Shown one piece after another: positions 1 to 64,000 of a stretch of DNA of 64,000 nucleotides. The notes under the pieces are model-generated. The model was not told the origin of the DNA. It did no database searches and saw only the letters and a list, made by a program, of their open reading frames with translations. The DNA is taken from positions 20,088,001 to 20,152,000 of the forward strand of contig OX485803.1 of NCBI GenBank assembly GCA_950295325.1, read 5' to 3'. The DNA is from Polytrichum commune. Taxonomy: Eukaryota; Streptophyta; Polytrichopsida; Polytrichales; Polytrichaceae. The translations under genes and the position numbers were made by a program. Position 1 is the stretch's first letter. The number at the start of each line of letters is the position of its first letter.

Positions 1-3000
1 TGTTGATGATACAGCTTCAAACACCTTCAGCTCCTCTGAAAAAACTTGAACAGGTTAGACTCACTTCAATTTAATTAACCTTGACCTCATCACGGTACCT
101 TTGGTTTATGGTTTTGAATGCTGTTATGGTTCACTGTTCATGTTAACATCAGAAACTTGGTTACTTTACACCACAATTTGCTCCAAGTGCTTTCTCATAC
201 ACCACGGTTCTCATACTTAAATGTCAAATTTTCTGAGCTGCCCTTTATACCAGACCTTTCCATAGGGCTTCCATGTTGTCTACTTCTTTTCGTGTTCGCT
301 TGAGAATACCAAGCTCCTCCTCCGCTGTCTTCACTTTACGTCCTTGTTCACGCAATTTTCTTTGCAGTTTCTGCAGACGATAGCTCAAGGACGATGTCTA
401 AGAACTTGGTCCTGTAGTAATTAGTGGTGCAACTTGAACATGTGAAGTATATTTTTACGATTCTAATCATGAAAGTTTTTATGGATAAGAATCCATGAAG
501 GTCTCCAGTTCCTCATGGATGGCCAAGACATTGTGAAGCCGTTTGAAACAAAATAGTGGTACAGCAGAGTCATAAACGAGTCTCTCAAAAAAACTCATAT
601 TTTGGTAGGGAGTTTCATTCCACTTTTGACAAATTAAAATGTTTGTGGTGTCAAAAGTGGGGCAAAACTCCCTGTAAAACATGAGTTTTTGAGAGACTTC
701 AAGGATAACTATAGTATCTGAGGCAACTCTATCCTTCAATCAAATATAGAATGTATTGGTGCACTTGATCCAGATATTGAGTTTTCATGTGGGATAAATT
801 TACCGTGTTACGATCAATGAAGTCTTTAAGTTGTCTCCCGTATTCGTCGCGAAGGGCAGATGTTTCACCCACCTCCTTTTTGACATTCCAAACCTGCTGC
901 AAGACTTGTGGTGGTGTAGATACTTGCATAGGTGACAGATCAAGTGGTACAGGGACAAGGTTCAGATTGCTTGTTGATAACGAAATAACAACCTCCACCT
1001 GTAAGTAAGTATTTACAATAGAAAAATGTCACTGTCAGATCAGAAGTTGTTTAATAAGTTGTATAAAACTCTCTGAAATTTCCCATGTGCAGCTCTTGAA
1101 CACCCATACAAAAGAGTTTATATCTCCACAAAAGAGCAAAGCCTGATTGACTGTCATTCTAACATGTGAGTGCAGTCTAACAGACTTATCATCTAAGTCA
1201 ACATGAAATTTGGTATGGAGTTGGTTGTTTTTTGGAGGCTTGAACAAAGAAACTCTATATCCGTTCATTTGGGTCAAACTCATTTTAGCATGTCAAGAGG
1301 TGCTGAAATGAGTTTGGCCCTCATAAACCGCAATAGCTTTCTCTTCATTCAAATTCAAACTCTACCTACGAGCATGCACCATCCGAAGTGGAAAGAGATG
1401 ATTAATATTGTGTTCACAACAGCAAATGGAAGAAACATAAGGGACGAACTCCGAACGAAAAGGCCTATTGAGTTGAAGGATAGCTCTAATATGTAACCAG
1501 GATGGTTCTAGGTCAAGGTACATCAATTACAAAGAATATAATTAAATGATATGCATGTGCATATATTGGTTGATTGAGGGTCAAACTCATTTTGGCATGC
1601 CAAGAGGTACTGGAGTGAGTTTGGACCTCAATGAACTGAAAAAGGTTGCTCTATTTTCGAATTCAAACACTAACCTCCAAGCATGCACCACAAGCGGAAA
1701 GAAAGTATTGATTTTGTATGCAAAACAAGTAATGGAAAGCCATAGGGGATGAACTATTGATGAAAATTCCCGTTGAGTTAAATGATAAACTCTTATATGT
1801 AAGCTGAATGGTTTTGGGTCTAGGTACCTCAATTACAAAGAATAATTCTGGATGAAAAGCATGTGCAACGCGCCCATGCCAAGTCCCAGGCATGGCAGGT
1901 AGAGTAATAGCTGGAAGACGACAAGCTCCATGGTGAAGAGGAAGGGAGGCTTCAAAATTCCAGTCAATTGTGAGAGAGTGAGGAAATCCTTCCATTAAGT
2001 TATCCACTGTCCCATTCTCATCAATTACTTGGACTTCCAAATCCTCAAGTTGGCTGCCCACACATGCTTCCCCAGGATCCTGATGCAGGCCACAATGTAA
2101 TTTTAGGTGAAGGTAGTGACCCTTATTCAGTTACTTATTAATCAGACACCTCTATTTGAGTGGCATGTGGTTAGGTGTGGAGCTAAGAACGGCCACCAAA
2201 AAAGACATCACATGTTTCAAAGATATTGGACTACATGCCCAATCTTTGCTCACCATTGTAGGGTCACTAGTCAACATAATCGAGGGGACCTATAGGACCA
2301 GTTAAGGAGAATCTTCACTTTGATAATGTATAAGATATTCATACGAGCTCCGAAAGTCACGAGGAAAATCGCTGCAGCCTTGACTTGGATTTGCTAGTCA
2401 TCTCATACTAATTGCATCTTTAATATCCTAGGGCAAGTGGATGCAGAGCTAAAAATCTCTATTTTGGGCCCACTTACTTTAAGTAAACATCCCCTTGTTT
2501 GTCATCCATCAGGGACAATTTTTCAGCAATCACCTTAAGCTAGATTCACCAACCCACAAAATTGAAACCCTGTCCAATCTTCATCCAAGTTTGAAGGTCC
2601 TAATCCAACAGAACTTGCTCAAATTTGTTTCTATTGGGTTTAGATGCACTTAAACCCTAAATCCTAAATCCTTAACCCTGAGTTGTGCATTGACGGCAGT
2701 TATTGTTAAGCATAGAAAAGTATGAAGATAGGCTCACTTTCAGAACTCGCAGTGACCGGTAGACGGTGTGAAAATTGAGTGTCAACAGAGATTTTCCTGT
2801 GTCCGATGAGATTGCAATTGTACCTGGAAGTGCAGATTAACACAGGTTATATTTTATTGTGTAGGACTCTGGTTTCCACAAATGAAATGCCTTAAACGTC
2901 TATCAACTCATTCATTTCTAATGGCTTATGATCATGATCTGAGCGAGGACAAAGATGAAGGAAAAAGAAAAACCTTTGGAATTGTATCCTGCAGTAACTT

Positions 3001-6000
3001 TCAGTAGCCCTCCGAGTCGGAGACACCCATGTTCATCAACCTAGTATAGAAACCAACAGAGACAAGTTTGAACAACAATCAACCACATCAAAGAAGAAAA
3101 TTCCAGTTTCTCTGTCAAGATTCTGTAAGTCAGATGATGAGGATGAAGGATTGGACTAGTACTACTTGACAGATGATCAGAGCCTAGTCTACAATTTTTT
3201 ACAATCTCTCACAAATCAATTTTGCAAAGGGGAACTGAACTACTGAGGTCTTTTAGGATACCTGTCTGTTTGGCTCTTGTTTGTCCAACACTTGGAGGCC
3301 CTCCACAACTACATGTAGCGCTCTACCTTGTTCTACCACATTTTTGTGGTCATCAAACACCTAATCACCACAAAACTCAATGCTTATTCCTGCATCTTTA
3401 TACCTTCACAGAAATTAACCACCTACTTGTATATGGAATCAAATTGATTGCGAAAACCTCCGGCATTATAGTGAAGAGTTGAATGTGGACCTGCAAGACA
3501 AACTTCTCAATGACCTGACCAGGCCGGAGGCAGTTATCCAGACGGTCACACTCTGTCAATGCAACCGAAGTTGCCTCTCCTGGAAAAACTGTAACAAGCA
3601 ACCGATACAAGGAATAATGCACCACCTTGTTAATTGTGTACTTGTACTTCAAGAATGTCAAAGAATGTAAATAGATTTGCCAAAACAGAAAGAAAAAAAA
3701 GTAGTTTAAGTGTATATATTCTCAGTCTCACCAGTTAATTGGTAGGAAGCCACAGGGAAACTGTGGAAGAATATCCCCAGGATTGAGTTATAGGAGGGTG
3801 CAATTTGTGCCAATGAGCCACCACCAATCTCTACTCCCTGCAAAAAACACCCTCTTGATTAATTTTGTAAATCTCAATGATTATAAGTGAATTTTCCTCT
3901 AACTCAACATGACTTCTGGTTGGGAGTTGGTTATTTTTTGGGTAGGCATGAAGGTAGTGTGGAGGTTTGAACGAAGAACATTCTATATTGATTCATTGAA
4001 GGTCAAACTCATTTTGGCATGTCAAGAGGTGCTAACTTGAGTTTGGCCCTCTATGAACCGAAAGAGGTTGCTCTTCATTCAAATTCAATGCACCACAAGA
4101 TGAAAGAAATTTTTGATGTTATATGAATAACAACCAATGAATTATCATTGGGGTCCAACTCCTAACGAAAAGTCCCATTGAGTTAAATAGTTAACTACAA
4201 TGTCGTAGAAACTCAGTTGGACATAATATTATGCATACATAAGGCTCTACCCCAAGTGATCCATGTAAAGCTCAGCAAATTGAAGGTCAGTGGCAAGCAT
4301 TATACCTTCAATTCCAAAACTGTGTTGTCTGCAATGAGATTCATACCCTGTTTTGGTAAGGATGCAGAAATCTGGAGAGATTCACCATTTGGGTTTGCAA
4401 TTTCGAGATTAACTTCTTCAGGAACTTCAGAAAATGCAATTTGATTGTTGTACTCATCAATTTTGGAAAGGTAAAGTGAGTTTGTCATCACTTCCCCCAG
4501 CCTGTCACAAACATTGACAGGTAAGGCCCAACAAACAAGATTGCTGACTGTAGTATCACTAGTATGGGCCCATGCCATCCTGGCCCTTTGCTCCTGTACA
4601 TATGACACATCACTCCCCCCACCTTTCTGGAACGATGGGGAATGGGTGAGGAAACGGTGGGGAATAGCAGGGCAGTGGCCTCACCACCACCACCACCACG
4701 TTGTCCATTGTTCATAGATTGTTTGCTAGCATAACAGTAGCTAAAAAACTTGCATCCAAGGATTTAATTCATGAGTAATTCATGCATCCTGTACTTGTCA
4801 ATTTGGCAGATCGAGCTCCAACTTTTGACCCTGCATCTATTGTAAGTTCAAGACATGAATAGATCCCAAATGAACATGAAAAAAAATGTCACTAATGAAG
4901 TTTTGCTATGCTAGCCAAATGCAAATTTACCTTGTTGGGATGCCCTTGAATTTCCAATGATCAGGATAATTTGAGCATGCACCGAGGTGAAAGCATATTT
5001 GCCACCGTTCACCTTCTGCTGCTGACACATTGATGCGTGCCACCGCAGGTGCCACATTCCAATGCCTCTCACTCACCTAAACTTGCCAAAAAAAATAGAT
5101 TGAATATTTGAACCACCAACTTTAACATCTGGGCTAACTTTGTGAGCCATACACAACAAAACTATTTGTGGGTCCTACTAGTTATCTGCATGTCATTAAG
5201 TTTTAGGAAATCCCAAATTTTTGGTTTGTAAGCTCTCAGTGCATGCTTGGAGGTAGTGTGGAGCTTTGAATAAAAAACATTCTCTATTGGTTCATTGATG
5301 GTCAAACTCATTTTGGCATGCCAAGAGGTGTTAAAATGAGTCTGGCCCACAATGAATCAAAATAGGTTGCACTTCATTAAAACTCAAACACTACCTCCAA
5401 GCTGCACCACAAGTGCGAAATTATTGATATTGTATGCAAAACAACCAGGGGGAAATTATAGGGGACCAACTCCCAACAGAAAGTCCCATGGAGTTCAAGG
5501 ATAACTCTATTGTCCTCCAACAATGACAGCGATTCTAGCATTTGTTTTGCATCAGCACTATTATAGCTGTTTGTCATCCATCCCAACTTACACTGAAGTA
5601 CACGAGTGAAACTTACCAGTGAGAAAGCCAGAAGATAAGTCCCTGTGGTTGCAAAAAGATTCCCAAGAGCAGTGCCATGAGTGACAAAGGAGTACAGGCC
5701 CTGGACGTCTTTCCGCGTACAAGCCTTGGTGGTGCAGTGATATACAGTCTTGGAGGTTGAAATTTGGTATTCTGAAAGGGAATTTTCTTCAGAAACATAG
5801 TCCATGAATCTCACTTCAAGGTTCACCTCCATGGGCTCAGAGATGATTGTACTTTGGTCTGCTCTGCAGAAGGTTCTGGACTTGGAGGTGCCACATTTTG
5901 CACCTGGACTTGTCTTTGAACAGCTTCGAGGTCGCACCACAGCTAAAATCTCTTTTGGAAGAGTATACCCGGCTTCAACTGACGAGTTGGTTGGAATCAC

Positions 6001-9000
6001 CTAGATTTGAGCACCACACCTCTTCCATGGTTAGCCAAGTGTAAGATTTTCAATTCCATCAGAATCCATCATCACTGATGCATATTGAAGATTCATTAGA
6101 ACACATTTAAGGTATGTACCAGTATTGAACTCATATCACCTTTTTTTGATAGTACTCATGTACATTAATGGGGATAATACATTTTTTTATAGCACTAGGA
6201 TACCTGTGTTTGTGGATATTTTTGTTTTTGATACCTGGGGTTAGGATGGTATTGAGCCAAGTAATTACTCAGATATAAAGAGATACTTTCATCTTGTGAC
6301 ACCCACCGAGTATCAATATTTGATTGGTAAAACAATTTTGCTACTGGTCAGATAGCTTCTTCGATACCATCATTGACATTGTAGATAATTATCATGCCTT
6401 CACCCATATAACTAGTCCAACATTTGGTACCAACGTTGGACTGGCATATAGGTGAATGCATCATATCCAAACGCAATATCAATAATGGTACCAAATAATC
6501 TACCCGACCAGTATCAAATTTGTAAATATGAATATTTGGTGAGTATCATATGATACGATAATCATTACATACCTGAGTATCATTATATTGGTCAGTACCA
6601 TCCTAATACCCATATTGATACATGGGTAATTTGACCTAAGTATGAAGGTTTTGGCATGATATATATTACCTGAACAGCGTCAAATACATAAATATCCTCA
6701 AAACATCAGCACCCTACTGGTATCAAAAAAATGTAAAACCCTCAGTATATATACTTGAGTGGTATCAAAAAACAGTGATACCAGTCCAACCCTGAAATGC
6801 ACATAGTTTGTTATTGCAGCAGCTTCAAATTTTTGTTTTGTTTTGAATGCAGTTTAGACTGATTAGAATCGATTGGATTTATTGGTGAATTTCAGTTCCA
6901 AGAATTTCTTCTAGGTAAGAGAGGATGAGAGCTTACCCCATGCAATCCAAACTTCTGCATCTCAAGGGTATTGAGAAGCTCCACAGAAGCGGGGTTATCA
7001 CCATAGAGTTTATCCTCATATGCAGTCCAAGTGTTTTCGTCCACCTGGATAAACTGCAACAACAGAAACAAAAATGTAAGGACACTTGCAAAAAGCATTG
7101 AACTGAAGTGGTGAATAGGAAAAGAGGATATAGGGCTCTCCACTCAGACTTATAATACAGTATGGTGAGTAAGAAGACAATGACTTATAATAGCGCAAGG
7201 AATAAAATTATCATTTATTGCATTCTAAACTTCATATAAAATAATTCAATGAATGACCTTCTCCCAAAAGGGTTCTTCCAGAGGAAATGCTTTGGAGTCT
7301 CTTAGATAGAAAGTTGACGAATCAGGGCCTTCCACTAATGTGCTCCCTTGTACCTCAGGCACATGGATTGGACGGCAAATGACGTATGTAGGGCCTGCAT
7401 GAGTGAAGAATTGGAAAATGTTACTAATTTGGAGTGATATCAACTGCTGAAGGTTCGAGTTACAATTTGTAGAATATAGGTCACATGAAATCATCACCTA
7501 CCCTCTGCAGTTTTGCATGTGCCTTTAGTAATGTGTGGGGGTAAGGTATGTGGCCTTTTTGTGGGCACTTCCAACTCCACAGAAATTTTGGCCATGTGTG
7601 GGTGTTTTGGCCATTTGATTAGATCGTTATTGTCTCGTCCAGTTAGCAATTGCCAGTCACAAAGATTGTCATTTCAAGTTTCAGAATCAGAGTTGAGATG
7701 CAAAAGTTATAAGAGGTCAAAGTGAAGTATTAGAGTATTAGAGCCTCCCAATTTCGATGTTCATTCTTGAACCTAGAATAGTGTCTATATTTTCATTGAT
7801 GTAGTCCAACCTCATCACCACACGGGTTTTTTTGGTGTTTATTCTTAACAACAACCCTTGCCTACCACTCAAATATAGGTTGGTAATTAAGAGGACTAAC
7901 CACATAAGGCACACACACCTTTATGTAAAGTGAAGAACTGAGAGAAGGGAGGACTGATCTTTTCACATAGAGATTTAAAGAGTACCTGCGGATATGAAAC
8001 ATTCGAGAGTGAAAAAAAGCGGCTGCTGGGCGTTTGCTTGTTTCACCAGCTTTAGTCTAATAGGTCCTTTGTCAGAATCCCTGGTGCTCAATTCCTCTCC
8101 TTGTATCCTCATTTTCCACGTCACCTGAAACACTTCATCAACAAAGAGCATGAAGAAAGGGCTTAGAATGTGATAAAAACATCATGTACTTTTTCTTCAT
8201 GGATTCAGAAGCAAGTGTAACTCAAAATCACAATTCTTCTCGGTTTGCACAACCAAATAAAAATTCTAAGCTTCTTCAAGGAGATCCCTCCATATATACC
8301 TGGCGTCGTGATCCCCAATTCAAGCTTGTTGTGAAGCTTCGTAACACAAGTTTGTGGGGTGTGTTCGCTTTGTAATTGAACTCCATTTTCTACATCTGCC
8401 TCTACATCATATGTTTTGCTTGATTTTTGTACCCATTTACGAAACTCTTCACAAAGTGATTGAGGCGTCAATGGCCATCCCTCGCCCTCGATCGTGACAT
8501 GAGCTCTAGTCCCTGAACAAATGCCCAAAAATTAGTTCTGAGGATGGACCAGATCGAAACCAAATTACAAAAAGTGGACACAAAATTGTGACAATGCTGA
8601 ATTCATTCATTCATTGAGAAGGTTGGTTGCTTACTTGAAGAATCAAGAAGTGAATCATTTTGTTGTTGCAGGCCAAGTGTCATGAGAGCTTTTGTGAAAT
8701 GATTGTCGGTCGCTAACGATGTCTGTGCAAATGAAATTGATATCATGTTATTTATCTCTGCAATACACAATTGAGCTTGACACCAGGTTTCTTTCACCAA
8801 AAGATTCCTCTCATCAAGTTGCCAGATAAAATGACAGGGATTCAGACTTGCCCAACATAGCCTACTGCATTTCTTTGGGTAATTTATACCTTAGAAAGTA
8901 CCATCAACTACATTACTCATGAAGGGTTTAGGGATTAGGGTTTAGGATTTAGGGACCTTGGATGGTGTGAGAACAAAGCCATCATCGGTGTCTGCCAAAG

Positions 9001-12000
9001 AAATTTCCGCTTATGTCAGGACTCTGGTGCATATCATGTGTCATACATTCAAAAGAAACTTCCAATAATTTTGCGGTGCAGGTGGCTTACCGATGAAGAC
9101 TAACACTCGCTTGCAAAGATGCTGAGGAGCCAGGCCGAGGTCATTGGTTTCCATGAATGGGAGAGATTTCTGTCAACACCCATAAATACAACTTTGTTGT
9201 TAATGCAATTTCTTTAAGCACTACAAATTGCTCAATCCGAAGGGAAATGTTCCTCCAAAGCCTCAGAGTCCCAATCCTTGAAGAAAATTTCCCAAGGATT
9301 TGGAAGTCTTTGTGAAGGATTTGACATGTCTCAAGAAACTATACACATGTGGCAATGATGAGAAAGAATGCACATATTTCATTCTCGGAAGCACGTACCC
9401 ACTTCTCCCTCAGTAGCAACCTCCCACGCCACCTGACTGTCACGTAATTCAAGAAGTCGTAACCATCGTCTTCGACTGATCCGGTCACTCCAAAATCGTC
9501 TTTCAATCTTTGTCGTAGGCATTCCATGGACTCTACCCCCTGTTCAGCTCAAAGTGGTAGGATTAAGTTTTCAACATGGAAAACCTATGCTCAAGATAAA
9601 CTTTGCGTGTTGTAAAAAAGAATGCTCCATACCTTGATAACTGGATAGTAATGGCACGTGATGGTTGCACGGGCTCCACTTACTCCTGCGCCAAACATCA
9701 AACAAAATATTCTTAAGCATAGAATTCTTGACCATGTGTAAGGACGTTCTCTTTCTATTCTAGCTTCCAGAAGAAAGTTTCAAGAATCAAGGTCCGTCAG
9801 TACATGAGCATAGTCAAGTGGCCAGCTCTCATTATCGACACCTCATTGTTGCCGATCTTCGGACACAAACCCTTCTTTCACCTTCCAAGATTCAATTGAA
9901 GAGGTACATTCCCAATGAAATCATTCATAAATTATCCAGATTACCAAAGAATCATTCCATTTGCATTGGAACCTAAATTGGCTACTTAAGAATGCTATGT
10001 GAAGATGCAGATAAAGTCTTCGTTACACCTCGATTGTTCTGCGAGAATGATACAGAAAAGTTTCAGATTCGAAATGTGCAAGGAAGACATTCTTGAAATT
10101 CTGAATTGAAGTTGAGCTGTGATTTGATCAAGAGGAGGAATAATATATAGTTGGTGAACAAGATTTGTGAGCACCTGCACTGTCTGTGACCTGAAGATGG
10201 ATTACAAGTGGTTTCCGGTTGCTTGAGAGGGACTTGATGATAGCCATGTGGCCTTCCTCTAATTTTGCAAGGTCCAAACCCATGACCATCATTGTAATTG
10301 CTTTTGTATGCGATCCACATGAGCTTTGATACCCTAATTCCTGCTTCCCAGAAATTACCAAGTATTTGTGAAAATTATGAATTTAAGCATCGCAGATGTA
10401 ATCTACTTGAGTGGCAGATGCAATATTGAGCACACAAAATTACAATATATACCTCAATTTGAGGGAAGAAAAAATCTTTGAGTCTCCTCTGTAGCTCGGA
10501 GACATCCCATAGCAGAACCTCTTTCTTCAGACCACAGATCTCCACCTGTTAAACAAATCAATGCAATGACGAGTAAAATTAGAGTATGTCAAGTTTATCA
10601 TTGCTTATGGAATGATTCATGCTTCTACTGAAGTTCGGAGTAGATGAATCTGCATTGAAATTTGAAAATAATTGCGCCTACACAAATTGCTTGGTCAAGC
10701 AGATTGTATGTTTCTCTCCTGTACGAGAAATGTTGCTAAAATCGTTACAATCAGTACTAGCGGCATGCTGAATAAACCTACCTTTCTGAAACTCCCGTGT
10801 GGTGAGTTGTTTTCCTCCTCCTCAGTTGCATCACGGGCCTCACCTTGCGTCTGATGAATGATACGAAGAAAATGACAATCCTCAATAAGATTCAATTGGC
10901 AGCAATATCTTGACCTCTTCCTTCGAAATTGCCAATAGTCAGGTTTAATTTGAGATTCCGAATTTCGAGTTCCACAATTCATATATCAAGAAGACTAAAC
11001 ATTGCTGCAGACATTTACTATAATTAAATTGGCAACAACATCTAAACCTGCCATTCCTCGCAAATTGCCAGTAGTCAAGTTATTGAAATTCCGAATTTGG
11101 AATACCACAATTCACAAACCAAGATTGTAGAAGACCTTCACTAAAATTCAATTGGGTGCAAAATCTTAATTGGGTGCAACAGACCTTCCAGATACCATTG
11201 GCCTTAACGCCCTCCTCCCAAGTGCTGCGGCCCAGGTGCAAAACGGTCACTCGGTTTGAAGCTGCAGTCCGGCACGACAACGTAATGCTCCTGATTTCGA
11301 AGAAAGAAACAAGAACCTGATTAATTAATTAACACACCTTACCGAGGTCCCTAATATCCGGTAGAACTTATTGAGAATAGTATTATGCCGATAAGGTTTG
11401 GTAGTCCAAATTGCACAGCCAAGAGTAATTGAAATTGAAATCCACACCTGCCAAGACGAAACGCCGCGGATATTACTCCATATCCGGATTCTTGCTGCAA
11501 CAGAACACACAAGGGTGAAGGAAGCGCTTCGGGAAAGTATCCAGTTAACAAATGTGTCCTAAGATTTGCAGATGGTACACAAATGGTCAAGAATGTCAAA
11601 TTAGAAATTTAATGTGTGGGAGGGTGTACATAGAGGAAGAGTGGCTTAGCTGCGCCATTTGATGGAGGCGCTAATTCGCTCCTTGAAGTTCCCCTGCGGT
11701 GCAGATGCAAAAGAAAAGTTATGATGGAGTTCTAACTTTGAGTAGGTATACTAATTACTCAATGCCAGCGAATTTGAAAACTGAAATACTTGAGGGATGG
11801 GTATGTAGAAAGTGAGTTTAAAATGGAATTATGTGTCGGGTTGAATAGCTTACCATTGACGGATGGAAGTTTCATCCATGCCTTTCCCGGTGTCAAATAT
11901 GATTAACTTCCCTTCGCTATGGTCTACATCTACACTGCCACAAATTTGCCACCAAGTATTCAAGTCAGATTCTACATGCAGATTTGGCGCCAAAAACTGA

Positions 12001-12259
12001 GTCTATGTTCTTGAGGACATTGAGAATTATCACCTGATGAGACGAAGCTTCTCCAAGGTTAACTCCGACACTTGTTCAAGTGAATCGTCCTGTGCATAGA
12101 GAACCATACACCAGAGAAGTTGTTTTTAACGCATCGAAATCGGCAACATGGAAGACTAGATGCGTTGCGGATTTAGAAGGCAAAAGATTATATGTGACAT
12201 AATCAAGTAGATTGAATGTCTTACCACGAGATGCACCAGGGCAAGGAACGGAGTGTATT
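1..12259 (-). CDS. GMI1: GMI1-like (SMCHD1 family) GHKL ATPase / SMC-hinge protein, spliced, partial at the C-terminus
   Basis: I assembled 29 exons by hand; all joins keep one reading frame (about 1,160 codons). In order: 12225-12259, 12034-12089, 11854-11934, 11630-11693, 11448-11494, 11185-11290, 10782-10850, 10453-10545, 10175-10340, 9633-9685, 9399-9539, 9091-9169, 8957-8991, 8635-8722, 8300-8512, 7986-8132, 7258-7394, 6937-7053, 5617-6000, 4931-5076, 4306-4558, 3732-3837, 3491-3588, 2974-3040, 2738-2823, 1837-2079, 804-998, 256-397, 1-35. Family hallmarks: ATPase G1 box IIFDTGKGMD, ESGYGVISAAFRLGR, NNSPHGSFRKVEI, LKDFFFPQIE, DDGFVLTPSK, PKEILAVVRPRSC, an Ig-like repeat with DENGTVDN, then a coiled coil (256-397). 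The SMC hinge should lie left of the window. Known family role: DNA repair and chromatin; the related DMS3 acts in RNA-directed DNA methylation. Exons upstream of 12259 were not found. A small extra exon near 4800 cannot be excluded. Confidence 0.92.
580..698. repeat. short foldback (MITE-like) in a GMI1-like intron
   Basis: Two arms of about 50 bases are near-perfect inverted copies (left AGTCTCTCAAAAAAACTCAT; right end is the complement, ATGAGTTTTTGAGAGACTT) separated by a small loop near 640-650. The element lies within the intron between exons 256-397 and 804-998, and the exons on both sides join in phase without it. Confidence 0.8.
1190..1496. repeat. palindromic MITE family A, copy 1
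   Basis: Foldback element with a central palindrome: GGTCAAACTCATTTT, then AGCATG CAAGAGG TGCTG-like loop, then its complement GAGTTTGGCCCT. Its outer arms also pair: GGAGTTGGTTGTTTTTTGG on the left, against GACGAACTCC and GTTGAAGGATA near the right end. Intronic to the GMI1-like gene. Four related copies occur within 5.5 kb. Confidence 0.8.
1546..1800. repeat. palindromic MITE family A, copy 2 (left-truncated)
   Basis: Shares the central palindrome GGGTCAAACTCATTTTGGCA / GAGTTTGGACCTCA with copy 1 and the right half with the GCATGCACCACAAG motif, but the outer left arm is missing. It lies 50 bases from copy 1 and ends about 37 bases from exon 1837-2079. Confidence 0.8.
2140..2300 (-). repeat. 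dispersed repeat family C, copy (reverse)
   Basis: Reverse-complement copy of a sequence recognisable by GTCCAATCTCTTT ... ACCACTCAAATATAGGTG ... GATTAAG. Other copies: 14170-14290, 25345-25445, 43870-43930, 63090-63190 and the right edge 63930-64000. No coding capacity or terminal repeat is obvious. Confidence 0.6.
3897..4198. repeat. palindromic MITE family A, copy 3
   Basis: Full-length copy: left arm AACTCAACATGACTTCTGG, central GGTCAAACTCATTTTGGCAT...GAGTTTGGCCCT, right arm GAAAAGTCCCATTGAGTTAA pairing with the left arm. It is intronic, between GMI1-like exons 3732-3837 and 4306-4558. Confidence 0.8.
5190..5520. repeat. palindromic MITE family A, copy 4
   Basis: Clear foldback: TGCATGCTTGGAGGTAGTGT on the left is complementary to CACTACCTCCAAGC on the right, around the core GGTCAAACTCATTTTGGCAT...GAGTCTGGCCC. 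It is intronic, immediately downstream of the donor of exon 5617-6000. Confidence 0.8.
6135..6780. repeat. inverted-repeat element rich in GGTATCA motifs (intron)
   Basis: The left end has TTTTTTGATAGTACTCATGTA and the right end carries the approximate complement (ACTTGAGTGGTATCAAAAAA). The interior repeats GGTATCA/GATACC-type motifs many times. It occupies most of the intron between exons 5617-6000 and 6937-7053. Confidence 0.5.
7530..7725 (+). repeat. dispersed repeat family B, copy 1
   Basis: GTGGGCACTTCCAAC ... GAGATGCAAAAGTTA ... GAGGTCAA. The same order of motifs occurs at 62660-62840 inside intron 1 of the acyl-CoA oxidase gene. The open frame over it is not a gene. Confidence 0.7.
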
Positions 12260-12381
12260 CTGCATTTGTCGTCACGGTGTGATCTACCACTGCGTGATGA
12301 TCTGTTGCAGCGTCATTGCAACTCTTCTCCTGTCACCCAATAACCCTGTTGAAAATGAAACTCTATGGAGTGATCGAGCCT

Positions 12382-12414
12382 GCTGCTGCTACTACTACTA
12401 CTACTACTACTCGA
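12382..12414. repeat. trinucleotide microsatellite (CTA/CTG)
   Basis: Short run of TGC then ACT units lying just upstream of the first recognised GMI1-like exon. It would read as poly-serine on the minus strand, but no supported exon includes it. Confidence 0.8.
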
Positions 12415-12559
12415 AGAGAATTCTTTGTGTTCTGTTGCAATCGATGTAAAACCGAAGCGGTCATGCTGTAAGTATGTGCCAAAGTGCTGTGAAACACGAA
12501 ACAGCACTTTGGGCATATTTGTAAGCTTCTTGCAAACTGTATTGCATATCAGCCGACGC

Positions 12560-13037
12560 AATTAAACTGCAACAGTTTTGGACAAGATTATCACCGTTAC
12601 ATTGCAACACTGCAGTTTGGTGATCGGTGAACTTTGCAATACGGTTTGCAATCGACGTCCATATTCTAGACAAGATTGTCACCATAGTGTATATAAGACA
12701 TTGATGTCCTGGTCCTCAACAGACTGCTGTTTAATGCACATTCGTACTGTAGTGCAAACCACCTGACCCAATTGAAACTCCAACATTCAACAGTTTTAGA
12801 CAAGATTATCACCGTTACATTGCAACGGTCCTGGTCATCCTCATTGCGGCATTCAAGTGGCTCCCTGTTGACATCGAAGAATTCCGTGGTTGTGTTGAAC
12901 CTTTTCGGTGTTGTGGGTTTGAATGTCTCGAAAATGTGTAAAGTTTCAAGGAGATGAGGACTGATGCAGGTTGTTAAGTATTTGCGTTTGAGCCCAGACT
13001 TCGAGGGAGACATGTCACCACTCATCCTGTTCTGCAA
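12560..13037 (-). other. possible 5' exon(s) of the GMI1-like gene, unproven
   Basis: The conserved reading frame of the GMI1-like gene begins at 12259 with an internal splice acceptor, so at least one upstream exon must exist. An open stretch at 12830-13037 (minus) has an ATG at 13027 and a plausible GTAACG donor near 12825, but I see no similarity to the family's N-terminus. The stretch also holds a direct repeat: about 45 bases at 12580-12610 recur at 12788-12828 (core ACAAGATTATCACCGTTACA). Treat this as a region in which to look for the start, not as a called exon. Confidence 0.2.
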
Positions 13038-14640
13038 ATGTAGAGAATCTCCGAACTGTCAGTAACTGCTCTGCTAGAAATACACCATTCCGGGAGCCAC
13101 TGCTTCTGATCAAACACTCATCACACCCAGACCTCCCAATGCATGCATGTCTGCACACTCCTCCTCGTCTGCAGGCACATCAATTCAGCGCCACCATCAA
13201 ACTCCTCCTACCCTGCCAACAAACACAAAGGAGACGCCTCAAATCAACCTGCATCTAATTCATTTTTGAGGAAAACACTCTGAATTGGTGGTCAGTCTAT
13301 TTGAAGATTCTAATTCCTCGCCACCAGAAACTCTTCACTGAATCTTCCCTGAATCATCACCCAACCATCTGCTGTAATCATCCACATGTTAAATGTCCAA
13401 TATGCAACTAATCCTAGTAGCTCAGGAATCATCAACAAGCCTCGTCGTTGAACAAAATGCAACCAACTTGGTAACAGTATGCATCACGAGGATAACAGTC
13501 TCATATTATAATTCAAGAGCTCGGACATGATCGAAGCATACGATGGACGGCAAGACAGAAATGAAGTCAAAGGAGCAGCAGAATCATCACCTGAGTAAAC
13601 TTAATTAAGCCCAGGCTTAAGTAAGGATTAGAGAAGGAAGCATGTGATTATAGAGGCCGCTGGGCATGGGAAGTGTGCAAGTCTTAAGACATAGTGAAGT
13701 GCATCCAAGGATTTAATAGTTTGCCTGTCTTCACAATTGAACTACTTAATGAAATTAGGTAACTGCCTCACTTGGCTCAGCAGCTAAACTCTACTTCCTA
13801 GACAATAGAATAGAATAGAATAAAATAAAATAAACATTAGCGTTTAGTTAAGTTCACCACAATGAATGGGAGACGGTTCCCCTTACACTAATGATGTGTT
13901 ACCAAGCTTCACGGTAAGGATACTAAGGTAGATGGGTCTTGAATGGTTACTTTTTCCACTTAGCCCACTTCTCCTAGAATATGAAACACGAGATTAGTAT
14001 GAGATGATTAAGAAATCCAAATCGAGGTTGTTGCCATTTTCCTCATAATTTTCAGAGTTCACGTGAATATCTTATTTGTTACCGCAACAAAGATTCTTGC
14101 GCTCATTAAATGGTCATATTGGTCCCTCCAATTAGGATGACTATGGAACCTACCATGGTTGTCATGTTTTGAGCATGTAGTCCAATCTCTTTTGAAAACA
14201 TGCCTTTTTGGTATCTGTACTTGGAGTCACACCTAACCATATATACCACTTAAATTTAGGTGTCCGATTAAGGTAGGTAACCAAATTAGGCACGTCTACC
14301 TTACTAGGCTTCCTTGCGGAAGGTGGTCACCATCTTCTTGGACCTTTGTTCTTCCTATCAACAGATTGTCGTGCATGAGCTAGAAATAAATCGACAAGTT
14401 TAAAGAAACAAAAGAGGCAGGCAAACAAGGATGGAGATTAGTGTCAGCTTTATGTGGTCACTCTCCTTAATAATCAATTGGACACCTATATTATATTCGA
14501 GTGGTATATGGCAACGTTTCTAGTTAAGAATGGACAGTTGTTAAGGTCTTTATACTTCCATGTGCAGATCATTGTTCTTCATGATTCCGGCAAAGAAAAA
14601 CAAGGTAAGCTTTGTCAATAATATTGACGAAGCTTTGGCT
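13038..14640. other. intergenic, no gene seen
   Basis: The first part, directly upstream of the GMI1-like gene, is C/T-rich with short CTCC runs and could contain its promoter and leader. At 13806-13835 there is a pentanucleotide run (GAATA then AAATA units). A family C repeat lies at 14170-14290. No exon or RNA gene is recognised. Confidence 0.6.
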
Positions 14641-14910
14641 GGTATCTTCATGTGACAAGCATTTTGTTGGCCGAGCACTTCCATGTGGAGTAGGGGGGGC
14701 TAAGATATGACATTGGTCTTCTTGCCAACATGCAACTTAGAATGAGGTTGTCATTGCATTTACCCGACATTTTGAGTATTGCATGAGTGGATTTATCAAA
14801 CTTTACATCTTGAGATTTTGGTGTAGGGAAAATAAAATCCAAGAAATACGAAAACTTTAGACAAAATTCATTAATAAGAATATGTCATCTCTAGAATAAA
14901 CAAAAATATG

Positions 14911-15255
14911 TCAAATATGAAAACCTTGAACCAGCATGTTTCTACAAATCGGTTTTTTTCTTCGCTCGACTGAAAATCGACAACTTTTTGTACTAGAATT
15001 AATGAAGTTTGAGATGGTCAAGTCCCGCTCCTCAAACTTCAACTTCCCCACAAATGTGCCAGTGAAGATCACCAATTCTCGTCCTACGGTGTAAAAGTAA
15101 CCCACATTGTAGCCGAAACACATTATTTCTAGAATCTGCTTTGAATGGATTGGCTTGGCCCTTAATCCTTTAAATATGCATATCAATAATTCCAACCCCA
15201 CATACACTTTGTTTTTACAAGAGGATCTTGTCTCCACTGAAGCCCTTCCATACAC
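14911..15255 (-). CDS. unidentified open frame of 114 codons, probably not a gene
   Basis: The frame is intact but I recognise no domain; it contains a Cys-Phe-Gly-Tyr-Asn stretch and a basic C-terminal part (SVERRKKP). It has no matching splice neighbours and sits in AT-rich intergenic DNA. It could be a transposon relic or chance. Confidence 0.15.
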   Translation of the reverse strand: MYGRASVETRSSCKNKVYVGLELLICIFKGLRAKPIHSKQILEIMCFGYNVGYFYTVGRELVIFTGTFVGKLKFEERDLTISNFINSSTKSCRFSVERRKKPICRNMLVQGFHI

Positions 15256-15259
15256 AACT

Positions 15260-17750
15260 GATGGGTTTGCCTAAATGCCACAAAGCCTAAGCCGTCAGTA
15301 TTGGAATTAGAGTAAATCCTTTGTACATTCCTCACTCAAGTCCTTCCCTCATTCATGTTTTCTCAAGTGGGAAGGGAAGGCGAGAATCTGATGTAAATGG
15401 TGACATCAACATTAATCCAAAATACGTCATGGAAGAAATTGATGGGAACCCTTGGTGGAGACTTGAATCATCTAGCCATTCTAACACAAAGATATGCACT
15501 CTTAAGCTATGATCGAACATTTATATTGAATACTTGACACTGGCAACACTGCATACCCCGATGACCAAATGCTTCTCAAGTAACCCGACAGGCTAGCCTA
15601 GTACAGCAAAGCTTGACTGAAATACTGGGTTGCATTTGGTGATTGAAGTTTGCAATTTCACTTTGCTCAACAAAACCAGCAGTTGCAAATCAAGAAGATG
15701 ACCATGAAGAACTCGTGAGAATGGAACTCAAAATGTTCAATCAGCATGATCAGGCAATGAACAATGTGATGAACTCATGAGACGATGGTCTCGTTGATTG
15801 GCACCTCCGTAATAGTACTGAAATGCCGTGTTGGTTGTCATCACCTTGTCATGTCTGTTACACTTGACTCACAAGTCATTCGTACACATTGCAATAATTA
15901 TTAGCATTACAATAATTTTTAGGTATTAAGTGCCAAAGGCCACTGTTGTTGTTGTCAACCTTGCTTTCTTCACTGCCGTATTTGCAGTTTTCGGGCGTCA
16001 ATATCTTTCGAGTTTTATAAGAACCAGTGTTTCCACTCTTGGTGTCTATGAGTCTCGTCTCAGAACAAGAGATATCATAGAGCAACGCTTTGCAATTCTT
16101 CCCACATATATGTTTCACCCGAGAATTTACAAGAAGAGTACTTATCCTGCATCATCTTTAGCATGATCAACATAAAGAGAACGGGCTCATGTTCACGTCA
16201 AGGTAAGGAATTTTATTTTTATTTATGTATTTATTTTTGTGGCAAGAATTTAGGGTATAGTGTGGGTGAAAACAAATGCATGGTAGGAACGTGTGTGATG
16301 TTATGTAGGTGTCCCAAGCACATGTTTCTTTTTATTCTCACATATTCAGACTGAAAGTTTGTATAGGGGAATGCACAATCCCAAAGGCCATTCCCTTGTA
16401 TAAAGACCGTATACGGTGGGGCATTATGACGTAAAGCACTATACAATGGGCATCACGTAGGGCATTATATATTGTCATCTCAAATGAGTGGATTCTATAA
16501 TGGGAAAATCTTAAAAAATAGAAGAAAAAAAAAACATGTAACATTGGGAATATTCTTGTTTGGAGCCCAAGACATATTGGACATGTAGATTATATGGAGT
16601 TTGGGCCTATGGTGCAGTAGCCCTAGTTATTTGGCATTGAGTGCCAATGGTTTTTTTTTTCCCTATAGTAAGTTGAGTGCCATGCCGGTACATGATTGAA
16701 TATGGTTGGCATGGGACAAAAAACGTTTCCACACTGCTTAGCTTAATGTTTCACATACTTATCACACATCTGGCACAAAACAAGCTCCACAAATGAAAAA
16801 TGTTGGTATATCTCTCATAACATTGTTCACTCCATAACATTACTCAAAACTAGAGTGTTGCATACCTAGTGCCAAGAATTTCGGGAACTGTAGAGGAATT
16901 ATACCCCATTTATGTTGAGTCACCCCCACATTAATGTCAAGCTATGCCAATCTCAAATTTTGAATTAGCATGGGCCACATTGAATTTTTTTTCTAAGAAG
17001 TTCATGTGGATGACTACAAGTTATTTTATGTTATTTCTTACCTTGAACAAATACTTAAGGTTGTGCTTGGAATTCTCCATGAAGACTTCAAAGGGGAAGA
17101 CATGGAGTCTTGGGCACACATTATTTCACGGTGACCATACAATTAAAAGTGCCCATGTTCATTATTTCCACATTAAATTTCACCCACACTACACTCTAAC
17201 CTCCCTAATATCATGCCTATGGCAACCAAAGTGCACGTGATATTAAGGTGGTCTTCAATGTTAACATGGATGCACAATATTAGAGAATTAGTGTAGCATG
17301 TGACATTAAGGAACAACACAAAGTCAACATTGCAATTATGACAATTATGACAATTTGATACATGCGAGCGTGTGGTTTGCATTCTTTGGCGGATTCTTTT
17401 ATTGTCAAAAATCATGATATAGGAGAGGAATATGTGACAACAAGAATCGGGGACTTAAACTGAGTACATCCCTAGGATTTTGAGATATAAGAGAGGGAGT
17501 GACATTATAATGGATGACATTACGAAGGTTAGGGTGTAATAAGACTATTTTAGTACACCACGGGGTGCCATTAAAAACCTACCCCTTCCAAGTTTGTTGT
17601 TAATTCATTCCAATTGGGTCCCACTAAGTTGAATCAACCTCTTTGAAGAAAACCAAATGCCCACAAAAGCAAGCAATCGTGAATTTTGGTTGAGCCTTCA
17701 ATGACTTGGCATCAGTTTCCCCTTGTCTAGAACTTGGAAATAGGAACCAC
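15260..17750. other. intergenic, AT-rich, no gene seen
   Basis: Several short open frames exist (15930-16166, 16944-17240) but none shows a recognisable domain or splice partners. No terminal-repeat element was resolved here. Confidence 0.5.
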
Positions 17751-17754
17751 TACA

Positions 17755-18021
17755 CTAAATCATATTGTATTTAGTGTCACCACTCTATTTGTCAGTCTTG
17801 CTCCATACGAATTGTAAATTGCCCATGTAGCGTCACCAAAACTTGATGTAAACCTTATTTGATTTGTCATTCCTTGTAAATAAAATTTGGACATTATAGA
17901 TTTACAATTACTGTTAGTTACTAAGTGATTTTTTTCATCCAAATTTCAAACATCCTTGACAATGTTTCATTACAAAATGTTAGGATGCAAAATATAGCAC
18001 ACCATGTTTCACTGAATCTAA
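17755..18021. repeat. dispersed repeat family D, copy 1
   Basis: Carries TATTTAGTGTCACCA ... ATTTGTCATTCCTT ... TTACAATTACTGT ... CATCCAAATTTCAA. The same motif order is seen at 47530-47760 and, more weakly, at 53345-53540. A Harbinger-type MITE begins immediately at its right end. Confidence 0.65.
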
Positions 18022-18520
18022 GGGCCGCTTCACACTATGGCCAAGGGTCGAGAGGCCGTCGATTTTCACCAATCATATTGCAAGAAAGCAAGAATTTGGC
18101 CTCTCGACCCTTCACACTAGAGGCCAAAGTCCAAAGGTCGTCGCTCTCCAAAATGTCTACATGGCAATACTTTTCGACCAAGGCAACGGGCTCTCAAAAG
18201 AAGTTTGGGTCGGACATGAATCGAAACCCAAACTATGGTCGAGATGTCGTCGATTTGTTTCCATAAAAAGAAAATTAAAACTGACAAGATCTTGGCCGTT
18301 AGATTGGAGGGGTTGTTTTAGACAGGGAATAAAGTGGGATGCTCCTTCTTCCTTTGGACTTTGCGCTTGGCCTTTGGAGGCTTCACACTATGCCCAGCCG
18401 AAGGCTCCCATCCCTATATTTTATCGACTACTTTCAGCCCATTTCTTTGGACTCTCAACAAAGTTTGGCCATTCAATCCCACGGCCTCTCGACTTGGACG
18501 GCCATAGTGTGCAACGACCC
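18022..18520. mobile_element. Harbinger/Tourist-type MITE, 499 bp, with TAA target duplication
   Basis: The terminal inverted repeats are GGGCCGCTTCACACTATGGC (left) and GGGTCGTTGCACACTATGGC (right end, read inward), continuing into a shared TCGAGAGGCCGT. Both ends are flanked by TAA (18019-18021 and 18521-18523), the usual PIF/Harbinger duplication. The interior repeats the TCGAGAGGCC and CTTCACACT motifs. There is no transposase, so it is non-autonomous; the open frames across it are incidental. Confidence 0.85.
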
Positions 18521-18523
18521 TAA

Positions 18524-19960
18524 GTTGCAAACACAATACTTGTAAACTTATTCATAAATGGTATCATTAACAAAATTTACTAAAACAACATAAAATACAA
18601 CAAGTATTGGTGTAGTTGGCTCCACCACCACCCTCTTTATGTTATTAGATAGCAGGTCATCTACACAGAAAAAAAGCAGTTGGTCGTCCACATTATCCAA
18701 GAAACAGAGAGGCCACCGCAGCCACTGCCTCATATTCATAACCACCCACGATGATGGGGAGTCATTGCGGCAGTTCGACTTTCCCCGAGTATTTTTCCCA
18801 CAAAGTGCCAAAATGGGATATTAATAATGGTTTATTGGCGGGTGGCAATCTTACCCCTCCATACCTCCGTATCTTAGGACCTTTAATGGACAACCCTATT
18901 TCTTATTGTTTAGTCTCGAAGCAAATGAAACTAATGCCCACTTCACACACGAGCCATGACCATGAAATTGTGAGAGCCCAAAAGTGTCTCAAGGCTGTTC
19001 CAAGGCACTTCCAAAATCATGTAGCGTGGTCACGGACCTTCAAGTGTAGTGAGAAGTCATATATATGTGACCCGACCTTCAATCGAATATTATTTCAATG
19101 AATGTCTATTCATGCGGGTCCTCACACATGATAAAATAGAATAAATCAACGGTTGTGAGCGTTCAGAGTGCCATGGTCTCTTGGTTTTGTGTTAGACCCA
19201 CCTCCAAGAGGTGGTTTTTGAAAATAATCCAAGTGACCATTAAGCATGATCCATTTGATGCCATGTAGGAATCCATGTAGACGTTACATCCATCTTGGAT
19301 TCACATACTCCGTTGGTCCCTCAAGCGCAGTGTGAAGCAAACTTGGACCAGCTCCGCCTTTTCCACCAATGAGAGTGCTTGAAGTGTACTGGTCATGGGC
19401 TCTCAGTCTCGTGTGTGAAGGGGCTCTAAACTCAATTCCATTGGCCCTCTTAAGTCTCGGCCTCCTGCAATCCAATTGGGTCACGATGTTCACATTGAGG
19501 TGCATCCTTTTCCCACACTATTTTAGGTGATGGTGACGAAGTCTCTTTTTGTATTTTAAGTCAGAGCGGATCAGGTTGGATGGTACCACTTGATCCTATT
19601 TTCAAACTTCACCACCAATCAAGGCTCCTTTATGCCACACATCACAAGCCAAAAGAAAGGCATACAAAGTTTGTAAATTAATCTTGCCCTTGAAAAGAAA
19701 AGCGAAAATCAGAAAAAGTGCCCGTCGCATAGAAAGGCAAGAAAAGAAACAACCTTTCAAAAGGAGCGTCATTCAAGTATGGGTAAACAATGTTGCATCA
19801 TGTAATATATAAGCCAAGCTTCGATTTCATAGTGACTTAGGAGATACAAGTCATCTTTTGCACATGTAAGTGACACCTAATTGAACCCAATTGAAGCAGC
19901 TTCGATGATAGGTTGTCATCATGGATTGACGACCTGTTTGAGGCATGATGTTGTCACTTT
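18524..19960. other. intergenic, no gene seen
   Basis: Mixed-composition DNA with short open frames only. At 18620-18640 there is a short CCACCACC run. The sequence shifts abruptly near 19970 to the A/C-rich retrotransposon. Confidence 0.5.
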
Positions 19961-22443
19961 GGTCAACATCCATTTGCATTGCATTACATGTTGTCCGCAA
20001 GTATATAGATTCAAAACAAAACCCAAACACTAAAGCAATATTAACACCAAAGGAATTCCAATCCACATATAAATATATACCTAAAACTATCAAAGATGCT
20101 CTCCAACAAGCCTCAACACTATTCCCACCCCCACCACCACCCACAAATCACCCATGCCCAACACAACAAACACCACCACAAGATGTGCACACACTAAACA
20201 TTCCCCACCCTCCTCCAAACACAATATTAGGACAAGCAATCCAATCCATAATAAAAGACAAAACCGACACCAAAAAAGACAAATGGAGTGCACATGCCAT
20301 CAAAAGGATGTACCTATGCCAATGGCAACTACCACAAGGAATCACACAACAATGGCGCACAGAAGAAGAACTACTACACCCGGATAACATACTACTAGAA
20401 CACAATATACTCCACATAACACAATACCACAAAAATCAAACGGAATTAAAAACAACCCAACAATATGCTAGTTGCCTCAACCACATCCAATCAAAAGACA
20501 ATAAATTTATACACCCCCCCCCCCCCTAAAAATTACCAACCTAAAACTAACCATACAAGAGTGTAACCCATATAAAGACATCCAAGTAAACCAACCAACC
20601 ATTCAAATACAAGACTCAGAAGCTAACATATACGACCAAAGAGGAAACTACATGGCCATCATTACTACCGAACGACTACATTGGCTTTGGAATCAATTCT
20701 CCCACATCCACTCCACACAATTAACAAACTCCCTCCAACCCCCATCCCAAAACTTTGAAACAAAAATACTTTGGCTCATACAAAGATACATAACCATACT
20801 TCCCAAGAGAAAGCCAAAAACCATACAACCCAATAACCTACACCACACAATACACCCAGCAATCACTAAGATACTAATTGAATCCTTTAAATCACACACT
20901 CATATTATTCTTCACCACTTACATGCCCCACACAACTCACGCAATATTACTCACTCCACAACCAGGATACAATATTTGGCTCCATAGGACACGCACAATC
21001 CTCCAAATGGAAAGGTATTGGTCTAGCACACCCTACGGACCACAACACAACCATAGAAGCCATCCATTGGGCCATAATGGCAGCCAAAGAGGACACAAAC
21101 AATGTCACCATCCTCATAATTAACCATAATGATTGGACAACACAACAAATCCCACTTACCACAAAAGGCGACATACACACCCTCGCAACCATCCCCCCAC
21201 ACACAATATAAGCCCACACCATAATGGCCAAAATGCTACCAAAATATAGAACCATCACTCACATCAATAATTTGTATACACAACCAAACCAACCCAACAA
21301 TGAACCTACAAACTCCACAAGAACTACCACAAGTACTCAAACAAATCACTAACACACACATTGACACCTTCCCCATCAACCCCACACCCCCAAACTACCA
21401 TATAAAATTCTCAACCACATGGAAATGTGCACCCATAAATAACACCCCCATCCCAAAAAACGTCCCCCCAATAGCTATGCCAACTAGATACTACCATCAA
21501 CCACCCCCCCCCCCCAAATATCACCCACAACAATGCATATATACAGATGGATCATTCATCCCCCCTTCTAAAAACTCCGAGGGCCAAATAGTAGGCAACA
21601 CTACAGGATCAGGAGTATATAGCCCCAACAAGAATACCAAAATATCAGAGAGATTACCAGGGTACCAAAACATCCTTAGAGCATAACTGAACGCTATACT
21701 CATCGCTATTAAAACCATACAAACCACACAAACTGACACGCACATATTCACATACAACTTTAACAACATATATCTAATCAACAACCACATACAACACCCA
21801 ACATCACAACACCACCACCCAGATAAACTCCTTATAGCAACCATAATACACCAAAATTACTAGACCCCACACTCAATACACATACATAAAGTAAGGGCCC
21901 ACAAGGGCATCGTAGGAAACGAAATAGCGGACGCACTAGCCAATGAAGGTACACTTCATGAAAAACCAACCGCCACACCTCACATGCACTTGGCCCACGC
22001 CTCACCCTACTAGCTAGCAAGTTGCCCATCCGCCACACACGATGGAGCAATTCGAGACTTACACTCGTTCGTAACAAAAGCACACAACAATCGGGCAGTA
22101 AGGGTAGCCCAAAATAATTTCACTTACGTAGATAAATGGCTCTCCAAAGACCAAATAAACAAGAAACTCTCCAACCACTTCTGGAAGAACAAAAACATAA
22201 CGGACGCCCAAATCACCCAAACCTTAAAATTCACATATGCCCAATACATGGGTAACCACAGAAAAAACATCTTTTGGCCACTCAAATTCCAAAACCCCAA
22301 TTGCGCACTATGCCACCGAAACGACAGGGACACTTGGCCCCACTTATTATCCACGTGTGAACACCCATATCTAAAAGGCTTAAGAATTGCTCGCCATAAT
22401 AAAGTAGTACACCTCATCACCCAAACACTACAAGCCAACAAAC

Positions 22444-22971
22444 CACGGGTAGATCACTCTAAGGCATTTTTGTGCACCACGTGCGGCTAGGGGTTTTTTG
22501 TTTTGGGGCTATTTACCTTCAAGGGCTGAATTAAAGCCTCCATATAATTCAAAAATGGCCCATTTGTTTGCACCGTTCCATTACTTATATTGTCCAAGTC
22601 ACTGCAATTTTTTGTACTCTATATTCCTTTTAAGTAATAAAAGCTAATCTACTTCCTAACGCAATTGACGAGTGTTGAGGGAAAGCATGGAAACAAAGAA
22701 GGGTGCAAACATCCCCGTGAGTCCTAAACCCATTTACATACCATACTAAACATACCTTCCAGGATCCTTATCTTCAGCCCCTATATTAATTTTACAAAAA
22801 AATAATGGCCCACGTTTTATGTCCATCTAACTTACTTATAATGGGATTGTCTACATTTAATGGCCCCTTCATCATTTGGAATTCCTTTATAATTTTTATT
22901 TCAAATGATTTTAATCCTCTCTATATTATGCCGCACGTCGTTTTTAAGATGCACTAAGTGATCTACCCGTG
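22444..22971. mobile_element. hAT-type MITE family E, copy 1 (528 bp)
   Basis: The ends are perfect inverted repeats CACGGGTAGATCACT / AGTGATCTACCCGTG, and the inner sequence ACGTGCGG also pairs. It is flanked by 8-bp duplications CAACAAAC (22436-22443) and TAACAAAC (22972-22979), which differ at one base. It sits inside the retrotransposon coding region; removing it and one duplication rejoins the zinc-knuckle part to the nuclease part in one frame. It has no transposase. Confidence 0.85.
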
Positions 22972-23272
22972 TAACAAACACACCCGATTCTACACACTAA
23001 CAAACGTAGGAAATCTCAACAATATGAATCAAGAACAAACCATCCCATAATGGCTCATAAAATGCACATGCACACAAACAAGGTGCCAATGCCAAGCCAA
23101 ATTAAGACCGGATATCCTATGCATACTAGGCACCCCAAACAACACACTCACGCCTTTATCACCATCACACTCACACACAATACAATTCATTGAATTCACA
23201 TATTGCCATGACAAATTCCCCGAACAAGCACTCATACACAAACACAACAAATACGACCCATTACTTAACAAC

Positions 23273-23682
23273 CACGGGTAGATCACTCCATTGTCAAGTT
23301 GAACACCACGTGCGACCAAAAAAAATCTTCTTTTGGTAAGTTGCACCACCAAAATGGGTCAAAATTTTATCAATTGTTTTTCATGAGTAGATATACACAG
23401 TACCTATGACATACTTAAAAGTGGTAACTAAATTTGATGATTTGTTTTTTTCATAAAACATATTGTCTCTAACTAGAATGACACAAAATTGAACTAAAAC
23501 AATTACTTAAAAAAATAAAGATGACTAAAAATTTCAAAAAAATATACAAAAGATACTATCAATGGTTATGTATATGTAGAAAAAATATCATAAATTTTAA
23601 AATTATATATGGCATGTAATATAGGGGTAGCAAACTTTGTCTGCACGTGGTGTCAACTTGACAATGAAGTGACCTCCCTGTG
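23273..23682. mobile_element. hAT-type MITE family E, copy 2 (410 bp)
   Basis: Left end CACGGGTAGATCACTCCATT, right end AATGAAGTGACCTCCCTGTG, with an inner pair TTGTCAAGTTG / CAACTTGACAA. The 8-bp flanks are TTAACAAC (23265-23272) and TTAATAAC (23683-23690), with one mismatch. It interrupts the retrotransposon nuclease between KYDPL and GWKTNP. Its interior matches copy 3 at 34.6 kb in inverse orientation. Confidence 0.87.
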
Positions 23683-24059
23683 TTAATAACATACAAAACC
23701 AAGGATGGAAAACGAACCCTCTAATCACTATTATAGCTGGTGTTCGTGGAGCCATACACAAACAATCCATCGTCAAACTTCCTGACCTTAAAATCCCAAA
23801 AACCAACATAAAAACCCTCATGAAAAATTTACACCAAAACGCCATTAAATATCTCACCTACCTAGCCCTCGACAAAAGAAAACTAGAAAATAAACAAGCT
23901 ACTATCACACCCCCTTAAACAAAGCGGACTGAAACGTAATACCAGAGCCCACCTCCCAAGGAGGCATAAAACCTCATACTACAACACGGTCCGCTGTGTT
24001 AAGTATTTGGATAACGGGCTCACATTCATGCCGGTACCATGTACGGGTGTTATTTTTTC

Positions 24060-24935
24060 TTTTCAAAACAATACTAAAGTTGTTGATTTTGGATCAATTT
24101 GCTAACAAAGTTTATGAGTGGGTAGGGAGAAGTAGCAATCGACGGAGGGAGCTCAAAAGCTCAATGACTGAATATGATTTACAACCATTGGTTGTCTTGC
24201 GATTTCATTTAGTTCGTTGGCTTTCTCAAGGTCAAGTGTTGGAGCGGATTTTATGTTGTATGCTAGCAATATTGGATGCTTTCTAAGTGGAGGATGCCTA
24301 TTGATACCACCAAGCTACAACCTTCCAGTTTTAATTAATGCTTGATCTCGTGGTGGATGTGTTGGCAAAGCTAAATAACCTGAAACAAAAATTTCAACAT
24401 GACTTGGTTGATGTTTCAACGATTGGATCCACTTTGGATTCATCAAATTCTATTTTGAAGAGACCTTTTTAATGTGGTCAAAGACCCAATTATGGATGAT
24501 CAACCAAGAAGTTCAATCCAATTTTGTCTCGAGCTTGGGTGGATGTTGTGTTAAAATAAAGGGCAATTGATGATGTTGAAGGCACATATCAACCTATGCA
24601 TCACAGATAAATTTTTTATCGGGAGAACACACTAGAAGAATGCAAGACGATGGGAGTTATGTATGTGCAAGCAATTATGGACAACTTGAATGAAAGGTTT
24701 CCTAATTTACATGTTATCAGCGCATCAAAGAAATTCAATCTAAAGCATTCTCCAAGTGATGGAGAAGTTCATATGACTATGTCAGAGCAATGGTTGGAGA
24801 GATTGATCATAATAGGCATCAATAGGCATCCTCCACTTGGAAATCACATATGTCAATCCAAGTGGAGGATGCCTTTTGATACCACATGTACATTATATGA
24901 ATCTAGAATTAATTATGCCTTTAGTACATGTTAAA
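24060..24935 (+). pseudogene. hAT (ZNF862-like) transposase relic
   Basis: Fragments in order: FANKVYEWVGRSS, VVLRFHLVRWLSQGQVLERI (24180-24255) and, after stops, MYVQAIMDNLNERFPNLHVI and SEQWLERL (24660-24800). The RWLS-GQV-ER block is the signature of the ZNF862/hAT-derived proteins widespread in plants. The last block parallels the segment at 61.5-61.8 kb (YIQKVIDSLNDRFPNLPI ... EQWLNRL). In-frame stops and missing C-terminal dimerisation sequence mark it as a relic. Confidence 0.7.
24825..24885. repeat. short inverted repeat (GCATCCTCCACTTGGA)
   Basis: GCATCCTCCACTTGGA and its complement TCCAAGTGGAGGATGC flank a loop of about 20 bases; a third partial copy (AAGTGGAGGATGCCTATTGA) lies at 24287-24306. 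The arms bracket the end of the hAT relic. Confidence 0.6.
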
Positions 24936-25015
24936 TCCATGTTCACTTTCTAATGAGAAAGTCATTGAACATTTTTTTTTTCAATCATAGCATGTAACTC
25001 AATGATTGCATCACA

Positions 25016-25038
25016 TAAAATAAAATAAAATAAAATAA
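25016..25038. repeat. AAAAT pentanucleotide microsatellite
   Basis: Short AAAAT run; the same unit recurs at 13815-13832 and 35720-35741. Confidence 0.7.
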
Positions 25039-25461
25039 TTAAAAGACAAGATCACAGTAACTTAGCCACAATTTGGAGAGAAAAAGTAAAGGGAGTCCCA
25101 TGAGCACCCCAAGAGCATGTAGCTTATTCCAGAACTCAAATGCGAACCCTAACGAGAATGGACAATGAAGTCATTGAGAATTTTTACTATATGACTACAA
25201 TGGATGAATGTGAAATGAATGAAACTAACACCTCTATTGCCAAGAACTCCTCTAAACCTTAGGGCCCCATGTTGTACATCTACCTTGCATGACTACAAAG
25301 GTCCCCCAATTGTGTAAAGTGATTAATAAAATTGAAGACATAGTCCAATCTCTCTTGAACACGTGTCTTTATGTTGATTGTTCCTAGATCCACACTTAAC
25401 CACACACCATTCAAATATAGGTGGCCGATTAAGAGAAGTAACCCAATAACACCCGCATACC

Positions 25462-25596
25462 TTGTAAGCTCAGGAGCACCAGAGATACACATACATATGG
25501 CAGCAAGTGAGGTCCGGACTGTACACCTCATCCATTTCCTGTAATACTTATTATCACCAGATGAATTCCTCTCTGAGGTGGCGAAACTCTGCCAAA
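25462..25596 (-). CDS. candidate exon of an unidentified gene
   Basis: On the minus strand a GGCAG acceptor at about 25592 opens a frame with SFATSERNSSGDNKYYRKW near its start and SGAPELTR at its end, followed by a GTATGC donor at about 25460. A second open stretch at 25990-26080 (VASGLIPQALRLG) ends at an AAG/GTTATT donor, but the two do not join in phase as I read them. I do not recognise the family. A family C repeat follows directly at 25345-25445. Confidence 0.25.
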
Positions 25597-26220
25597 AAAA
25601 ACATGATATTCTCATTTCATTATAATGCATCTACTCTTGCAAAATAATTGATCTCTGACATCTTGTTGAAGATCATAAGTCCGGCAATGTCACATTGTGA
25701 CAGCAGCCTATTGATGAGCATTGTCACATGTCTTGTTGAGAATTTAAAAGTCTGGCAAATGTCACATTACACTGATTAAACTAAATGTGCTCAGGTTTTT
25801 CTGCCTTCTGAAAACAGGGCTGCTCAGGTTTGTCTGCAGGGAACTGGGGATCTATGGTCACTGCATGAAATGTAATTTAGTGGAAGGATGGGTCTAGAGG
25901 AACGTAGGCCATTATTCCCCCTGGATGTTGGGCAATAATTTGGATGAGAGATCAATGCATCCAAGTTTGAAAAATGAACAAGTGACAAGGGGTAAAAAAT
26001 AACCTTCGTGATTCTTGGTCGTTTTCAAGGTGCTACCCAGTCTCAGGGCTTGTGGAATCAACCCGGACGCCACACATACAATTTGACTGTATAGCAATGC
26101 CTTCGCATGTCTTGACGTGTCTTTACAACTTTAAGGATATGTGAAGAGCACCTGCATGACAAAGAGTAATGCAGCTCACGCTGTTGCCTAATCTCGGTTG
26201 AGAATTTCTTCACAAATGAA

Positions 26221-26472
26221 ATGCATCAATTTTATGTACCAGTTGATTCCCAGCACAACAATGACATAGTACGCTGGCGTATGATCTCAAAACGCATTCC
26301 TCCAGATGGTGAAGACCTCGTACCCTACATTGTTTGTTCTCAAACTGAGAACCTCAGATTTCTCACCAATCCATGGAGAATGCATGTCTTGACGAAATTG
26401 TGTTGGAACTACTACATAACTCAATTTACCGATTCTGTACCTAACAAGAGACTACCATGGAACCCTATTTAA
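26221..26472 (+). CDS. unidentified 83-codon open frame
   Basis: Intact frame from ATG with protein-like composition (WRMISKRIPPDGEDLVPYIV ... NPWRMHVLTKLCWNYY). A nearby stretch at 26520-26610 also reads open (EDMPQSRYKDEEQLEKIIV). It could be a gene fragment or a decayed element. I recognise no family, and no signal peptide or membrane segment is evident. Confidence 0.25.
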   Translation: MHQFYVPVDSQHNNDIVRWRMISKRIPPDGEDLVPYIVCSQTENLRFLTNPWRMHVLTKLCWNYYITQFTDSVPNKRLPWNPI

Positions 26473-27189
26473 TCACTGCTATTCAGAAAATCTACACTAG
26501 TTTGGAGCATTAGCTGGAAATCGGGCCCAAAATTACCGAGGACATGCCTCAGAGCAGATACAAGGATGAAGAGCAATTGGAGAAAATTATTGTGAAACTT
26601 CAGTGCTGAAGGCGAAGCCCTACATGTCAAGCCATATCAAGCAAGAAACTGCAATATTGAATTTATTAAATAGGTTCCATAGAAATAGGGCATTTTATCA
26701 GAGACAAACTCCCAAGTGCAAGCGGTAAAACTCAGCAATACACTTCGGCATCAATAGTTGGCTACAATATGGTAGCTGGAATCCGTTGGATACAACTACA
26801 AGCAGGAACCGGAGTTATGAAATTGCAAGGACGAGGAAACTTGAAGCCTATAAATATGACTCACGAACCCCGCTTTAAGAAAGACAGGCCATACCAAACG
26901 AAGTCCTACGAAGGAATCCAGCGGCAGGATGCTCCCATGATGACAAATTGGTAGTACTGACTAAATTGTTATGTAAGGATTTATACAGGGTGTATAGCAT
27001 TGTGACCTCAATTCAAAATGATTGTTACCTAGCTTTCTGAAATAGAGAATTAGTGATGTTCAGGTCTCAAATTTACACATCTACTACTACTACTAGATGC
27101 GCCGATGCCAATCAACAAACAAGAACATTGACGCTGTTTCTACTTAAACATTTCATTGAAGGACGAGAAAACAACCTAATGGCAGAGGC

Positions 27190-27765
27190 TGCGAGAAAGA
27201 TGTTATTTTCAATCGACATCTTATTTCCTTAACCGAACGCGCACTTACCAATTGGCATAAAATTTACATGCCATAGAAATAATTGCGGATAAGAACATCA
27301 AGAAGCCAACAATATTTGACACAATGTGTGACGAGAATGCTCCGACACAAAATACGAGACAGTCTTATCACATTGAGGAAAATGAAAGCTTCTTATATTT
27401 GTGTTTGAAACAACCAATAGGTACTCTAGAATGTGTCACCAAAACAACTTCATAATGTTGTTAGATGTAAGAGAAAGATGTTATCTTCAGTCGACATCTT
27501 CTTGCCTTAATCGGGCGTCTTGGTAACGCTGATCAATTGACACAAACTAATTCAGACCATAGAAATAATTGCGTATAAAAACATCAAGGAGTCAACAAAT
27601 TTGATACGTTGTTTTGTGACGAGAAAGCTCCGACACAAAATAGGAGACAATCTATTCACATATCACATTGAGGAGAATGAAATTTTTTCATTTTTGTGTG
27701 TGAAACAATTAATAGGTGCTCCAGAATGAGTGTCACCAAAAGGACCTTCATAGTGTTGTTACTCT
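27190..27765. repeat. tandem duplication, two diverged copies of about 280 bp
   Basis: Copy 1 (27190-27465) and copy 2 (27470-27765) share, in order, GAGAAAGATGTTAT, CGACATCTT, CCATAGAAATAATTGCG, AAAACATCAAG-like, GCTCCGACACAAAATA and TCACATTGAGGA. It lies between the unidentified ORF region and the 3' side of the LEA-2 gene. Confidence 0.75.
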
Positions 27766-28061
27766 TGCGCGCGCTCTGCTGTTCCTCTCCTCTCCTCCTG
27801 CCATAGCTCTCCTGCACACCTCTGTCACTCGCTGCCATTCAAGTGCTGTATCAAATTGCATACCGGAAATTAATTAGAGCTCCAGTCACCAACGGCCTCC
27901 TCGATCTGCTACTTTGCTCGACTTTGCGTGCTAACAGTGAGCACAGGGAACTAATACGTCTTCTTTCCCTCCAAGATACCCGTATACCTGCATACGTGGC
28001 GACTCAATGTGGATACAAGAGGATGGAAACTCCTATTGCTAGCTTCAGCTAATCGAAGTCA

Positions 28062-28718
28062 TCAAAGCTTAACTTTCCTCGAGCACACACTGTCCTTAAG
28101 AGTCTGGTTGGAAATGAATACATCCAGTGTACAGTTCATGGTGGTGACAATGTGCTTCTTGTAAATATTGGCCACGTTTATGCGCCCTGGTATGGCAGCA
28201 TACAAACCAAACGTCGCAACATCGCTAGCAACATCGCTAAGCACATTTTGATTCTCCACAATTTTGATAGCCTCCACAGTAATAATTGTCGGAAGGTCGA
28301 CAGTCTTTAGAGCTCTAATTTCTCCGGCGCCAAGTGCAATGTCTCCGACAGACTGGCCATGGTAAGTAAGGAGCATTGTGCTGTTATTGTATCGGAAGCT
28401 GTAGTGGTTCGGGTTGTCCACACGAACATCAGCCGCCACTGTCACATTGAGCACCACTGAGAAACTCAGAACGTCCACCTTCACGTTAATATTCTCCAGC
28501 TTCAGGGAGTTTATCGACACGGTAGGGTCCCTGAACTTAAAGATCGTTTGGCTCAGTGCGATTGCGATGATTCCTAAGGCCAACACTATCACCAAAGACA
28601 CTCCACAACATATCCTACAGCCCCTCCGCTTGTACACCGGTAGCTGTGGCTTCACTGCCACTGTGTGGCCTGTAGTCGGACTCAACGTCATCTTCTGAAA
28701 TCCTTGCTTCTCCCCCAT
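28062..28718 (-). CDS. LEA-2 (NDR1/HIN1-like) membrane protein, 218 aa
   Basis: Single-exon gene. Residues 1-37 form a basic cytoplasmic N-terminus ending RRGCRICC. One transmembrane helix covers about residues 40-58 (VIVLALGIIAIALSQTIF). A LEA-2/WHy-type domain follows: DPTVSINSLKLENI, then VRVDNPNHYSFRYNNSTML with several N-glycosylation sites, then GQSVGDIALGAGEI. The length and layout match At1g64065-like LEA-2 proteins, which are plasma-membrane or secretory-pathway proteins linked to stress and defence; the exact role is unknown. The ATG at 28716-28718 is the first in frame and fits the family start. Confidence 0.88.
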   Translation of the reverse strand: MGEKQGFQKMTLSPTTGHTVAVKPQLPVYKRRGCRICCGVSLVIVLALGIIAIALSQTIFKFRDPTVSINSLKLENINVKVDVLSFSVVLNVTVAADVRVDNPNHYSFRYNNSTMLLTYHGQSVGDIALGAGEIRALKTVDLPTIITVEAIKIVENQNVLSDVASDVATFGLYAAIPGRINVANIYKKHIVTTMNCTLDVFISNQTLKDSVCSRKVKL

Positions 28719-28779
28719 GGCTCCACAGTCCGCTCACGAGAAAACTCCCCGAAAACTTGCACTACTTCCTTCGCCTTAG

Positions 28780-29160
28780 GCTCGATTTCACACAAAAAAA
28801 AATTATCGGCACTCTAACAAATGAAAGGAGCTCCAGAAGAGTTCGATACGAGGAAACTACCAATAATTGCTGTCAAAGAGAGAAAAAATCGTGGACACCA
28901 TAGCTTGTAGTGCAGCGCGCTGGCGATGGCGAGAGAAGAGTGTGAAGAGAGGTACAGGAAGGAAATGGAAGGAACGTATGTACGTATCAAAGGACGTATA
29001 TCATTTTCCTTTACGAAAGTGTATGTATGTACGTATTAATGTACGTATACGTTGTCTGGGCGATGAATGCTGGAGAGGAGTTGCTCAAGTTCGCTGGCTC
29101 ATTAATGTTAGTTTAAGCAACCCGCCAACTCTTTGACCAAACTCACTTTCCATAGGGCCC
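28780..29160. other. upstream region of the LEA-2 gene, no gene seen
   Basis: The stretch directly upstream of the LEA-2 ATG includes an A-run (28792-28802) and repeated GTACGTAT units at 28976-29050. The GTACGTA motif occurs several times within 80 bases, as a local short repeat. No TATA box could be fixed with confidence. Confidence 0.4.
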
Positions 29161-29239
29161 CATTGTTCAAGCCTTTTTCTTTCTTTTATTTATTTCAGTA
29201 GGAGCTAAAGTTATCAATGAACATCGGCATGCAACCAAC

Positions 29240-29775
29240 TAACACCGTTTATAGAATTTAGTGTCACATGCATAATAGTGTCACTTACTCTATTTTAAGG
29301 CTTACGGTTGGTTAAATTCATCATAACAACATCATCATTAGTGTCACCTCATGACACTTGACGTTCAAGTGTGCTAAGGAATATCTTGGCATGAGTATGT
29401 TCAATAATGTTATGAGGTGTTTGCCTATGTTACATAATGGTCTACAAGTTGAGTAAACTGTACAAATAGGACTCTTGGCATGAGTATCTTCAAGAAAGTA
29501 TTCCTCTTGCATACTAGAATGTAAACACGTGACACTTTCCATCAATATGCTCAATAATATCTTCCCCTTGCATACTAAAACGCAAAATTAACATCTCGAG
29601 AATCCCAATGTGCTACACTAAATGTTACAATAAAAATAAATTTTCACAATGAAAAAAAAAATGTCATATTGGCAATTAGAGAATGTGACACTTTGAGACC
29701 TCTAGGCATCTAGTTAAAACCCTTTGCAAATAGTATTTGTGACAGTTTATACCATAAGCAATGGACTACTAATAG
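29240..29775. repeat. dispersed repeat family F, copy 1 (about 530 bp)
   Basis: TTTAGTGTCACATGCATAAT ... CATCATTAGTGTCACCTC ... GACACTTGACGTTCAAGTG ... CTCTTGGCATGAGTAT ... CATCTAGTTAAAACCC ... TTTGCAAATAGTATTTGTGACA. The same order recurs at 40685-41212. No long frame and no terminal inverted repeat were recognised. Confidence 0.75.
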
Positions 29776-29779
29776 AGTT

Positions 29780-32420
29780 ATACGTAAAGTCTCTCAAAGA
29801 GGGACGAAACTATGGGATATGATCCTTCGTTGGATAAAACTATATGTTACGAGCTCGTTAGCTCGTCGTGTATCATAGTCCATTTTGAAAGTAGGGTGAA
29901 ACTTTTGGGACCTCCCCTTACCACATTTCAAATTTTGAAAGGATTTTGGGTTCTAAAATAAGGTATGTGCTAGAACATGTTGTCGTAAATTATGGGATCG
30001 GCTTATGCAAGTCTAGCTTGGCTACGCATCCCAATAGGATAAGCTAGAAAGTCAATTTTGATGGCCTAACACCACTCTTTGTGTATGGTGATTTAAGCAT
30101 TAAGAAAACTTGGTTGCTTTTGTGTTAATTCTCATAAACTTAGAGTTTGGGATTAAACCCACGATTTCATCTGCTTTACTTTACAAGTGATTGATTTTAG
30201 GTTTTTCTATAGTGCATTGGCTACAAGGTTAGGCAACTCTTCTCAAATGAGGTAATTGAGTTGTTGTCTAACTCTCGGGTTGAGCCAATGTGAGCATGAC
30301 ATGTGACACAATGTTTAATTGAATGATTATTTTATGGGAGGTGATGTTGTATTTAATATGGATATAAGGTATGATCAAAATACCACAATGCCAAATCTAA
30401 TAATCATTTGGTGATCAAATAATTAGAAGGGATTAATTACACACCCTCTCCATGCGATTACTCTCCACTCTTCTCATGGATTAAGTGAGATGTCATACAT
30501 GGCCATTGCCATAAACTCTATCTTCCTATATTTATCCTTCTTTCCTCTCAAGTTCTTATAGTCAACCGGCCTTTGAGACTATCGCCAAAGAACGTCACAC
30601 TCAAAATTGACTATGGCTCTCATAGCCTTCAATCTCTCTTCCCTCTCAAACTATCGCATTCGTATTCATTCTCACAACTTCATTAAGGTCATGTGGTCAC
30701 CATCTTTCATTCATCATTCTTCTTCCTTGGCTATTGCTAGAGCTTCTTTATTGACGCTCAACTTGATTATCATAATCTTCGATTAACTGGTTGTTAATCC
30801 TTCCAATTCTTTGGTCAAAACTCAAAGCAATACCCACTACTCTCCCACTCAATCTTTCTATATAGTTATTGCCTTAGAGTAACTTGACTATACTCAGCTT
30901 TAATTTTAGCAACCTCTAATTACTTTGCTTATAGCCTCAAAAATTCACTCACCTAACTCACTGCCCAAAGCCTTTTCTTTTACACATGTTGCAACTTCAC
31001 TCAAGTTCAATAATAGAGTTCAACCATCAACATTCTATGCCACCAAACAATTGCAAAAATAACACATTCATTCACTCTCACGTCAAAGATTAAAAAGAAA
31101 ATTTAGAAGTCCGAATCCCTTGGCTTTTGTCATACAAACTTCTTATCCTCAAGCATCTCACTTGGGATTTGCCTATTGCCTACACACCTAAACTCAATCA
31201 TTGAGCTTTGGTGTTCACATAAAAGTCTATTGCTATTCTATGCTGAGACTATACCTCGGGGAGTTCACTGCGATAATATTAGAAAACAACGTGCGGGAAA
31301 ATATAGGGTAATTTATATTCACAAAAGAAAAAACTTAGAATTTTCTTAGAAGTAATATAGGTAAGTATGTATGATAAAATTTGTATTATAAATAATATAG
31401 GCTTGATACAAATAACGCATATTTTTAAAATATTTGTAAAAATATACCGTAGGATTTAAGGATCCTAGGTTTTTTTTGAAACAGGGTGTCCTTTGTGTTC
31501 AGAGGCGGGAAGATTTTGGATGAAAAACTATGTCGATTCAGTTGAAAAAATGGGATGAAAGATTGATGAGGGTGGCTGACGGATTAGGGTTTAAGAAAAA
31601 TTGGGGGAGAACATTGATGGAGGATTAGGTTTTGAGAGTTTTTTTTCACCGTTCTGAGAGGTGGGGTTTGCGGTTTAGTGTTGGCGAGAGTTTTTTCTTC
31701 GACGCTGTTGACTTTCTGAGAGGTGGGGTTTGCAGGCGCCATGTGCAGGTCATTCTCTCTCTCTACTTTGAGTGGAGGTCGAATCTTCATAACGACCACA
31801 CAAGTCCAGCTTTGGAACTCGTGCTTGCATGTAAGTCCCATTTCACTCCCAAGTCCTGAGTCCAGACCGATGGTTGCCATCCGTTTGTTGTTGGTGTTTT
31901 AATTGTTTTTTTACACTCAATACCGTTGTGTTTAATTGTGCGTGTAACTTGATTGAGAAACATGGGCTGATTTTGTTGTTTGAAACTGTTTATGAACACT
32001 CTTAATGTAAAACCTTGTTGTGCCTTGGATTTTGGTGACTAAGTACTTTGAATGCTCTTAAACCCTTTGGAGCAAAATCAAATAATTATAATGAACATAC
32101 CTAGCTTAAAATTAGAGCTTCATCAAATTTAAAAGTAATTATAGGGTCATTTAAAAAACAAGAAATTAGCAAATTATATAATAATATGGTACAAAAAATT
32201 AAGGATGGATAATTAAATACCCCTTGAATAAATACCCTTGTCACGCACGTGTATACATATATACATGTCTAGTGAACTCCCCGAGGACTATACTTGATTA
32301 TACTTATGAAGATAGCCTACTTCTTCCTTGGCCATCCTTTTCCTTATTGAGTGAAGAGGGCAAGAAGGTGGTTACGGGCAATAACCAACTTATCATGGCA
32401 ATAGCCTCCCAATCATACAA
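29780..32420. other. intergenic, AT-rich; pyrimidine-rich patch, no gene seen
   Basis: A C/T-rich stretch at 30510-31100 contains many CTCTCAA/CTTCC patches on the plus strand. At 31640-31735 the motif TCTGAGAGGTGGGGTTTG occurs twice about 60 bases apart. The short frame at 31632-31859 shows no domain. It could be a decayed element. Confidence 0.4.
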
Positions 32421-32449
32421 TGGATGAATTTCTAACACCAAACATCATA

Positions 32450-32716
32450 TGAATGCCACTAAAATTTGAAAATTGCCCACACATTTGGGCTATGGCCAAA
32501 AAGAGTGGCTTACAATTCCCACCAACTGCCACCACAAGAAAACTAGAAAATTGTGACGTCCTCCAAACCACATCAACCCAATATGGATGGACAATCCTAC
32601 CTCCATCATTATCATACATTAGAAATACCATTCATAAGGCTCCCTTAAAAAACCTCCTTGACCTCAGAATCCCTTATAACAAAGTCCATCAACTCATGGA
32701 AAACCTCTCCATTTGA
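32450..32716 (+). pseudogene. fragment of the same retrotransposon class (C-terminal nuclease region)
   Basis: The frame ends YGWTILPPSLSYIRNTIH ... LLDLRIPYNKVHQLMENL, which parallels GWKTNPLITIIAGVRGAIHK ... LPDLKIPKTNIKTLMKNL in the 20-24 kb element, at the same position relative to the stop. It shows the same A/C-rich plus strand. Only the last part is present, as expected for a 5'-truncated insertion. Confidence 0.65.
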
Positions 32717-32719
32717 TAA

Positions 32720-34580
32720 CAAGCCCCAATCCCACTAGAATAACCACACCCACCACTGGCCTCGATATAGTTAATGATCGTTTTATATAACCAACTTACC
32801 ATTGGTCTACCTATTAACCATCAACACTAAGCCATCTCTAGGAGATGGTGAATGGACATTGCATGTCAATCTAGAATTACACATTAACGTTCCGTTTTTT
32901 TTAATGTACTGAAGTTCCACTTTTATTGTAAAACCCTAAAAATTATCTACTTGATTGAGGGTAAAGAACGAAAATATATGAAGCTGAAACACTTGAGCAA
33001 ACACCTAAGAAAAAAAGCACTGAGTGACTTCATGATGTCTGATGTTGTTTGACACTGTTTTCCTAAACCATGTTACACCCAAGTGACACCTTGCCCTTTA
33101 GAAATGGTAGTAGTACCCTCTTATTCATTTCAATAGTCAATCAAAAAATATCTTTATCAAAAAGTGTGACTTGACATGTTCAGCTAATGCGTATCAAAAC
33201 ACATTATAATTTTGAAATTTCTAAATTAATTTAAGCAAACATGTGACAAAAATTATTTGTTTCTCATATTTTATTTGTTTTTGGTGATGAAAATGTAAGG
33301 TATAGCAAAGAGTTTTTGGCTCTCGATAAAATATATGAGCAAATTAGAAAGACAATAACTTAATAATGTCAAGTGCAATAAATATATTCTCTTTTCTATT
33401 TGGAGATGTTGCCAAATGAATCGGTATTGTAGAATCATTAAAATTGCCAACATGACACAAGTGGTGGAATTTTCCCCTTCTAAGGAGAGCCGTAGGTGTG
33501 CTTCCTTGCTGCATCACCTCTATAACATTCATGTTTATGTTTTTTTGGTGTCATGAGTAAACGATTCGAGCACAAGCCATGGGATATTTGGGGCCACGCA
33601 AAACATGCTCACTTTGTTGGGTAATGCTACGAATGATTCGATGTTGACAACTTCATGTTTTCATAGTCATAGACAAACAATGGTAGACAAAAGGAGAATA
33701 CCAACTTCATGCATGGGTAATGTGGGGGTGATAAGTCATTGATGATAAGCGTGTCAATATATTTGGTCCACCTCAATCCCAAGGACATTTTGGATTCATG
33801 TGCTCCATCCGGCAAATCAAATTAAATAAGGTACGCTTGCCTTGGTGAAGTGGGCATGTCTAATATTTCAACGTATGTAGAGGTTTGAAAACCTAACAAA
33901 ACCCACATTAATATAATACCAACTGAGAGCATATAATACAATTGATACTCTAACCACCAAGCCCAATGCTTATGTTCAATCCAAACCCTAATCTAATGTC
34001 CATATTACGATCAATTCTAATTTTGGTGTAGAGTGAAATGTTATTTCTCTAACGTGGTAATATTTAGTGCAAAGCCTTCATGTGTCATTACATTCAAACA
34101 TTGACTATTCTTCACTCCTTTCTAAAAACAGGATCATATGTTTATTCAATATTAATTCAAAAAAATTATGCAAATAATATATAGTGATCCCATTAATACT
34201 AGTCACCCGTCTCGAGTTACAATAATAAGACCATCTCCACTATAACAACCAACTATTTCAAAAATCACACATATCACACATATCACACATATCACAAATA
34301 ACAAGTAAAATGTGAGATTTTAGGGTTCAAGATCTAAGATATTGCTTTTATAAAGCACGTATAGAACAAAGTATTTCTTATATGTGACCTGACTTTTGAA
34401 AACATGCAATATGTTATCAGGCCCTTGTGACTTCTGTAATGCATGTTTTGAGATTGTAAATAGATTTAAACTGGTTTCGAAATGAAGCAAAATAATGATT
34501 CACGTTGGTGACCATATCGTAGTTGCTATTCAATCTTATTTTTCTATTATGTGGTCTCCTACTTTATATATATTACAAAT
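32720..34580. other. intergenic, no gene seen
   Basis: AT-rich with a short ATCACACAT repeat at 34264-34300. No domain-bearing frame was found. Confidence 0.5.
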
Positions 34581-34594
34581 ATCTATAACTTTGT

Positions 34595-35006
34595 CACGGG
34601 GAGGTCACTTCATTGTCAAGTTGACACCACGTGCAGACAAAGTTTGCTACCCCTATATTACATGCCATATATAATTTTAAAATTTATGATATTTTTTCTA
34701 CATATACATAACCATTTATAGTATCTTTTGTATATTTTTTTGAAATTTTTAGTCATCTTTATTTTTTTAGTAATTGTTTTAGTTCAATTCTGTGTCATTG
34801 TAGTTAGAAACGGTATGTTTTATGAAAAAAACAAATCATCAAATTTAGTTACCACTTTTAATTATGTCATAGGTACTGTGTATATCTACTCATGAAAAAA
34901 ATTTGATAAAATTTTGACCCATTTTGGTGGTGCAACTTACCAAAAGAAGAGTTTTTTTGGTCGCACGTGGTGTTCAACTTGACAATGGAGTGACCCCCCC
35001 CCCGTG
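34595..35006. mobile_element. hAT-type MITE family E, copy 3 (412 bp)
   Basis: The ends are CACGGGGAGGTCACTTCATT and its imperfect complement ending in a C-run then CGTG. A perfect 8-bp duplication AACTTTGT flanks it (34587-34594 and 35007-35014). The interior matches copy 2 in opposite orientation (for example CATATATAATTTTAAAATTTATGAT). The perfect duplication suggests a younger insertion than copies 1 and 2. Confidence 0.9.
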
Positions 35007-35014
35007 AACTTTGT

Positions 35015-37225
35015 AGGGTTTAGAGCTAGAAGTTAGGTTTGAGGATAATATTGTTAATATATATATAGCTTTTAATTAAGGTGTTTGTGAACCTCATTTT
35101 TCAATATGGTTTAAATGTTTTATGAATTTTTTATAGACAATATGCAATTGTATTGACCTGGCTATATACCCCAATAGCACATATATAACAACATTTTGAC
35201 CTATTAAACATCACTAACTCTTGAATGGCATTGAACCTTATATGTAAAGTTGTTGTTTGTCCACTATAGTTTGAAATCATTTCAAATATCATGACTATTG
35301 AACACATGTTCTATTTCTCCTTGTTCTTCATATTTATCAAGTATTCTAGGCGCTTGAATTTTTATTTCATTTCTATAAGGTTTGTATAATTTTGGAATAT
35401 ATCACAATTTTTGTCGATTGTTTAAAATAAAATTATCTTCTAAACTCATATATCATAAAATTTTAATATAATTAACAGTCATAAAAATCTATTCTTTACA
35501 AATATTCATCATATTTTGATAAATTGTTTTAAATTTTGATAATTCTATACTCTATTATTTTTCTATTGAGTTTAAAATGTCTAGGATAAGTTTATTACAA
35601 TAATGGTTATACATTTCATGCATGTCCTTTTTACATGTCTTAAAGTGGGTTTGGATTAGGTACCCAAAGGAATTTAAATTAATGCATAATTTGGACCAAT
35701 TTTATGGAATTTGTTAGAGAATAAAATAAAATAAAATAAAAATACTATAAGAAAATATTTGGAATATTATCTTATTCAAAATTAGGAATCCTCAATCAGG
35801 ATATTTTGAGATAATGAATTTGGTTGATGATTTTAAATCCAAATTTAAAAATATAAACTATAGTTTATATAATTTCAGCTACTTAGATTTATATATATAT
35901 ATATATAATGTTATACACTAGAAACTTAATTATAATTGTGCATTGGATGTCCACTATCTAATCAGTTTCTTTTCTCATCGTATATTGGGGTCATTTAAAT
36001 CAAAGTCATCTTGAGCCATTGAATGGCAAAATTGACTTTCATCGCGCATGGGTAATAATCTTAAATCACAAGTTTTTATTATTTAAGACTTTTGATATCT
36101 AGTCATGACATCCTTCATATTCATTCACATGATAGTACTTGAATGCTAACATATTATACTCCGTTTGCTCTTGAAACTCCTTCTCAATCGCTCAAAAATC
36201 TATTTTTTAAAGTTTTATTTTTTATTTTTGTGTTGGCTTGGTTTTCAACGATCTTAACATTTGAGTTGAAATTACTTTGTCAAGTCTTTATCCGGCTTAA
36301 ACTTCGTTCTTGTTTTCAATTTGAATAATTTGTAGTTTCATCTTCCAAATGCATATCACAGATAAACATTTTACTTAATTTTTTTGACAACAAGTGGAAT
36401 GATGAATTTAAATCTATAATCCGACCAACATTTAGGTGATTCCATCTTCTTGTATATTTAACCTTATCTAGTCTTATCTTATCTTATTTATTTATTCATG
36501 ATGTTATGTATCAGATTAGCCACAATACCAGAATTTTGATGTTTGATTTGAAAGGGTCAACACGAGGTCCAATTTTTTTGGCCTACATTTTTGTCAATAA
36601 ACATCGGTTGTTTAATTATGAATTTATTACATTGGGTATGAAATACAACAATTACTTACAATGAGCATATATACAACTATCAATCCACATCACTAACATG
36701 TCAATGTATGTCAAATTTAGCAATATCATCTTAAATAAGTAAACATTTTAGGAGAAAAAATTAATTCAATATAATATTGATATATAATTACTTACTTCAT
36801 CAAACATTGACATATTTGTAATGGAAGATTCATGTCAAACATCGTTGCATGACTTATTAAAAAAAATCAAATGTCATTGATATATTTAATGTTAGGAGGG
36901 GTAAATAAAGTTACAGTAATAAATAAAGGCGTATGAAAATATGAATATGATTGACCAAATATGAGCTAAGATTATAAGAACACTAAACCCTATACAATCT
37001 TAACTATATATGAATAGACGATACTTAAAGCCTACAACCCAATACATGTGCGGGAAGACTAAACAGAGCTGACTAATCTTGTCTTGATCAATGTCTAGTC
37101 CTGTTAGGATATGTCATCACTATACATGTAGAGTTAAGTTATGACAACATACATCCCATGGTAGGGTCCTGGTAATCAAGTTTATTAGACATTATTCATT
37201 CCTCATCCTTTCCCAAGAGTTTTGT
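35015..37225. other. intergenic, very AT-rich, no gene seen
   Basis: Contains an AAAAT run (35720-35741) and an AT dinucleotide run (35889-35910). Nothing coding was recognised. Confidence 0.6.
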
Positions 37226-37229
37226 TGGA

Positions 37230-37862
37230 ATTTTGTTCATAAAGGAAATTCACCTCTTAATAATTATGAAAACTATATATCAGTAAACATAATATTGTAA
37301 TGTCAATGACTATTTTTATATTTCAATATAGAATAGTTTTATTGAAGATTTAGTTCAAAAAAACTCCTTCAGTCATAATACCACTTTCTGATATAATTAG
37401 CGCCTCATTTATTGTAAATAACATAGACTTGAATATATTTGTAAATATATATATATATATATTTGTATGAGACCTTCTGTGTCCAGCAGGGTTAGTAAAA
37501 AATCATCAACATGATTTCGACCACTTCTGTTAACTGAAAACAGTGTAGACGTAAATTTTGTTCATAAAAGAAATTCACCTCTTAATAATTATGAAAACTA
37601 TATATCAGTAAACATAATATTGTAATGTCAATGACTATTTTTATATTTCAATATAGAATAGTTTTATTGAAGATTTAGTTCAAAAAAACTCTTTCAGTCA
37701 TAATACCACTTTCTGATATAATTAGCACCTCAGTTATTGTAAATAACATAGACTTGAATATATTTGTATATTTGTATGAGACCGACTGTGTCCAGCAGGG
37801 TTAGTAAAAAATCATCAACATGATTTCGACCACTTCTGTTAACTGAAAACAGTGTAGACATC
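37230..37862. repeat. direct tandem duplication, two copies of about 320 bp
   Basis: Copy 1 (from about 37231) and copy 2 (from about 37553) are nearly identical over ATTTTGTTCATAAA ... AATTATGAAAACTATATATC ... CAGTCATAATACCACTTTCT ... TGTGTCCAGCAGGGTTAGT ... AACTGAAAACAGTGTAGAC. Copy 1 carries an expanded AT run (37446-37463) that copy 2 lacks. Few substitutions separate the copies, which implies a recent duplication. Confidence 0.9.
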
Positions 37863-38760
37863 TATTTTCAGTAAGTAGTATGAACAACCTGGCCGTAAGC
37901 GCACTCAGGGTAAGAAGCAGGACTCCTTTACTGACTTATAGAAATACTTCTCAATACGCATCAGATTCGTAGATATAGACAAGAACAATTCCAGTCTTAA
38001 AGCATATAGTCTTTAGGAATTGTAATGAGTGGGCGGATCTTCGTAAGGCGTGTAGCACTCGTAGAAGAGGTCCTCACCTGTGCCCATGTTCCCCCAAGAA
38101 TACCTTAAGATATGTTAGTGGAACGTACAACAGGTGTATTTAGACCTCTTACTTGTTATCGATGCCAACAAGGCTATTACCCCTTCAAAGGTATGTAATG
38201 TACACCAATACTACAATTCTCATTGTAACTCATAGTCATAAACATATTACTTAGAAAGTGAAGTGACTTAAGCACAATTTGTGCTAATCTTAAGTCGTGT
38301 GTGATATGTAAGTATTTGGTATACAGTTTCCTCTCGCCACCTTGAAATCATCAGAAGTAGCTAGCCCTGTTTTGCTCATCTTGGAAATAGTACAGCAGTA
38401 ACTCAATCAGTGCCGCAAGAATCAGTGAATTTCGACTGTATATCAGCCGGCTACCTTGTAGACCTCTTCTCAAGCTAGTACATACCCTGGCAGCAGACCT
38501 TCTACCTGTAAGAGCAGGTGTAGGACAACACTAGTACTCCTGGTTGCATAGCTACTTCCCGTAGGATCAAAGTAGGCTACCTCTAGTATTTACTCGGTAT
38601 TCAGTACATGTGCGTCTACAAGACTCCTGACTCTACCACAAAGTAAGGCAAGCTGAGAAGATGTTGTGCCAAACCTTGGGGTGTGTTTATATAGCATTTT
38701 CCTGCTAGTTTTTTCCGGGCAACCCGCGAAGGAATACAAAAATTTCAAGAAATCAAGAAT
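37863..38760 (-). other. promoter-like or LTR-like unique segment
   Basis: More balanced base composition than its neighbours. On the minus strand a TATATAAAC box lies near 38688-38696, followed about 30 bases downstream by GGCACAACATCTTC. The tandem copies abut its left side. It could be a solo LTR or an abandoned promoter; I found no flanking duplication or TG...CA ends. Confidence 0.25.
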
Positions 38761-38764
38761 CAAG

Positions 38765-38767
<3 letters not shown>

Positions 38768-38798
<31 letters not shown>
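38768..38798. repeat. GA dinucleotide microsatellite
   Basis: About 15 uninterrupted GA units. Confidence 0.95.
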
Positions 38799-38829
38799 CT
38801 ATAAGCTTATAAACTAGCATGCCTAGAGT

Positions 38830-40680
38830 AGCTCATGAATGATGGGGTGGGATTGAGAGACCCTCACTTCCACACCACTTTAAGTTTCATTCATTTATGG
38901 TTATTTATCATCTAAAAGATTTATAAATTCATCTCGCCAAACTGAACGAGTCAACAACCTACTCGATCAAATTTTAATAAAAATCAAATAAAAGTCTTTA
39001 ACCAAAATAATCTTATACCAATTATTAAATTTATATTTATATAATTAAATTTTCTCATTTATAAAAAAAAGTGCTATTGCCTGAGGCTTTGAAATCATAA
39101 CACAAAGAGATTGTGAAACCCAACCCCTCATTTCAATTGCTATAAATTTTACCACCCATATTGAATCAATATACCCTTTTCATTGCCCACAATATTCTTG
39201 AATCATTTGTTCATGTAAACTAATAAGGTGTGATTCAAAAAATCTATTAGTGCATGTAAATTTTAATCAACAACTCATAACAAATTAAGTGTTAATCATT
39301 GGCAGGTGCAAGTTATCATTACAAAATCATATATTTGGTTATAATATTACATATTGTGCAATATGACATAATTTGTAATACGAGTAATACTACTATGGGA
39401 TTTGCACTCATGAGAAGTGTGATATTATTAATTATTTGGTTTTGCTAATTTTGCTAGATTATAAGATCTACTGTAAGGAGAGGAAATAAATCAAAGATGA
39501 ATAGCCAAAATTTCGCTACAAAATATGGTGCAATGGAATTGTGTAATACATTATTTTTGTATTTAGTGTCACTCGCTGCTTGGAATTAACAACTCTATCA
39601 TTTTTTTTGTTAAGATGTAAGTTTTTATCAAGTAAAAAAATGTATGTTGTATAATGTTAATGTGACCTATTTAATTTTTGTTGATTAAAAATGAAATCTA
39701 TAATTAAAAGTTATATCATCGCTTCATTTTGAATGGTGTCTAGGACAAAGGTCTATTATAATGTTGGTACTATTATAATGACATATAAAATGCATTCTTA
39801 TAGCTTAACATATTACATATTTATACGCAAAATAAATTATGAAGAAACTTGGACTTGTATTAAAATGATTGAGATTCATTGAAAATGCATGCCACATTTA
39901 AATTTACCATTTTCACATATGCCTATATTTACATAATGTTTTTAGAAAAATATTATATTAAATATTAATTTGATATCATAAATTAAGTTTAAAAAATTAT
40001 GTCAATGCTTTGGAGGTTGTCATGGACCCCAAATAAATACACTCTCAAGGCTTTTAGGGTTCAAACATCTACTTGGGGAAGTTTGAGACATCAATGCTAA
40101 ATATATGTTTTTATTTCTAGAAGCAAATTTCATAAAACACAAAATTCCTTGAAATCCATGACTTTTCACCCATTCAAAAGCAAAAGGGTTAGCAAAATTC
40201 TTAGCAAAATTTCATTTATGGTGACATGACAACATCCATAATTATCAGATCTTGTTCATGAATTGATTAGTTATGAGTGATAACCAAGTCAAGTAGGTTG
40301 ATGATGAGCCACGAGATCATTTCTCGTTGATTATTGGTCAATAAATCTTTATTATTTAAAAAAAAAATTGAATTGATATTTAGGCAATTCCAAACTTTTG
40401 GATAGTCTGGAATTACGCACGCATTGTATGATAACAACAAAGACATAGTTCAATCATATAACTATATATGGTTGTAGATGCATGATAATAAATCAATAAA
40501 AGTCACATTATGACGCACAATAACAAAAGTTGTGGGAAGAATTCATGATATCAAGGTGATTTGGAGGATGATGTCAACCACTAGTTTTGTTCGGAATTGC
40601 CCAAAATATCCAGATTACCTACATAGAAATTTTTGAAATTTTTTGACATTTGTGAAAATAATAAAATTAGTGCCAAACTT
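38830..40680. other. intergenic, AT-rich, no gene seen
   Basis: No recognisable frame, RNA gene or terminal repeat was found. Confidence 0.6.
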
Positions 40681-40684
40681 GCCC

Positions 40685-41212
40685 ACGTACTACACTGTTT
40701 ACAGTATTTAGTGTCCCATGCGTAATAACATCACTAACATTATTTGAGGCACATGCTAGGTTACATTGACAATCAACAACTTCATCATTAGTGTCACCTC
40801 GTGACACTTGACACTCAAGTGCGTGTACTAATAGCTTGGCATGAATATGTTCAGTAGTGTTACGAGGTGTATGCCTATGTTACACTATGATACGCAAGTT
40901 GATAAAAGTGTACACAGATGACACTTGGCATTGATGTTCTTGAAAATATCTCCCTCTTGCATACTAAAATGTAAACACATGGTACTTGCCATTACTATAC
41001 TCAATAAAATCTTCACCTTACATACTCAAATGCAAAATTATCATCTCAAGTATCCCAATGTGCTACAAAAAATTCATAATGTAAATGAAATGCTAGTGAA
41101 AAATGTTTCTCATGTTGATGAATAGTATCACATTGGCAAGTAGTAGACGTAAGACTTTGAAACCTCTAGACATCTAGTTTAAACCCTTTGCAAATAGTGT
41201 ATGTGACACTAA
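40685..41212. repeat. dispersed repeat family F, copy 2
   Basis: Same motif order as the copy at 29.24-29.78 kb (CATCATTAGTGTCACCTC, GACACTTGACACTCAAGTG, CATCTAGTTTAAACCC, GCAAATAGTG). It is cut at its right end by a TIR element that begins at 41213. Confidence 0.75.
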
Positions 41213-41772
41213 GGGGTTGTTTACACCATGGACCATGAAGTCATCCCAAGGCCCTGTAAAATTGAACTTGTCCCGGGACCACTTTGGTTTACACCAAAGA
41301 ACAAATGTTAGGGTGACCATGAAGTTCGAGGTCCTCAAAAGGCATACTTTAAGGCCTACATTGTCCATTGATATGGTCCAACGGGTTTTGCGGTGGGAGA
41401 GGCAAAAAAAAGTGTTCTAGTAGGAAAAGGCAAGGGCCCATGGCAGAGAACGTTGTTATAATAAAATTTTAATGAAATGTTTTTGGGGGAAGAGAAGATG
41501 AAGACAAGAAAAAACAAGAGAACGGTCAAACTTGAATTTATTAAAAACTGTCCTTCTTGAAGATGTATTAAAAAAAAACAACACATTCATTTTTTGATGC
41601 ATGGTCGTTCCTCTTGGTCCACATTTGGTTTACACCTAGCGAGGGGCCCAAAGACTTCGTAAATTGATTTTTTAAGAAATCAGACTCCGGAAGTTGGACC
41701 ATCAAGTCGGACCATGGAAAAAGGCGATCTTCCATGATCCGACTTCACGGTCCATGGTGTGAACCATTGCCC
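41213..41772. mobile_element. Harbinger/Tourist-like MITE, about 560 bp
   Basis: The inverted ends share TTTACACCATGGACCATGAAGTC-like sequence: left GGGGTTGTTTACACCATGGA, right (read inward) GGGCAATGGTTCACACCATG, both continuing GACC-TGAAGTC. TAA precedes the left end, but a matching copy is not visible on the right, so the target duplication is unproven. It is non-coding. Confidence 0.7.
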
Positions 41773-41774
41773 GG

Positions 41775-44040
41775 GGAGAACTGATAGTTAGTTACATATG
41801 AACAGGTTGAGTTTGAAAAACAACCAGTTGGAGTTGTAGACTTCAGAAGAAATACCGATCATTTTAGAAGAATCTATAGAATATACCTCAAATGAATTAA
41901 AAAAAAAACCCGGAAGATGTCAACATGTAACCGGTTGGGTTTAGAATCACTAGCTAGGATCTTGACCGACTCTATATACCCAAGAACTTCCCGGGCACTC
42001 CTAAGCACAAGATATTCATCTGTATTGTCACATGCAAAGGGAGCCTTGAAGCGAATTTGTGAATGTCAGACACCTCCCTGCCCCGAGTACCCGAACCCAA
42101 ATCATAAAGGCTTTGAAACTAGAGTTCAATGTCAAGTAGTGAAGAGTCCACACACTCCGCGTACGTACATTGGGAATTAAAAAGCTGCTACCAAATTGAT
42201 GACGAGAAACGACGGTGGGTGCTAGACTTGAAGAAGGCCTGACATTCCTCACTATCCCCCACCCACCTTATATAATTTATATCCTCCTTAAGTGGAATAC
42301 GGTATTCGAATGAGCTCCAAAATTTATGAGGAAATTTGAAAAGACTATGATCTTCGTTCGGTGTTTTAATCATCTCGTACGACACTGGTTATCCCAATTA
42401 GTGCGTGTGGTACTAATTTTCGAAACATGTATTGTTGTGCCCAGTGTCAATATCAGTGAGGGTCGAATTTTTTTTACCAAGAGATACTGAGTTCATGAAT
42501 ACATGCTTATTTACCATAGATTTTGAGAAGATTAGCGCGTGTTCTAATGTGTTTGTAGAGAGATTAGAATAAATAAATAACATGTAGACACATACTTGTT
42601 GGTGTAACATTACTTAGCCCTATGGTTGAGGTTTGTTTTTAAGATTAGCAGCTGATAGGGGCATCGACCGGCTTATTTTTATGGGGAGAAACTTAGATAA
42701 TAGGAAGAAATTGACAACCGTACAAAGAGTATGAAAATTGTGAATAATGCAAGTGCTATCATTGACTAGTTCTACTTTGAATAGTAATGTTCAGTGAATC
42801 GTGCCACAATGAACAAGACTTCCTAGATCTTTTGGTGGCACTAATTTCAATGTTCATATTGTGAATAAACTTAGTGTCACCTTCACTATTAATGTCCCAC
42901 ACACACTATTAACCCTTCCTCACTAATAGGGATAATCGATGTAGTCATGATGCGTTCAATATCTTAGTAGGGGTGTGAAAATGGAGGGAAGTGACCATTT
43001 AAGACTCATCTACCTTAGGCATTATTGATTTTTTTTCTTCACATTATCTGTAAATTTGTTGACATATATATGTTGTGGCAATCGTCATTGCCATGGAAGA
43101 GCCTTTTCTATTCACATTATGGATAAAACCTCATATCATCTATGGTGACACATTATAATAGAACATATGAAAAAATCATTTACTATTTCAAAATGCATGA
43201 AGGAGAAATTGGACTAATTCACATGGCATTGGAGTCTTCAAATCATGCAATACAATAGTTCTTCGCAAAAATCTAGATGATTGAGTGATGATCATTTGCC
43301 AAATACATCAACAATGGTATCAAGCATATATATGCACCACCTTCAAAAGACTATTATGGTTGATCGTTTATATTGGCATGCTTTCCTATGTAATTGTTCA
43401 AATCCCAATCAATAGATGTTCAAGGTCAAGGTCAAGTTCCATGTTTCTTTTAATCAACCCATCTATTATAGGAAACAATTGACATGAGAATGAATCCACT
43501 TTGTGTAGTGGATGGGATGTGGAGGACTTCTAATTTTTTGATTGCGTATGTACCGTCTACAATATTTGTACAGTTAGGGGTAGATCAACTAGGGTAATAA
43601 GTTACATGCAACAACATAAGGGGAAAAATTGTACACAACAACTTGTATGTTATGATTGTTATATAGTGTTTTTTGTGATGCACAATGACCACCGATGGGC
43701 AACTATGAAAGTATCCTATGTGGCAGTCTTACATGGCATCAAAAATTAGAGGTCGGTGACAAAATATTGGAGAAAATACATAAAAGAATTGCAACATGGG
43801 TTCTAATAATTTTTGATGTCAACAATCGGCAAGGATAAAGAGTGCAACTAGAGGTGTAAGGTATGATTGAACACATAGTCCGATCTCTCGTAACACATGT
43901 CTTTGGTGGTATCCATCTTTAACTTCAACCTTACGAATATAACGAATATAGTTTGTCAAATACTCAATATAGACTTCTGACTAAGAAGTGCAATGATATA
44001 CTTAATTAGGTCCACACAAGTCCTAAGTATTTTAGTCATC
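41775..44040. other. intergenic, no gene seen
   Basis: Short frames only (41917-42180 and others) with no domains. A family C repeat core lies at about 43870-43930. Confidence 0.5.
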
Positions 44041-44049
44041 GGAGAACTT

Positions 44050-44315
44050 CAACTAACTCCGATTAATTATATCCAATAGAGTTATGCTTTAATTTAATAG
44101 AAGTTTTGGACGCATGTTTGTTGTTTTGCATACGTACTTTCCATGTCCATTATTTTGACCCTCAATGAAGTGATATAGAAAATAAAATTCTTCGAATCTT
44201 CACACTAATTCCAAGCATGCACCAAGAACTTACCAAACATGGAAAGTTGATAATGCAAAACAAGCAACTCGCGACCAAAATTCCGTTTGAATTAAAGGAT
44301 AACTTTAATGTCCAG
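44050..44315. repeat. palindromic MITE family A, distant copy
   Basis: Carries GTTTTGCATACGTACTTTCC, GACCCTCAATGAA, AAGCATGCACCAAGAA and TAAAGGATAACTTTAATGTC in the order of family A, with the centre partly lost. It lies outside the GMI1-like gene. Confidence 0.55.
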
Positions 44316-44319
44316 AGGC

Positions 44320-45940
44320 ATATTACTTCCTCACTAGTATCAAAAAAATGGCAGTAGTACTCTTATGAGCTTATGACAGCATGGCGATTCAGCTGGAATG
44401 GCCCAACTCCCCTAAAATTCCATGTACTTTCAACCAACTTTGTGTGCAGATAGCATGGCTTGAGATACATAATTGCAAGAGCTGAATTGATACATACAAA
44501 CACTCAAACTCGGTTACATGATTGGAATGAAAGTATAAGTTACTGAAACTTCAGATTGTCATCATTTCACAATGTGCAACTTACGCAAATACATATCAAC
44601 TTTAAGTGAAGCAAAATATTTGTTGATGAGCTCTGTATGTATTGACTGATGATGACCTGCCAAGGTTTCTAAACTTATCAACCTTTACAGCACAGTTTTT
44701 TTTGTGATTTATAAGGAACTCATAAAATTGCCATGTACACACTGATACTGGTATGTGAGGATGATTCCTCACACAAACTCCTTATTATGTTCTTAAGTGA
44801 TTGGCAATCTGTTGTGTTTTGAACTAAGGTTTGCTCTACGCAAACTCGCTAGTCGAAATGGTGGTTGTGACCTTCCAAAAATGGAGAGTCGCAACCCTCC
44901 AACACGCAACAAACCTTCAATATGCTTTGAGTATTGTGATAGTTTGTTTCTTTGAGCATAAGCACACAGATGACACCATATGAGTCGCTGAGCTAAAGTT
45001 GGAGCAAGGTTTTCATCATGTCAACTATGTTATTATGAACTTTTATTTCCTCTTTGATGATAGACTAGCAATGACAACATTGAAAATTACAGCTGAATGA
45101 GGCAATCAATGAGTTCGAGCTACAAACCATCCAGCTATACCTGACCTTCTGCTTCATGTAGGGACCTCGAATTATTAAGCCTGTGAAGCTAAGTTGTTCT
45201 CTTTCTAGGCCAAGTAAAGCTTTAATAGCCTCTACTCCATCCGCTTCAAATTGGATCAAGATTTTGAATCTTGCACTTCTATTCCAAAATAAAAGTGTAA
45301 CAAACTATAGCTAAGATTATTCCTCGGGAAAGAGAGCAACGTTGTTCTCCCCACTCAACAACGATAAAGTAGGAGCTTTGTAGTTTTGTTTCCTTTATAC
45401 AACATACATATGAACATGGAGTCCTCTATCGAAACGCCACCAAGCATGCCGAAATTGAATATTCTAGAGTATTCAAAGTGCAACCAGCTAAGACTATCAC
45501 CAGGGAAAGAGAACAAGATTTCCCCCACTTAACCATGTTCAGTAGGTTTGTAGCCCTTTTCAACAAAAGTATACTATAATCACGGCCTCCTCTATGGAAG
45601 CACTGAAGAAAATCTCCAGGTGCACACCGAAATCGAATATTAAACTACAAAAGACAAAGAGGATTCAGCTCCATTAAAATTCAGGCTGAATCTCAATCAA
45701 GATTGTACACCCTGCACTTTTACTCTACAATCCAAGTGCAACCAACTAAGCTTATTCCCAAGACAAGAGAACATGCTCTCCACCCCCTTCCCACCTAACA
45801 ATGTTAGGTCAGTTCGTAGCATAAACGTGGTGTCCTCTATCGAAACATTGAAGAAAAACTTAAGAAGCATGCCGAAATTGGACAAACGGTATGCTCATTC
45901 GACGTAGTCAACCCAGAGAAAACGTACGAGATTAGACAAT
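44320..45940. other. upstream region of the propeller-like gene, no gene seen
   Basis: A diverged motif (GTGCAACCA-CTAAG-TTATTCC ... AGAGAACA ... CCACT-AACAATG) recurs about three times at roughly 220-base spacing (near 45290, 45480 and 45735), probably a local tandem triplication upstream of the gene. Confidence 0.4.
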
Positions 45941-45946
45941 TATAAT

Positions 45947-48900
45947 ATGGCACCCAAGGTTGAGGCGAATAAAGCCGATCAACCTACGAAAGATGGAGGC
46001 GATGCATCAGCTGAAACCAAAGAAGAAGTGGTGGAGCTTCCGGTTGAGCTTCAGCCTTGGGACGATTGGGACCACTTTTACAAATCGACGAAGGAGGAGA
46101 AGGAATTCTGGAGCAAGTTCACGCCTCATGAGCTCGGCGTAATCTTCACGCGTGGACCCATTCCCCTCCTACACCGGGCGTGGGGGAAACTCGACCGAGG
46201 GTGTGCTCAATCCCTCATGGACGAGAATATTGAAGATGGGACGTTGACCTTTTGGGATCCGTTCATTCTTAAAAACCGAGGGAAAAGGCTCTACCACTCC
46301 TACTCCCCCGTCATTCTCGAGACGAGGCCCACTCCCGGGGAGGCAACTGAGGTTTTACACTAAGCATTACTTTTCTTTTCTGTTCACTGTGGTTGATTTT
46401 CTGAACTACTAATTTAACTCCCAATGGAATTGGTCTTGTTGCAAAAGATTGAGCTCAGAAAGAGGAATCTGACAATATTGTATTGGACGTGGTTGACCTC
46501 CACATTCACGGCACGGGCCCTGGATGACAAACGTTATGCATGCTAGGTATTAGTTTGATGTAATGAGGGATTTTTGACCTTTAGTAAATCAACAATATGC
46601 TTGTTATGCCTTGTTCTTACATTGATATATCAATCATATCAATAGGTCTAACAACTTCATTTGCTGTAAGTTGATTGAATTTTTTTTGTTTTGTCGATGC
46701 CCCAACTTTCATACAGGAGTTGCCTTACCCACCGTTTGACGACCGAAAGCGGGTGCTCGCGTTCTACCCGCCGCTACACAACCGGAAGCAGAGGCCTGGG
46801 TGTTGGTTCGCCATGCCTAGCCTGAGCTTCCTCCCTCCCGGGATCAAAAAGGTGATCGCCGGCGACGGGGGGTTGCTTGTGTGCGACGGTGCGATGCAAT
46901 GGACAGCGGTCTTGGTTGACGGTGAATTGTCACCGTTCTCGGCGCGTCCGGCCATCGTTCAAGGCGGCCGGCCGGTGCCCATGGAACCGGAGGCATGGAC
47001 GAAAGACAACAGCTTACCGGGGCAATCGATCCTCTTGGTGTGCAACCCGGTAACGCGGGAGTTCATGTACCTTCCCCCCTTTCACAGAACCATGAGCTTA
47101 AACGCGAAAGCCGCTTGCATTCGGTGTGTACCTACCCCACAATAGTGCGCAACTCCTGTATATAATCTAAGCATCAGGGGGTGTGCAAATCATAACTGCA
47201 TTGTGGTAAATGCTCATAAAAATGATGTTATCTGTAAAGTGGCAAAAGGAGATATCAAAACCACGGGTTTTAGAGGAGTGGATTCTGTAAGATTCTCCGT
47301 ATTTAGAATCCTCTCTAACTTGGCAAGTCCTCAAACAAAACAGAAAGAAGATAAAGAGTTGTGGATGAAGAAGATAGAGTTGTGGATTGAGAAGAGAGGA
47401 TCCATGAGTTTGGGTCCCATTTTGAGTTTGAGTGAATGAACGTCACCTAGCCTCCCATTTGCCATGAAGTGGGCGGAGATGACATCACTCTGAGACTCCA
47501 TTACGCCAATTACATGTCACCTGAACTACACTAAACATGATATTTAGTGTCACCAATCCTAATTGTCTTGCTCAATACTAATTGTAAACCGTGGTATAAA
47601 GTCACCAACACTAATTGTTAACCCAACATTATTTGTCATTCCTTTTAATTTTTTGGGGGATTATAGAATTACAGTGTTGCAATTACTGTCACTTGCCAAG
47701 TGTTTTTCATCAAAATTTCAATCATCCATGACAATATTTCATCACAAGATGCTGACACGAGAAGGTAGGGCCCGGGTTTTGGCAAATGGATTAACTCATC
47801 CATCATCCATGACAATATTTGTAAACTAATCCATAAGAAGTGCCATCCGAAAAGGTACCATAGTGACATTAAATACCATATGCCACTAAATATCACATTT
47901 ACTGTAGTTATTTCAAGTCTAGTAAAAGAACCCATCATTTACGTTCCAAAATTCCATAACAATTTAACATATTGACGCATTTCCTTTCCAAATCGAAGGT
48001 CATTCTCATCCCTCAAACCACTTGGAGGATTCCTTAAAACATGTGCTTACTGCTACTTGAAAAATTACTCTCCAAATATCATAATTTTGTGATCTCTTAT
48101 TATTCCACCGATGGCGCCTTATGCTTATCGATTCTGGTTGCGAAAGTCCTAGCCCTAAATGCACGTGTACCCATTTTATGATAGTCTGCATGTCCTCCAA
48201 AGCAATGTACCAAATCATAAAGGATCTATGTTAGGCACCTTCGTTACCATTAGAAAATGAACAATTTTTGCATATCAAGTCTCCACCCTTGGTGTCAGGT
48301 ACATGGATTTCGCAGAGCTTGTTCCGATACCTCCAACCCCACCGCCGGAAGAGGAGAAGGTAGAGGGAGATGACGAGGACGCGGATGGGGATGACGTGAA
48401 GGGAGTCACGGATACCATCGAGAAGATTGTGCGACGGGCTTCACGACGAGGGACGCTAATTGAGAAGAAACTAGAGAAACGGATGAGCTTTCCTTTTGCA
48501 CAACCTACGATTCGAAGAGAGAGCGTGCACATGGATTTGGACGATGAGTTGGATGAGCTCGACTTTGAGGAGGAAATGAGGATGAAACGGCGCCCGTCAA
48601 GGAGGCGGTCGTCCCAACGAGCCTCGGACGACGTGCACATGCCGGGGGAGGTCGAGAAGGTGATCGAGGGCCGGTTCCAACGAGTTCATAGGCTATATTT
48701 TGAGTGCTTCGGGCGAATACCCGTGCCGGTGCCACCTCCGAGCCGTCACTACATTGTCGTGGTGATGGGGTACAACGAGGAAGTCAAGTTCGACGGGTAC
48801 AAGGAAAACACTCTCGTTTGCGCAGTGTACAACTCCAAAAAACAGGACGAGTGGTCGTATATTCGGCCGGTGCCCTGCAATGCGCGGACAATGCCCATCG

Positions 48901-49757
48901 AACACGGGAAAACCGGTCTCGCTTTGCTCACGAGCCTTGGTAACATGAACTGGATGGCAGCGTGCTTCGGAGGTCTTGTATTGACTGACATCGACGAGGC
49001 CATAGGTAGTAGTGGAAATAACTGGGACCACCATGATTCAGCTGATACTTGCTCGACGACGACGACAACATCATCATCACCTTCCACATATCGTGCGAAA
49101 GTTGCGAAAAAATACCACCCGCCTATAGACAAAAGCTCGAGTGGTGCGGTGTTTTTTGTTTCCGTGGTGCCTGAGGACGACACGGCACTCATATACCCGT
49201 TTAAACCGGACGGGTTCGAAGACGAGGTGCTCACGTGTCCGATCATTTTGCAACCATTTGGGGTGAGCAGCCCAGAGATTGTTGTGGCGGTCACGAGGAA
49301 AGTGTATGGAGCGGATAGGTTGATAATCTTTAGCGTCGAGTTCGAGCACGACATGATCACGGAGTATCCGCGACCAAATGCCACATTTTCGTGGATAAGC
49401 GAGTCCCCGCCGTTCCTTTACCAGGAGTTGTTCATCACCCCCCAAGTTTCAAACAAACCGTTTGAATGCTCGGCCGGGAATGGGCTCATTAGCTTCAAAT
49501 CTACAGATGGGCAGCGGTTAGCTATATATGATATGTACACGGCAAGGTGGTGGATCGAAGACTTCCACAGGTATATTCCATGCAACCGGAAAGAGAAGCC
49601 GTTTCAATTGCTCGAAGTATGCTCGTGGGAGCCCAATTTTCGGCAGAGAGTTGAGTATGATTGGAGGTACATCGGCGGTAAAACAAATCCAGTAGTCGAG
49701 GTTTCTCCAGAAGAGGCTAAGCCGATTGAGCATGTAGTAGCCGCAAAGAAGAAATAG
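45947..49757 (+). CDS. three-exon gene, 756-aa F-box-associated/kelch-like protein (family uncertain)
   Basis: Exons 45947-46351, 46717-47123 and 48299-49757 join in frame (phases 0 and 2) with ACTGAG/GTTTTA, CATACAG/GAG, ATTCG/GTGTGT and GTCAG/G junctions. Exon 1 encodes an acidic N-terminus, then an aromatic segment (PWDDWDHFYKSTKEEKEFW) where an F-box would be expected, but no clear F-box. Exon 2 has propeller-like strands (GGLLVCDG, SILLVCNPVTREFMYLPPF). Exon 3 starts with an acidic proline-rich and an Arg/Ser-rich linker (RRPSRRRSSQR), then resumes the propeller (HYIVVVMGYNEEVKFDGY; GNGLISFKSTDGQRLAIYDM; TARWWIEDF). VCNPVTRE and the GLISF-type strand are typical of plant F-box-associated/kelch proteins. 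The exons are clearly GC-richer than their introns. Function unknown; a substrate-adaptor role is only an inference. Confidence 0.8.
47535..47765. repeat. dispersed repeat family D, copy 2 (intron)
   Basis: Motif order matches 17755-18021: TATTTAGTGTCACCAA, ACTAATTGT, TTTGTCATTCCTTTTAA, AATTACTGTCACTTGCCAAG, CATCCATGACAATATTTCAT. It is in intron 2 of the propeller-like gene. Confidence 0.65.
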
Positions 49758-50869
49758 ACAAAATTCACACTTGCTTGAACAATGTTTAACTTTGTGTGTG
49801 AATTGCAGTGACAGCTAAATCCACGAAGCCCCTCTATAAGTCTATTCTTCCACTCTGTTGGCGATTGCATATGAACTCCTGAGCCTCTAATATTCACTGT
49901 ACAAGTGATCCAATTCAAAAAGGCCACAAAAATTATACTTGTGTTGAGTTGTAGTTTTATTTGATTTTTGAGGAGTTTACGAAACTGAATTTTTTCAACA
50001 CACAAATATGTAACTACGTGTGAGAAAATGCTAGATTGGAAGTTTCACCAGGAGTCAATATAATATCTTCATCACAAATGAGCTCACAATCCATGTGCAA
50101 TTGATGAATGTTTTTGACCCATAACATGTTTTTGAGTTCAATGTTATAGAAATACAAAATCCTTGAAAGGAAGAGGTTTGGGAAGAGTTTGGGGAGAAAC
50201 TCACCAATGTAATGTTCGAAAAGCCACTAGATTTGTGGGTGAGACTTTTGTCTATGGGAATGATAACTTATGTCAAGAGACTAGTGCTAATCATATCATA
50301 TATTATTGTTAAGTATTTAGCCCCAAGAATTGAACCCAACACATGTTACAACAAGTGCAAACATCATGCCCTCATAACATCCACTATCAAGATGTGCACA
50401 TAGTGATACACAAAATTTCATAAACCAATAAACATGCCAACAAACCCACAAATAGGTCAAAAAATGCCTCCCCCCCCTCCCCTCGTCTTTAGTTACCCAT
50501 AGGGATCACCTAGCCTCCACCAAGAGGAAACAACACTTGTCCTATATATAGCCATGCTGAATAAACCCATTTCATGTTCTATCTATTTATTTACCTATGA
50601 TAATGCATCATAATAAACTTAAAACATCGTTGATATTTTTAATTTAACATTTCAATATCATTATTGTGTGGCACCTTGACCAACACAAGCCAGTATATTA
50701 CCCAAGCCAGTCACTTACCATCCTAACCTACACTAGAAGGACTAGAAGGAATCCTGTCCAAATCAACCCTGCAGGGTAGCAGGAATTTCATTGTAAAAGG
50801 GCACCGGTATGTGGTGGTAGTAGTCCGTCGGTGCAGTCTTGATGGCCTACTTAAAAGCCGGGTGATGCA

Positions 50870-51440
50870 CCCAATAATGCTCTTTTCAACCCCTTGGGGC
50901 TTCTGTGGGTGACGATTCCCATCCTTAGGCTAAGGGTGACACATACCCTTTGCCCATTCTACCATAATGGGTAGGGTGGATTGGGTTCTGGGTGACATTA
51001 GTTCGGTGCCCTCTTGGTAACGTGCGCCGGAGTTGGGTACTTTGTGGTGCGCACCATCTACTCGCATCAATGGACACCACAAGATGGCCACCGTTGTGGG
51101 TGCACACATGTCATTCACCTATCATGTGTTGACACGGCCCACATTGGAGTATATGGAGGGTATGACAAGTTACCCGTCCACGGGTGGTGCATACCGGTCA
51201 CCCAACAAACTGACTACGGGTGGACAAGTTGGGCGGCAAGGTGCACTAGCATAAACTGGGTTGGGTGTCGGGTCGGGTATAGGGTACCTACGGAGGTGGC
51301 ATTCGGGTACATACTCACCCACATAGTCACCACTACCGGATTTGCTTCCAATTGGCATATCCACGCATGCCACGTCAATCGACAAGTGACCAACGCGGTG
51401 GCATTCGTTACCCGTGAGTGGGTGGCGTTCAATGGGTGAG
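50870..51440. other. GC-rich island without a recognised gene
   Basis: The composition changes sharply from the AT-rich flanks. Overlapping open frames on both strands (51014-51439 plus; 50925-51432 minus) are what high GC would give by chance; none shows a domain. It joins the G-rich minisatellite to its right and may be one repeat unit or element. Confidence 0.4.
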
Positions 51441-51865
51441 GGTGGGTCGGTGTTGACTTGGGCTCGGGTGTTCGAGGGTTAGTGTTGGGTGGGCGTTATC
51501 GGTGGATGGGTTAGGGTCGGGTGGGTGTTGGGTGGGCGTCCTTGGCGATGGGTTAGTGTTGGGTGGGTGTTGGGTAGGCCTCCTCGGTAGATGGGTTAGT
51601 GTTGGGTGGGTGTTGGTGGGTGTTAGGTGGGCCTCCTCGGCGATGGGTTAGTGTTGGGTGGTTGTTGGTGGGTGTTGGGTGGGCCTCCTCGGAGATGTGC
51701 TAGTGTTGGGTGGGTGTTGGGTAGGCGTCCTCGGCGATGGGTTAGTGTCCGGTGGGTGTTGGGTGGGCGCCCTCGGTGGATGGTTTAGAGTTGAGTGGGG
51801 GTTGGGTTGGTATCCCTGGTAGATGGGTTAGTGTTAGATACATCTTCTCGGTGGATGGGTGGACA
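51440..51865. repeat. G-rich minisatellite with GGGTTAG units
   Basis: About six to seven copies of a unit of roughly 60-70 bases built from GATGGGTTAGTGTTGGGTGG, GTGTTGGGTGGGC and CTCCTCGG. The plus strand is strongly G/T-rich with many GGG runs spaced to allow G-quadruplexes. The GGGTTAG core resembles the plant telomere repeat, but it is not in telomeric tandem array form. Confidence 0.85.
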
Positions 51866-51869
51866 TTTT

Positions 51870-54485
51870 AACAACACAATCATGTGTCTTTAGCTGGTCA
51901 TTCTGTGGTTTACTTGAAAAAGAAGATGCACATATGGAAACATGGTGAAGATGTGAAAAGTGTATAGTTTATGTAAATATTTTGTGATGTTTTGTTGTTG
52001 ATTTGATGGGAGTGCTACATATATATTGAGAGTGGGATAACCATGCTTGCTCTAGGGTCCACTGAATTGGAAAGGAATAGTATTTGGAATTTAGGTGGGT
52101 GTTGAAGTTACATTGGAGGAGGAACAAGGTTTGGGCAATTGGGGAGCGGGTGCCAAAATTTTTGCTAAACCAGCAAAATAGGTGGTGAGGTTTTGCCCTC
52201 GAGATACCCAACAAAGACAAATTGTCACGCTGGTATGGTGGGCAAATTTCTTATCATCGTATGTGGGAAAACTAGGTGTACTTTACGGTTTATTATGTGA
52301 AAGGCAAGTTGGGGCTCTAAACCCTAGGTTTTCATCCCATTTACTTTACAGATTTCTCTAATAAGTTTTCAACTTCGATGTGTTAAGACTAGGGTTTTGG
52401 TAATTAGCCAAACTAGATAGTGCAATCTCTACCCTTCACTCTATTTCATTCCAAGGTTCAAAGTGTTACCCTCGTGCTCCCAGGGATCTCACTCTTCCAA
52501 AGTGTAGGGGTATATCAATGCTCGAATCTTGTGATCCGGCATCAACAAATGAAGTTGGAGCTAGGTTGCTCATACAGTTGGTGAGTTTGTTTTTGAAGCA
52601 CGACTTCAATTCTCCAATGGTTGGTCTTGGGTAGGTCACTTGGTGCATGTTTATAAGGATGTGTGGCCTAATATAGGGAGGATTAAATTTGTTTGACATA
52701 AATTTAATAAAAGACTTCCACCTAATCAAGGGTCTATTAAAAATAGATAACACTATTCAAGTATGGTAGATAGACTTCAAATATGGATTATGATTTTCTA
52801 CTATATAATAATATAGAATTTGAAGGTAAAGACCTTAGGATTGTTTTGTTTCCTCACTATGCCTTCTTTTGTGATGCATGACGATAATGTAATAATGAAC
52901 CCTAAATTTCTAGGTTTGTAAGGGATTTCACAATTGTTTGCCTGATTTTCTTGATGCAATTCCTATTCAAGCTATATTCTTGGAATGAATTACTTCATAT
53001 TGTTGCAATTGTATGGTTTTGTAATAGTATATATGCATAATGCCTTCTTGTTGTCATGTCATTGCATCACTTTTGCAATGTGCACGCTTTTGAGATAATT
53101 ACTTTTAGTTAAAAATATAGAATACCAAAGAATGCCATAACATTGGAAATATGGCTAATGGTAGGGTGGAATAAAATAGGTCATTGTAAAGAAATAAGTA
53201 ATTACAAGGAGGATTTTTTAATTTGTGCCTTGGAGGTGAATAGCCCATACACAAATATGCCTCAGCCGCACGTTATGCACAAAATCCTTATAGAGTGACA
53301 TACCTAAGCAGTTGATTATCGTGGAATCGACAAGTTAGTGTTGTGTGTCTACACTAAATATTGTAATTAGTGTCATATGGTATTTTATGTCATTGCCGTT
53401 AATTTTCTAATGACATTTCTTATGAATAAGTTTACAAGTAATGTCATCCCGAATTACTTTTAGTTCATCCAAATGCCAAATATTAAGACAAAGTTTGGTA
53501 CATATAGCACCCTAACATTTATGTAATGAAATATTGTCATTGTCACATTCTTCTTTTATACAAAATAATACAATCACAAATGCACATGTGACATTAGTCG
53601 TGTGAACTGAAAACTTTGTACATTAGAAAAGCTTTACAACTTAACAACAATATTGTGGATTGCCTATGAGCATGAGCCTATTAGAGTTTTCCCTAGGTGC
53701 CCCTTGATGAAGGTCATGTTCATATGTTTACCTTATCTAGAAAATGTTGTTTGATTAACTTCAAGTTTTCAAAATATAATATATGATATTTTAGTTCAAA
53801 TTTGTATGGTAGGATCTTAGTAAAATAGAGTCTATTTTGCTACATAACATAAATTTTCAACACTGGTGCTAGAAATACCCGAAAATGGAATGTGAAGGCT
53901 TGAGCGTTTAATTAAGGGTTAACTATGTCTTCAAACCACAATTTTGATTATCCAATGGCTATTGTCTCCAAAAGTGCCTCAATGTTGATGTTGCATGTAT
54001 GATTCTCTAGTTGTGGTGTAACTTATAAAGTAGTGGTCTTAAGTGCCTTGTTTTCTTAATCGGACCCCTGGATTTGATTTGGTGCATGGTTCAATGAGGA
54101 TCAAAGAGCAAACATCATAAGGATACATATTTCAAAGAGATTGGACTACATTTTCAAATATTGATAACTACTCTACATTCAATAATGAACCCAATTGGGA
54201 GGACATATGTATCCAATTAACCAACCACAAAACATGTGCTTTTGATAACAATAACTAATTTAAGGGAGGTTCGATTTTCAATATAGTTTTTGCAAATGTT
54301 TCATGATAGATCTGCTAATGCAACATGAGTTTCCTCATGTAAATGTAGTTGGTAGAAGTTGGAGAACATGAAAAACAAACCAGACAACACCCACAACCTC
54401 AACATGAAATTGGCAACTAAGATCACATGAGTTTTGATCGAGGTTCATGTGGGGAGTTTGTATCATGTTTTGTGGATTGCAAAGG
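51870..54485. other. intergenic, no gene seen
   Basis: AT-rich; a weak family D repeat lies at 53345-53540 and a family C core at 54085-54240. The frame at 52466-52753 (minus) shows no domain. Confidence 0.5.
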
Positions 54486-54490
54486 ATAGA

Positions 54491-55660
54491 GGTGGGTTTA
54501 CACTAAGGTCCAAGGCCAAAGAAACTTCGACATCAAGTGATCCTTTTGGGGTGAGAGCAAAATTTTGGTACCAAGGAGTTTAAACCAGGGTCCAAGGCAT
54601 GAGAAAATGAAGTGGCGCTAATAGAGTTAAACGGAAGTCACCAAAAGTGGGAACCAACACAAGATTTTTGATGGAATCTCTCATGTTTGCCATTTCCAAC
54701 ACTCATGTCAGTAACCTAAAAATAACATTTGGGAGGGAAATTGTTTTGCTTTATTTCGGGGCAAAAAAACTTTGACAACATTGAGTTCTTTCTCAAGTTT
54801 GATTCTATTTGAGGAGTACACAAATAATGAGAGGAGCTAAGAGATGCATGTGCACATAGATGGCAAAGAAAATGAGAAGATTCTTATGCCCCCTTCCCAC
54901 CTGACTTTAGTTGAGAACCAAGGTGTTTCCTAGAAACCGGGTAAAGCTCCCTCAATTATAGCGGAGACATCTGGCTATCCCAATGCACCTACAAGAACTT
55001 CCTCCGGAGATTTTCAAGTAGATTTTAGTTAAGTAGCTTTCACACATGTTCATTGTTTTATCTACCAACCAATGAATGTTGGGTAGTTTTTGTCCCATCC
55101 CGTAATGCCTTACTACTCACCTATCTTACCATCGGTTTTTGTTAATGAAGCTCCCCGTGCCCTTATAGCTAAGATTGAAAAGCAACCAATCACAAGGGCG
55201 GGAGGTGACACTTTTAAAGGTCCTACATTCTTGCCTCATGTCTAGGTACGGATGGGAGGGTTGGTGCTTGAGGCTTAAAACCTCCACTTTTAAGCCATGC
55301 CACATCATTTGCCAACTAGGCTCGGCACTAGATAATGCCGATGGTGTGAAGACCAGGTTGTTAGAACCAACTTTTAGTCTTAGTTGAAGTCAAGTGGGAA
55401 GGGGGCATTAGTTATATAAAAATAAAACATGTCGGCATTTAAAGCTCTATGAAACCCCTCCAAAACTTTCCAGTTACACTCAAATAAGGGACCATTGAGG
55501 CAATTTGACTCCAATTGATCCCCATACTTTTTAATTAACTCTAACTTTATTAATTGAGAAACCAATTTTTAAGGTTGCATACAAAAAAATAAGGTCCATT
55601 ATTTAATGAGTGTTTTGGACCCCGAGTGTTTTGAGACCTAGACCCTAATGTGAACCCACC
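54491..55660. mobile_element. non-autonomous TIR element, about 1.17 kb
   Basis: The left end GGTGGGTTTACACTAAGGTC and the right end read inward GGTGGGTTCACATTAGGGTC are matching terminal inverted repeats. An internal copy of the left motif lies at 54578 (GTTTAAACCAGGGTCCAAGG). No transposase domain is seen and no clear target duplication was found, so the superfamily is uncertain, though the ends resemble Harbinger-type elements. Confidence 0.65.
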
Positions 55661-55664
55661 CTAA

Positions 55665-56595
55665 CCATTTAAGGCCCATCTATCTTACAGGCTATCTATG
55701 CCGAACTTCCATGGTCACTTTGTGTGCTGCTCACAACCAATGAGACCGCGACACGTGGAAATTGGGGCCGGATTTGAATCCACCTGAGCACCTAAGCTTA
55801 GGGATAAGGTGGGCTTCGAGGCATGAGAAGGAATGATTCTGTGCGCCATGGAGTGAGAAATCTTGTGCTGGAAACAGGCTTCGAGGAGCATCGGAAGGAA
55901 CAGGTCAATGAGGAATCAGGATCTAAATTATGAGGTGCGTGAAGCTCGCTGAAGATGGAGCGGAGGCGGAGAGGACGAAGGAGGAGCGCTTGAAGCTCCG
56001 AATCTCAATTTCAAAACTTTCTAAGTATGAAGCCGCTTGCCAAAAAGTTGCCACAAATGTTGCCAAAATGTTGATGTCATAGGATCAAATCTCTCTCGAA
56101 ATCCTTGGTGTGGATTGATTTGGAGTGAATTCCAAACGATTTCATTGCAATGTTGCCGGTTTCTGCTTTCAGGCAGGGTGAAGGTTTACGAGAAGCGCAC
56201 AGGTTGCTGTAGCCCTCAGGAGCTTGCTGCATCAAATGGTTCATTTGGTTGCTTACATTTTTCATTTTGTCTTCCTCTTGTGACCCTTCTGTCAAGAACC
56301 AGGATCGAGGTTTTTTTTGCATTTTGGATTGCACCAAGTGCTCAATCTGATGTCTTAATTAGACGTTTCATTGATTTGCTTAGGATGTTGCAAAGTTTTG
56401 TATCAACAGACAGGGTGAAAGAAAGTTCGGATGGTAGACAGGGGTGAGAGAATTGGATATATTCAGTAACAAGCGAGTCCAGCGAACTGTGAGCTATCCT
56501 CTTCAGAGGTCACCGGAGTGGTGGTGCAGCTCGTGATTGCATCGCATCTTCTCCCCTCCTACTTGACACCATCGACACAAGCTAAGCCCTATCCC
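55665..56595. other. upstream region and probable 5' leader of the kinase gene
   Basis: Purine-rich around 55930-56000 (GGAGCGGAGGCGGAGAGGAC). The frame at 56037-56447 lacks any domain and probably is not coding. No TATA box was assigned. Confidence 0.4.
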
Positions 56596-57687
56596 ATGGC
56601 CACCAAGATGCTGGAATTCACAACAATGTCACATGTCAGAGCCACACATCACCCACATGCAGGACACGTCATCAACAAACAACACAGATTTCTCAAACCT
56701 AGGTTACCTCACCGCTTAACATTACCATTGCACCTCCAGCAGTTTTCCTCGGATTTCAACAACAAACTTTCGGGAAGATCGAATTTAAACTCATCAACCT
56801 CCTCCTCAGAGCTCCAGCTATGGGAGGAAACCTCCAATCCGAGCACCTCATTCCAGAAACCTGCAACCAGTATAACCTCAGAAGTTTCAGTCCACAGTGG
56901 CGATGGTGGAGGAGCATGGGATAAGTTACCACCATTACAACACGACATGGGAGTAACACTCATAGTTCTATTTGGCGGTTATGCATGGGTCCGACTCTTC
57001 GATTTCCTTACAAAACAGCAAATTCTCAACCAAAAGCTAAGCAGGAAGCTGGTGCACATAACATCAGGGCTACTCTTCGCATTATGCTGGCCACTCTACA
57101 GCAACTTGCCATCCGCACAATACACCGCAGCTCTCGTCCCACTAAGCAACGGCATCCGCCTTCTCATCTACGGGTTAGGGTTTCTGCGAGACGAGGGTTT
57201 AGTAAAATCTGTAAGCAGGGAAGGCGACCCCAGGGAACTGCTACGAGGACCGCTATACTATGTTATTGTATTGATTTTCAGTACTGTATTGTTCTGGCGA
57301 GACTCTCCGGTTGGAGTTCTGGTGTTAGCCATGATGTGTGGAGGTGATGGTATTGCGGATATCGTTGGCAGGAGTTTTGGATCCGTGAAGCTGCCATGGA
57401 ATAAGGATAAGAGCTATGCCGGGAGTGTTGCCATGTTCGTGTTCGGGTTTTCTGTTTCCTTTGCGTGTTTGTGGTACTTCTCTGTGCTCGGATTTTATGT
57501 GCTGGATGTTCCTGGTGTTGTGGTGCGCCTGGGGGTTGTTTCTTTGGCGGCTACTCTTGTGGAGTCGTTGCCGGTTTCTACGAAATTAGATGACAATGTG
57601 ACGGTTCCATTGACCACTGTTGTCGTGGGGATGCTTCTCTTTCCGGCAAGTTCTCCTGTTCTTGGTGTTTTCGAGAGTCCTTTCTGA
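56596..57687 (+). CDS. FOLK: farnesol/phytol kinase-like protein, chloroplastic, 363 aa
   Basis: Polyprenol kinase family (FOLK, VTE5, VTE6), integral membrane enzymes that phosphorylate farnesol or phytol with a nucleoside triphosphate, feeding isoprenoid or tocopherol metabolism. The ATG at 56596 is the first in-frame ATG; the open frame continues upstream without one. Residues 1-110 are Ser/His-rich and poor in acidic residues, as in a plastid transit peptide. The catalytic membrane domain follows: LNQKLSRKLVHITSGLLF (144-161), VSREGDPRELLRGPLYY (205-221), LAMMCGGDGIADIVGRSFG (244-262), NKDKSYAGS (269-277) and VESLPVSTKLDDNVTVPL (322-339). These blocks fit FOLK better than VTE5. About six hydrophobic segments. 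Uninterrupted by introns here. Farnesol versus phytol specificity cannot be read from the sequence. Confidence 0.9.
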   Translation: MATKMLEFTTMSHVRATHHPHAGHVINKQHRFLKPRLPHRLTLPLHLQQFSSDFNNKLSGRSNLNSSTSSSELQLWEETSNPSTSFQKPATSITSEVSVHSGDGGGAWDKLPPLQHDMGVTLIVLFGGYAWVRLFDFLTKQQILNQKLSRKLVHITSGLLFALCWPLYSNLPSAQYTAALVPLSNGIRLLIYGLGFLRDEGLVKSVSREGDPRELLRGPLYYVIVLIFSTVLFWRDSPVGVLVLAMMCGGDGIADIVGRSFGSVKLPWNKDKSYAGSVAMFVFGFSVSFACLWYFSVLGFYVLDVPGVVVRLGVVSLAATLVESLPVSTKLDDNVTVPLTTVVVGMLLFPASSPVLGVFESPF

Positions 57688-57689
57688 GA

Positions 57690-59100
57690 TAGGTAATCTT
57701 ATGGTCAGCACATTTGTTGACCATTCTTTCGAGGTATGTACAGTTCTGTTCCAATTGAGTAGTTTAGTGATACATTGTAGTAGCATGCTTTAGTTACATA
57801 CACACATTCAAATCCTTCTGCCTTGTTGGCACTTGCAAAGTGCATGACATTCACAAATAATGAAAACATGCCAATTTTGAGTTAGTTTCAGCATTTTCAA
57901 TAGGCCTATCAGCACAATTGTTGAGAATCCTTTCGAGGCATGTATAACCCTCTTCCATTTGAATAGTGCAGTGATAAATGAAAATGTCTTAGAGGGTTGG
58001 TAGCAGTGGTGCATGCATATATTTGAATTCTTCTGCTTGTTTGCACATGCGAAATGTGTTAGATTTTCACAAGCAATGAAAACATGTCAATTTTGATCTA
58101 GATCAGCATTTTTGTTGACAGTTCTTTAGAGGTGTATACAAATCTGTTCGAATTGAGTAGTTTAGAGATACACTTTAGTAGCATGCGTTTCATGCACACA
58201 TTCAAATCATCTGCCTTGTTTGCACTTGCAGAATGTATGAGAGTTTCACAGGAAATGAAAAGAGGTCAATTCTGAGCTAGTGTCAGCATTTTCAGTAGTC
58301 TTTTCTGAGATAACTATGTTCAGCACAATTGTTGATAGTTCTTTCAAGGTATGTACAAATCTGTTCCAATTGAGGTGTTTAGTGATAAACAAAAATCTCT
58401 TAGGCGATTAGCAGTGGAATTATATGCACACATTCAAATTCTTCTGCCTTGTTTGCACTTGCAAAGTGTACGAGAGTTTCACAAGAAATTAAAACATGTC
58501 AACTCTGAGCTAGTTTCAGCATTTTTGATGAGAATTCTTTCTGAGGTAACCTTATGGTTAGCACACTTTCTACCAAACTTGATTACAATGTGATGGTCGC
58601 TTTGACCACTGTCGTTATTGGGATGCTCCTTTTCCTGGCGAGTTCGCCTGTTCTGGGTGTTTCAAGAATATTTTTTGAGCAATTTCTTTCGAGGTATGTA
58701 CAAATCTGTTGGAGTTGAGTAGTGTAGAGACAATTCTCTGAGAGTTACATGCAAAGCTACATGCACACATTCAATGCACTCACAGAATGTACTAGCTTTC
58801 CTAAAAATGAAAAATGATCAATTCTGAGCTAGTTTTGGCAATTTGAGAGTTTTTTTGATGTATGTACAGATCTGTTCCAATTGAGTAGTGTAGTGATGAA
58901 CAAAAATCTCTCTGAGGGTTAGTAGCGGAGGTGCATGCACACTTTCAAATTCTTAGCCTTGTTGGCACTCGCAAAATGTACAAGATTCTCACAGGAAATG
59001 AAAACATGTCAACTCTGAGTGAGTTTATTGGAAACCCTATCTGACATGTCCATCAAAATTGTCAACAATCTTTTCTGATGTATGTACAACATAATTGGTG
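57690..59100. repeat. degenerate tandem array derived from the 3' end of the kinase gene
   Basis: About six to seven diverged units of roughly 200 bases, each with TCTTTCGAGGTATGTACA, CTGTTCCAATTGAGTAGT, AGTGATA, CACACATTCAAAT, CTTGTTTGCACTTGCA and GAAAACATGTCAA. Unit starts fall near 57720, 57920, 58110, 58330, 58680 and 58850. One unit at 58560-58680 also retains a copy of the gene's last codons (readable as STKLDYNV...ALTTVVIGMLLF...SSPVLGV), so the array grew from partial duplications of the gene end. Confidence 0.85.
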
Positions 59101-59104
59101 AAGA

Positions 59105-60495
59105 GGCATAGACTTTGAGTGAAATAATCAAGGATTACGAAATCACGTCGGAATTGATGTGCATACCAGACTTCAAATTTACTCTAATCAAGTCATTCTT
59201 GAACATTTCCATGACCTTTGGCTGAGTACCTCATGTTTGCGCTGCCTGATGCTTGTGCCAACTTCGTCTTATGAATCTTGTGTGATTTTCAGAAAGGTAT
59301 AACAAGTTCAGAGGGACATATGAATCTGTACTGTCATCAATAGGCAATCTGCACTAAAGTCCAAAAAATGGTAGGATCAATTCTACCTTGCTGCTAGGGG
59401 CCTTGAAACAGTCATGAATCATGATTGCAAAGATGCCTGTATCACAAAAACTTCTAGATTCTCGAATTCGAGATAACATCAAGGCTATGAACCAACAGCC
59501 AGTCACAGATAAACCGGTTGAACTTGAGAAACAATAAGTTAAAGTTCAAGACTTCAGGAATATCACTGGTCATTTTAGAGGAATTTAGAGAATATACCTC
59601 AAATTGAAAGCAAATCACTGAAAGATGTCACCACGTAACTGCATGGACTTGGGAACACTAGGATCTTAACCAATTTTGCTCAAAAGTCTCCCTGGACACT
59701 GCTTCAAGGTATCAATGCTCTTCAATTCAATAAGCTTAGTAGAGAGTTATTGCACAGTCTGCGGTTGATATATTAGTATCAGTCTACGAAAATAAAGTTG
59801 ATTTGCATATGTAATTACATATAATATTGCTATAAGATGATTGACCTATGTTTGGGCCAAGGATTATTGGTGTCTACATAACTCATTTATTATGAAGGTG
59901 AAAATGCGGCGAAGTATTCTATAGCCATGAAATGGATTTTCTAGATAATTTGACTCTAGAAATGACATCAGAGACCCGGAATTAGTCTAGTGAAGTTTAG
60001 TAAGAATAAATCCCCCCCCCCCCCCCAAATGCATGTAGGGAACTTATTTTTACTACACTAAATATACCAATTGGTGAGGGTGGAATCAATTCAAGTCACA
60101 CGCACAATCTAGCCAAATCTCAAAGTCACCAAGGGTTGAAACTTTTACAGAGTTATACTAAATTCATAATAACTTCTCATTTACCATAGATTTCAAGAAA
60201 GTTAGCAAGTGCTTATGATTAGTGCGTGCCACATGCTTGTTAGTAAATAGTGTCAAGTGTCAAGTGCCATCACTTTCATGCCAAGTGCTAGGTACTTTCA
60301 AAGCTTCCCAAGTCTTTTGGTGGTACTATTCCATACCATTAAGGAATTTAGTATCACCTTCGCTAGTTTCCCACCCTCACTAATTGGAATGTTTAGTGTA
60401 GACAATGATCTCTCACCAAAGGAACCTCTTGCATTCGAAAAACTCTAAAAAATTATAACTTATTTGTTTGTCGAAAACTCTTTAAGTACACAATA
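59105..60495. other. intergenic, no gene seen
   Basis: A C homopolymer run lies at 60011-60026. The short frame at 60257-60448 shows no domain. Confidence 0.5.
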
Positions 60496-60499
60496 TGAG

Positions 60500-60842
60500 T
60501 GCTCCCCATAAACGGGGAATCCCAACATATAAACGGCAACACCCACTATTTGTTCAGTGGGGCCCTCGGAACATAACAGTTGGATGCTCGGAAAGCTTAG
60601 GGGCTCATCACACCGGCCAATTCAAACAACATATGTCGGCATCTCCGGTTGTAATAGTGTGAAAAGTAGTGGGCCAACATCTATTTTTGAACATAATCCC
60701 CAACAATTTCACGGCTGGAACTGAACGGAAAGTTTGGTGTGATCGGGCCATGAGTCTCCTACTTAGCTTTCCAAGCATCTGACTGCTTGTGAGGGCCCAC
60801 TGAACAAACAGTGGGTGCTGAGTAATGTTTGTTGAGCTCCAG
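60500..60842. repeat. nested long palindrome (foldback element), about 340 bp
   Basis: The outer arms pair: CACCCACTATTTGTTCAGTG on the left with CACTGAACAAACAGTGGGTG on the right, followed inward by GGATGCTCGGAAAGCTTAG versus CTTAGCTTTCCAAGCATC. The inner arms pair GGGGCTCATCACACCGGCC with GGTGTGATCGGGCCATGAGT. The loop is around 60650-60710. Nothing codes. It fits a MITE or a foldback transposon. Confidence 0.8.
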
Positions 60843-61179
60843 TATAAGTAATATATATAGAGAAGCGAGGAAAAGTCTTAAATTAGTTGATGCAAGGACA
60901 TAGTTTTAGAGTGAGGTTGTTTGTGTCTTCTGGCAGGGTTTTTCTAAGTTGGAAGGAAAAACTTAAAAATTCATTAGTTGCAGGTTACTGGCAATGCTCA
61001 AAATTGAAGCCCTCATATGAATTTCATTTTGAAGGGCTCTGAAATTTCAGTATTGCAATTGAAGGGCATATCTAAATCTAGGACGTCAAGGGAAAATTTT
61101 CAAAGAAATATAAAACTTATATTAAAATTATGCATGATTTGCATGGTACATGCTTCTAGTACAATGAAATAATGGAGAA

Positions 61180-61865
61180 TCAACTATCTAACTCCATCTC
61201 TTGAAGTGACAATGCCCTACGCTTGTTGGTTACTGTAGCGGTTTTCCAAGTGTCAAAAATGCCATTCCAATCCATGAATTCAACTCCCAAACTGTTTAGG
61301 CTAACCCTCATCAATGCATCAAGTGTGTCAAGGTTTAGGCATGTTCTCCTTTCACTCTTAACCCAATTCTGCTTTGAAAAACCATGCTCACAAACAACAG
61401 TGCTAGTAGGGATCACAAGTATGGCTTGCCATAGCGACATTAGGGTTGGCCAATTGATCTTAAACTCTCGGTCACGGCCATAAAAAAAACCCAATCTTCA
61501 TGCATACTTCGGTGTTGACAAGCTAAAGATAACATCTCCACAAATTCGAGCAACTCCGCATTGGCTTGATCAACAAGAACAGAGCTCCACTTGAAATGTG
61601 TCACCAACCGGTTCAACCATTGCTCAGTTAAAGTGCCTCGATCCAATGCATCCATGGGATAGTGTTTTGGGCTGAAAAGCATGGCCGCATTAAAAATGGG
61701 CAAGTTGGGGAAGCGATCATTTAGTGAGTCAATAACCTTTTGGATGTATAGTCTACCAAGGGTGATGCAATCCTCCAACGAGCCCCCTACATCACACCCG
61801 GGCATAGAGTCATAGTGCAAAGTATGCACTTTCTCATCACAACCAAACCTATCAACATACAATTC
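61180..61865 (-). pseudogene. hAT transposase-derived (ZNF862-like) C-terminal segment
   Basis: Two overlapping minus-strand frames. The upstream one (61440-61862) has YIQKVIDSLNDRFPNLPIFN and LTEQWLNRL. The downstream one (61180-61494) has LMSLWQAILVIPTSTVVCEH, GFSKQNWVKSERR and LDTLDALMRVSL, the hAT C-terminal dimerisation region as found in plant ZNF862-like proteins. The two need a frame change near 61440-61494, so it is either spliced, frameshifted or dead. The zinc finger and catalytic front part are not present. It lies about 280 bases upstream of the acyl-CoA oxidase start, divergently oriented. Confidence 0.75.
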
Positions 61866-62143
61866 CCATCTGGATTTGAGATCTGGAGCCCAAAGTTAGA
61901 CAACCGGAGTTAAACGGCTACTTGAGATGATGAACAATACTTGAAGGGTACTATTTATCCAGCACTTCAAGTGAAGGGAGCACTTAGACATGAGGATTAT
62001 GTTTTGAAGGGTTGTTTTCCTTAAGGTATTTTTTGAAGTCCCAAAACCCATTTGAAGGGCACTGAAGACTTCAATTTTGAGCATTGGTTACTGGGTTTCA
62101 GTGGGATTAATTCAGTAGTGGCTGCTGTTGGATTGTCGTGGCG

Positions 62144-63513
62144 ATGGCGGGAGTGGATGAATTGGTGAGGGAAAGGGCAACGGCAAAGTTTGATGTGAAT
62201 AGTATGAAGGTTTTCCTGGCAGGTGGGAAGGAGGAGCTCCAAATTGGCCACCCGAATGGCAAACATGGTTGCCGATGATCCGGTACGGGTAACTGAATCG
62301 CTACTAATAATCTAACTGGAAACATTTCATCACAGTCTGTTTCCTGGATTGAGTGAGAAGGGAGTGAGATTAAGATCTCTTCCTTTTCTTTTCACACAAT
62401 TTGGATCAACCTCTTCGTAGTACTTATTTGTCCTGGGCATGTCATCTTGTTCGAAGACCTCGCCAGTTGCTGGATTGTCATGCACTACCGCTGTCACCTA
62501 GACAAAGAATATAATATAATGGCCCATCGAAACAGTAGACTCGTGCTAAAAAAAAGTTCAAAAATAAATAATGGCAATGAGCTTTAAATGTGTCTCCTGT
62601 CTGTATTATGCAAGAATCACAAGTTGAGGTGCAGTCATTAAGTTTTGATTATTGTAGATAAAGGTGTGTGGCTTTGTTGTGGGCACTTTCAACCCCGCAA
62701 ACAATTTTGGCTGTTGGATTGGATCGGGAATTGTCTCATGTGGTTGGCCATTGCGAGTTATCACACACGAAGATTGGCATTTCAGGTTTGAGAATTTGGA
62801 GATGAGATGCAAAAGTTACAGGAGGTCAAGGTTCTCTCTTCTTAAGTGATCGCATAAGGTAGATGTGTGTTGTTCAGGCACTTTTCTCTTCTCTGAGGCG
62901 AGGAACATCCAATTAGTGCGAGATGATTAGCAAACCCAAATTGTGCCTGTAGCTGTTTGCCGCATAATTTTTGTAGCTCATATGGTTATCTCTTATGCAT
63001 TATCAAAGTGAAGATTCTCGTGCTCATCAAAATGGTTATATAGGTCTCCCAATTATGTCGACTATTGAGCCTATAATGATTAGCATGTTGTGAGCATGTA
63101 GTCCAATCTCTTTCAAATGCATGTCTTTTTTGGCATCCATTCTTAGATCCACACGAAACCACACATGACTCAAATATAGGTGTCCTGATTGTTGCTATCT
63201 TGGATCTAAGGCACGTCCATTTTAGGCCCTCCCAATTATGTTTACTAATGTACCTAGAACAGAGTCCACATTATGAGCAGAAAGCACACTGTCATTGTAA
63301 CACACGTATTTTCAGTGTCCGTTCTTAAATACAAGCCTTGCCATATAGCACTATAAATAAATGGGCTAATTTGGATGTCACAATGTTTGTGCTCTTGCAG
63401 GTGTTGGCAAAAGAGGACAGATTCAGGCTATCTCGGAAGTACCTCTTCAAGAACACTCTAAAGAAGGCATGGCATGCTCACCAAATTTCACTGGAGCTTG
63501 GGTTGAATGGAAA
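62144..63513 (+). CDS. ACX1: peroxisomal acyl-CoA oxidase (ACX1-type), N-terminal exons, with apparent frameshift; continues past the window
   Basis: Exon 1 (62144-62288) reads MAGVDELVRERATAKFD, then VNSMKVFLAGGKE, then in the next frame SSKLATRMANMVADDPV; exon 2 (63401-63513) reads VLAKEDRFRLSRKYLFKNT ... ISLELGLNG. These are the first roughly 90 residues of plant ACX1-class acyl-CoA oxidases, the FAD enzymes that start peroxisomal beta-oxidation and act in jasmonate synthesis. The GTAACT donor and GCAG/GTG acceptor fit. The conserved frame shifts by one base around 62233-62240 (an AAGGAGGAGC tract), so either the copy is damaged or the sequence has an indel error. The remaining exons, including the catalytic region, lie beyond 64000. 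Intron 1 holds repeat families B and C. Confidence 0.82.
62655..62845 (+). repeat. dispersed repeat family B, copy 2 (ACX1 intron 1)
   Basis: GTGTGGC, GTGGGCACTTTCAAC, CATTTCAGGTTTGAGAAT, GAGATGCAAAAGTTACAGGA and GGTCAA, in the same order and orientation as at 7530-7725. Confidence 0.7.
63090..63190 (+). repeat. dispersed repeat family C, copy in ACX1 intron 1
   Basis: GTAGTCCAATCTCTTTC ... CATCCATTCTTAGATCCACA ... CTCAAATATAGGTGTC. The same order is seen at 14170-14290 and 25345-25445. Confidence 0.65.
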
Positions 63514-64000
63514 GTATTATGATCCCATCCTTCCATTTTTCTCTAGTATCCAAAACATCATCCACATACCATAATTCAAAGTGTTTATGTGCACTTTTTA
63601 ATATTTGAATGTCAGGATGGTCTTGTCCATTCTCAAGTGTCATTTGCTAAGCTCTCGGGTTAAGGAAAGCATTTTGAGTTTTTCATATGTCTGATGCAAA
63701 TGTATGTTGGCATGATACAGAAAATGAACGCGCGAAGCTGCATGCGTCAATTTATCGATGAGTGCAATTTTGCAATTCTGCATTGGGTAAGTTTTGGGGG
63801 GGGGTTTGTACAATAAGTGTAAGCTCGTATGTTCAGAACATGATGTACTTGCAAGGGTTTTCATATCTTCCGGGCTAGTCAGGCCATACAAATAGACATG
63901 CCTAAATTGAACATAGCAATAATCTGGACACCTGTGTTTGAGTGGTATGTGGTAAGGTGTGAATCTAAGAACAGACATCAAACAGACGTGGGTTTACAAG
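63514..64000. other. start of ACX1 intron 2, no further exon seen
   Basis: No stretch matches the next part of acyl-CoA oxidase. At 63930-64000 a reverse copy of repeat family C begins (TTTGAGTGGTATGTGGTAAG) and runs off the window. Confidence 0.5.

Follow-up and report, generated by a model that had tools for sequence, protein, structure and literature searches.

A dead retrotransposon copy in the moss Polytrichum commune and its relatives, a probable dual-endonuclease LINE with a degenerate PCIF1/CAPAM-like domain

A locus of the moss Polytrichum commune, contained in a stretch of 64,000 nucleotides of contig OX485803.1 (the window), raises the question of which kind of retrotransposon leaves behind an RNase H, a zinc knuckle and a nuclease-like C-terminus. 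The telomeres of this genome consist of TTTAGGG repeats, and its plastid PsaB has its nearest match in mosses. The feature is most likely the dead, 5′-truncated remnant of a non-LTR retrotransposon that is large and was recently active in the moss; the element itself is very probably a LINE of the dual-endonuclease Dualen/RandI plan with a degenerate PCIF1/CAPAM-like domain, an assignment made by domain plan against published descriptions of Dualen and RandI. To judge from the sequences, the combination of two DNA-cutting enzymes with a cap-methyltransferase-related domain appears unusual for a land plant.

The window copy and its two MITEs

A sequence-only reading of the window had proposed a plant non-LTR retrotransposon with an RNase H and two MITE interruptions at 19970-23995, and this identification is upheld; the place was right, while the ends were slightly off. 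A tblastn comparison of natural copies with the window delimits a family A copy at 20020..24061 on the forward strand, between two identical target site duplications (TSDs) of 10 bp, TTCAAAACAA, at 20010..20019 and 24062..24071 (both +); a shared string of this length occurred by chance in 3/5,000 random window pairs and in 2/5,000 shuffles. The copy corresponds approximately to residues 1228-2209 of the ORF2 protein of L003, one of three uninterrupted family A copies (L001-L003), followed by the 3′ UTR. It opens in its first frame with the linker downstream of the RT (20020..20520, +), which is 54-59% identical to L001-L003. Further on, the RNase H (YTDGS ... GNEIADALAN; 21530..21950, +), delimited by eye on the alignment to natural copies, is followed by the zinc knuckle upstream of the nuclease (C-x2-C...H...C; 22296..22370, +; limits also by eye). 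The second Cys cluster and the first half of a putative restriction-like endonuclease lie at 22973..23269 (+; RPDILCILG ... IEFTY ... KHNKYDPL), and the second half, GWKTNPLITI-AGVRG, extends to the stop codon at 23691..23918 (+) with 70-76% identity to L001-L003. As had been described, the copy contains an RNase H, a zinc knuckle and residues in the order PD...E...K.

The expectation that the coding sequence would read continuously once the MITEs were removed fails: compared with L003, the copy contains three frame changes (near 20515, 20890 and 21200) and five in-frame stops, four at 21195-22442 and one at 22973-23269. Its RNase H is also damaged: a stop codon stands in place of the catalytic E, Y occupies the position of the second D, and the window piece gives no Pfam match for RNase H, whereas PF00075 matches the intact copies.

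Both MITEs are where they had been located. MITE 1 (528 bp; 22444..22971) has perfect 15-bp TIRs, CACGGGTAGATCACT, and 8-bp flanks with one mismatch, CAACAAAC at 22436..22443 and TAACAAAC at 22972-22979, by which it may be considered hAT-like. MITE 2 (410 bp; 23273..23682) has 30-bp arms at 87% and 8-bp flanks that again show one mismatch (TTAACAAC, 23265..23272; TTAATAAC, 23683-23690), and its 5′ end has the CACGGGTAGATCACT of MITE 1 in common. Both are high-copy: 40 places including the window were scored for each, out of 1,633 rough candidates for MITE 1 (the others at 92-96%, with matches spanning the full or nearly full length) and 2,155 for MITE 2 (the others at 97%). Since natural copies are unbroken at both MITE sites (TLQANKHTRFFTM in L002, KYDPLINTIQNNGWK in L001 and L003), the coding junctions that the sequence-only reading had rejoined are correct.

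Intact relatives: domains, 3′ ends and target sites

Uninterrupted copies in the same genome are about 11.9 kb long and carry a long ORF1 (about 1,300 aa) before ORF2, in which a 2A-like motif, an AP-type endonuclease (APE), the RT, the PCIF1-like domain, the RNase H, the zinc knuckle, the second Cys cluster and a PD..E..K..KY C-terminus follow one another. Five intact proteins were compared, three of family A (L001-L003) and two of family B, L009 included. All three family A proteins exceeded the Pfam cut-offs for RVT_1 (2.6e-26 to 1.4e-32), RNase_H (1.7e-14 to 1.5e-16) and Exo_endo_phos_2 (PF14529; 2.3e-7 to 9.7e-9); RVT_1 and RNase_H were matched by 2/2 family B proteins, and Exo_endo_phos (PF03372) was over the cut-off in 1/2, the Pfam scan of L009 giving no APE profile match. 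The RT and the N-terminal APE, which the sequence-only reading had proposed to seek in related copies, are present in natural copies, so that its refuting case, a consensus lacking an RT, does not hold, and the RNase H profile that it had suggested searching, PF00075, matches 5/5 intact proteins across the families (1.5e-16 to 3.3e-12).

The APE residues N,E,D,N,D,D,H, which align in all copies, the RT residues D,D,D, the RNase H set D-E-D-H-D and eight Cys/His ligands are invariant in 5/5 copies, as is the zinc knuckle; we take these residues, and those of the C-terminus, to have catalytic or ligand roles. In L001, a stretch of about 50 residues is missing downstream of the YADD box. At the C-terminus, P,D,E,K,K,Y are likewise invariant in 5/5, though families A and B are only 41-44% identical there, and this part of the protein may fold and cut as a PD-(D/E)XK nuclease. 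Pfam gave no nuclease profile match for it; DUF2043 was matched in 2/5 members, at best with 6e-4, and RNA_binding once, at 0.15. The best PDB match was the R2 zinc knuckle, sub-threshold at E=0.78. When the RT profile was compared with the PDB, the top match was an R2 (9nl2, 1.4e-36), LINE-1 following from 1.5e-22; since the R2 chains range from 1.4e-36 to 3.2e-21, and the weakest is thus no better than LINE-1, the RT alone is not decisive.

The 2A motif, D-[IV]-x-x-N-P-G-P, was found upstream of the APE in 6/6 loci read with a 5-kb extension on that side; in 4/6 it shares the main frame of ORF2. It is a putative ribosome-skipping signal. No protease family was found in Pfam scans of four ORF1 and five ORF2 proteins; OTU gave 4 matches of 8 candidates in the genome and no repeat family. 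The conserved region of ORF1 had no PDB match at E<=1, ARAGORN found nothing in the window and four loci, and profiles of the C-terminus, the PCIF1-like domain and the RT found no confirmed relatives among viral contigs. The sequence-only reading had included neither the PCIF1-like domain nor the 2A-like motif, nor the RNA structure at the 3′ end.

This structure occupies the 3′ UTR (23945..24051, +) and consists of a multibranch closed by GAGCCC/GGGCTC and a terminal hairpin. Its alignment comprised 20 sequences, with the window and L001, L002 and L003 included and L004 left out; among the first 20 3′ ends, L016, L017 and L024 lacked the start of the 3′ UTR, and L021 was left out. In this structure, derived from the same alignment as was used for the covariation test, 97.9% of cells are paired and 12/31 pairs have double changes, levels neither of which was reached in any of 500 shuffles (0/500), and another covariation measure, further pair types, was reached by 40/500. 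A search of Rfam at E<=0.5 with six loci gave no match. The window copy ends in a pyrimidine tail, ATTTTTTCTT (24052..24061, +); family A tails are of the (CTTTT)n type, and (TATC)n was found in two family B copies.

TSDs of 10-19 bp were identified in 16/21 insertions (the window and 20 of 41 matches); the other five, L044, L047, L048, L051 and L056, had no convincing TSD and were kept in the denominator. Mismatched junctions, used as a control, gave >=10 bp in 10/1,000 and >=12 bp in 0/1,000, and for two full-length copies that are 98.9% identical the TSD search returned only 7-base strings, which were discarded. The flanks at the 16 duplicated junctions are unrelated, with only a weak purine|TT preference. 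The covarying 3′ RNA, the pyrimidine tails and the TSDs indicate that insertion is target-primed and non-site-specific, so that the site specificity that was to be sought is not found.

These data bear on how the element is to be classified. It had been called R2-type, a filing rejected on account of the APE and the lack of site specificity. An R2-group element, site-specific and with a restriction-like endonuclease only, that had gained an RNase H would account for the zinc knuckle and PD..E..K order and for the R2 entries heading the PDB matches of both RT and C-terminus (the latter at E=0.78), but an APE with its catalytic residues is fused upstream of the RT, and the insertions are dispersed; this origin is exceedingly improbable. 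Somewhat less remote, yet still unlikely, is an ordinary plant L1 LINE with RNase H, in which the C-terminus would bind zinc and the PD/E/K residues would be coincidental. APE, RT and RNase H occur together in plant L1 too, according to PMC4640811 for the RNase H and PMC9033089 for the layout, the second of which gives an (A)n tail; moreover, no Pfam profile marks the C-terminus as a nuclease, and for some R2 chains the RT match is no stronger than for LINE-1. However, the fourth catalytic position of RNase H is His in 5/5 copies and Arg in the archaeal-like RNase H reported for plant L1, a cluster without bootstrap support in PMC4640811 itself. Tails that consist of pyrimidine or of TATC repeats and not of poly(A), a best R2 RT match 14 orders of magnitude above LINE-1 and the invariance of PD/E/K/K/Y between the two families also argue against it; a plant L1 filing was judged unlikely for the RNase H His, the tails and the C-terminus. 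Since APE and RT are both present and insertion is without site specificity, the Dualen/RandI plan, not R2-type, is the preferred assignment.

The PCIF1/CAPAM-like domain

Between the RT and the RNase H sits a domain homologous to the cap-adenosine methyltransferase PCIF1/CAPAM. In the window, this domain and the stretch after it lie at 20745..21208 (+), split by the frame change near 20890; residues 1470-1555 of L003 match PF12237 and project, by the tblastn alignment, onto about 20745-21001, while the window piece 20891-21208 matches at E=0.0049, under the curated cut-off. PF12237 was found at E<=0.01 in 13/13 members (best 1.6e-13), of which 10 had been picked via PF12237 itself and L001-L003 without it. 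In PDB searches, PCIF1 was the sole molecule matched by two profiles, at 2.7e-4 (thirteen sequences) and 0.019. The homology spans a helical stretch and FGSxG, up to the NPPF position, where the five intact copies have A-[FH]-P-[TPH]-[DN]; no WW domain was detected. Homology without NPPF thus supports derivation from CAPAM but gives no support for an active CAPAM. A PF12237 place lies 1.9-3.4 kb downstream of the RT, on the same strand, for at least 23 of the best 40 RT places, a lower bound since the pairing covered the best 40 of 118 RT places against 140/150 PF12237 places.

That the PCIF1-like stretch does not descend from a cap methyltransferase, and either is a scaffold or owes its resemblance to chance composition, is very unlikely. 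The replaced NPPF would fit such an explanation, as would the family A full-length proteins, which score 25.6-27.4 bits, below the Pfam cut-off of 31.1, and the PDB results with fewer sequences, in which a six-sequence profile reached PCIF1 at only 0.094 and a single sequence overlapping the domain found no PCIF1, only p63 and a prolyl isomerase (E 0.6-0.94). Against it, scores of 47.1 and 41.5 bits place the family B full proteins over the cut-off, PF12237 is also matched by L001-L003 of family A, whose discovery did not rely on it, the profiles that hit PCIF1 alone in the PDB exclude PCIF1 from their sequences, and the three reversed or shuffled controls that were searched, out of four made, gave no PF12237 match. 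One control sequence had a chance match to AmoC at 0.12. With low confidence, a domain descended from CAPAM may be assigned a non-catalytic role in binding the capped 5′ end of the element's own mRNA.

Activity, proposed mechanism and comparison with known elements

The family is abundant and recently active in the moss genome. Of 3,480 rough candidates for a 143-residue piece, 150 places were scored, of which one is the window itself and the remaining 149 are 72-85% identical to the piece; the two full-length copies mentioned above are 98.9% identical over 10.4 kb, and RT copies exist at 98-99% identity to L009. The protein domains show signs of purifying selection: in four within-family pairs, dN/dS was 0.06-0.12 for the knuckle and C-terminus, 0.11-0.17 for the APE, 0.06-0.17 for the RNase H and 0.07-0.21 for the PCIF1-like domain, ratios that are rough because all but one of the dS values are >1. 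The RT, saturated in 4/5 pairs, was left out. Between families dN/dS rises to 0.32-0.36, and for the PCIF1-like domain of family B the median was 0.16, taken over the 28/91 pairs with a usable dS.

The likeliest insertion cycle can be outlined. The protein would bind the RNA that encodes it at the structured 3′ end, and one endonuclease would nick the target beside a purine|TT step. Annealing of the pyrimidine tail to the A-rich nicked strand would follow, the RT would copy the RNA by target-primed reverse transcription and the RNase H would clear the RNA template. A second cut would fall 10-19 bases from the first, and a frequent early stop of copying would produce 5′ truncation. More tentatively, and with considerable doubt, a dual-endonuclease LINE lineage may survive in a moss, abundant and recently active, with a recruited, CAPAM-derived cap-binding module that has lost catalysis. 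By recognizing the m7G cap and the first adenosine of the element's RNA, this module would either bring the 5′ and 3′ ends of that RNA together in target-primed reverse transcription or enforce cis-preference.

Among the open-access matches listed, dual-endonuclease LINEs were found in print from algae and cryptophytes only, and neither a moss Dualen nor PCIF1 in retrotransposons was found; a 2022 review gives L1 and RTE as the only plant LINEs. From Dualen-type elements it has been argued that LINEs with only an APE came about when this enzyme replaced the restriction-like endonuclease (PMC4640811). With a high-copy, recently mobile moss family, the roles of two co-retained endonucleases could be tested in a plant. 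If a LINE protein does contain a domain derived from a cap methyltransferase, this would add a new kind to the domains that such proteins have recruited and would suggest that retrotransposition involves recognizing or modifying the 5′ end of the RNA.

Several known systems share parts of this organization. R2 elements have a structured 3′ UTR, as the moss element does; with the R2 group (R2, R4, NeSL, HERO, CRE) it also shares the zinc knuckle followed by a C-terminal PD..E..K and the RT similarity, but it possesses an APE and an RNase H, lacks site specificity and is much longer. Plant L1 elements resemble it in APE, RT, RNase H, ORF1 and ORF2, TSDs and 5′ truncation, and differ from it in the PD..E..K C-terminus, the RNase H His, the non-poly(A) tail and the PCIF1-like domain of the moss element. 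Unlike PCIF1/CAPAM, the moss domain has NPPF replaced and no WW detected, and it lies in a retrotransposon polyprotein. A methyltransferase-type domain within a retrotransposon is also found in SymbioLINE-Dnmt, DIRS (Dam-like or Dnmt3) and KnitGypsy-Dnmt3, and purifying selection has been reported for DNMT-bearing retrotransposons (PMC5890265). Those enzymes are DNA cytosine or Dam-like adenine methyltransferases, whereas the moss domain is related to an enzyme that acts on the adenosine of cap RNA, and its own active-site motif is degenerate.

With Dualen/RandI the moss element has in common the AP-type endonuclease, the RT and the RNase H; its C-terminal region would fit the restriction-like endonuclease of that group in motif order, invariance and low dN/dS. 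A cysteine protease, reportedly described for Chlamydomonas Dualen in 2005, was not detected in the moss element. In the excerpts of PMC4640811 and PMC3636483, such a protease is not a defining feature of Dualen; Dualen/RandI elements are described there by an APE, a restriction-like endonuclease and an RT, with an RNase H too, and their hosts are Chlamydomonas and relatives as well as cryptophytes (excerpts of PMC8226300 and PMC12747079). Compared with Dualen as described, the moss element is distinguished by its land plant host, the PCIF1-like domain, the 2A-like motif and the ORF1 of about 1,300 aa.

The window copy and its relatives in the genome

The retrotransposon in the window proves both real and informative. 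Its copy runs from 20020 to 24061, with TTCAAAACAA on either side (20010-20019 and 24062-24071). Proteins of natural uninterrupted copies matched, by tblastn, window segments 20017-20520, 20520-20888, 20891-21208, 21195-22442, 22973-23269 and 23676-23915, which correspond to residues ~1228-2209 of the 2,209-residue L003 protein, the ORF2 reference; the window copy is therefore truncated, starting downstream of the reverse transcriptase (RT). Besides the two MITEs that split it, correctly placed in the sequence-only reading (MITE 1, 22444-22971; MITE 2, 23273-23682), it is damaged by five in-frame stops and three frame changes. Both MITEs have CACGGGTAGATCACT as terminal repeat and come from abundant families: among the 40 best-scored of 1,633 candidates for MITE 1 the others are 92-96% identical, and among the 40 best-scored of 2,155 for MITE 2 they are 97% identical. 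The 8-bp flanks of each differ by one base between the two sides, which suits hAT-type MITEs. A 27-32-bp motif (..AAGTGGAGGATGCCT..TTGATACC..) occurs three times at 24277-24885, with the middle unit inverted, a short way downstream of the element.

The genome searched comprised 407.8 Mb in 64 contigs, window included; about 406 Mb lies in seven contigs, consistent with n = 7. TTTAGGG arrays are present (619 four-unit matches on the forward and 662 on the reverse strand, some of them right at the beginning of contig C1), and a 146,561-bp contig carries two PsaA/PsaB genes; the PDB entries closest to the host PsaB are 6l35, 8htu and 7ksq, of Physcomitrium photosystem I. These features are the grounds for regarding the host as a moss. 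With a 143-residue window piece (22014-22442) as query, the 150 best-scored places of 3,480 rough candidates comprised the window itself plus 149 further ones, 72-85% identical; four of the 150 sit within unbroken frames longer than 2,000 codons. Two families were read: family A (loci L001-L004), resembling the window copy, and family B (L005-L009, L006 being within L008), whose ORF2 proteins are 42-43% identical to that of L002. A pair of family A copies from separate contigs shows 98.9% identity across 10.4 kb and 99.2% across another 1.6 kb, which puts the full element near 11.9 kb. Among the 118 best-scored RT places of 2,041 candidates, family B has copies 98-99% identical to L009, one of them within a 2,663-codon frame.

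Coding regions

The stop-to-stop frame of ORF1 measures 1,302-1,310 residues in three of six loci and 1,558 in the L009 locus, and is broken in the other two. Its C-terminal ~500 residues are conserved between the families (WLGF...RPDxxxGxHxxxTQxP...; L033, L034, L036, L037), and this region gave no Pfam match above cut-off and no PDB match at E<=1. The 2A-like motif of ORF2, GD[IV]xxNPGP, was found in all six loci, in four of them in the main ORF2 frame. One subfamily carries a tandem pair, CGDIQPNPGP and CGDIHPNPGP (L002 near 753 and 1189, with equivalent places in L004/L035), in separate frames in one copy and in one common frame in the other. The element also has an extreme strand bias, with a GC skew of about -0.4 to -0.6 and an AT skew of about +0.3 to +0.5 (window 20000-22250); third codon positions in five intact ORF2s (L001-L003, L008, L009) are A 38-47%, C 30-38% and G only 5-7%.

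After the 2A-like motif, ORF2 contains in order an AP-type endonuclease (APE), the RT, a PCIF1-like region, RNase H, a C-x2-C..H..C knuckle, a C-x-C..C-x-C cluster and R/K-P-D..I-E-F..K..K-Y. All five copies compared agree in every catalytic residue of APE, RT and RNase H, in the eight Cys/His ligands, and in P, D, E, K, K and Y. For four within-family pairs dN/dS (Nei-Gojobori) was 0.11-0.17 for APE, 0.06-0.17 for RNase H, 0.06-0.12 for the knuckle and C-terminus and 0.07-0.21 for the PCIF1-like region, rough ratios given that dS exceeds 1 in all but one value; the only between-family pair gave 0.32-0.36. Both endonucleases appear to be kept under selection, which argues that both would be in use by the element.

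The 3' end and insertion

A core sequence of the family A 3' end has 368 exact matches across the genome, 180 on the forward and 188 on the reverse strand, whereas the pattern read backwards has none. On contig C2 (genome G000), at 42404781-42404998, two family A 3' ends point toward each other from opposite strands with 15 bases between them, as either an inverted product or nested insertions. Twenty 3' UTRs share a common fold of 31 pairs, 12 with double changes and 97.9% of cells paired, values reached by none of 500 shuffles, though the structure came from the same alignment used to test the pairing, a bias in its favour; further pair types were matched by 40 of the 500, and pairing falls to 31-42% when the partner strand is slid. 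A terminal ATTCAYGCCGG-hairpin-GTT module is common to both families, while the repeat tails differ, being (CTTTT)n in family A and (TATC)n in family B. The opposite strand of the family B 3' UTR bears a tRNA-box-B-like GTTCGAT[TC]CCC (L008:8238-8700, L009:8372-8830), noted by eye only, which gives the appearance of an incorporated antisense SINE or tRNA-derived segment; ARAGORN called no tRNA.

Identical strings of 10-19 bases stand at both junctions in 16 of 21 insertions (the window and 20 fetched); mismatched junction pairs share at least 10 bases in 10 of 1,000 cases, at least 11 in two and at least 12 in none. All 16 duplications begin with T, preceded in the genome by G (11) or A (5); since this T also belongs to the tail and the purine is partly forced by definition, the purine|TT preference carries little weight. 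Otherwise the flanks are unrelated, and with the duplications they bear the mark of target-primed reverse transcription with a loose choice of site.

The PCIF1-like domain and the affinities of the element

PF12237, the Pfam family of the PCIF1/CAPAM cap-adenosine methyltransferase, was recognized slightly under the curated cut-off in three of three family A proteins, over it in two of two family B proteins, and in none of three reversed or shuffled control sequences. All of the 150 best-scored places among 697 genomic candidates exceeded the cut-off, with 1.1e-12 as the best value, and many of them fall in long open frames. For at least 23 of the 40 top RT places (of 118 scored), a PF12237 place follows 1.9-3.4 kb further downstream in the same orientation, a lower bound as 140 of the 150 best PF12237 places were used. 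A profile of 13 sequences, ten picked via PF12237 and three independently of it, matched only PCIF1 in the PDB (6irx, 2.7e-4; 6irv, 0.019). SSPxxC...FGSxG aligned with PCIF1, while the NPPF position reads HP[PHY] or FPT in the elements; because NPPF is lost, methyl transfer by the domain seems unlikely, and its conservation indicates that the fold is still in use. No canonical host PCIF1 gene was seen among the scored places, since none of the 150 outscored the elements' own 55.6 bits; an exon-split gene could escape.

The best PDB match of the RT profile was an R2 (1.4e-36); LINE-1 matched at 1.5e-22, and other R2 chains, down to 3.2e-21, did no better than LINE-1. The sequence-only reading had proposed a retrotransposon joining RNase H to an R2-type endonuclease: that nuclease is plausible, but the most probable reading is a dual-endonuclease LINE that also carries, unexpectedly, a domain derived from a cap methyltransferase. 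In two papers (PMC4640811, PMC3636483), Dualen/RandI encodes both an APE and a PD-(D/E)XK nuclease, and RNase H is reported in several clades, Dualen/RandI among them; by these definitions the element has the same architecture as Dualen. Membership is suggested by this architecture, with the C-terminal nuclease fold read from motif and context, and is not claimed as proven. A 2022 review names only L1 and RTE among the LINEs of plants (PMC9033089), and Dualen is described from Chlamydomonas relatives and cryptophytes (PMC8226300, PMC12747079); no report of a moss Dualen, or of PCIF1 within a retrotransposon, was found among the open-access matches listed. Methyltransferase domains are known in retrotransposons, namely SymbioLINE-Dnmt, DIRS and KnitGypsy; these are DNA methyltransferases (PMC5890265), whereas the domain of the moss element is related to a cap methyltransferase.
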